Positions 1 to 35,675 of a stretch of DNA of 35,675 nt are shown one piece after another. Source of the stretch: a virus. The notes under the pieces were generated by a model. The model saw only the letters and a program-made list of their open reading frames with translations, did not search any database and had not been told where the DNA came from. Location of the stretch: IMG/VR virus record IMGVR_UViG_3300013286_000030, positions 1 to 35,675 of that record; one strand, 5' to 3'. How positions within the stretch are numbered: the first letter of the stretch is position 1; every line of letters begins with the position of its first letter. Position numbers and translations under genes: made by a program.

Positions 1-21
1 ACACTTGCACGAGCCAAGTTA

Positions 22-240
22 ATGTACAATAAAAAAACTCAACTGTATAAAATTGTAGTTGCATTTAATGTACATAAAAAAGAAAATGATAATGGAGATA
101 CTGTACATGTATTTCCTACACAGGCTAAATGCGATTATGTTAGCGGTGATATTGTTTATAAAACACTGCAAAAAGATAAAGAACGTATTATGCAATTGGT
201 TAAACAACAACTGCGCACAGATAATATTGAGTTTGTTTAA
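22..240 (+). CDS. Hypothetical 72-aa protein
   Basis: The protein is small, soluble and rich in lysine and charged residues, and I do not recognise its family. The frame is open back to base 1, so it could continue upstream. However, an ATG at 22 overlaps a TAA in another frame (TAATG, 20-24), an arrangement used elsewhere in this window at 12616-12620, so I took that ATG as the start. There is no clear ribosome binding site. The stop codon runs directly into the long inverted repeat that starts at 239. No signal peptide or membrane segment is seen. Confidence 0.5.
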   Translation: MYNKKTQLYKIVVAFNVHKKENDNGDTVHVFPTQAKCDYVSGDIVYKTLQKDKERIMQLVKQQLRTDNIEFV

Positions 241-344
241 CCTTTTACTACAGAGAATCGACTTATTATATTGATAATGTGTTTGCGGCCTCTATACGCA
301 TAGTCATTAATGATTAAAGGTCGGTTTCTCTGTAGTGAAAGGTT
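239..344. repeat. Long imperfect inverted repeat (about 23-bp arms)
   Basis: The left arm at 239-262 and the right arm at 320-344 are complementary over about 23 positions. The core ACTACAGAGAA is matched exactly by TTCTCTGTAGT, with one wobble position and a one-base bulge. The 57-base loop contains a possible 4-bp TGCG/CGCA stem and further TAATG/CATTA pairing. It starts at the stop codon of the 22-240 gene. Neither strand shows a T-run just after the stem, so it is not a standard intrinsic terminator. It may block read-through by convergent transcripts, protect a 3' end, or be part of a structured RNA. Confidence 0.7.
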
Positions 345-345
345 C

Positions 346-380
346 AAAAAGATAATAGGACCCATTTGAGTCCTATTATC
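346..380 (-). terminator. Intrinsic terminator for the minus-strand tRNA transcript
   Basis: GATAATAGGAC (351-361) and GTCCTATTATC (370-380) form a perfect 11-bp stem with an 8-base loop. Read on the minus strand, the stem is followed directly by TTTTT (350-346), the normal arrangement of a Rho-independent terminator. On the plus strand no T-run follows. It therefore ends transcripts coming leftward from the tRNA at 600-677. Confidence 0.75.
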
Positions 381-599
381 AGTGGATTATCTACGCGAGT
401 TTCAGGATAATCCCCCGCCCAGTTTGTTCCTGCCACTAGGGCTAGCCTCTACCACTAGAAGGTATATGGTCACTGGTTCGGTGCAGTAACGCAAGATCTA
501 TGTCATTACTCAACTATAGATAGTGATCTCCCAGACTTCTAGCTCCTGATCATGTACTATAACTATATCCTGCTGCCTACGGTTTACATATATACACTA
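381..599 (-). ncRNA. Candidate structured RNA between tRNA and terminator
   Basis: This stretch of about 220 bases has no supported ORF, yet lies between a tRNA and an intrinsic terminator on the same strand, so it should be transcribed leftward. It contains an 8-bp hairpin (GGATTATC 383-390 with GATAATCC 405-412), a small ACTG/CAGT hairpin near 472-486, an AGATC/GATCT stem around 494-530, and two copies of CTAGTGG (minus strand). It may be only a tRNA trailer, a degraded tRNA cluster, or a separate small RNA. I recognise no known RNA family. Confidence 0.35.
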
Positions 600-677
<78 letters not shown>

Positions 678-1171
678 ACTATACTATATACACTGTATAT
701 GAATACTTATTATACACTCGATAGTAGAGTCGTCATAGTGATCTCTCAAGTGTATAAGGTTCTCTGTTGTAGATACACTACAGCAAGGTTGACAACTACT
801 GTGATCTACGGTGGAAAAACCGTGCCAAATCGGTGGAAAACCGTTCCAAAACCTTCCAAAACGTAGGCATTCTAGGTCAGAAATCGTGAATTTCAGCGTG
901 AAAATCTACGGTGGATCTACAGTCCAAAGGCTGTGGGGCAGAGAGGCTATCGTAAAATGGTGCCAACCATTCCCCACAGTAGACCAAAGGAAAAACCACT
1001 GTAGAAGACCTTTTCTTTGGTACCCCCGACCCCCTACAGCGGGGTATTGCTATATAGTGTATCGAGTGTATATGTACTGTTCAACGCACTCAACTAATCC
1101 CCAACAGTCTGCAGCGGGGTTTCTGTATACGGGTGGTTGCTCTAGCGGGGCATTACCTATACACTATAGCT
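678..1171. other. Gene-free region dense in hairpins and short repeats
   Basis: I find no convincing gene in these 494 bases. There are many inverted repeats. ACGGT/ACCGT (808-823) and CGGT/ACCG (831-843) each enclose a GGAAA loop. CTGTGGGG/CCCCACAG (931-938 with 972-979) encloses AATGGT/ACCATT (956-971). ACCAAAG plus AAAA pairs with TTTT plus CTTTGGT (983-1021), and ACCCC pairs with GGGGT (1029-1045). TATACA-C-TGTATA (687-699) is a perfect interrupted palindrome. Short motifs recur in both orientations: ATACACTA/AGTGTAT, CTACRGTGG/CCACNGTAG, CCAAAGG and AGCGGGG. This could be a structured RNA, a replication or packaging site, or a long leader for the lipoprotein gene. The sequence does not decide between these. 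Confidence 0.55.
709..736 (-). promoter_or_regulatory. Possible sigma-70 promoter for the tRNA
   Basis: On the minus strand, ATGACG (736-731) is separated by 16 bases from an exact TATAAT (714-709). Transcription would start near 700, about 25 bases before the tRNA 5' end. The -10 is perfect and the -35 matches at four of six positions. Confidence 0.4.
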
Positions 1172-1558
1172 ATGCGTCTATTCCGACTCTTTACCACTAT
1201 ACTTGTCACTACGTGTCTCTTTGGTTGTGCTACTACTAGTGATACCTATACTCAATATCGACATGATCCCTACACTGCTGCGGTTGCTGATCTAGTCACT
1301 ACTGCTGTTGCTGTCCGCAATGGAGCACATGAGTTAAACCCCGTGGGAGTCAACGGGGTTATAGTGGCAAAAGGTATATACTTATTTGGCATACGACCCA
1401 GTTTGGATGTGGCGGCAAGGGCTGCTTATGATCGTAGTGCTAGTGCTATATGGTACGGGGCCGCTGTGAACAATCTTGTATTGATCCTATTTCCCTCTGC
1501 GGGAGTGATAGCAGTTGTGGCGGGACTCGGGGCTGGTTACACTGTATATAGGGACTAG
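1172..1558 (+). CDS. Small lipoprotein with C-terminal membrane segments
   Basis: The protein has 128 residues from the ATG at 1172. The N-terminus MRLFRLFTTILVTTCLFGC is a clear lipoprotein signal peptide with lipobox LFGC, so the mature protein should start at Cys19 and be lipid-anchored. An upstream in-frame start at 1133 would bury this signal and is less likely. Downstream come the segment AVRNGAHELNPVG, which resembles the short D...G.HE.NP pattern of small integral membrane proteins such as DUF5658 (weak recall), and a hydrophobic C-terminal part (about residues 95-122) rich in Val, Ile, Ala and Gly. It could be a phage envelope protein acting in lysis or superinfection exclusion; that is inference. 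An exact 8-bp stem (AACCCCGT/ACGGGGTT, 1337-1360) lies inside the gene. No ribosome binding site is obvious. Confidence 0.75.
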   Translation: MRLFRLFTTILVTTCLFGCATTSDTYTQYRHDPYTAAVADLVTTAVAVRNGAHELNPVGVNGVIVAKGIYLFGIRPSLDVAARAAYDRSASAIWYGAAVNNLVLILFPSAGVIAVVAGLGAGYTVYRD

Positions 1559-1764
1559 TTCTTATCTTTAAACCGGTCCAGGGTATTCAGTAAGTGATTA
1601 CGTATCTCTATACTACGACTTCTAGCCACTAGTTCTTTGAGGAAACCCATGCACCATATCAAGTGTAGGGTTTTGTCCTTATCTGCATAGGGGTTCGAGT
1701 CAAGAGTTTGATCCAGCAGGGCGCGGAACTGTTCTTCTTCTGTGGGCTTGTGTGGGGTGCTCAT
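1555..1764 (-). CDS. Hypothetical 69-aa acidic/helical protein
   Basis: From the ATG at 1764 it encodes 69 residues beginning MSTPHKPTEEEQFRALLDQT. It is charged and probably helical, and the family is not recognised. The frame stays open upstream to 1902, but that part overlaps the plus-strand tail gene and has unlikely composition, so the short form is preferred; an in-frame ATG at 1770 is an alternative. It is convergent with the lipoprotein gene (their ends overlap by four bases) and divergent from the tail protein at 1838. Confidence 0.55.
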   Translation of the reverse strand: MSTPHKPTEEEQFRALLDQTLDSNPYADKDKTLHLIWCMGFLKELVARSRSIEIRNHLLNTLDRFKDKN

Positions 1765-1780
1765 ATACATATTTAATATC

Positions 1781-1788
1781 GATAAATA
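1781..1788 (+). promoter_or_regulatory. T4-type late promoter-like octamer GATAAATA
   Basis: GATAAATA lies 50 bases before the start of the glycine-rich tail protein, in the gap between divergent genes. T4-like phages use TATAAATA-type elements for late genes, so a structural gene is a fitting target. Confidence 0.5.
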
Positions 1789-1837
1789 TTTGCAAGTTGC
1801 GACTTCACACGCAATAAATAATATATAGATATAACAT

Positions 1838-2728
1838 ATGGCACTACCTTCGTTCAATCCCGATCCTGCACCCGGTTCTCCACCGTTGAGTATGCTTGAC
1901 ATACAGGGAGAGTTTGGGGGATCTGCACCTATCAGTTTAAGTGAATACTACTCTGCGGCCTCGGGCATTCCGGCTAGTGGCACCATATCCATACGCAACT
2001 TCTACGGTACCAGTGCTCGTAAGACCATAGACCTGTATATCAGCGATCCCACTATCAACTACAGTGTTTATGGCGCGGCCGTCAGTGCTGGCTATGTAGC
2101 CGGAATTTCAGACGTAACAGTCCACGTTAATCCCGGAGTGTATGTGGGCAGTGGCTCTCCTTATCTCTATGGCATGGAGGTAAACAGTTTCTCTCCTGGC
2201 GACAAAGTCACTGTGATCAACAGCGGTTACATCGTGGGCCGTGGCGGGGATGGTGGGGGTGACGTGTTTGGATCTAATCCTGGAAATCCAGGTACTCCGG
2301 GCGGAAATGCTGTTTATTTGAGCAGTCCCACTACTATCTACAACTACGGCACAATAGGCGGGGGCGGAGGTGGCGGAGGAGGATCAACTGGTGCTCAAAC
2401 TAACAAATCAGGCACCTTCTGGGGTGGAGGTGGAGGTGGCGGAGCTGGTTATAGTCAGGGCTCGGGCGGCTACGACTCGGGCAGCGGAGCACCTGGAAGC
2501 CCCGGCACCACACTAACTGGCGGTGCCGGGGGACATGGCTATGACCCCTACAGTTTAACCGGCGGTGCTGGGGGAGATTTGGGTGTTCCTGGTGCTGCAG
2601 GGGGAAACAACTACGGTAAATACCCGTCGACCGGGGGTGCAGGGGGATCTGCGGGCTACTATATTGTGGACGTCAGCAACCTAGTTACTTGGGGCTACAC
2701 AGGAGACCGACGAGGCTTGTCCGGGTAA
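1838..2728 (+). CDS. Glycine-rich tail fibre/adhesin-like protein
   Basis: The protein has 296 residues. The N-terminal third ends in a stretch reading SLSEYYSAASGIPASGTISI followed by RNFYG, a motif I associate with phage virion proteins from aquatic metagenomes. The middle contains a beta-rich region. From about residue 140 it is dominated by glycine, with runs of eight and seven consecutive Gly and repeated GGAGG. Such polyglycine regions are known from adhesins at the fibre tips of T-even-like phages, where they pack as polyglycine II helices; that similarity is by composition, not alignment. Tail location and receptor binding are therefore inferred. A late-promoter-like octamer lies upstream, and the leader is very AT-rich without a clear ribosome binding site. 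It heads a run of genes leading into four oxygenases. Confidence 0.75.
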   Translation: MALPSFNPDPAPGSPPLSMLDIQGEFGGSAPISLSEYYSAASGIPASGTISIRNFYGTSARKTIDLYISDPTINYSVYGAAVSAGYVAGISDVTVHVNPGVYVGSGSPYLYGMEVNSFSPGDKVTVINSGYIVGRGGDGGGDVFGSNPGNPGTPGGNAVYLSSPTTIYNYGTIGGGGGGGGGSTGAQTNKSGTFWGGGGGGGAGYSQGSGGYDSGSGAPGSPGTTLTGGAGGHGYDPYSLTGGAGGDLGVPGAAGGNNYGKYPSTGGAGGSAGYYIVDVSNLVTWGYTGDRRGLSG

Positions 2729-2760
2729 CAAATATCTTGTATAATTAAGGAATAAACTAT

Positions 2761-3105
2761 ATGAACACTGTAAAATTCAAAATCAAAGGCTATGACGAAG
2801 CCACTCAATCGTTAATTGTATCGTTTGCATCGGACACCACCGCTAACCAAGACCCGGATGCCTATTCAGGGCTCGCATTTCAACCTTTGAGAATGTGGCC
2901 CGATGTTGCCAACATTGAAGACTTGAAAAAAAGTTTGGCCCGTGTGGGTATGCATCATGCAGAGCTGCAAGAAAAACGAGAAAAGAAAGCGACTGACCCT
3001 ACGTTCCTGCAGGCCGTGGCTGATCTAGTGGGTCAGACCTATGAGTATCCCGTTGCTGACTTGGTCACCTCGGACTCTATTGCAACCCCATTTTTATCAG
3101 TATAA
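2761..3105 (+). CDS. Hypothetical 114-aa protein, probably tail-associated
   Basis: This soluble protein has no signal peptide or membrane segment. The first 60 residues look beta-rich (MNTVKFKIKGYDEATQSLIV) and the second half is helical and charged (HHAELQEKREKKATD). AAGGAATA lies 9 bases before the ATG and fits a ribosome binding site. It follows the glycine-rich tail protein after 32 bases and precedes another unknown gene after 6 bases. Position suggests a fibre accessory or assembly protein, but no family is recognised. Confidence 0.65.
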   Translation: MNTVKFKIKGYDEATQSLIVSFASDTTANQDPDAYSGLAFQPLRMWPDVANIEDLKKSLARVGMHHAELQEKREKKATDPTFLQAVADLVGQTYEYPVADLVTSDSIATPFLSV

Positions 3106-3111
3106 TATATT

Positions 3112-3585
3112 ATGAAACGCAAACCATTTGCGGCATTTGGCCGTGTATTATACGCTAACTACTACGATGCCGGGGAAGTGCAAGATTTTACCACCCAGGC
3201 TAATAGAAAAACAGTCCTGTTTTTCACAGATGCAGATCTTACCGTGAGAGATAAAGAGACCAATGACATTGCCTATGAATGCAGTCCCGGGTGGTTCAAG
3301 AGTGGAGATTATGTAGACGGCACCTACACCTTTACAGTTAACCAACCGGGTACTTCTTGGTGCTATGATCCATTGGTCAATCATGACTACGTTCCGATAA
3401 TAGAACCTTTTATGTTGAATCAAGGTCAAACAGCCGAACTGCCGGTCAATACCAATCTATTCTTATGCATGGGCACACTAGAAGTCAATGGTCAGCCTGT
3501 CAATGGCCCCTATCAGTTGGCAATTCGCACGGGTGCTGCTTCATTATCTGCAACAACTGATGTGTATGGATTAATCTTTAAATGA
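3112..3585 (+). CDS. Hypothetical 157-aa protein
   Basis: The predicted secondary structure is mainly beta, without signal peptide or membrane segment. Aromatic residues and cysteines are scattered through it (GTSWCYDP near residue 82, LFLCMGTLEV near 117). The C-terminal LSATTDVYGLIFK could be a short beta-strand end typical of virion proteins. I cannot assign a family. It is translationally coupled to the next gene: its TGA overlaps the ATG of the 3582 oxygenase (ATGA). Gene order points to a role with the tail protein or with the oxygenases. Confidence 0.65.
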   Translation: MKRKPFAAFGRVLYANYYDAGEVQDFTTQANRKTVLFFTDADLTVRDKETNDIAYECSPGWFKSGDYVDGTYTFTVNQPGTSWCYDPLVNHDYVPIIEPFMLNQGQTAELPVNTNLFLCMGTLEVNGQPVNGPYQLAIRTGAASLSATTDVYGLIFK

Positions 3586-4130
3586 AATATGCGACAAAAC
3601 TTGATTATACAATTGATACAAGCTGCCTAGCAGACGCTACTATTACGCCATATCGTAGCTTTGCTAGATTACAGAGATATATACAGGGCATACCGGCTGA
3701 CTACGAGGCTCTGGCCGAGAGTGGGTTTTCCGCAAGAAACAAAAGTATCAGTAACGAAGATCTGTTGATTCAACAACTTCCTCCACAATTGCTAGCACTT
3801 GAACGTCCCTACGTTCTCTATTTGGAAATACCAGCCTATGACGGACCCAGCCCAGTGTTGCCCGCACATAGAGATTTTGGTAAAAAATGCAGTATCAACG
3901 TATATCTTGAAACAAACGAAGAAACAACTGTGTTCTATAAATGGAATCGTGATCTGCAGATATCCGAATACGAGGAAGAGTTCTGTTCAGCCACAGGTGA
4001 TGTTTGGTTGATGAACACAGACGCTCCGCATTCTGTACTGCTAAAACAAAACAGGGCACGCCGTATGATAACAATCTGTTTTGCCAAATCACGATATGAG
4101 GAGGTATTAGCGTGTTTCAAAAACAACTGA
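3582..4130 (+). CDS. 2OG-Fe(II) oxygenase-like protein (first of four)
   Basis: The protein has 182 residues. Non-haem iron dioxygenases of this superfamily use a His-x-Asp...His triad and an Arg for 2-oxoglutarate. Here HRD gives His96 and Asp98, followed by a beta strand (CSINVYLETNEETTVFY). The sequence around GDVWLMNTDAPHSVLL supplies His150, and Arg158-Arg161 supply candidate 2OG-binding arginines. The order and spacing fit a double-stranded beta-helix oxygenase. It overlaps the previous gene by four bases and the next by 19 bases, so the cassette is probably co-translated. The substrate is unknown; hydroxylation of a protein or glycan is the class expectation. Confidence 0.75.
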   Translation: MKYATKLDYTIDTSCLADATITPYRSFARLQRYIQGIPADYEALAESGFSARNKSISNEDLLIQQLPPQLLALERPYVLYLEIPAYDGPSPVLPAHRDFGKKCSINVYLETNEETTVFYKWNRDLQISEYEEEFCSATGDVWLMNTDAPHSVLLKQNRARRMITICFAKSRYEEVLACFKNN

Positions 4131-4672
4131 TACAAGAGATCGAAGTCGATAATGGTAGACAATTAAGAATTTATGATAACGTGTTTGACATGGAATATCG
4201 TCATAGCCTGTATGCTTTTGCACTATCATCTAAATTTCAAATTGGTTGGGCAGATAGTGTACAGGCAGAACATAGGAAACATCAATTCCTACATTCTGTG
4301 TTCTCAATTGAAGATTTAAACCGTGCTGATCTATTGGGAAGATTAGGCAAGACTCCTGTTGCACAAGAAATGGTAGGATATACATTGAGTAAATGTATAT
4401 TAAATCTATCTACTCCTTCCGACGTAAATTTTGTACATGCGCATCCAGAAGACAAGATACTTCTCTACTATATTAATCAAGAGTGGCACGATGGATGGCA
4501 TGGAGAAACTCTGTTTTTTGACGAATCAGGTAAGCACATCATGTTTGCCAGCGCCTATACCCCCAATAGGCTCATTGCATTTGATGCAAAGATTCCGCAT
4601 ACTATTCGGCCGCAGTCACATATTGCTGCCTTTTATAGATTTACCCTAGCCCTACTATATACAAAATGCTAA
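4112..4672 (+). CDS. 2OG-Fe(II) oxygenase family protein (second of four)
   Basis: The protein has 186 residues. The segment HAHPEDKILLYYINQEW, then GWHGETLFFD, PNRLIAFDAKIPHTIRP and YRFTLALLY closely follows the pattern of phage and cyanobacterial 2OG-Fe(II) oxygenases. Iron ligands are expected at His111 with an acidic residue just after it, and at His163. Arg166 or Arg176 would bind 2-oxoglutarate. I chose the GTG start at 4112 because AGGAGG ends 7 bases before it, the strongest ribosome binding site in this cassette. It overlaps the genes on both sides. The substrate is not known. Confidence 0.85.
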   Translation: MFQKQLIQEIEVDNGRQLRIYDNVFDMEYRHSLYAFALSSKFQIGWADSVQAEHRKHQFLHSVFSIEDLNRADLLGRLGKTPVAQEMVGYTLSKCILNLSTPSDVNFVHAHPEDKILLYYINQEWHDGWHGETLFFDESGKHIMFASAYTPNRLIAFDAKIPHTIRPQSHIAAFYRFTLALLYTKC

Positions 4673-5151
4673 TTGTTATAGATGACGTACTAGATAGCGG
4701 AAATCTTGCTCTCCTGCATACATTTTTCACTACCAGCCCCCAGGCTCGACTGATGCAGTGGGTTGATGGAAGTCTAGACTGGTTCCTAAAAACCAATGGA
4801 CCTATTTCTAAAATCTTAAATAGAGTGTCTCCTGTGTTTGATATATCCAATATGGTTGGCGTGGACCAGTGGGCACACTATGGAACCAGACCTGATTGGC
4901 ATACAGACAAAGATGAAACCCTGGCTGAACGCACAGGACAAATAGCTACACCAATTTGCAGCATCGTGTTCTATGCTGAAATAGATAATCTAACAAACGG
5001 AAAATTCATGACTAACGACATAAGTGTTGCCCCAAAGACCAATAGACTATTGGCGTTCTCCCCGGGTATATTACACGGAGTCGAAGATTTCACAGGCACT
5101 AGATTATCTGTTGCCATAAATCCGTGGGCAAAGAAACCGGAAGGATACTGA
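4666..5151 (+). CDS. 2OG-Fe(II) oxygenase-like protein (third of four)
   Basis: The protein has 161 residues. WHTDKDE provides the His79-x-Asp81 pair, and FSPGILHGV provides the distal His137. Arg146 in TRLSVAINPW sits where the 2OG-binding arginine is expected. Between them ICSIVFYAEIDNL and TNRLLAFSP look like core strands. It is short for the superfamily but contains the complete triad. The ATG overlaps the stop of the preceding oxygenase by seven bases. With its neighbours it makes four consecutive, clearly divergent members, which points to different substrates or positions rather than recent duplication. Confidence 0.8.
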   Translation: MLIVIDDVLDSGNLALLHTFFTTSPQARLMQWVDGSLDWFLKTNGPISKILNRVSPVFDISNMVGVDQWAHYGTRPDWHTDKDETLAERTGQIATPICSIVFYAEIDNLTNGKFMTNDISVAPKTNRLLAFSPGILHGVEDFTGTRLSVAINPWAKKPEGY

Positions 5152-5152
5152 T

Positions 5153-5743
5153 ATGATACAGCCTATAATACCAATTAATAACTATGGCAGAGACTATATG
5201 GCCTGTTGGGATAACTTCCTTACAGATGCAGAGATTAATCTATTACTGTCTCAACCAGAGTGGTTAACTGCTACACAAGCAACTGTTGGGCAAAATGATA
5301 TTGATACTAACGTGCGAGAAACTCACATCAGCTGGCTAGGTCAAAAACCAGGGCTAGAAATAATTTGGGCAAAAATATCAAAGGTAGTTGCCGATGTGAA
5401 TCGTAGATATTTTCAATTTGATCTAACAGGCATCTATGAACCTATGCAGTTGGGTATATACAGCTCAGAAAAAAGCGGACATTACGATTGGCACATAGAC
5501 CATGGAATAAAAGATAGCCTGCCACCTCGTAAGCTATCTATAGCATTGACTTTATCAGATAGTCATGAATATGAGGGTGGCGAGTTTCAAGTTAAAATTA
5601 CAAATGATGAACCACTTATCCTTGATACCAAGCGTGGCAGGGCTTGGTTCTTTCCTTCTTATACCCTACATAGAGTAACGCCCGTTACCAAAGGCATCAG
5701 GCGTTCTATAGTAATATGGGTGAGTGGCCCAGCCTTTAAATGA
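5153..5743 (+). CDS. 2OG-Fe(II) oxygenase, prolyl-4-hydroxylase-like (fourth of four)
   Basis: The protein has 196 residues. The order YDWHIDHG (His114, Asp116), RKLSIALTLSD, YEGGEFQV, RGRAWFFPSYTLHRVTPV (His173) and RRSIVIWV (Arg183/Arg184) is the classic pattern of P4H/PKHD-type hydroxylases. These decarboxylate 2-oxoglutarate to hydroxylate a peptide residue, often proline. It starts one base after the preceding stop with AAGGA upstream, and ends two bases from a convergent glycosyltransferase gene. The glycine/proline-rich fibre proteins of this phage are attractive but unproven substrates. Confidence 0.88.
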   Translation: MIQPIIPINNYGRDYMACWDNFLTDAEINLLLSQPEWLTATQATVGQNDIDTNVRETHISWLGQKPGLEIIWAKISKVVADVNRRYFQFDLTGIYEPMQLGIYSSEKSGHYDWHIDHGIKDSLPPRKLSIALTLSDSHEYEGGEFQVKITNDEPLILDTKRGRAWFFPSYTLHRVTPVTKGIRRSIVIWVSGPAFK

Positions 5744-5745
5744 TA

Positions 5746-6519
5746 TTACCCAGACTTGAAGATAGTAATACGCTTCAGGGTTTCTGAGTTAGGGTCAAGA
5801 ACAGTCCATGCACAGCCCAACACGGGGGTCAGATGTATGTGGCTTCTAGGCAGGAAGTAACTGTCTACACTGTCAGCAATGGCCAATTGATCCACTATAT
5901 TGGCAATCACGCTGTCTACAGCAATAATACTCTGGGCACCTTCTAGCACGCCTAACCAATCAAATATGCAATCAGTAATGGGTTTGATTTCGACAACTTT
6001 CCAACCCTGGGGTATCCAACTAGGGTCAATGGTAGTCTTATAATCGCTACCCTCTAGGTGTACAACTACGTAGGGCTCATCACCCTGAATACCTACTTGA
6101 CCTTTCAGTGCAGCTTCACGTTGGGAGTCACGAGTAATACACTGATCCAATGTCCATTTCTGCTTAAAGGGTACTCCTGCAATATGATATTTGATTTGAT
6201 CAAAGCCTGTAATCTGAAACTCCGGCCGTTTAGACATCTCTGGGTGACTAGACAGGCTTTGGTATAGGCAAATGATCTCGTCGCATTTAAAATTGCGGAG
6301 CCTCTCCATGGGGGTCTCGTAGAAGTAGGCATTGCCATCTACTACTAGGGGTATCCATTTGATCCAAGACACTGTTTGGGTTACTGACGGGACAAACTCC
6401 TGGGCTATGGGCCAAAGAACTTCGTAACCCTCATCATAGTAATGACGAGCAATGGGAAGAGCGATAACGATATCGCCCAACCCTCTAGATTGTATAAAAC
6501 CAATTTTCTTTTTAGCCAT
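5746..6519 (-). CDS. GT-B glycosyltransferase, heptosyltransferase-like (GT9-like)
   Basis: The protein has 257 residues. The N-terminal KKIGFIQSRGLGDIVIALP matches the GxGD loop of ADP-heptose:LPS heptosyltransferases and related GT-B enzymes. The C-terminal GAQSIIAVDSVIANIVDQLA matches the donor-site helix with its conserved D-S pair. The protein is shorter than cellular GT9 enzymes (usually over 300 residues), common for phage versions. Its ATG overlaps the end of the 49-aa gene, so both probably share the sigma-70 promoter at 6687-6715. The likely role is transfer of a sugar to a surface glycan or phage component; donor and acceptor are unknown. Confidence 0.75.
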   Translation of the reverse strand: MAKKKIGFIQSRGLGDIVIALPIARHYYDEGYEVLWPIAQEFVPSVTQTVSWIKWIPLVVDGNAYFYETPMERLRNFKCDEIICLYQSLSSHPEMSKRPEFQITGFDQIKYHIAGVPFKQKWTLDQCITRDSQREAALKGQVGIQGDEPYVVVHLEGSDYKTTIDPSWIPQGWKVVEIKPITDCIFDWLGVLEGAQSIIAVDSVIANIVDQLAIADSVDSYFLPRSHIHLTPVLGCAWTVLDPNSETLKRITIFKSG

Positions 6520-6661
6520 TTATTCTCGAATAGTTAAGTACGTTGCCTGCACCGTATTGTGCTTCGGCAATCATTTTGCATTCCCAGTCATTGTTAGCAT
6601 TAACGCGAACATTGGCTGTTTGATAAGGGTTCAAGCGGATCCAAACTTCGTATGTGTACAT
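6512..6661 (-). CDS. Small conserved-type phage protein, 49 aa
   Basis: The reading frame encodes 49 residues, starting MYTYEVWIRLNPYQ and ending with AEAQYGAGNVLNYSRING. It has an excellent AAGGAG ribosome binding site 7 bases before the ATG and its own near-consensus promoter. Its last codons overlap the ATG of the glycosyltransferase at 6519 in another frame. Small proteins ending in a QYG.GNV motif are familiar from aquatic T4-like phages (recall, not verified). Function is unknown. Confidence 0.8.
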   Translation of the reverse strand: MYTYEVWIRLNPYQTANVRVNANNDWECKMIAEAQYGAGNVLNYSRING

Positions 6662-6686
6662 GAATACTCCTTGTTGCAATGTATTA

Positions 6687-6715
6687 ATTATACAGTGATT
6701 TTACCAGTTTGTCAA
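6687..6715 (-). promoter_or_regulatory. Near-consensus sigma-70 promoter
   Basis: On the minus strand, TTGACA (6715-6710) and TATAAT (6692-6687) are both exact, with a 17-base spacer. It directs transcription into the 49-aa gene and then the 5746-6519 glycosyltransferase. It begins five bases beyond the end of the upstream glycosyltransferase gene. It is expected to be read by the host polymerase, so these genes are probably expressed early. Confidence 0.88.
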
Positions 6716-6719
6716 CCAT

Positions 6720-7490
6720 TTAGAAATAGGTTATATTGCCCATTTCTGGAAAATAGCACTCGTTGCGTGCTAGTGGCATATCAACCCTAGCTTCACAGTA
6801 GATATTCGGAACACCTAGCCCTATGGCTAATGCTAAATTACTACTTTGGTTTCCGATAAATGTGTCAGCACCTGCAATAACATTGGCTACTTCTAACATT
6901 GTAGATGTAGCATAGTAGGGTAGGTCCCAACCTGTCATATTACGGAATGCAGTGTATTCTTCAGGCAACCCTACAAACACGGCCTTATGCTCAAATCCTT
7001 GCGTAGTCCAATCTAGCCATTGTGCTCCGGGTCGTCCGGGTATCCATCTTTGACTACGGCTTATAACAATGTTTCTACCCTCTATAGTCTTTGGGTTAGG
7101 CACAGTGAGCCAGGGTGTTGATTTGGCTTTGAGTGCGTCTTCTGGGCTCAATCCAAACACACTGCTATAGACATCGATATAGTTTCCAGGATGGCCTACA
7201 AAGGGTGGGCGGAACTTGTCCAAGTTATGACTAATGGCATGCACCTTTGGGTCCATGACTTCAAATGCGCTAATGTAATCTTGTGCGAGCATAAAGTCCC
7301 GCATGTATGCAAAGTCGCCCTGTGTCATGCGACCCTGATGAAAAGCTGTAGGTAGGCTACCATAGTAGTGTTGCCCTATCCAGTTCATTTGATCTAGATG
7401 TAGATAGAACTCTCCGCCTCCAAAATGTTTTACCATAGGCAGTCCATAGAGTAGATCGCCAAATGCACCGGAATGTTTAAAAGTTTTCAT
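6720..7490 (-). CDS. GT-B glycosyltransferase, heptosyltransferase-like (second copy)
   Basis: The protein has 256 residues. KHSGAFGDLLYGLPMVKHF is the N-terminal GxGD-type loop, and VIAGADTFIGNQSSNLALA followed by IGLGVP is the C-terminal donor-site motif of GT9-like enzymes. The two ends are better conserved than the middle. It is distantly similar in design to the 5746-6519 gene, so the pair may act on successive sugars. A minus-strand GTAAATA lies 20-27 bases upstream of the start. No clear ribosome binding site is visible in the very AT-rich leader. Confidence 0.75.
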   Translation of the reverse strand: MKTFKHSGAFGDLLYGLPMVKHFGGGEFYLHLDQMNWIGQHYYGSLPTAFHQGRMTQGDFAYMRDFMLAQDYISAFEVMDPKVHAISHNLDKFRPPFVGHPGNYIDVYSSVFGLSPEDALKAKSTPWLTVPNPKTIEGRNIVISRSQRWIPGRPGAQWLDWTTQGFEHKAVFVGLPEEYTAFRNMTGWDLPYYATSTMLEVANVIAGADTFIGNQSSNLALAIGLGVPNIYCEARVDMPLARNECYFPEMGNITYF

Positions 7491-7509
7491 ATTATATTAT
7501 ATACACATA

Positions 7510-7517
7510 TATTTACA
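7510..7517 (-). promoter_or_regulatory. Late promoter-like octamer TGTAAATA (minus strand)
   Basis: TGTAAATA on the minus strand lies 20-27 bases before the start of the 6720-7490 gene. It faces away from a GATAAATA on the plus strand at 7546-7553. The spacing suits a T4-type late start, but the match is short. Confidence 0.35.
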
Positions 7518-7545
7518 TGGTGCAACTGTTGCCCATTAAGATCAT

Positions 7546-7553
7546 GATAAATA
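7546..7553 (+). promoter_or_regulatory. T4-type late promoter-like octamer GATAAATA
   Basis: GATAAATATCG at 7546-7556 sits 19 bases before the start of the 830-aa adhesin gene, with CAAGGAACA as a possible ribosome binding site between. The same 11-mer recurs upstream of the HNH gene on the minus strand (26652-26642). Confidence 0.6.
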
Positions 7554-7571
7554 TCGTGCCAAGGAACACAA

Positions 7572-10064
7572 ATGTCATTTACTCATGTAAGCATAACCGA
7601 ATTAATCAGCACTGCTACCTATAATACTATACAAAATACTATTCACGGTGCATTATCATTGTATGGATCTGATCCCACAGGCGGACAAATAACATCGGGC
7701 GGTAATATAGTACACTCCGCTGGGGAATGGTTACCTTTGTACAACGACATCAACAGATGTACTATACACCAAACAGGTAATCCTTTGCTCGTACCGTTTA
7801 GCAATACATGCACAGCCTACTTTGTCAATCTACTTGGTGATGCTGCTGATCTTGCATCCAATGGAAACGTTTATAACGTAGGAGACAATCAGTTATCACA
7901 AATTGTCACTTCTAGCCAAAGAACTTTATCTTGGGACAATGCAAGTACAGTTCACCATACCGTAACATACGATTGGACCAACGTCAACAAGGCAGACTAC
8001 TTTTTCAATCTTGGCGGAAAGATCACAGCATCGTTAAGTTATCTAGCAGGATTGTATATTGGACAAAACGCCGCATGGACTACATTGATCGACAATGCGA
8101 CTACTCCGTTAGCTGGATACAAAATTGACAGATCAAATAGATACGGCAGTGCATACACTAGAACAGAAGGTTCTAACACTATTACAGTTACCTTTACTCG
8201 TAACAACCTATATTCGTATACAGTAAACATAGCAATATCAACTACTGCTGGTCAAGTAACTTTACCAATAACTGGTGCAGTATTGCACTACATTTCACGA
8301 GGCGATCTAGGAGGAATTGGAGCACCTGAACCAGTCTATCAAAACACTGTAACATTTGATGGAAGTTCCGGACCTGCAGGTCCTTACAAGTCACTATATA
8401 TTTCTCCAACATCATTACAAGATTTTACTTTTAGCACAGATGGAACAGGAGCCACAGCTCAAACCATAACATTGACCAATTATGGTAATATTGATATTAC
8501 TATATCGGCAATAACTCCTACCCTAACGGGTGGAGTAGTAGCTCATATTGACACTAATGGACTAGGCAACTTTAAGTTAACAGCAGGTACTCCGGGGCCT
8601 GCAAAGACATTTACGTTGTATTACACTGGATCAAACGCCGGATCATATTCTAACTATGTCTATATAGATAGCAATGCTGATAACTCTAGAGCTACCATTA
8701 ACACAAAGCAGATTATTAGCGGGTTTGTATTAACACCCGCAAGTTTCTCACAAACAGTATTATCTCCAGGCAAATTGAGTCAACAATTTGTTATAACCAA
8801 TGCTGCTTCTTATGTTGATTATTCATACAGTATAGTATTGGGCGGTACAGGGTTCTCTGTAACAAAAACAGAGTTTGGTCCTACATTTACATTTGACAGT
8901 ACTGGGTTATCTAATGGGACATACAGTATAACATTAAGAGTTACAGTAAATGGGTTTTCTGCTACTGCTACCGCCACTGTCGTGTTAGATATTGAAACTA
9001 GACACATCGGAGAATGGATAAGTCCGCGTAGCCCATATAATGCCATAGTTGGAATGAGTTATGACGTAGTAGGCGGAATTAGACAGTTAACTATTGGCGT
9101 GGGCCGTGGCGGGGATGGCGAGCTTGAACTTTATCAGCAAAGTGATGCCACTAAGGCCATCAATATAGAATCAACCTTGGGTATCAATGCTGATCCTAAT
9201 CCAGCATTGGGCCCTCCTTTATATCCAGGCAATGACGCCGGCGGACGCTTCTGGTGTCAGTTTATGAAAGGTCCAGGTTGGGGTGGTTATGGAGTTATAT
9301 TAAGTGATTACACATCTCCATACGTTGGTTATCAAACTATTCCTGTATCCAGTAATTATATAAAACGTAGTTATAAATTCAATGCTAAAACAACTGGAAA
9401 TTACTCTTGGTCATTCTGTGTAGACGATAGTGGTTGGGTAGAGATATCTACAGAAAATGGACTATATACTACAGGCGGTGGTACTTATAGATATCCAACA
9501 ACTGGCAGTGTATACCTAACTGCAGGCGAACATGTGCTAAACATTTTTGTTCGAAACACAGGTCGTCCGGGACAAATCGCATTTTTGTTAACAGATGATT
9601 CAGATGGTTCTACGGCATGGAGTACACTGCTTCCTATCAGAACAGCCTATCAAGGGTGGATGGAAGTATATAAAATAGTATTGAATCAAGGGGCTTATAC
9701 CTATCAAAGCGCAGGTTATATTGTTAAAGATGGTGGAATGGTATTTGACTCTTCAGATTACTATGGAGGATTAAACTATGGATCTTTTTTTGCTGGAGGA
9801 TCTATTTTTAATATCAATGATGATGGATTTGGTAATTTACAAATCACTTTTGGCACCAAAACGGCATCTGCTAGTTCTTATGATGATGTGACATTGAACG
9901 AAATCCCTTACTTGCCTTATTATTATTCTGAACATAATGCCACTAGGTATGTCAATTTAGAAGCAAAGCCGGCCAATGGAACTACACAATACTTTATTGG
10001 TTTTAGTGCTCCTGTTGCATATTTTAGTAATGTTGTAACTCTTCCAAAATCATATCCAAGGTAA
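7572..10064 (+). CDS. Large modular adhesin/tail structural protein
   Basis: The protein has 830 residues and no signal peptide. Residues 1-250 form a repetitive beta-rich part with a short helical start (SFTHVSITELISTATYNTI). About 280-375 resembles an ASH/choice-of-anchor-type Ig domain (TITLTNYGNIDITISAI). About 380-470 looks like a second Ig-like domain (FVITNAASYVDYSYSIVLGG). About 590-680 resembles a PA14/GLEYA-type carbohydrate-binding fold (CVDDSGWVEIS, YLTAGEHVLNIFVRN). A Tyr/Gly-rich C-terminal part follows. No catalytic motif is seen. Size, modular beta structure and a late-type promoter suggest a virion surface protein that binds host glycan. It sits between glycosyltransferase genes and the modification cluster. 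Confidence 0.75.
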   Translation: MSFTHVSITELISTATYNTIQNTIHGALSLYGSDPTGGQITSGGNIVHSAGEWLPLYNDINRCTIHQTGNPLLVPFSNTCTAYFVNLLGDAADLASNGNVYNVGDNQLSQIVTSSQRTLSWDNASTVHHTVTYDWTNVNKADYFFNLGGKITASLSYLAGLYIGQNAAWTTLIDNATTPLAGYKIDRSNRYGSAYTRTEGSNTITVTFTRNNLYSYTVNIAISTTAGQVTLPITGAVLHYISRGDLGGIGAPEPVYQNTVTFDGSSGPAGPYKSLYISPTSLQDFTFSTDGTGATAQTITLTNYGNIDITISAITPTLTGGVVAHIDTNGLGNFKLTAGTPGPAKTFTLYYTGSNAGSYSNYVYIDSNADNSRATINTKQIISGFVLTPASFSQTVLSPGKLSQQFVITNAASYVDYSYSIVLGGTGFSVTKTEFGPTFTFDSTGLSNGTYSITLRVTVNGFSATATATVVLDIETRHIGEWISPRSPYNAIVGMSYDVVGGIRQLTIGVGRGGDGELELYQQSDATKAINIESTLGINADPNPALGPPLYPGNDAGGRFWCQFMKGPGWGGYGVILSDYTSPYVGYQTIPVSSNYIKRSYKFNAKTTGNYSWSFCVDDSGWVEISTENGLYTTGGGTYRYPTTGSVYLTAGEHVLNIFVRNTGRPGQIAFLLTDDSDGSTAWSTLLPIRTAYQGWMEVYKIVLNQGAYTYQSAGYIVKDGGMVFDSSDYYGGLNYGSFFAGGSIFNINDDGFGNLQITFGTKTASASSYDDVTLNEIPYLPYYYSEHNATRYVNLEAKPANGTTQYFIGFSAPVAYFSNVVTLPKSYPR

Positions 10065-10105
10065 CATCAATACCTAGCACCTTGAATTAAACACTAGGAT
10101 AATTA

Positions 10106-11221
10106 GTGTATATGCAGGCTAAACCTCGTCCCAAGTTCACATGGCACCGTAATCCAGTGTTAGATACTACGATGACATTCGAAGATGATCCATTTATGGT
10201 GTACTATCCCGACGAGTGGAATGAACAATATGAACATGTTTGGTATATTGATCCTAGATTTAACCCAACTGATGACACTGTCTGGGCAATTAAATGTATA
10301 CCTACTGGTGTAAACATAGGTATTAAGAAGGAAGGCTATGTTATTCCCAATGTTAAGATAGAAGTTAATCCTGCTCTATCATATCTAGATGTTGATATCA
10401 ACGAATGTTGTCCTGCCTATTGGGATCTGGCATATGAATGTGCATGGGAATTAGATTCAGAGTACACAGAAGAACGCACCTGGGTAATCAAATTTAGTCC
10501 AGCTTATAGAAAACCTAAAAGTTGGAAATGGTACGGTGTTATAGAATTAAATATTCCTAAATTAGATGTTGTATTCATCAGCTATAACGAACCTAATGCA
10601 GAAGACAATTGGCTTCGTGTATTGGAGAAAGCTCCACATGCCAAACGAGTAGATGGGGTTAAAGGTATCTTCAATGCTCATAAAGCCGCAGCAAAGTTGG
10701 CATCGACTGACATGTTTTATATAGTTGATGGTGATGCATATCTAACAGATAATTGGCAGTTTGATTTTAATCCCATTATATTTGATAGAGATTGTTCATA
10801 TGTATGGTACAGTCGTAATCCTGTAAACGATCTTATTTACGAAAACGGTGGAGTTAAATTATTCCCTAGATCCTTGTTGAGAAAGAAACGTAAATGGACC
10901 TCACTAGATATGTTTACAAGTATATCTGATAAGATTAAAGTAATGGATACCGTTAGTAACACAACAACATTTAACACAGACGAGTTCTCAACATGGCGTA
11001 GTGCTTTTAGAGAATGTGTTAAACTATATACTATCAATCAAACAACTAAATTAAATGTATGGCTAACCATTGGGGAAGATAAACCATTTGGGAAACATGC
11101 CATTGCAGGAGCAGAGGCTGGTTATCAATATGCAAAAGACAATGCAGACAACTACAAAGCACTAAAGAACATCAACGACTATGAATGGTTGTACAATCAA
11201 TTTAATAAAAGAATAGAATGA
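10106..11221 (+). CDS. GT-A-like glycosyltransferase
   Basis: The protein has 371 residues. The C-terminal half carries LDVVFISYNEP (about 153-163) as a nucleotide-sugar binding start, GIFNAHKAAAKLAS as the following helix, and FYIVDGDAYL with Asp218-Gly-Asp220 as the metal-binding DxD motif of GT-A enzymes. The first 140 residues are an extra tryptophan-rich beta region I do not recognise, which might bind the acceptor. GTG at 10106 has AGGA six bases upstream; ATG at 10112 is possible but with longer spacing. It is the first gene of a twelve-gene run, and its stop overlaps the radical SAM start by four bases. Confidence 0.7.
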   Translation: MYMQAKPRPKFTWHRNPVLDTTMTFEDDPFMVYYPDEWNEQYEHVWYIDPRFNPTDDTVWAIKCIPTGVNIGIKKEGYVIPNVKIEVNPALSYLDVDINECCPAYWDLAYECAWELDSEYTEERTWVIKFSPAYRKPKSWKWYGVIELNIPKLDVVFISYNEPNAEDNWLRVLEKAPHAKRVDGVKGIFNAHKAAAKLASTDMFYIVDGDAYLTDNWQFDFNPIIFDRDCSYVWYSRNPVNDLIYENGGVKLFPRSLLRKKRKWTSLDMFTSISDKIKVMDTVSNTTTFNTDEFSTWRSAFRECVKLYTINQTTKLNVWLTIGEDKPFGKHAIAGAEAGYQYAKDNADNYKALKNINDYEWLYNQFNKRIE

Positions 11222-12618
11222 GTATAGAAACAAATCGTATACAGAGAACAATTAAGATAGTAAACGAAGTTAGCCCTACATTCTGTTTGGCAAAATGGCA
11301 TCATACATCTATGTATCTGCATCTGGGTAATACTCACAGTTGCTATCATCCTGCACCACATGCCATTCCCCTAGCTGAAATAAAAGACAATCCGGGAGCA
11401 CTACACAATACACTTCAAAAGAAGAAAGAACGTGCAGAGATGTTAGTAGGCGAGAAGCCCGATGGTTGCCAGTACTGTTGGAATGTCGAAAGCCTAAGTC
11501 CTGATCATATATCCGATCGTATGATTCGCAATGCTAGCCTTTATACTCCAGAACGCCTAGATGAGATCACTGATAACAATTGGCAACTAGATGTTAATCC
11601 AGATTACATAGAAGTCAGCTTCAGCAATGAGTGTAATTTTAAATGCGGATATTGTCATCCTAAACATTCTAGCAGTTACTACAGTGAGATCAAACAGTTT
11701 GGACCTTATCCAAACGTAAAGAATCACGGCAACAGCATTGACCAATTTACTATTCATCAAGAAGAAAACAATTCCTGGATTGAGGCTTGGTGGAAGTGGT
11801 GGCCTGAAATGTCTAAGTCACTAAACATCTTACGTATTACAGGCGGCGAGCCTTTGATGCACCGTAGTACTTGGAGATTGTTCGAACATCTAAAACAGGA
11901 ACCAAAACCCAACTTGGAACTTAATCTTAACAGTAACTTTGGAGTTAAGACCGCAATGGTTGAGCGCCTTAGTGATAATGTAAATGTATTATTAGAGAGT
12001 AATTCTATAAGTAGATTTAAATTATTCTCTAGTATGGACAGTTGGGGTCCTCGAGCAGAGTATATGCGTACAGGATTAGATACAGAATTGTGGGAACATA
12101 ATCTTGATCATTACATTCGAACAACTCATTCCGAAGTTTCTATTATGTGTACTTTTAATATTTTGAGTGTGACTTCGTTTACTGATTTTCTAAAAAAGAT
12201 ATTAGAATGGCGGGTAACTTACAATGACATCATACAGGTGCCGGCTGATAAGAAGATAAGGAAGATACGATTCGATACTCCTTATCTAAAAGAGCCTTTG
12301 CAGTATGATATGCACATTCTTCCAAAAGAAGAATTCATTCCATATCTTGATCAAATATTGACATTCATTGATGATAATAGAGATGAGGATGACATTACTA
12401 AGTTCTCAGATATGGAGTATGAGCGATTCCGTAGAGTAAGAGATTACTTTGCAACAGTAGCATACGACGAAGATCGTATTAAAGAAGGACGCATAGATTT
12501 CTACAATTGGTTTACTGAATACGATCGTAGAAGAAATGTTAATTTTCTAGAAACATTTCCAGAAATGACAAACTTTTGGAACATGTGTAAAAACTTATCT
12601 ATAAATATGCTACTATAA
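11218..12618 (+). CDS. Radical SAM protein with N-terminal twitch-like cysteine motif (first copy)
   Basis: The protein has 466 residues. Radical SAM enzymes bind a [4Fe-4S] cluster through CxxxCxxC and cleave S-adenosylmethionine to start radical chemistry. Here the motif is Cys139, Cys143, Cys146 in NECNFKCGYCHP, followed by RITGGEPLM, the GGE motif for SAM binding. Before the core, Cys23, Cys42, Cys84 and Cys87 (CYHP and CQYCW contexts) look like ligands of an auxiliary cluster. This is the N-terminal twitch arrangement reported for a phage and bacterial radical SAM family. The gene overlaps its neighbours at both ends (ATGA and TAATG). It pairs with the 525-aa protein at 17828, which has the same cysteine positions. 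The substrate is unknown; a sugar or peptide in the surrounding pathway is plausible. Confidence 0.9.
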   Translation: MSIETNRIQRTIKIVNEVSPTFCLAKWHHTSMYLHLGNTHSCYHPAPHAIPLAEIKDNPGALHNTLQKKKERAEMLVGEKPDGCQYCWNVESLSPDHISDRMIRNASLYTPERLDEITDNNWQLDVNPDYIEVSFSNECNFKCGYCHPKHSSSYYSEIKQFGPYPNVKNHGNSIDQFTIHQEENNSWIEAWWKWWPEMSKSLNILRITGGEPLMHRSTWRLFEHLKQEPKPNLELNLNSNFGVKTAMVERLSDNVNVLLESNSISRFKLFSSMDSWGPRAEYMRTGLDTELWEHNLDHYIRTTHSEVSIMCTFNILSVTSFTDFLKKILEWRVTYNDIIQVPADKKIRKIRFDTPYLKEPLQYDMHILPKEEFIPYLDQILTFIDDNRDEDDITKFSDMEYERFRRVRDYFATVAYDEDRIKEGRIDFYNWFTEYDRRRNVNFLETFPEMTNFWNMCKNLSINMLL

Positions 12619-13352
12619 TGAATAAGTTAACTGACATCTTTGCTAATAATCTGTTTAATGGTGCCCAAGATTTTAATAATGGGGCACCTTTACCAATGAC
12701 GGTTATTGATAACTTTCTACCAGAATCATTTGCTAAAAAGTTGTTCGAAGAGAGTACTAGTGTAGAAGATACAGAGTGGAAAACATTTACACGAAATGGT
12801 AGTCATATGAAGGAACTAAACAAACTTCATCTTACTCCGGATGCTTTTCATCTAGTGTCATATCTTCACAGCAGTTATTTTCTAAATCAGTTGTCTGCCT
12901 ACACAGGCATTACTGGATTGATTCCAGATCCTCATATGGTGGGTGCAGGATATAGTAAAAGTTTTAATGGTGATATACTTAAAGTTCATAATGATTTTAA
13001 TTGGAACGATACATTGCAATTACACAGAGTATTATCACTTATAATCTATCTAACTCCTGAGTGGGATCCAAACTGGGGAGGTGGTTTAGATTTTTATGAC
13101 AACAAAAAAGAAAACATAATAACTACTGTAGATACACTATTCAATCGATGCCTAATATGGAAATATGACAAGGTTGGATATCATGGATACGAAACTCCTA
13201 TCAGTTGTCCTATTGACATACATAGAACAACCTTTAGAGTATTCTATTATACAAGTAATTCAACACACTTGAAAGACGATCCGCCGCACAGGAGTCAATA
13301 TTGGATTGATCCTGTTACTAAATTACCTTACGATGTTAAGGAAGAAAAATAA
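12618..13352 (+). CDS. 2OG-Fe(II) oxygenase, prolyl hydroxylase-like
   Basis: The protein has 244 residues. LKVHNDFNW gives His124 and Asp126; HRVLSLIIYLTPEWDPNWGG followed by GLDFY is the characteristic P4H strand-turn; YHGYETP gives the distal His189; and RTTFRVFYYTSN supplies the 2OG-binding Arg. The motif set matches the P4H-type group better than the first three oxygenases of the 3582-5743 cassette. Its ATG shares one base with the stop of the radical SAM gene (TAATG). It is AT-rich like the four genes that follow. Lying inside a glycan-modification run, its target may be a sugar chain, a glycoprotein or a small molecule. Confidence 0.87.
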   Translation: MNKLTDIFANNLFNGAQDFNNGAPLPMTVIDNFLPESFAKKLFEESTSVEDTEWKTFTRNGSHMKELNKLHLTPDAFHLVSYLHSSYFLNQLSAYTGITGLIPDPHMVGAGYSKSFNGDILKVHNDFNWNDTLQLHRVLSLIIYLTPEWDPNWGGGLDFYDNKKENIITTVDTLFNRCLIWKYDKVGYHGYETPISCPIDIHRTTFRVFYYTSNSTHLKDDPPHRSQYWIDPVTKLPYDVKEEK

Positions 13353-13355
13353 ATT

Positions 13356-14522
13356 ATGATATACACTAATACAAATGCTCATCACGGTTCCTTTGAAAAA
13401 TCTCTATTTAAAAATTTATCAGAAGCCCAATTAGAACCTAACTCAATTTACTGGTATGATCAACATGATCATGTAATCAGGGGAACTCCATTTCCTGTGT
13501 TCATTGAAGATAAACACTGGGAACATTTACGCAACGATCCTACCGCAAAAATATTCATGTTTTACGGAGATGAATATTTTAATATGAATGATGTAGATGA
13601 TTGGTGCAACATTATAAAATTACAAACAATTAATCCGTCTCAAATATATTTGATAACAACAGATGAAAATTGGACTAAATGGGTTACTACCCGATTTGCA
13701 GAACAGGACATAGTCGGAGTTAATGTACAACCGTATAATCTTTTAATGGGAAGATGCCAAGTTCAAGAAAACGAATCGAACATTACAAATAGATTCAGTT
13801 CTCTCAGTAGGAATTTTAGTGACTGGAGATTACACATGTATGCAGAATTACTTGACAGAGATATATTGAAACATTTTAATTATACATTTAACAATATTTG
13901 TCCTTACGGTGATATCGTAACATTTGATCAAGATACTATGAAAGAAATATTAAACTCAAAAGGTTATAATACTTCTTCAGAACAGTTTAATAATTGGTTA
14001 TCCAATGTACCGTATGAATTGTCGACTAACGTATTGGAAAAGATGTCTCAACAGACATTTGATGTTATTAAATCGTCAGGTATACATTTAACAATTGAAT
14101 CACATTTTGATCCGTTTTGGACTAATTCAGGAAAAGTAGATTCAGTTGATCCTCAATATTTTTCACCAGCCTTTCCGACTGAAAAATTTTACAAGGCAAT
14201 TGCTTGCCATAAGCCTTTTATATTATTTTCAACTCCGTATTTTTTGAAAGAAATTAAAGAAAACTTGGGTTATGAAACATTTCATCCATACATAGATGAA
14301 TCCTATGATAGTATATCGGATAACAACTTACGTCTTATGGCAATAGCGGATGAGATAGAAAGAATATCTAAATTATCAAATGAAGATTTCAATTCTTTAT
14401 TAACAAACTGTGCAGCAATATCTGAAAGAAATTTTAATTTATTCGTTACACAAAAATCCGAAATACAATTCGGTGATAAGTTTGACTGGGTACATGAATA
14501 TCTAGTACAATTTCCATATTAA
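13356..14522 (+). CDS. Fucosyltransferase/exostosin-like glycosyltransferase (first copy)
   Basis: The protein has 388 residues. Near the C-terminus, TEKFYKAIACHKPFILFSTP followed by LGYETFHPYIDESYD resembles the conserved (S/T)EK...KPF...G pattern of GT-B enzymes in the GT10/GT47 range. The N-terminal half is divergent. The following gene has the same C-terminal signature and a similar layout, so the two are probably old paralogues acting in the same pathway. The coding sequence is very AT-rich (15 and 17 G+C in two counted 60-base lines). A GGAAG ribosome binding site lies at the end of the previous gene. Exact sugar specificity cannot be read. Confidence 0.6.
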   Translation: MIYTNTNAHHGSFEKSLFKNLSEAQLEPNSIYWYDQHDHVIRGTPFPVFIEDKHWEHLRNDPTAKIFMFYGDEYFNMNDVDDWCNIIKLQTINPSQIYLITTDENWTKWVTTRFAEQDIVGVNVQPYNLLMGRCQVQENESNITNRFSSLSRNFSDWRLHMYAELLDRDILKHFNYTFNNICPYGDIVTFDQDTMKEILNSKGYNTSSEQFNNWLSNVPYELSTNVLEKMSQQTFDVIKSSGIHLTIESHFDPFWTNSGKVDSVDPQYFSPAFPTEKFYKAIACHKPFILFSTPYFLKEIKENLGYETFHPYIDESYDSISDNNLRLMAIADEIERISKLSNEDFNSLLTNCAAISERNFNLFVTQKSEIQFGDKFDWVHEYLVQFPY

Positions 14523-14534
14523 TTAAAAACTGCC

Positions 14535-15914
14535 TTGATAAATTTTGTATTTGAAACATTAAGCGATGATGGACTACTGCTAAATTTGGTTAACTGCCCG
14601 GATGTAAATTCGTCTGGTATAAAAAGATTTACAGTAAGTCCTACTATATCTTCTCTTATTAGATGTTGGAGAGTTGATTATCAACATAGGGGAGATATTG
14701 CAAATTCAATTTCGCATTCTTTCTCACCACCGGCATCCGGATCCTACATTATTCCAGTAGGTGTAGCACACTCTCCACATGACTGGTGCGGACCGGAGTC
14801 TTTTGATAATAGTTCAGCTATTCAGCCCTTTAAAAATTTATTTTATTATCTAAATGAAACATACTTAGAAGATTTACGTAGTGGTAGAGCATTTTTATTA
14901 TTAGACCAAACACACGAAGGTTATCAAACAAGTTGGCTTTGGGATTGGTTCTTTAAAAGTTGCTCTCATTATGGCATCAATCCCCGACAAATTATCTATC
15001 TAACTGGTAATATGGATTGTAATACTCAATATGATAAATGGGCAGAAGCCACTGGTAATACACAAAATAAAATGTTAGTGATACCACATGCACATTTTGA
15101 AAATGTGATTTATGAAATTTCTGAAGGTTACAAACATCTTAAAATGTTCCCTCCGGGTATAACATCAAAGAGAGAACTACCCACAGTAGATTATCATTTG
15201 TCTTACAAGAATTCTAACATAGAAAACATAAAGATGTTCAACGTTTTACAAAAACGTCCAAGAGTACATCGTATGTGGTTATTCAAATATCTACTTGATG
15301 CAGGATTAATAGAAAACAATATTGTTTCTATGAACGTGTTTGATCATGCGTTGACTTATTTTGAAAATAAAACTATGGATAAAGCAGACTATGATAATAT
15401 AATAAAATTATTACCATTAACTCCTAATGACAATCCGTCGTCCTACAACAAAGATAATTTTACATCAGGCGACGGCGGAACGTACATATTATCCCTTAAC
15501 GATCAGACTATGTTAGACAGCTGGTGTTCCGTAGTTAGCGAAGCATCGTATGGAAAATCGGAGCTATCGTGTTTCATAAGTGAAAAAACATTTAAACCAA
15601 TTGCTTGTGCTCATCCATTTATTATTGTAGGCAGTAAAGGATCTCTTAATAATTTGCGTAAAATGGGATACAAGACTTTTGATCCATATATCGATGAGCG
15701 ATATGATGACCTAGACGATTGGGACAGAATGGAGGCAATCACTAAAGAAATGCAACGTCTTAATTCTATGACAACCGAAAAACGAGTAGAATGGTTCAAT
15801 AGTCTTGCTAATATATTAGATTACAACTATAATGTATTATCATCAAATTATAAAAAACATGTTTTTGAACTTATAAACATACTCAATGATCATATATGTA
15901 CAATAAACAAATAA
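14535..15914 (+). CDS. Fucosyltransferase/exostosin-like glycosyltransferase (second copy, TTG start)
   Basis: The protein has 459 residues. The signature SEKTFKPIACAHPFIIVGSK followed by MGYKTFDPYIDERYDD aligns with the C-terminal motif of the preceding gene. Earlier segments (YYLNETYLEDLRSGRAFLLL and IYLTGNMDC) also match its neighbour's layout. TTG at 14535 is the only start codon between the in-frame stop at 14520 and the conserved N-terminus, and no good ribosome binding site is visible. The gene is extremely AT-rich (11 of 60 G+C in 15361-15420) and overlaps the next gene by 19 bases. Function is inferred from the motif and the pathway context. Confidence 0.6.
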   Translation: MINFVFETLSDDGLLLNLVNCPDVNSSGIKRFTVSPTISSLIRCWRVDYQHRGDIANSISHSFSPPASGSYIIPVGVAHSPHDWCGPESFDNSSAIQPFKNLFYYLNETYLEDLRSGRAFLLLDQTHEGYQTSWLWDWFFKSCSHYGINPRQIIYLTGNMDCNTQYDKWAEATGNTQNKMLVIPHAHFENVIYEISEGYKHLKMFPPGITSKRELPTVDYHLSYKNSNIENIKMFNVLQKRPRVHRMWLFKYLLDAGLIENNIVSMNVFDHALTYFENKTMDKADYDNIIKLLPLTPNDNPSSYNKDNFTSGDGGTYILSLNDQTMLDSWCSVVSEASYGKSELSCFISEKTFKPIACAHPFIIVGSKGSLNNLRKMGYKTFDPYIDERYDDLDDWDRMEAITKEMQRLNSMTTEKRVEWFNSLANILDYNYNVLSSNYKKHVFELINILNDHICTINK

Positions 15915-16921
15915 AAGAAATCAACGAAGATTTAGAAAAAACTGGTAAAGCTATTATTGCATTAGGCTGCTCTTTTGTTCAAGGACAAGGATCAGTCGAT
16001 GATGACATGTATAAAAATTATAAATGGAACTTTCCAGGTATGGGGACTCCTTTAGAAATTGAACTAGCGACCGGACAGAAAGAAGAGATACTGGCCAATT
16101 ATCCTACAGTTGAATCAAATAAAGGGAATCCTAACGCTCTTGATTTTAAATTTATGGAATACAAAAATGCATTCGTTAATGTATTATGTAAAAAATATTT
16201 TCGAGGAAGTTACACTCCTATAAATCTTGGAATTAGAGGATGCGGCAACAGAGCAACGATTAAAGAATTATATTTTAGACCCGATATTAGATGGGATCTA
16301 ATCAAAGAAGTTGTTGTCATATATTGTCCTAGTGGCCTAGAACGATTTGATTTTGTTAATGACGAATGGGATGAACACTTCCATTGGAAGGCAATGTGGC
16401 CGCATTATGAAAATATGGAAGATTCGGCTAGAAAAAATCTTTGGGAAGGTTATGGAAAGACATTGTGGAGTTCAAAGTTTGAAGTAATAGAACAAATTTC
16501 TCACGTGCAAGAATTAATGACATGGTGTAAATTAAACAATGCAAAACTAATCGTCACTCCTGGGTTTGATCGTAGGTACACTAAGGATAATTTTAAACAG
16601 TGCCTGCGGACAAGTATCAAAAGAGATATGAATGGTAATGTTGAAAAAAATTCTAATATGTTTTTTAAAAGAACAGAAACGAAGGATGACTATCTATTAG
16701 ATTTATTTCCTTGGGATAGTATGTTTGAACCCAACGGCTACAAAACCTTTGTTGATTTAGTAATGGCACAGGAGCCTAACTTAGAAGATAACATGGATCA
16801 TTTTTTTCAATTTTTAGGAAAAGGATCTCCTAATGGCTGGATAACACCGTGCTCTCATCCTTCTGCTAAAGGGCATGATCTATTTGCACAGTATCTTCAT
16901 AAACATATCACAGGACACTAA
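15896..16921 (+). CDS. SGNH/GDSL-like hydrolase (first of two)
   Basis: The protein has 341 residues. SGNH hydrolases remove or transfer acyl groups. Block I is IALGCSFVQGQG with candidate nucleophile Ser26; block II is NLGIRGCGN (about 110-118); block V is PCSHPSAKGHDLFAQYL near the C-terminus, with the catalytic His. The Asp normally three residues before this His is replaced (CSH), so the triad may be altered. The start overlaps the previous gene by 19 bases; the next in-frame Met would cut off block I. In a glycan cluster a sugar O-acetyl esterase or acyltransferase partner is plausible. Confidence 0.7.
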   Translation: MYNKQIKEINEDLEKTGKAIIALGCSFVQGQGSVDDDMYKNYKWNFPGMGTPLEIELATGQKEEILANYPTVESNKGNPNALDFKFMEYKNAFVNVLCKKYFRGSYTPINLGIRGCGNRATIKELYFRPDIRWDLIKEVVVIYCPSGLERFDFVNDEWDEHFHWKAMWPHYENMEDSARKNLWEGYGKTLWSSKFEVIEQISHVQELMTWCKLNNAKLIVTPGFDRRYTKDNFKQCLRTSIKRDMNGNVEKNSNMFFKRTETKDDYLLDLFPWDSMFEPNGYKTFVDLVMAQEPNLEDNMDHFFQFLGKGSPNGWITPCSHPSAKGHDLFAQYLHKHITGH

Positions 16922-16922
16922 T

Positions 16923-17831
16923 ATGTTAGATCAACCAAATTGGCGTAGATTTCAAAGACACGGTTTCGATGACGGCAAGTTTAATCTAGAGTTTACAAGT
17001 AATAGAGGTGACGGTACAGAACATCCTCCTCTATTTCCCGGATATATAAATCATGCTAGCCATCCTCTTACATATATACAATCACTTACTTACGAGATTG
17101 ATGGGAAGTTAACAAACAAATGGTCAGGTACTGATAGTCCCGAACGATTTAATGAGAGCAAAAAGAAATCTCCTTCAGATTGGAAGTATCTTACTAAAGA
17201 CGTAGACTATCTAGTCAACACTAGCGGATTCCGAACAACCGAATTTAAAAACATTGATTGGCAAAATTCTATAGTATTGTTAGGATGTTCATGCACTTTT
17301 GGGATAGGCCTAGCCGAAGATGAAACTATTGCATATGAATTAGAACAACGGCTAGGCAGACCTGTAATTAATTTAGGAATTCCGGGCGGATCAAATCAGC
17401 ATATTATAAATGTATGTTCAGCACTTCGTGAAAAATTTCCAACTCCTGCAGGCATTGTAATAAATTGGTCAACTGGTGATCGCTTTCCTTATTATTTTAA
17501 ATATGATCAATACCAAGTCGGCCCTTGGGATACGACATCAGTTCGAGGTAGCGACTTAATTAGGGATGGTGTTAACATTTCTAAATTATGGGAAAACAGA
17601 TACTTCGACAGGTACAATGAGTTATGCGAAAGTTATTATCTATCAAGAACAGCCAACGCAATATGGAAAGACATTACAAAGTATGTGACTATATCTCAAT
17701 TTACAGATGCTGCACATGCTATGCGAGTAGATAAATTTTTTGAAATTGATTTAGGTGCACGAGACTTATTACATCCCGGTCATGCTAGTTCGATAAAAAT
17801 TGCAGAATATCTTTATTCAAAATTAAAATGA
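16923..17831 (+). CDS. SGNH/GDSL-like hydrolase (second of two)
   Basis: From the ATG at 16923 it encodes 302 residues. Block I is VLLGCSCTFGIGLAEDET with candidate nucleophile Ser123; block II is NLGIPGGSN (about 150-158); block V is ARDLLHPGHAS with an intact Asp-x-x-His pair. About 110 residues precede block I and show no known fold. An upstream in-frame ATG at 16875 would overlap the previous gene, while ATG 16923 follows CAGGACAC, a fair ribosome binding site, and starts one base after the preceding stop. The end overlaps the next gene by four bases (ATGA). It probably edits acyl groups on a sugar; the substrate is unknown. Confidence 0.75.
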   Translation: MLDQPNWRRFQRHGFDDGKFNLEFTSNRGDGTEHPPLFPGYINHASHPLTYIQSLTYEIDGKLTNKWSGTDSPERFNESKKKSPSDWKYLTKDVDYLVNTSGFRTTEFKNIDWQNSIVLLGCSCTFGIGLAEDETIAYELEQRLGRPVINLGIPGGSNQHIINVCSALREKFPTPAGIVINWSTGDRFPYYFKYDQYQVGPWDTTSVRGSDLIRDGVNISKLWENRYFDRYNELCESYYLSRTANAIWKDITKYVTISQFTDAAHAMRVDKFFEIDLGARDLLHPGHASSIKIAEYLYSKLK

Positions 17832-19405
17832 GCAACTATAATAAATCAGCTGACGTTGCAGAACATCAACTAAAGTTTATTAGCAAGTCTATGTGCTATG
17901 CTAAATGGGCACAGGTGTCTATGCACCTTACCAACGGCATGACACATAGTTGTTATCATCCTCCGTTGCACAAGATTGATGTAAAGGAAATAGGAAAGAA
18001 TCCCAGTGCCTTGCATAACACAGTAGAAAAGAAAGCAGAACGTGCATTAATGTTAAAGGGTGAGCGCCCTGTAGGCTGCAACTATTGCTGGAAGATAGAA
18101 GATGCAGGAGCTCGCAGCGATCGTATATATCGTAGTGGAGAGTATTGGGCACAGAATGCTCGAAAAGATATTATCGAAGCACTGGACACAGGTAACATAG
18201 ATCCCCGATATGTTGAAGTTAACTTCAACCAAGCCTGCAACTTCAAATGTATGTATTGTAGTCCGCATCTAAGCACAACATGGGAAGATGAAATAGACAA
18301 GCATGGTCCTTATACCATCATAGGCAAAGACGGACAAACAATAAAACACAATGACATAGAGTATCTTGAGAAGGATGGACTAATGCCGTTGAAAGTACCT
18401 AATAGATACAATCCATATGTCGAAGCGTTTTGGCGTTGGTGGCCTACATTATATAAGAAGTTAGAAGTATTCCGCATTACAGGCGGCGAACCCTTAATGG
18501 ATGCAAATACATTTAAGGTATTAGATTACATTTACGAACATCCTAATGCATGGCTCGAAGTTAGTGTAACTACAAACCTATGTCCACCTAAGCCCGAGCT
18601 AATGGATAAGTTTATTGATAAACTACAGAAGTTAGAGAAGATACAGATATGGGAAGACAAGGAACGTTTTAATCCGGGCTCGGGTAACAACTGGTATGTC
18701 AACATGGCATTAAAGAATGTTGCTGTGTTCGTTAGTGTAGACAGCGTAGGTGAGCAAGCCGAATACATTAGAACAGGACTCGATTTTGATAAGATGGTTG
18801 AGAATGTTAGAACATTGTTAAATGAAACTGACAATACAACAGTGACATTTATCAATACATTCAATGCGTTAAGTGTTACAGGATTTAAAGACTACTTAAA
18901 GTTTATACTACAACTACGTAAAGAATACAGTAAGACGACACAGGGTACAAAACATATCCCTGTACATGATCCCTATCATACACATCCTGATTTTGTAGTG
19001 GACCCGAGACAGCGTATTTGGTTTGATATTCCATTGTTAAGGAATCCTGCATGGCAAGCTATTCAAGTGCTGCCAGAGTCCTTTGATGTGTACTTAAAAG
19101 AAGCTATTGAGTTTATGAAAGCAAACACGGATACAAGTGACTATGTGGGCTTTTACGATTTTGAAATTGACAAGGCAGAACGCAATTTACGTATATTACA
19201 AGATAGAGCATCGCTTGATCCAGATGATGCACAACGGAATGTCGACAACTTGTTTAACTATTTTAAACAACACGACGACCGCCGCGGAACTAATCTATTA
19301 AAGACATTCCCGGAGTTTAGATTACTTGCAGGCAACCCAGCTCCTTTACAGGAAGTTATAACTCTTCCTAAAAAGAAAAAACTTAGTGTATTTGATATAA
19401 GATAA
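17828..19405 (+). CDS. Radical SAM protein with N-terminal twitch-like cysteine motif (second copy)
   Basis: The protein has 525 residues. The radical SAM cluster motif is Cys137, Cys141, Cys144 in QACNFKCMYCSP, followed by FRITGGEPLMD. N-terminal Cys23, Cys42, Cys84 and Cys87 stand at exactly the positions seen in the 11218-12618 protein, with shared contexts SCYHP, ALHNT and YCW. It is about 60 residues longer than its paralogue, mainly between the GGEP motif and the C-terminus. It is less AT-rich than the block just upstream (26 of 60 G+C in 18661-18720). The nucleotidyltransferase-cupin gene follows after nine bases. A role in making an unusual sugar or modified peptide is inference. Confidence 0.9.
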   Translation: MSNYNKSADVAEHQLKFISKSMCYAKWAQVSMHLTNGMTHSCYHPPLHKIDVKEIGKNPSALHNTVEKKAERALMLKGERPVGCNYCWKIEDAGARSDRIYRSGEYWAQNARKDIIEALDTGNIDPRYVEVNFNQACNFKCMYCSPHLSTTWEDEIDKHGPYTIIGKDGQTIKHNDIEYLEKDGLMPLKVPNRYNPYVEAFWRWWPTLYKKLEVFRITGGEPLMDANTFKVLDYIYEHPNAWLEVSVTTNLCPPKPELMDKFIDKLQKLEKIQIWEDKERFNPGSGNNWYVNMALKNVAVFVSVDSVGEQAEYIRTGLDFDKMVENVRTLLNETDNTTVTFINTFNALSVTGFKDYLKFILQLRKEYSKTTQGTKHIPVHDPYHTHPDFVVDPRQRIWFDIPLLRNPAWQAIQVLPESFDVYLKEAIEFMKANTDTSDYVGFYDFEIDKAERNLRILQDRASLDPDDAQRNVDNLFNYFKQHDDRRGTNLLKTFPEFRLLAGNPAPLQEVITLPKKKKLSVFDIR

Positions 19406-19414
19406 GGAACATTT

Positions 19415-20170
19415 ATGAAAGTAGTATTAGTGACAGGGGGATTCGATCCATTGCATAGCGGACATATATCCTATCTTAATCACGCAGATCACTTAGGTGA
19501 ATTCTTGGTAGTTGGCCTTAACAGTGATGAATGGCTTACCCGTAAAAAAGGACAGCCTTTTATGTCCTGGCGTGAGCGTATGGTTATACTGGATAATTTA
19601 CACATGGTTGATTGGATAATAGATTTTGATGACAGTGATGACACAGCCATTGATGCTATCCGTAAGGTAAAAGACATGTATCCCAACAATGAGATCATCT
19701 TCGCCAACGGTGGAGATAGGACCAAAGACAACATTCCTGAAATGATTTTTGATGATGTAGAGTTTGTGTTCGGAGTAGGTGGCGAGGACAAGAAGAATAG
19801 TAGTTCTTGGATCTTACAAGAGTGGAAAGCATCCGAGACTGAACGTCCTTGGGGATATTATAGAGTGCTATACGAGGTGCCGGGCATGAAGGTTAAAGAA
19901 TTAACTATCAATCCTAATCAGCATATCAGTATGCAAAGACACGAGCACCGATCCGAGTACTGGATTATCAGTGAAGGAACTGCTATTGTCAATAGTACAA
20001 TGCCAGGCGGATATAGTATGCCTAGTCTTAAACTAGAAAAACATGCAGAATACACTGTGCCCAAGAACGAATGGCATCAACTAACTAATCCATTTGATAT
20101 TCCTTGTAAAATAGTAGAAATACAGTACGGAGACATTTGCAATGAATCAGACATTGAACGTAAACCGTGA
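19415..20170 (+). CDS. Nucleotidyltransferase-cupin fusion (RfaE2-like plus mannose-6-P isomerase-like)
   Basis: The protein has 251 residues in two domains. Residues 1-135 are a cytidylyl/adenylyltransferase with GGFDPLHSGH (His14-x-x-His17), the nucleotide-binding signature of enzymes that activate sugar phosphates or glycerol phosphate. Residues 143-245 are a cupin like the type II mannose-6-phosphate isomerase domain: RPWGYY, then Gln174, His176, His178, Glu181 and His221 as candidate metal ligands. One chain could thus supply an activated sugar precursor. A clear AAGGA precedes the ATG. The last 29 bases overlap the next gene. Which nucleotide sugar is made cannot be told from sequence. 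Confidence 0.85.
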   Translation: MKVVLVTGGFDPLHSGHISYLNHADHLGEFLVVGLNSDEWLTRKKGQPFMSWRERMVILDNLHMVDWIIDFDDSDDTAIDAIRKVKDMYPNNEIIFANGGDRTKDNIPEMIFDDVEFVFGVGGEDKKNSSSWILQEWKASETERPWGYYRVLYEVPGMKVKELTINPNQHISMQRHEHRSEYWIISEGTAIVNSTMPGGYSMPSLKLEKHAEYTVPKNEWHQLTNPFDIPCKIVEIQYGDICNESDIERKP

Positions 20171-20699
20171 TGCATTCAGTAGCGGTCAGGTTGGTAGCAA
20201 ATTATGGCTCTGTGAAGAACTAGAGCGCCTAAACTGGCACTCCGGTCTAACATACATCTACGGCGGTTGGTACGGAGTCACCGCATTCCTATTGTTAAGC
20301 AGAGGTAAGTTTGCTGTTGATAAGATTCGTAGTCTAGATATAGATCCACATTGCCAAGATGTTGCAGATATGATCAACGAGAACTGGGTATGGCAAGATT
20401 GGAAGTTCAAAGCGTTTACACAGGATTGTAACAACTATGAAGGCACCTACGGCGATTTAGTTATAAACACCAGTACGGAACACTTTGACAGTATGGATTG
20501 GTTTGATCGTATACCCGAGGGTACCCGTGTAGTACTGCAAGGCAACAACATGCCACATGCTGATCACTATATCCATAGTGCATCATTAGACGACTTCCTT
20601 GCAGCCTATCCTGTAGGCCAAATAGCATACAAAGGTGAGAAAGCGTTTGTTTATCCCGATTGGAAATTTACTAGATATATGTTGATAGGCGTTAAATAA
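20142..20699 (+). CDS. Methyltransferase-like protein (class I SAM fold)
   Basis: The protein has 185 residues. TYIYGGWYGVTAFLL could be the glycine-rich motif I, SLDIDPHC the acidic post-I motif, GDLVINTSTEHF motif IV and GTRVVLQGNNM the next strand. This order fits a small Rossmann methyltransferase, although the glycine loop is atypical (GGWYG). The start lies 29 bases inside the previous gene, with ACGGAGA 9 bases before it as ribosome binding site. Methylation of a sugar would suit the context, but SAM binding is not certain. Confidence 0.6.
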   Translation: MNQTLNVNRDAFSSGQVGSKLWLCEELERLNWHSGLTYIYGGWYGVTAFLLLSRGKFAVDKIRSLDIDPHCQDVADMINENWVWQDWKFKAFTQDCNNYEGTYGDLVINTSTEHFDSMDWFDRIPEGTRVVLQGNNMPHADHYIHSASLDDFLAAYPVGQIAYKGEKAFVYPDWKFTRYMLIGVK

Positions 20700-20703
20700 A
20701 ATT

Positions 20704-20814
20704 ATGCAAACTATTAAAAACTTCTTCCACTGGATTATAACTTGGAAACAGCGTCGCCAAATGGCTAAACGAGTAGCAGAACTTAGAAAACGAGATCCGT
20801 TTATATATAAGTGA
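20704..20814 (+). CDS. Small basic protein, 36 aa
   Basis: A short frame encodes a highly basic, amphipathic peptide beginning MQTIKNFFHWIITWKQRRQ and ending in IYK. It starts four bases after the methyltransferase-like gene and ends one base before the carbamoyltransferase ATG, filling the gap exactly, which supports it being real. A TTAAATA motif (20693-20699) covers the stop of the upstream gene. Its size and charge could suit a membrane-associated or nucleic-acid-binding peptide. No family is recognised. Confidence 0.6.
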   Translation: MQTIKNFFHWIITWKQRRQMAKRVAELRKRDPFIYK

Positions 20815-20815
20815 T

Positions 20816-22294
20816 ATGGACTATATTGGATTAAGCTGCGGCTTTCACGATGCCGCAGTAAGTGTTATCAATTGCTATGGCGAAATTGTATTTGCCGGAC
20901 ACAGCGAACGATACAGTAAAAACAAACATGATGCCGATCTATGCGAGTCTATAATTGAAGACGCATTGTCATACACTGTAGAAGATTACTCTGTACACTA
21001 CTACGAACGTCCTACATTAAAGTATCTGCGCCAATTAGTAGCAGGACAGCGTCCTCAATTACAGACACTAAATGTTAAAAACATAATTGGTAAAGATGCT
21101 ATATCTTTGTTAAACCGTCGTGTGCATACACACAATCATCATCTTAGTCATGCAGCCGCAGGATTCCAAACCAGCCCATTTGATGATGCAACAGTTGTAA
21201 TCATAGATGCAATTGGCGAGTTTGATACAATTACTATATGGCACGCAGAGTACGATAGTGATACAGGTCGCGCTGAATATAAAAAGTTATGGTCGCAACG
21301 CTATCCTAACAGCATAGGATTGTTCTATAGTGCAATGACTGCCCGTGTTGGACTACGACCACTAGATGAAGAATACATCTTAATGGGCATGGCAGCATAC
21401 GGATCTAACACAGTAAACTTAAAAGAACATTTGATCCGTAATGATCACAAGCTGACCTTTAATTATAATCTGCATAAAGGTATTGATCCAATGTTCGAGC
21501 CCAACGCAGATCAATACGACATTGCGGCCAGTAGTCAGGCATTGGTCGAAAGCCTGATTACTACAATGATAGGCAAGGCCCGTGCATTAGGCCGAAGTGC
21601 TAATTTAGTCTACGGTGGCGGTGTTGCCCTTAATTGTAGTGCAAATAGATTACTGGGCAACTACTATGACAACATTTGGATCATGCCTAATCCAGGAGAT
21701 GCTGGCAGCAGTTTAGGTGCGGCTGCATTGGGATACAAGTACGAACTACAATGGACAGATGCGTTTCTTGGACACGACATACCGGGCGACTATCCAATTG
21801 ACGCAATCATACAAGAACTATATACTGATAAGATAGTAGGTGTGGCTAGTGGTCGAGCAGAGTTTGGTCCTAGGGCATTGGGCAACCGCAGCCTGCTTGC
21901 TGACCCTAGAGGTCCAGACATCAAAGATAAAGTAAATGATATCAAACGCCGACAAAAGTTCAGACCCTTTGCGCCCGTTATTTTGGAGGAGCTGGCTAGT
22001 GATTACTTTGATATGCCTCGTGGCTTCAGTAACAGTAGGTATATGCAGTCAATCGCTCGTTGCAGGCTTCCTGACTTATTTCCTGCTATCGTTCATCATG
22101 ATGGCACTAGTCGTGTCCAGACTGTTGCGAAAGATGGCAGCGGAATACGACAACTGCTAGAAAAATGGTATGCTCTAACAGGCTGTCCAATGTTGTTAAA
22201 CACCAGTCTTAACATACGGGGCGAGCCAATGGTCAATAACAGAGCCGATGCAGATCGCTTTGAACAGCAGTACAAGATTACAGTTTGTTCCTAA
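20816..22294 (+). CDS. NodU/CmcH-type carbamoyltransferase
   Basis: The protein has 492 residues. The family transfers a carbamoyl group from carbamoyl phosphate to sugar or natural-product hydroxyls. The N-terminal Kae1-like domain is shown by MDYIGLSCGFHDAAVSVI, HNHHLSHAAAGF (metal-binding histidines) and VIIDAIGEFDTI. YGGGVALNC and NPGDAGSSLGAA follow, and then the C-terminal carbamoyltransferase domain with SGRAEFGPRALGNRSLLADP and FRPFAPVI. CPMLLNTSLNIRGEPMV is the usual C-terminal signature. It is somewhat shorter than cellular members but all main motifs are present. As last gene of the cluster it probably caps or decorates the glycan made by the preceding enzymes. Confidence 0.95.
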   Translation: MDYIGLSCGFHDAAVSVINCYGEIVFAGHSERYSKNKHDADLCESIIEDALSYTVEDYSVHYYERPTLKYLRQLVAGQRPQLQTLNVKNIIGKDAISLLNRRVHTHNHHLSHAAAGFQTSPFDDATVVIIDAIGEFDTITIWHAEYDSDTGRAEYKKLWSQRYPNSIGLFYSAMTARVGLRPLDEEYILMGMAAYGSNTVNLKEHLIRNDHKLTFNYNLHKGIDPMFEPNADQYDIAASSQALVESLITTMIGKARALGRSANLVYGGGVALNCSANRLLGNYYDNIWIMPNPGDAGSSLGAAALGYKYELQWTDAFLGHDIPGDYPIDAIIQELYTDKIVGVASGRAEFGPRALGNRSLLADPRGPDIKDKVNDIKRRQKFRPFAPVILEELASDYFDMPRGFSNSRYMQSIARCRLPDLFPAIVHHDGTSRVQTVAKDGSGIRQLLEKWYALTGCPMLLNTSLNIRGEPMVNNRADADRFEQQYKITVCS

Positions 22295-22310
22295 ATTTTA
22301 CCAAAATGGC

Positions 22311-22339
22311 TTGACTTTCACCTCTTTCAGTGCTATACT
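22311..22339 (+). promoter_or_regulatory. Strong sigma-70 promoter
   Basis: TTGACT (22311-22316) and TATACT (22334-22339) are separated by 17 bases. It lies in the 95-base gap after the carbamoyltransferase and drives the cell-wall hydrolase gene at 22390, whose leader carries AAGGAGG. Host polymerase recognition is expected. Confidence 0.82.
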
Positions 22340-22389
22340 AGTGCTTCACTGATAACTAAATTTACCACTAACGAAGAAGGAGGTCTTAA

Positions 22390-22968
22390 ATGACTGAAAT
22401 TACGCTAGATCGGGAACAGGCACAAGTAGAGATTCCTAGTTCGGTCTTAAAAGGAATCAAAGCTCTACTAATGGTGCTGGCACTGACTTTCTCAGTGTTT
22501 ATGCTCAAATGGGTTGTAGTCGACAAGCTCGACAAATACGAATCCGCTGGGAGTTCTCAAATCACAACAGCAATGAGGGAACGACAACTCGGTTGTTTAT
22601 CCAAAAATATTTACTATGAAGCAGGTAGCGAGCCTTTTGAAGGCAAGGTTGCAGTAGCTCAAGTAACATTGAACCGCGTGAACAGCGGGCAGTTTCCAGA
22701 TGATATTTGTAAAACAATCTATCAACGGAACATCTTCTATGAAAAGATTATCTGCCAATTCAGCTGGACATGTGATAGAGATTCTGGAAGTCGCCCACCC
22801 AACAATTCAAACTATCGCGAAAGCGAGGAAGTAGCAAAGAAAGTTCTCCTAGAAGAATTTAGGTTGCCCGGTCTGAAGAATGCATTATATTATCATGCCT
22901 CGTATATATCGCCGGGATGGAAACGTAAGCGAATTACACAAATAGGTCAGCACATCTTTTATGAATAA
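22390..22968 (+). CDS. SleB-type cell-wall hydrolase with N-terminal membrane anchor
   Basis: The protein has 192 residues. A hydrophobic segment at about 23-44 (IKALLMVLALTFSVFMLKWV) should act as signal anchor. The rest matches the Hydrolase_2/SleB family: CLSKNIYYEAGSEPFEGKVA with catalytic Glu77, AQVTLNRVNSGQFPDDIC, CQFSWTCDR and a C-terminal IGQHIFYE. Members cleave the glycan strand of peptidoglycan. The membrane anchor and the small membrane protein just downstream suggest a lysis module with a signal-anchor-release endolysin. A near-consensus promoter and perfect ribosome binding site precede it. Confidence 0.92.
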   Translation: MTEITLDREQAQVEIPSSVLKGIKALLMVLALTFSVFMLKWVVVDKLDKYESAGSSQITTAMRERQLGCLSKNIYYEAGSEPFEGKVAVAQVTLNRVNSGQFPDDICKTIYQRNIFYEKIICQFSWTCDRDSGSRPPNNSNYRESEEVAKKVLLEEFRLPGLKNALYYHASYISPGWKRKRITQIGQHIFYE

Positions 22969-22977
22969 GGACTCAAA

Positions 22978-23298
22978 ATGAAATTCTTTGTATCTATCGC
23001 TAAATTAATTGATTTTGTTTACATGTTCTTTAAGAACCATTTGGGCCATTTGAGTGCCCATACACTAGGTTGGATTACCATTATCTTATTACACTTTGCT
23101 AGTGTTCCTACACTGCTGGCAATGATCCTGGCACAAAGCGACAAGCTACCGCCCTACGATCTTATGTTGTTTGTTTGGGCAGCTCTAACTACGTTATTCT
23201 TTAAGAGTTTGATTGAAAAGAACTTCCTATATGTTTCTACAATCTGTATGGGATTCATCGGGCAAGTAGTAATGTTGGGAATGATCGTATTCAAATAA
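22978..23298 (+). CDS. Small multi-spanning membrane protein, possible holin
   Basis: The protein has 106 residues with about three hydrophobic segments (LGWITIILLHFASVPTLLAM; DLMLFVWAALTTLFF; LYVSTICMGFIGQVVMLGMI). AAGGAC lies 7 bases before the ATG and the gene follows the hydrolase after nine bases. Similar small membrane proteins are known to me from aquatic T4-like phages without assigned function. Adjacency to an endolysin makes a holin or anti-holin role plausible but unproven; a characteristic charged C-terminal tail is absent. Confidence 0.75.
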   Translation: MKFFVSIAKLIDFVYMFFKNHLGHLSAHTLGWITIILLHFASVPTLLAMILAQSDKLPPYDLMLFVWAALTTLFFKSLIEKNFLYVSTICMGFIGQVVMLGMIVFK

Positions 23299-23306
23299 AT
23301 AATTGA

Positions 23307-23552
23307 ATGCGAATTACAGAACTTATCTCTGAAAAGAAACTCCCAGTCCCCACAGCTAGCCAATGCTCTGTGGGGCATAGCCGCTTATCCAATGTTAGAT
23401 ATGCCCAATGCGTTAGTAACGGAATGTTAAAGCATGATACTGGACATACTGACGGAACTGGCAAGCAGGGTGTTAAGGGCAGTGGTCACAAGTTAAAAGG
23501 CCGCAAGTCCAAGAGTGAAGTCCACGGCGGGCCAGTTAAAGATTATTCTTGA
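23307..23552 (+). CDS. Small basic phage protein, 81 aa
   Basis: The protein is rich in Lys, Gly, Ser and His, with the segment SRLSNVRYAQCVSNGMLKHD and a low-complexity C-terminus GGPVKDYS. Cys20 and Cys35 are its only cysteines. No fold is recognised, and the basic character could suit nucleic-acid or virion binding. It follows the membrane protein after eight bases, and its last ten bases overlap the end of the convergent minus-strand gene. No ribosome binding site is clear. Confidence 0.65.
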   Translation: MRITELISEKKLPVPTASQCSVGHSRLSNVRYAQCVSNGMLKHDTGHTDGTGKQGVKGSGHKLKGRKSKSEVHGGPVKDYS

Positions 23553-23878
23553 TCAAATGTTTGGACAGCCATAGACAATAGTTCTGTGTGTGTTAATCCA
23601 ACATATCGTTCATCTAACTCATAGAACTTTTCATCACTTTCTGGGATGTCTTTGATACCCAACATCTCCATAAGTTCTATATAACTAATGGGTTCATCGC
23701 GCAATTGACTTACCCAAATAGCAGTAAGGAAACAGCACATAAAAATAACCTTGTCATCTTCTATGTAGTATTCTTCACACCAATTTACAGTCTTTTCAAT
23801 ATAATGTGCAATGTCCTCAATGCGATCTTCCAATTGAGCGACCCAGGCTTTGGTATCTTCTCTAGACCAATAGTTCAT
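23543..23878 (-). CDS. Hypothetical 111-aa acidic protein
   Basis: The protein is acidic, mostly helical and soluble, with several Trp and Cys residues (NWCEEYYIEDDKVIFMCCFL). No family is recognised. An AAAGGACGG ribosome binding site lies 9 bases before the ATG, and an exact TATAAATA (minus strand, 23905-23898) about 20 bases upstream fits a T4-type late start, so this small gene is likely expressed. It is divergent from the IscA-like gene and convergent with the 81-aa gene. Confidence 0.75.
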   Translation of the reverse strand: MNYWSREDTKAWVAQLEDRIEDIAHYIEKTVNWCEEYYIEDDKVIFMCCFLTAIWVSQLRDEPISYIELMEMLGIKDIPESDEKFYELDERYVGLTHTELLSMAVQTFDQE

Positions 23879-23897
23879 ATATAACCCGTCCTTTGAA

Positions 23898-23905
23898 TAT
23901 TTATA
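23898..23905 (-). promoter_or_regulatory. Exact T4 late promoter octamer TATAAATA
   Basis: TATAAATA on the minus strand is followed 20 bases later by the ATG of the 111-aa gene, with AAAGGACGG in the leader. This is the best match in the window to the T4 late consensus. Confidence 0.65.
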
Positions 23906-23907
23906 GT

Positions 23908-23915
23908 GTTAAATA
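23908..23915 (+). promoter_or_regulatory. Late promoter-like motif GTTAAATA
   Basis: GTTAAATA lies only five bases before the ATG of the IscA-like gene, back to back with the minus-strand TATAAATA. A transcript from here would be almost leaderless, so its use is doubtful. Confidence 0.25.
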
Positions 23916-23920
23916 CTAAC

Positions 23921-24250
23921 ATGGAACAAATCGAACTCACAACTTCAGCAATAGAAAAGATTGCAGACATATTGGCAGAAGAAAACAATCCTGCCCTAAA
24001 ACTACGCACCTTTGTTCAAGGCGGTGGATGCAGTGGATTTCAATATGGTTTCACTTTGGATGAAATGGCCAATGAAGATGATTTCGTAATTGAACGACCT
24101 GGACTAACAGTATTGATAGATGCAATGAGTATGCAGTATCTACAGGGCTCTACAATTGATTACAAAGAGTCACTTATGGGCAGTAATTTTGTAATCAACA
24201 ATCCAAATGCATCCGGTAGTTGTGGTTGCGGCAGTAGTTTCAGCGTCTAA
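23921..24250 (+). CDS. IscA/ErpA/HesB-family iron-sulfur carrier
   Basis: The protein has 109 residues from the ATG at 23921; an in-frame GTG at 23906 is a less likely start. A-type carriers bind an Fe-S cluster or iron through three conserved cysteines and pass it to client enzymes. These are present: Cys37 in [11 protein letters not shown], and Cys101 and Cys103 in [11 protein letters not shown]. Length and motif spacing are normal for the family, so it should be functional. In this phage the clearest Fe-S clients in view are the two radical SAM proteins. No ribosome binding site is seen. A separate sigma-70 promoter follows the gene. Confidence 0.95.
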
Positions 24251-24265
24251 ATGGTAAAATCACTG

Positions 24266-24294
24266 TTGACAGTTGGCTAAAAAGCCTGTATAAT
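24266..24294 (+). promoter_or_regulatory. Consensus sigma-70 promoter for the ligase gene
   Basis: TTGACA (24266-24271) and TATAAT (24289-24294) are both exact, with a 17-base spacer. It lies just after the IscA-like gene, 30 bases before the DNA ligase ATG. Host polymerase should read it early. Ligase, the 80-aa protein and IF-1 are probably one transcript ending at 26108-26128. Confidence 0.9.
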
Positions 24295-24323
24295 ATATAC
24301 ATACGCAACAAATTAGGACTACA

Positions 24324-25643
24324 ATGACAGATCCATGCTACCGTGTTATTTCAGATTTGGAGAACCACGCCAGTCGTCTTAACAAAGAAGCTATCCTAGA
24401 AGCACAGGCCAACTTCGGCAACACCGAGTTATTCGAAGGTCTCCGTATGTGCTATGACCCAATGATTACCTTTGGTGTTAAGAAGGTGCCTACATTCAGC
24501 GGCCCAGATGGGCAAGGACTTCCTTGGGAAGCCTTTAAAGAATTGGCACGAGCTTTGGCCATGCGTGAACTTACAGGACACGATGCCCGCGATGCAATCG
24601 AACTTGCCCTATCAGCCAGCACTGAACGACAGTGGAATGGTTGGTATCGTCGTATCCTTATCAAAGACATGCGAGCAGGCTTTAGTGAAACAACTGTAAA
24701 CAAAATTGCCAAAGCATTGAAAAAGCCAGAATTCAGTATTCCATTGTTTGAATGTATGTTAGCACACGATGGTGCCAATCACGAAAAGAAGATTGCAGGT
24801 AAGAAACTGCTCGAACCTAAATTGGATGGTGTTCGTGTAATTACCATTGTCAATGCCGCTAACAAGACTGCAACAATGTATAGCCGCAATGGTAAAGTGT
24901 TGGAAAACTTTGGGCATATTACTAATGCCATTGAAGCCAACATCGAACTGTTTGATCGCAGTATGGTGTTAGATGGCGAAATGGTTAGCTCTAGCTTCCA
25001 AGCCCTGATGAAGCAGGTGCATCGCAAGACTGATGCACAAACAGATGACGCCCGTTTGATGTTGTTTGATGTATTGCCATTGAGTGAATTTTCTGCAGGA
25101 GAGAGCATCATGGGTCAGAAGCGCCGCAGTAACCTACTACGCAGTATGAAACCCGTGTTGGACAAGGTCGGCAGTATCGACATCATTCCTCAAATTGAAG
25201 TCAATTTGGACGAGTATGTTGGAGAACTGCAATTTAAACAATACAACAAAGACGCAATCGAATCGGGCTTTGAAGGCATTATGATCAAAGATCTGGATGC
25301 TCTGTATGTTTGCAAGCGTCATGCAAGTTGGCTCAAGATGAAGCCGTTTATTGAAGTGTCTTTGGAGATCACAGATGTTGAAGAAGGTACTGGAAAAAAC
25401 GTTGGACGCTTGGGTGCCCTTGTGTGTAGCGGGCAGGACGACGGAAAGGCTATCGTCGTCAATTGCGGTAGTGGGTTTAGCGATAGTGATCGAATTGAGT
25501 TTTGGAATAGTCGTGATAGCCTCCCTGGTCAAATTGTTGAAGTGAGAGCAGATGCTATTACACAGAATCAAGACGGAACTTATAGTTTACGCTTCCCGCG
25601 CTTTCTCCGTTTCCGCGGCTTTGTGGCTGGCGAGAAAATTTAA
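24324..25643 (+). CDS. ATP-dependent DNA ligase
   Basis: The protein has 439 residues. Nucleotidyltransferase motifs occur in order: EPKLDGVR (motif I, adenylated Lys166), YSRNGK, LDGEMV (motif III), EGIMIKD (motif IV) and WLKMKPF (motif V). A C-terminal OB-fold part follows. About 150 N-terminal helical residues resemble the DNA-binding domain of T4-type ligase. It would seal nicks in phage DNA during replication, repair or recombination. AGGACT precedes the ATG. The length is slightly below T4 ligase. Confidence 0.95.
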   Translation: MTDPCYRVISDLENHASRLNKEAILEAQANFGNTELFEGLRMCYDPMITFGVKKVPTFSGPDGQGLPWEAFKELARALAMRELTGHDARDAIELALSASTERQWNGWYRRILIKDMRAGFSETTVNKIAKALKKPEFSIPLFECMLAHDGANHEKKIAGKKLLEPKLDGVRVITIVNAANKTATMYSRNGKVLENFGHITNAIEANIELFDRSMVLDGEMVSSSFQALMKQVHRKTDAQTDDARLMLFDVLPLSEFSAGESIMGQKRRSNLLRSMKPVLDKVGSIDIIPQIEVNLDEYVGELQFKQYNKDAIESGFEGIMIKDLDALYVCKRHASWLKMKPFIEVSLEITDVEEGTGKNVGRLGALVCSGQDDGKAIVVNCGSGFSDSDRIEFWNSRDSLPGQIVEVRADAITQNQDGTYSLRFPRFLRFRGFVAGEKI

Positions 25644-25644
25644 T

Positions 25645-25887
25645 ATGGAACAACTAGCTCTTAGAGATACGCTCTATGCGGGAATTCATGCCCTAGCAGA
25701 GAATCGTAGGTATTACCACCACAGTGCCGTAGGTTCCGATTATAGCCATTGGACAGATGAAGGTACACTAGCTCTAGTAGAATATACCAAGATAATGGTA
25801 GAATTAATGCTAGCTGAAGAAGAAAGATCGTTAAATAAACGTGCTAAAGATCTAGTAATCAAAGGCCTAAAAGGAGAAACAATTTAA
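25645..25887 (+). CDS. Hypothetical 80-aa protein
   Basis: From the ATG at 25645, one base after the ligase stop, it encodes a soluble protein that looks entirely helical, with YHHSAVGSDYSHWTDEG in the middle and a Lys-rich C-terminus. The frame extends upstream inside the ligase gene, but ATG 25645 is preferred because of the coupling. Its stop abuts the GTG of IF-1, whose ribosome binding site (AAAGGAG) lies inside this gene. No family is recognised. Confidence 0.65.
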   Translation: MEQLALRDTLYAGIHALAENRRYYHHSAVGSDYSHWTDEGTLALVEYTKIMVELMLAEEERSLNKRAKDLVIKGLKGETI

Positions 25888-26106
25888 GTGAGCAAAGAGG
25901 AAGCAATAACAGCAGAGGGCACAATAGAGGAAGTCCTACCTAACGCAATGTTCAGGGTAAAATTGGCACAAGGCCCAATAGTATTGGGGCATATCAGTGG
26001 CAGAATGCGTCAAAATAAAATACAAATTCTTACAGGCGATCGAGTCAGACTCGAATTAAGTCCCTACGACTTATCAAAATGCCGAATTGTGTACCGAGAG
26101 AGATAA
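25888..26106 (+). CDS. infA: Translation initiation factor IF-1
   Basis: The protein has 72 residues, the same length as bacterial IF-1. From memory of the E. coli protein, it shares MFRV, HISG, MR.N, ILTGD, PYDLSK and RIV in the same order and spacing, so this is a full S1-like OB-fold factor. IF-1 occupies the ribosomal A site during initiation and modulates IF-2/IF-3 action. It starts with GTG directly after the preceding stop, with AAAGGAG 11 bases upstream, and is the last gene before a terminator. A phage copy could adapt host ribosomes to viral mRNA or replace a depleted host factor; that is inference. Confidence 0.95.
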
Positions 26107-26107
26107 A

Positions 26108-26130
26108 AAAAGCGCCCAGGGCGCTTTTCT
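26108..26130. terminator. Bidirectional intrinsic terminator
   Basis: A 9-bp stem (AAAAGCGCC with GGCGCTTTT, 26108-26116 and 26120-26128) has a three-base loop. The plus strand runs into TTTTCTT and the minus strand into TTTTTTTATC. It separates the IF-1 gene from the convergent HNH gene and can stop both transcripts. Confidence 0.93.
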
Positions 26131-26639
26131 TATGTAAGATACATTTCCCAACTTGGGTGTTGTAAGTGGAATTTCATCTTCTTACGCTTGTCAACCAATT
26201 GGAAATATGTAGGCTTGTAAGGTTTTATTTTAGGTACAATCTTCTTGTTGTTGCCCTTGTTGGCGTTACAATCCGCACATGCACAGCAGGTGTTCTCATA
26301 GGTAGTCTTACCACCGTGACTTGTTGGTAAAACGTGATCCAGCGTGGCGGCTTTGTGGGTCACATCATCACCACAATATTGACATTTGTATTCGTCGCGT
26401 AAGAATACATTGTGTTTAGAAAAACGCACGCCAGTCTTCTTCTTTTGGTATTCTTTTAGAATCATAACCGCAGGAACACGAGTTTCCCAGTATTCACTAT
26501 GTACGATCCAGTCGTCATACCATTCCAACACCGTGGCTTTGTCTGTTACTAGATAACGAATAGCTTCCTCCCAAGCGATTGTGCTTAGTGGAAGTACGGA
26601 GATTGGGCTTGCGTCAGCATTTAGTATTAAGCAGGTCAT
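26130..26639 (-). CDS. HNH endonuclease
   Basis: The protein has 169 residues. The HNH core is YKCQYCG (Cys86, Cys89), AATLDHVLPTSHGG with Asp101-His102, YENTCCACADCNANKG with Asn116 and Cys121/Cys124. The two CxxC pairs should bind structural zinc. The N-terminal 75 residues (MTCLILNADASPISVL) match the usual extension of free-standing phage and bacterial HNH proteins. It may be a homing-type nuclease or may act in DNA processing or packaging; no intron or terminase is visible nearby. A minus-strand GATAAATA lies about six bases upstream of the ATG, giving a very short leader. Confidence 0.92.
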   Translation of the reverse strand: MTCLILNADASPISVLPLSTIAWEEAIRYLVTDKATVLEWYDDWIVHSEYWETRVPAVMILKEYQKKKTGVRFSKHNVFLRDEYKCQYCGDDVTHKAATLDHVLPTSHGGKTTYENTCCACADCNANKGNNKKIVPKIKPYKPTYFQLVDKRKKMKFHLQHPSWEMYLT

Positions 26640-26644
26640 AACGA

Positions 26645-26652
26645 TATTTATC
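26645..26652 (-). promoter_or_regulatory. Late promoter-like octamer GATAAATA (minus strand)
   Basis: GATAAATATCG on the minus strand (26652-26642) is identical over 11 bases to the motif before the 830-aa adhesin. It faces away from GCTAAATA at 26702. The leader to the HNH ATG would be almost absent, so use as an ordinary promoter is uncertain. Confidence 0.4.
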
Positions 26653-26701
26653 TATCAAAATATTGATACTTAATTATAACACGGATTTACCTAAAGAACA
26701 A

Positions 26702-26709
26702 GCTAAATA
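26702..26709 (+). promoter_or_regulatory. Late promoter-like octamer GCTAAATA
   Basis: CTAAATAC lies 32 bases before the collagen-like fibre gene, with CAAGGATA as ribosome binding site between. CTAAATA is the form of late element described for T4-like cyanophages, and the target is structural. Confidence 0.6.
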
Positions 26710-26741
26710 CCATAATGCAAAGGCCCGCGCAAGGATAAACC

Positions 26742-27839
26742 ATGACAATATTGTATGTAAACACAGGAACAAGCCCAAATCAAGGCGATGGAGATAGTCT
26801 ACGAGTATCTTTTGACAAAATTAATGAGAATTTTAGAGAATTAGTAGCCGCAATTAGCAATACTAGCACTGCTATTGCTACTGCTAAGGGATATGCTCCT
26901 GTTGATCCGTATATCGGACAACTTTGGTACGATACAGTTAGCGGTAGAATGTACATCTGGTATGATAACTTTTGGGTAGATTCGAACCCGGATGGAAGTA
27001 GAGGACCTACAGGTCCTGCTGGTGGACGTGGTATTCCGGGAATTCAGGGGCAACCTGGTATACCCGGAGACCCTGGTCCTTCGGGACCACAAGGACCTAG
27101 CGGACCACACGGTGTATCTGGACCGACAGGCCCACGAGGAAATCAAGGCCCGTCTGGGCCACAGGGAATTCGAGGTAGTCAAGGACCACGAGGCCCACAA
27201 GGCCCACAAGGACCGACTGGACCGTCAGGACCACAAGGCGTGTTCGGCCCACAAGGACCACAAGGCATAGAAGGTCCAACTGGACCACAAGGCCCAACTG
27301 GACCACAAGGCCCAACTGGACCACAAGGCCCACAGGGAGTATCAGGGCCACAAGGACCTTTATTTAGAGGCGGCCCACTACCTGATATAGTTACACTAGG
27401 TAACACTACTACATCAATATCTACAGATACTGGTGCATTGACTGTAGTAGGCGGTGTTGGTATTGGAGGTACATTAACATTTAATCAATCTCTTGAAACT
27501 GTGCAAGTGATATCAAGTGCTGCTGGCGTAGTAATACATGATTGCTCCATGGGACAGATCTTTAACCATACTGGCATTACTGCTAATTTTACTATTAATT
27601 TTACTAATCTAATTTTGATCAACGGATATGCAAGCAACATTATTTTGGTATTAAATCAAAGTGATCCTGCATATGTACCAAATGCTGTCCAACTCAACGG
27701 AGTGACACAAACAGTGTATTGGCAAGGTAGCAGTATTGCTCCAGAAGGCACTATCGGTAAAAAAGATGTTGTAAGTTTTAGTATTTTGCACATTAACGGA
27801 TCTTATTTGATCTTTGGGCAATTGGTATCTTTTGGATAA
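26742..27839 (+). CDS. Collagen-like tail fibre protein
   Basis: The protein has 365 residues. The N-terminal module ([20 protein letters not shown], then a [16 protein letters not shown] box) is of a kind I associate with fibre proteins of T4-like aquatic phages and should attach to the virion. Residues 88-207 are 40 uninterrupted Gly-X-Y triplets, expected to form a collagen triple helix. Proline fills 27 X positions but only four Y positions, all in triplets 4-8. The remaining 150 residues form a beta-rich C-terminal domain that could trimerise and bind the host. It opens the fibre cluster. Confidence 0.92.
27003..27362 (+). repeat. Gly-X-Y coding repeat with an 18-bp tandem unit
   Basis: These 360 bases encode the 40 collagen triplets. 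Inside, GG(T/C)CCAACTGGACCACAA occurs three times head to tail (27273-27326), each encoding Gly-Pro-Thr-Gly-Pro-Gln. Near-identical codons suggest recent slippage or unequal recombination, which would change fibre length. The reverse strand also has open frames here, but these are repeat artefacts. Confidence 0.85.
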
Positions 27840-27842
27840 TCT

Positions 27843-28598
27843 ATGCCATTGATAACCTCATTTACTGATAGTTTTTTTGCAGGTAAGCGTCCGTCGGGTT
27901 ATAATACAGGTACTGTTACTTTAGCAGGGCTTGTTAGTTATATTGATATGACCAATCCTGCTAGTTACGCAGGTGTAGGAACTACTGCTACAGACTTATC
28001 GGGTAATGGCATTAATTCGGCATTAGTAGGAAATCCAATTTATTCTACCAGTAGTCACGGTACTATATTATTAGATGGCATTCGTCAGTATATCATTACC
28101 CAATCATTGTTGTCAAAGTTTAGGCCAGGTAACGGAACTGTTACTGTAGATATTTGGTTAAGACCAACTGATACAGGTGTAGTGTTAAATGAGCAAGGAT
28201 CTGTTACTTCCCCAACATGGTACGATAGCCAGGTAGAAATTGTAGGCAGTCATTTAAGAATGGGCATGTGGAACGGACGCAATATTGTAAGCATGAACAT
28301 TGGTGGAGTCAATCTAGGTTCGTGGCAGAACTATGTTATGACCTATGATGGTACTACACTTAAAGGTTATATCAACGGACAATTGGGTAACTCAATTGCA
28401 GTAAATAAAGTAAATCCGTGGCAACAGGGACAAGGCTATCACTATGGTATTATGGGTAGCACATCTTTAAGTACTAACCTAGGTGACGGTACTAGATTGG
28501 CAGGTAATTTTGGATTGATAAGAATTTATAATGTAGCATTGACCGCCGAACAAGTTAAAGGTAATTGTAATGCCACTAGAGGTAGGTATAATGTGTAA
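27843..28598 (+). CDS. LamG/concanavalin A-like lectin-domain fibre protein
   Basis: The protein has 251 residues. GLVSYIDMTNPASY, TDLSGNGINSALVGNPIY, GTVTVDIWLRPT, WQNYVMTYDGTTLKGYINGQ and GLIRIYNVALTAEQV follow in the order expected of a LamG-type jelly roll, a common carbohydrate-binding fold. The C-terminal NCNATRGRYNV is the usual end of phage members known to me. It starts three bases after the collagen-like gene with only a weak ribosome binding site. It is probably a receptor-binding tip associated with the neighbouring fibre. Confidence 0.82.
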   Translation: MPLITSFTDSFFAGKRPSGYNTGTVTLAGLVSYIDMTNPASYAGVGTTATDLSGNGINSALVGNPIYSTSSHGTILLDGIRQYIITQSLLSKFRPGNGTVTVDIWLRPTDTGVVLNEQGSVTSPTWYDSQVEIVGSHLRMGMWNGRNIVSMNIGGVNLGSWQNYVMTYDGTTLKGYINGQLGNSIAVNKVNPWQQGQGYHYGIMGSTSLSTNLGDGTRLAGNFGLIRIYNVALTAEQVKGNCNATRGRYNV

Positions 28599-28616
28599 CG
28601 TATTAAGGAACAGCAA

Positions 28617-30740
28617 ATGATTTTAGATTTTCCATCCCCAGTTAGTACAGGTACTAACTTTACTGCTCAAAACGGAGTTACATATCAATATGATGGTGTA
28701 AAATGGACAACAGTTGGATCAGTTGCCAGCCAAGGTAATACTGGAACAAGTTGGAATTTAACATCACACGGTAATGGTTGCCCAATCAATGTTACATTGA
28801 CTACAACTACATTTGATGTACAAGTACCAAGAAATCATTTATTCTTTAGAGACGATGGATCTTGGGATATTGGTAGTTATGTTAACGGGACCTATATAAC
28901 CGGAGATACTGCTGGCGGTAATGGTATTGCTTTAACCACTGACCGTGGCACAGTATTGTTTGGTAATAGTCCTGAACGTACTCCTATTACCGCCGCATCA
29001 CATTTCCACATAATGAAACAAGATCCTACGCTGGTGGATCTATTCTTTGGTGATGACTTTAACAATCTTAAACTACCAACAACAGGTGGAGTTTCTCTAC
29101 AGGCGTTTAATACGCAAACCACTATCAACAGCACCTGGACGTTTGGCACAGATGGTGTGCTGACATTGCCACAAGTGCCCCCAAATTATGGCAACAGGAA
29201 TCTTAGTTTTATAGATGCTCCTGCCGATGCCGATCTCAGATTGAGAACTTATGGTAATGGACATGCCAGCCTTCGAGTCATAAGCACTATCAGCAATAGT
29301 ACAAGAACTTTGGTTGATCTTGATCTTGATAGAGTGAGAATCAGCGCCAACAATGATGAGGCTGATGTTGGCGGCACCAAAGACTGGTTTTTTGGTGCAG
29401 ATGGGTCGTTATTATTTCCCGATACAGGCCTGATTGACGACAATGGCGGAATATTCCGTGTCAAGTCCAATGCCAATGCTGTTCAACTAGGATCCAGTGA
29501 TGATCAGAACTATGTGACTGTGACCACCAGCAATGTGGTTATACAAACACTGGCTGACACTTCCAACTACTTGTGGACTTTTGGCACAGATGGTACTACA
29601 CAATTCCCTAACAATGCATTAGATGCTGGTACCAGTACCATAGCCATTAAATCAACAACAATTGCCGAATTAGAATATATCAACGATAACTTCCAGAATG
29701 TAGCAAATGAAGTATTTGATGCGTTTGTGGGTGTCGATAGTGATGGTCCGTACATGGTCAACCTTGCAGTCAACAGCGGCAACACCGATTCTAATCTCAG
29801 TACCTGGAGTGTTGACAGTAAGGGCAATTTAGTAACATCAATCACACATGGAATTTCTACCAGTACCGATGTTGGTGACATTGTAGACATTGATGGTAAT
29901 AGTATAATCTATACCATAGCAGGTGAAACTCCGCCAACTCGCGCACCGGCTGGTCGACTATGGTATAACAGTGTAGAAGGTCGTATGTATATTAGATACG
30001 AAGACCTATGGGTAGATGCAAGCCCCACAGTTATTCCACCACCGAGCACATATCTAGAAGGATTGAGAGTTGGTGATACCACAATTAGTTCTGTTGATAG
30101 TACAGGTACAGTTAGTATAGCAACTGGTATAAGCAATCAATGGACATTTGGATTAGATGGTACACTAACATTGCCAGCAGGATATGCTTTGCCAAACACT
30201 GTGGGCACAGCAGGACAGGTATTGTCTATAAGTACAAATTCTAATGTTTTATATTGGACAACAGGTTTTACAGATGTACTAGGTGTTGTTACATTCCCGG
30301 GTGATTTACTAATAGGAACACTATGGCCCAATGGTAGTGACAAAGAAAGTGTAGTCTGGGCCAAGGATGATACTGAATATCTTGGACTGTGGTGGGGCGG
30401 TGATCAAACTTATCCAGAAGCGTTTTATGGCCCAGTTGCTGGTATCATGATTGGAATAGATGGTACTGACGATTTTACTCATCAAACTCCGTCTCCAGTA
30501 GACACAAAAATTACCTTGGCTATTAATGGTGATATGAATACCCTAAAATGGGTATTTGATAGGGATGGTGGTTTAACATTGCCTGGTTTAATGACATTGC
30601 CAGTTACTACTTCTACACCTGCTATAACAACTGCCACAGGTACAGTGGCTGTGTGCGATGGCACAGGATGGAACGGCGGTAACGATGGGTTACAACACTT
30701 AATGATCTATATCAACAATACTTGGACCAAAGTAATATAA
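28617..30740 (+). CDS. Tail fibre protein with WTFGTDG-type repeats, 707 aa
   Basis: The protein is beta-rich. The N-terminal MILDFPSPVSTGTNF and QYDGVKWTTVG form a short attachment module related to the 73-aa protein at 30760. WTFGTDGVLTLP, WFFGADGSLLFP, WTFGTDGTTQFP and WTFGLDGTLTLP recur along the chain and resemble repeated trimeric beta-prism units in phage fibres. A GRLWYNSVEGRMYIRYEDLW box (about 443-462) matches a box in the collagen-like protein. AAGGAACAGC precedes the ATG. No enzymatic motif is found. Confidence 0.85.
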   Translation: MILDFPSPVSTGTNFTAQNGVTYQYDGVKWTTVGSVASQGNTGTSWNLTSHGNGCPINVTLTTTTFDVQVPRNHLFFRDDGSWDIGSYVNGTYITGDTAGGNGIALTTDRGTVLFGNSPERTPITAASHFHIMKQDPTLVDLFFGDDFNNLKLPTTGGVSLQAFNTQTTINSTWTFGTDGVLTLPQVPPNYGNRNLSFIDAPADADLRLRTYGNGHASLRVISTISNSTRTLVDLDLDRVRISANNDEADVGGTKDWFFGADGSLLFPDTGLIDDNGGIFRVKSNANAVQLGSSDDQNYVTVTTSNVVIQTLADTSNYLWTFGTDGTTQFPNNALDAGTSTIAIKSTTIAELEYINDNFQNVANEVFDAFVGVDSDGPYMVNLAVNSGNTDSNLSTWSVDSKGNLVTSITHGISTSTDVGDIVDIDGNSIIYTIAGETPPTRAPAGRLWYNSVEGRMYIRYEDLWVDASPTVIPPPSTYLEGLRVGDTTISSVDSTGTVSIATGISNQWTFGLDGTLTLPAGYALPNTVGTAGQVLSISTNSNVLYWTTGFTDVLGVVTFPGDLLIGTLWPNGSDKESVVWAKDDTEYLGLWWGGDQTYPEAFYGPVAGIMIGIDGTDDFTHQTPSPVDTKITLAINGDMNTLKWVFDRDGGLTLPGLMTLPVTTSTPAITTATGTVAVCDGTGWNGGNDGLQHLMIYINNTWTKVI

Positions 30741-30745
30741 AATTG

Positions 30746-30753
30746 GGTAAATA
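30746..30753 (+). promoter_or_regulatory. Late promoter-like motif GGTAAATA
   Basis: GGTAAATACAG lies seven bases before the ATG of the 73-aa gene, in an 18-base intergenic gap. Any transcript for that gene would be nearly leaderless; it may instead serve the 1368-aa fibre gene downstream. Confidence 0.25.
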
Positions 30754-30759
30754 CAGAAT

Positions 30760-30981
30760 ATGACAATAAGACAATCCAACAGCATACACTTTCCCGCTAA
30801 TCCCACAGTGGGGCAGGATTACCTAGCAGATAACTCTGTATCCTATGTATGGACAGGGGATCGTTGGAGTGCTAAACAAGCATTAGAAACACGCAAATCA
30901 GAATACACACTAGATGGATTATACTCAGATTCACTGTATAATCCAATAGTGGACATCACCCTAGACGGTGGAACAGCATAA
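30760..30981 (+). CDS. Small fibre-associated protein, 73 aa
   Basis: The segment IHFPANPTVGQDYLADN followed by YVWTGDRWSAKQ is the same kind of module that begins the 707-aa fibre, here as a stand-alone protein. The C-terminal LDGLYSDSLYNPIVDITLDG is not recognised. It could be a fibre connector, or a remnant of a larger fibre gene whose distal part was replaced. The 1368-aa fibre gene starts 18 bases downstream behind its own GGAG site. Confidence 0.7.
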   Translation: MTIRQSNSIHFPANPTVGQDYLADNSVSYVWTGDRWSAKQALETRKSEYTLDGLYSDSLYNPIVDITLDGGTA

Positions 30982-30999
30982 TAAACGGAGCTCAAGCAA

Positions 31000-33900
31000 A
31001 TGGCAACAAGAATTAAACTACGCAGAGATACAGCGGCAAATTGGACAACAACTAATCCAATACTGGCTGCAGGTGAAACAGGTTTTGAAACTGACACCCG
31101 TATGATTAAACTAGGTGACGGTTCAACTCACTGGGCCAACTTGAAATATGCTGTTACTGGAGATATGCGTATTACAGGAACGACCATTGCCAGCGACACT
31201 GATATCAAATTCAGTTCGCATTCTGGAACACGAGAAAATTGGGCATTGACTGTTAATGCTATCAGCAGCCCAACTGATCCCATTGAGGCATGGACAGATG
31301 CTGTGGCCTACGATAGCGAGGGTAATGCTTTTGTTGCCGGTTGGTATCAGGATCAACAGCCTACCACTTCCGCCAAGTATAGCGGAGCATTCTTGATGAA
31401 GGTTGATCCTACTGGACAAGTATTATGGAACAACTACTATAATGAATATACCACCTATGGTTGGGGTGTGTCTGTGGATCACGATGGCAATGCTATATTG
31501 ATTTTGAGTGAAGTTGATGGTCCGGATTCTGATATCGTTATGATCAAAGTTACTGGTGCTGCGGGTGTTCCTATTTGGCAAAGATACCTTGCCAGTGCCA
31601 ATTACTATGATGACTTTGCTACCAGCATTGATGTTGATGCCAACAATGATATCTTTATCACAGGTTGGACAGGTGCCAACGGCATCAATAACGGTAATCC
31701 AACTTTCTTAATCGCTAAAATAAATGGCACCAATGGTACATTCACTGGCGGCTGGCAAAAGATGCTTACCGCTAATACTGGATGTAATACAGAAGTAGGA
31801 TGGGGCATTGCTGTTGATCCAGCCGGTGATGTATGTATTGTTGGCGATGGACAAACCATTGGTAATGAATTTATTCCAGTGGTCAAACGCAATGGTGTCA
31901 CTGGTAGTGCTGTATGGCAAACCCGTATTTTTGATCAACTGAGTTGGAATGGTAATATCTATACAGGTACAGAAATTTTGGGTACAGATGTAACATCAGA
32001 TAGCCAAGGTGACTTTTATGTTACATGGTGGGGTAATTGGAATGGAGACGGTCCTGGATTTCCTGGCACACAATGCGGTGTGACCAAACTGAGTGGTGTA
32101 GATGGTACCGCAATGTGGAGTCGCCAAATTGGTCATCCTGATTACCTAAGTGTTTCAGGATCCATAGTCTGTGACAGCGATGATAACCTATACGTACATA
32201 GTAGTATTGACTCTAGTCAAGCCAGCGGCGTTCCGGATAGTGGATTTAATTCTGTTATAGTTAAATTCAACGCACAAGGTACAGTGATTTGGAAACGCAC
32301 ATTAAGCAGAGAACAATATACTACATTCAGCAGTACTGTTCCTTATCCATATAGTCCGGGTGGATTACCAGGCGGACAAACTGTGGCAGTCAATGATGAA
32401 TACTTGTTAATCGGCGGCACACAATTTATTACCCTTGATTATGAGGAGGATCAAAACTGGTACAATCAACCATTCTTGGTACAGGTAGACAAGTCGGGCA
32501 CAGAGTTTTCAGTAGATGGTTGGCATTTCAAGGCTAGCCCAGATTTTCCTGTTACGCTAGTAACGCCAGTAATTGATAACCAACATTTCTTCAATGACAT
32601 GTTGGCATTTCCGGGTACATTGACCAATGTTAATGCTGTTGATGTATTCTATCAACCCAACATGGATACCACTGATCTAAGTTATAGAATTATGCCTAGA
32701 GCAGAGACTATGACCTTTGATGGTAATAAATTAACATTACCTCTAGGTGGTAGCATAGATGTTGCTCGTGAAAAAATTGGCTACATTACCAGCGTGGGTA
32801 ACTTTAACGGAACAGAAGGCGGGAATACTCAGGGCAATGTATGGTTCAACGGTGTGGTCAGAGACAACCAAGGTGGCAGTTATGCTGTTGGTGCGTGGTA
32901 TAACTACGGTCCATGGAATGATGGTCCTAGTCATGTTGATGTTCCGTTGACAGTCAAGTTTGATGATATGGGACAGGTTGTATGGCAAGCCGGAGACTCA
33001 TTAGATTACTGGACGGAGGCCATTGATGTCATGATTGATCCAATGACCAATAATCCTGTGGTACTCAGTGGTGACAATGTTCAAGACGGCAGCGAAGGCT
33101 TCACAGTTAAAACACTGGATGCCAACAGCGGTCTTGTTATAGGTGATGTTACACATGTACAGGACGCAAGTGGTTTCCAACATTATGTATGGGCCCGTAA
33201 CCTTGCTTTAATGAGTGATGGCACTCCTGTAGTAGCAGGTTATATCAACAACAACACTGATGACTACCTAAATGTAACCAATGGCGGTGCTGGCCTAACT
33301 GGCAGTAATAATACAGATACTTTGGTTATACCTAATAGCGTGTTCAATCTTGGTCGTTATCCAAGTGCTAATGGTCCATGGTATGTGAGCAATACAAGTC
33401 CAAGTTTAAGCGCATTGATTATAGGAGTCAATCATTTTGCTGGATTCACTGCTACCAATGTAAGCAGTACTGGTACAGGTGCTACATTTAATATTGATAT
33501 TGCTCCGGCAACAGGTGTGTATAGATTAACAGTAGTCTCTAGTGGAACTAATTATCAAAACGGCAATACATTAACAATACCTACCTTGAGTTTCCTAGGC
33601 GTAGCAGATCAGGGAGATATTGCCGTAACTGTTACCACCAACGGTAGTGGCGCTGTAACAACTGCTACAACTACAAGCACCAGCACTTGGGCCGACATTG
33701 AATTAAAGATCAGCGGTACCTACGATTTTACCACATCTACCAGTACGCTTAAGGTCTATGAAAATACCAACAATGATGGATTTATATGGACACCAAATTG
33801 GAGCACTGCTATTGGTGGATCAACTGGTACAGATGGTTTCTATGCTCTAGCCATAGACACAGACGATAATGTTATTGTTGGAGGATATTATGAGCTAACT

Positions 33901-35106
33901 GGCTTACCACAAACTGTTCAAACAGGTACTGTTAGTTCTACTTGGAATCAGACCAGTATGTTGGTCAAGTATTCCAGCACTGGCACTAAACAGTGGTCGT
34001 TATGTTTAGATGGCACAGAGGGTCTTGGAACTGTTACAGGTATCGTGACAGATCCTGACAACAACATCTATGCCATGAAACGAAATCAAGGTGGCAGCTC
34101 TACCAACTATCTAATGAAATTGTCTTCCACTGGAAGCATGGCATGGCAAGTTAGTGTGGGATATGATCGAGAATTCGAAGGTGGTGATTTTGGCATTGCC
34201 ATAGACAGCGATCGTAACATACTGATAGGCGGGTGGTATGACGGTCCTCTTACTGAGTCGGGCACAGGTGACCCCCATGGTATCCTGCTCAACAAGTTTG
34301 ATACAGATGGCAATCTGCTATGGACCAGATTGATTTACAGTAGAGCACAGGATCTTGAGCAAGGCTATAACGATAATTATCGCAACACTATTGACATCCG
34401 CGGTGATAGATTCACTGTAATTGGATATAGTGACGCAGTGGGCAATGAAGATAATCAAGGTTTCTATGCTGACTTGCCATTGGATGGTAGTGGTACAGGC
34501 AACTACAATGACTTCATATATGAAAAGGTTGAACTGCCGATCAATCGTACCACAGTCAGTCGAGTCACAGCATTTACAACAGAAACTAAACCACACGCAT
34601 TTACCGTAACTAATGAAACAAATGTATTGACTATCTATGCGGATAGACAGACTAAGACGGAAACTGTTTATGCAGATATGGGTGGAGAAATTACTTCTGT
34701 TAGTAAGATTGTATTTGAAGATGGTACAGAGCAAACATCAAGTGCTCAAGATATTCCTCAAGTGGACATAAGTCGTGTGAATAGCCACCATGCTTATCTA
34801 CTAATAATGGAAGATCGTGGACATCATGTGTACAGTGGTATAAACTACGATCCTTCATATGTGCTAGTTCCGAGAAACAGTTATGTGCCATTCCCAATAG
34901 GCACTGCTATTACCATTGTAAGCGGTGATTATGATGTGATAATTAGCGCACTAGACACCGGTCATACAACCATTTATGGTGCTGGACAAAGCGGTTATAA
35001 TCAAGGTTGGTGGATTCCAACAAGATCAATGGCAACATTGATCAAAATTGAACAAGATGTTTGGATGTTGGCAGGTGCTGGTTTAGGCACCGGCAGATAT
35101 TGGTAA
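31000..35106 (+). CDS. Giant tail fibre with beta-propeller-like repeats, 1368 aa
   Basis: The N-terminus MATRIKLRRDTAANWTTTNP through LAAGETGFETDTRMIKLGDG, ending HWANLKYA, is a widespread fibre start module. Three stretches (about 90-480, 590-740 and 960-1140) carry repeats of the type D-x-D-x-N-x-(I/Y)-x-x-G-G, for example VDANNDIFITGW, IDTDDNVIVGGYY and IDSDRNILIGGW. These alternate with a WxxxL/Y strand, like SBBP or PQQ-type beta-propeller blades. Between them is a domain with NYQNGNTLTIPT-type repeats. The C-terminus has the GGEITSVSKIVFEDGTEQTS element that often ends repeat shafts, then a small head domain ending GTGRYW. GGAGCTC precedes the ATG. Secretion signals are absent; it should be a virion protein. 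Confidence 0.87.
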   Translation: MATRIKLRRDTAANWTTTNPILAAGETGFETDTRMIKLGDGSTHWANLKYAVTGDMRITGTTIASDTDIKFSSHSGTRENWALTVNAISSPTDPIEAWTDAVAYDSEGNAFVAGWYQDQQPTTSAKYSGAFLMKVDPTGQVLWNNYYNEYTTYGWGVSVDHDGNAILILSEVDGPDSDIVMIKVTGAAGVPIWQRYLASANYYDDFATSIDVDANNDIFITGWTGANGINNGNPTFLIAKINGTNGTFTGGWQKMLTANTGCNTEVGWGIAVDPAGDVCIVGDGQTIGNEFIPVVKRNGVTGSAVWQTRIFDQLSWNGNIYTGTEILGTDVTSDSQGDFYVTWWGNWNGDGPGFPGTQCGVTKLSGVDGTAMWSRQIGHPDYLSVSGSIVCDSDDNLYVHSSIDSSQASGVPDSGFNSVIVKFNAQGTVIWKRTLSREQYTTFSSTVPYPYSPGGLPGGQTVAVNDEYLLIGGTQFITLDYEEDQNWYNQPFLVQVDKSGTEFSVDGWHFKASPDFPVTLVTPVIDNQHFFNDMLAFPGTLTNVNAVDVFYQPNMDTTDLSYRIMPRAETMTFDGNKLTLPLGGSIDVAREKIGYITSVGNFNGTEGGNTQGNVWFNGVVRDNQGGSYAVGAWYNYGPWNDGPSHVDVPLTVKFDDMGQVVWQAGDSLDYWTEAIDVMIDPMTNNPVVLSGDNVQDGSEGFTVKTLDANSGLVIGDVTHVQDASGFQHYVWARNLALMSDGTPVVAGYINNNTDDYLNVTNGGAGLTGSNNTDTLVIPNSVFNLGRYPSANGPWYVSNTSPSLSALIIGVNHFAGFTATNVSSTGTGATFNIDIAPATGVYRLTVVSSGTNYQNGNTLTIPTLSFLGVADQGDIAVTVTTNGSGAVTTATTTSTSTWADIELKISGTYDFTTSTSTLKVYENTNNDGFIWTPNWSTAIGGSTGTDGFYALAIDTDDNVIVGGYYELTGLPQTVQTGTVSSTWNQTSMLVKYSSTGTKQWSLCLDGTEGLGTVTGIVTDPDNNIYAMKRNQGGSSTNYLMKLSSTGSMAWQVSVGYDREFEGGDFGIAIDSDRNILIGGWYDGPLTESGTGDPHGILLNKFDTDGNLLWTRLIYSRAQDLEQGYNDNYRNTIDIRGDRFTVIGYSDAVGNEDNQGFYADLPLDGSGTGNYNDFIYEKVELPINRTTVSRVTAFTTETKPHAFTVTNETNVLTIYADRQTKTETVYADMGGEITSVSKIVFEDGTEQTSSAQDIPQVDISRVNSHHAYLLIMEDRGHHVYSGINYDPSYVLVPRNSYVPFPIGTAITIVSGDYDVIISALDTGHTTIYGAGQSGYNQGWWIPTRSMATLIKIEQDVWMLAGAGLGTGRYW

Positions 35107-35112
35107 TAGATC

Positions 35113-35675
35113 ATGAGTATTATATCAGCAATCATAGGATCCGTCGCTGCCAGTGGATCATCTAAAACTGCCAATTGGTATGGTATTGATTTTGAACCAG
35201 TACAAGAAGGCCAGCAACAACACGCACAGGTCCAATTTACCAACTGGGACAATAGTACGGTATATTGGACTGTGGTTGGATCTCTTAATAGTTATATTGG
35301 AGGACAACTTGTATCATACAATGGCACACTAAATCCTGGATCAGGTGACAGCATACAAGACATCTATTTTACCTTTAATGCTGATCAAACCACCGATGGA
35401 CCATTAACTTACTATGTTAATATAGGTTCGACTGTGGCTAATTATGATTTGGCACTTGGTGGGTCATTTACTTGCCGAGACAGCAGTCAATCTCCTGCTC
35501 TGGTATTAGATGTAGATCCTGCTAGTTTAGTAACAATGTTTGGACTTACAGGTTGGGCTGATGCCAGCGGTCAGGGTAATAATCTATCCATCAGCAACGG
35601 ATCTACATCTACCGACAACGGTGGAACATTGGTATTCAACGGCACGTCAACCTACGCCGGCGATATAATGAACGC
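35113..35675 (+). CDS. Fibre protein with LamG-like start, cut by window end
   Basis: The frame is open from the ATG at 35113 to the window end (187 codons, no stop). The first 125 residues are beta-rich (YWTVVGSLNSYIGG, GDSIQDIYFTFNA). From about residue 135, ALVLDVDPASLVTMFGLTGW followed by ADASGQGNNLSI resembles the opening strands of the LamG-like domain in the 27843-28598 protein. It starts six bases after the 1368-aa fibre gene. A receptor-binding or fibre-tip role is likely by family and location; the C-terminus is unseen. Confidence 0.75.
   Translation, partial: MSIISAIIGSVAASGSSKTANWYGIDFEPVQEGQQQHAQVQFTNWDNSTVYWTVVGSLNSYIGGQLVSYNGTLNPGSGDSIQDIYFTFNADQTTDGPLTYYVNIGSTVANYDLALGGSFTCRDSSQSPALVLDVDPASLVTMFGLTGWADASGQGNNLSISNGSTSTDNGGTLVFNGTSTYAGDIMN

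What the first reader, a model, noticed from the sequence alone, without database searches (positions are those of the whole stretch)
678..1171. Half-kilobase of nested hairpins and recurring short motifs
At least six separate stems occur, including twin hairpins with near-identical GGAAA loops (808-843), an 8-bp stem enclosing a 6-bp hairpin (931-979) and an 11-bp bulged stem (983-1021). The motifs ATACACTA, CTACRGTGG, CCAAAGG and AGCGGGG recur, some in both orientations. Phage genomes rarely leave such space unused. Candidates are a riboregulator, replication origin or packaging site.
Basis: seen in the sequence. Interest (0 to 1): 0.6.

Follow-up and report, generated by a model that had tools for sequence, protein, structure and literature searches.

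The report
Curved-DNA control site in large phages
The half-kilobase is not an RNA-hairpin region but a DNA control site, found once per genome in a group of large uncultured phages: among the most strongly curved DNA in each genome measured, locked to a conserved 30-base core and followed by 2-4 repeated boxes, most likely where the phage starts copying its genome.

Summary
About 35 related large-phage contigs share a DNA-level element instead: (1) A/T tracts spaced 10.8-10.9 bp over about 110 bp, in register across 34 distinct loci with (2) a 30-bp core (window 932-961), then (3) a right arm with weaker 11-bp phasing, and (4) 2-4 copies of CTACAGCGGGGTATT (window 1034, 1109, 1140). The left arm is predicted to bend 119-176 degrees and ranks above the 99.8th percentile in all seven contigs tested. 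It does not code for protein and has no consensus RNA fold. Best reading: a DNA-wrapping nucleoprotein assembly site, most likely the replication origin; gyrase-type and packaging sites are rivals. Strong DnaA boxes are enriched 23-fold nearby, but only in about a third of genomes and not in this window; GC skew gives no support. Next to it, outside the given coordinates, window 585-372 (minus) encodes an undescribed pseudoknotted RNA with very strong covariation, tightly linked to the element and absent from Rfam.

The parts
351..380 (-). intrinsic terminator-like hairpin GATAATAGGACTCAAATGGGTCCTATTATC followed by TTTTT, ending the adjacent RNA
   Evidence: inverted repeat I4; sequence
372..585 (-). 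adjacent structured, pseudoknotted non-coding RNA (outside the given interval)
   Evidence: covariation; covariance model R1 hits the window at 373-585 with 184.9 bits; no Rfam match
600..677 (-). tRNA-Met (CAT)
709..737 (-). probable sigma70-type promoter for the tRNA and RNA: -10 TATAAT (714-709), weak -35 near 731-737; relatives show TTGACC-17-TATAAT
   Evidence: sequence and alignment of relatives; inferred
793..911 (.). curved left arm: A/T tracts with 10.8-10.9 bp period in register with the core
932..961 (+). conserved 30-bp core TGTGGGGCAGAGAGGCTATCGTAAAATGGT (consensus GGTGGGGATGAGAGGCTATMGTMAAATRST)
962..1030 (+). right arm; in relatives 10-12 bp repeats of TTCTCCCACC type; in the window largely replaced by the 983-1021 hairpin module
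1034..1048 (+). direct-repeat box 1 CTACAGCGGGGTATT
1109..1123 (+). direct-repeat box 2 CTGCAGCGGGGTTTC
1140..1154 (+). direct-repeat box 3 CTCTAGCGGGGCATT
1172..1558 (+). downstream lipoprotein-like gene (46% identical in the nearest relative); not a fixed part of the element

Best explanation
Window 678-1171 carries a cis-acting DNA site on which a large nucleoprotein complex is built. The left arm (about 793-911) is intrinsically curved because its A/T tracts sit on one face of the helix; with the 30-bp core (932-961) and right arm it can wrap around protein, and the AGCGGGG boxes are repeated binding sites for a sequence-specific protein. The most likely job is the phage's replication origin (iteron and curved-DNA type): initiator on the boxes, wrapped core, nearby AT-rich DNA opened. 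Shown by computation: conservation, phasing, predicted curvature, core, boxes, one copy per genome, absence of conserved RNA folding or coding. Inferred: wrapping, protein identity, and initiation of replication.
For: Core and boxes conserved across diverged contigs (41 cluster loci with 111 box copies, 38 cores). Box clusters occur once per genome, even in 160-208 kb contigs, and the core's best score clearly exceeds the second best in most contigs. A/T-tract autocorrelation at lag 11 has z = +19.6, lag 5 z = -11.4; the phase is locked to the core in 34 loci (power 1.47 against a null maximum of 0.36; right arm 0 of 1000 nulls). Predicted bend over 110 bp is 119-176 degrees against a median near 35, at or above the 99.89th percentile in seven contigs. 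A scan with the core alone found 34 viral contigs; of the 13 viral loci looked at in detail, 12 with a complete left arm showed the phasing and all had AGCGGGG boxes (L300 in a variant), while the one bacterial hit had neither. Exact TTATCCACA is 23-fold denser within -900..+350 of the core than elsewhere, reversed control 0 near. The flanking right-hand gene points away in 22 of 30 rows and toward in 8, so the site does not belong to that gene.
Against: Third-codon-position GC skew shows no leading/lagging difference across the site; the local cumulative-skew minimum lies within 400 bp in 14 of 30 rows but gene orientation explains that. DnaA boxes are present in only about a third of genomes and not in this window. 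AT-rich unwinding DNA is inconclusive. No initiator gene was identified nearby; the DnaB-like helicase is 17-29 kb away. No experiment.
Confidence: 0.45

Rival explanations
1. A strong DNA gyrase site: host gyrase wraps the phased arms and cuts or stalls near the core, setting supercoiling or a topological boundary, as the Mu strong gyrase site does.
For: The E. coli gyrase motif has a 36-bp centre flanked by regions with 10.75-bp periodic GC content (PMC6379681); here the period is 10.8-10.9 bp on both sides of a 30-bp core. A and T are equally frequent in the left-arm tracts, a wrapping signature without strand preference. No GyrA-like gene (PF00521) was found in 20 records including one of 322 kb, so host gyrase would be used.
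Against: The left arm is about 110 bp, against 47 bp in the gyrase motif. The core is conserved base by base, unlike gyrase's degenerate centre. The phase profile does not pick out the annotated Mu gyrase cut site, although simple A/T periodicity does not either. It leaves the AGCGGGG boxes unexplained.
Confidence: 0.2
2. A packaging (pac) site: a ring of small-terminase subunits captures the bent arm and the large terminase cuts near the core.
For: SPP1/SF6 small terminase is proposed to select intrinsically bent DNA, and the SPP1 pac site has direct repeats (PMC4737164). The element is single-copy.
Against: The large terminase gene is 36-44 kb away in the four records where it was found, whereas the SPP1 pac site lies at the start of the small terminase gene. 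The element is interior in many contigs, with no sign of a genome end.
Confidence: 0.12
3. A divergent transcription-control region: the boxes and bent DNA regulate the minus-strand tRNA/RNA promoter and the plus-strand gene.
For: A sigma70-like promoter for the tRNA and RNA sits at the left edge; curved DNA upstream of promoters is a known activator; the element and the RNA stay together.
Against: The right-hand gene varies and in 8 of 30 rows is on the opposite strand. The box array is up to several hundred bp from the promoter. Some genomes with the element lack the tRNA.
Confidence: 0.13
4. A structured RNA (riboregulator) transcribed from 678-1171, as the hairpins suggest.
For: Single-sequence folding below shuffles in the window.
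Against: No consensus structure on 34 homologues; the stems are not conserved; energies are mildly low on both strands alike, as expected if complementary repeat arms cause it.
Confidence: 0.04

Closest known systems
Iteron-type replication origins with curved DNA (lambda ori, pSC101 ori; from general knowledge)
   Same: short direct repeats, intrinsic curvature, single copy, conserved core
   Different: no initiator gene identified, DnaA boxes only in some members, 10.8-bp phasing over more than 100 bp locked to a 30-bp core
Mu strong gyrase site / E. coli gyrase motif (PMC6379681)
   Same: a central segment of about 30-36 bp with flanks periodic at about 10.75 bp
   Different: much longer left arm, base-specific core, adjacent box array; not recognised by cross-scan of Mu
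SPP1/SF6 pac site (PMC4737164)
   Same: intrinsically bent DNA plus repeats in a single-copy phage site
   Different: not near the terminase genes; different sequence
E. coli oriC low-affinity DnaA arrays (PMC4285127)
   Same: two arms of repeats around a centre; DnaA-box-like units spaced about 11 bp in some members
   Different: most members lack consensus DnaA boxes; the left arm has no strand preference

Membership tests
Iteron/DnaA-type replication origin | multiple direct repeats of a specific box | tested here: met
   2-4 copies of CTAYAGCGGGGTATT in 41 cluster loci; 3 in the window
Iteron/DnaA-type replication origin | intrinsically curved DNA | tested here: met
   wedge-model prediction only
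Iteron/DnaA-type replication origin | DnaA boxes | tested here: inconclusive
   23-fold enriched overall, in about a third of genomes, none in the window
Iteron/DnaA-type replication origin | AT-rich unwinding element | tested here: inconclusive
   least stable 50 bp near the site at the 92nd to 100th percentile, position varies
Iteron/DnaA-type replication origin | strand-composition switch independent of gene direction | tested here: not met
   third-position GC skew
Iteron/DnaA-type replication origin | supports initiation of replication | not testable with these tools
   needs experiment
Strong gyrase site | about 10.75-bp GC periodicity on both sides of a centre of about 36 bp | tested here: met
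   against PMC6379681
Strong gyrase site | flanking arms of about 47 bp | tested here: not met
   left arm about 110 bp
Strong gyrase site | profile matches a known site (Mu 17879) | tested here: not met
   weak test
Strong gyrase site | gyrase binding or cleavage | not testable with these tools
   needs experiment
Packaging (pac) site | next to terminase genes | tested here: not met
   large terminase 36-44 kb away; small terminase not located
Structured RNA / riboregulator (678-1171) | conserved secondary structure | tested here: not met
Known Rfam family (adjacent RNA, 585-372 minus) | match to a covariance model | tested here: not met

The most novel reading that the evidence does not exclude
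A previously undescribed phage initiation unit in which a pseudoknotted RNA (window 585-372 minus) and a wrapped-DNA site (793-1154) work together, for example with the RNA acting in priming or in assembly of the complex at the site; both parts occur once per genome and side by side.
Probability: 0.15. Interest if true: 0.85.

Novelty: new variant of a known kind. Interest (0 to 1): 0.62.

Why it matters
Replication origins of large T4-like and other uncultured phages are mostly unknown. This gives a sequence signature (core 21-mer, box, 10.8-bp phasing) that picks out one place per genome across a whole group of uncultured phages with no close relatives among 50,697 cultured phage records. 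It makes the origin, gyrase and packaging hypotheses testable from read coverage alone. The neighbouring RNA is a strongly supported new structured RNA of unknown function.

Tried and rejected
Loose pattern CTACRGTGG...CCAAAGG in viral contigs: mostly chance hits, one scan wasted. RNA structure across homologues: none. Hairpin formed by each AGCGGGG box with a downstream CGCTGTA: CGCT appears in 22 of 80 spacers and complementarity is not consistent. Coding: at most 4 of 37 sequences are open in any of six frames across the element. GC-skew origin test: no support beyond gene orientation. Gyrase cross-scan of Mu: no signal. Literature search for a phage origin with this anatomy found none in the held papers. 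The match in Hutsoniella sourekii is chance: no phasing, no boxes.

Full report
What was claimed and what is there. The stems and repeated words reported for 678-1171 exist, and the sequence folds better than dinucleotide shuffles on both strands (z -3.03 and -2.55). The interval lies between a minus-strand tRNA-Met (600-677) and a plus-strand lipoprotein-like gene starting at 1172. The window is a 35.7-kb viral record without close cultured relatives: its neighbouring glycosyltransferase-like gene has no match in 50,697 phage records.

Finding relatives. The lipoprotein gene led to two relatives. One, a 47-kb record, is syntenic with the window over most of its length; its intergenic region keeps the tRNA and its promoter, and three copies of CTACAGCGGGGTATT upstream of the gene and nowhere else in the 47 kb. 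A scan for the tandem box found 37 viral contigs, and a scan with a nearby conserved gene found 72 loci, giving 41 distinct box-cluster loci with 111 box copies. The clusters hold 2-4 boxes, lie about 280-440 bp from a minus-strand tRNA-Met in most loci that have one, and contain almost all occurrences of the box even in contigs of 92-208 kb.

The conserved core. Upstream of the boxes all but a few loci share a 30-bp block, consensus GGTGGGGATGAGAGGCTATMGTMAAATRST; in the window it is 932-961. It is the best match in its contig, usually by a wide margin. A scan with the core 21-mer alone found 34 viral contigs of the same group. Thirteen of those loci were examined: the 12 with a complete left arm showed A/T phasing and all had AGCGGGG boxes (a variant box in L300). 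The only hit in 84,980 bacterial and archaeal genomes had neither, so it is chance.

Phased, curved DNA. Left of the core, A/T tracts repeat every 10.8-10.9 bp. Across 37 loci the tract autocorrelation at lag 11 is z +19.6 and at lag 5 z -11.4 against dinucleotide shuffles. After removing near-duplicates (34 loci) the tracts are in the same register relative to the core: average A/T content swings between about 0.25 and 0.95 from -152 to -44, and again, more weakly, at +22, +32, +43 and +54. Randomly shifting each locus destroys this (observed power 1.47, null maximum 0.36; right arm 0 of 1000). Within the window this is also the most strongly A/T-periodic 100-120 bp. A and T are equally frequent in left-arm tracts, so this looks like a wrapping or bending signal rather than an oriented box; the right arm is directional, TTCTCCCACC-like, with 11-bp self-similarity.

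Not RNA, not protein. On 34 homologues RNAalifold gives no consensus structure around the core on either strand, and single-sequence folding is mildly low and equal on both strands (means -1.62 and -1.75). The 8-bp stem 931-979 and the twin GGAAA hairpins are not kept in relatives; the 983-1021 hairpin recurs only in a few. No frame is open in more than 4 of 37 sequences. The right-hand gene differs among genomes and is on the opposite strand in 8 of 30 rows, so the element is not simply the leader or promoter of one gene.

What it does. Single copy, strong curvature, a core and direct repeats are the anatomy of a nucleoprotein assembly site. For a replication origin: iteron-like boxes, curvature, and a 23-fold excess of exact TTATCCACA near the core (14 in 38 kb against 17 in 1.09 Mb; reversed control 0 near), with obvious arrays in L138 and L151; but only about a third of genomes have them and the window has none. 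Against or neutral: third-position GC skew shows no leading/lagging difference, stability is inconclusive, and no initiator gene was seen beside it. For gyrase: the period and the centre-plus-two-arms design match the E. coli gyrase motif (10.75 bp, 36-bp centre; PMC6379681), and none of 20 records has a GyrA-like gene; but the left arm is more than twice as long, the core is base-specific, and the profile does not recognise the Mu site. For packaging: bent DNA is used by SPP1-type small terminases (PMC4737164), but the large terminase is 36-44 kb away. I give origin 0.45, gyrase-type 0.2, transcription control 0.13, packaging 0.12. That 678-1171 is a conserved DNA-level site rather than an RNA I hold at above 0.9.

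The neighbour. Beyond the tRNA, window 585-372 (minus strand), followed by a terminator-like hairpin (380-351), is a structured RNA. On 18 homologues 35 of 45 predicted pairs have compensatory changes. With an added 8-bp loop-loop helix, 93.8% of cells pair against 33-39% when partners are slid, the covariation score is 0.723 against 0.219 in shuffles (0 of 500 as high), and 47 of 60 pairs have two-sided changes. The structure was derived from the same alignment, which favours it, but not by this margin. A covariance model finds it in further contigs not used to build it, once per record in 13 of 22 records and next to the element where that was mapped. It matches no Rfam family and has no match in cultured phages by blastn. 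It persists where the tRNA is missing.

Limits. The contigs are metagenomic, most are fragments, and identity of the host is unknown. Curvature is predicted, not measured. G002 (322 kb) has boxes but only a diverged core-like sequence and lacks the RNA hit, so the group has variants.

Noticed in passing
window 585-372 (minus): Undescribed pseudoknotted RNA of about 215 nt with very strong covariation, including an 8-bp loop-loop helix, downstream of tRNA-Met; not in Rfam.
   Followed up: yes
window 233-350: 25-nt inverted repeat arms (TTGTTTAACCTTTTACTACAGAGAA / TTCTCTGTAGTGAAAGGTTCAAAAA); the word AACCTTTCACTAC...CGACTT also occurs in the right arms of L163, L165, L219, L232 and left of the tRNA in L138, suggesting a dispersed palindromic module.
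   Followed up: partly
window 983-1021: Hairpin ACCAAAG...CTTTGGT recurs in L159, L165 and L232 at the same place and, as ACCAAAGTAGAT pairs, in L135, L163 and L233; it looks like a swappable module.
   Followed up: partly
L138 around 530-390 bp left of the core; L151 around 620-580 bp left: Dense arrays of exact DnaA boxes TTATNCACA (7 and 4 copies).
   Followed up: partly
L123 against L131 (window-equivalent right arm): Two near-identical contigs differ by one copy of a roughly 21-bp repeat TTTCTTCATTCTTTCCCACCG, showing that right-arm repeats change in number.
   Followed up: no
window 31000-35106: 1368-aa protein with an Mtd N-terminal domain and beta-propeller repeats; probable receptor-binding protein.
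   Followed up: no
window 11218-12618, 17828-19405, 20816-22294, 12618-13352: Radical SAM, NolO-like carbamoyltransferase and 2OG-Fe(II) oxygenase genes clustered near tail-fibre genes, probably surface-sugar modification.
   Followed up: no
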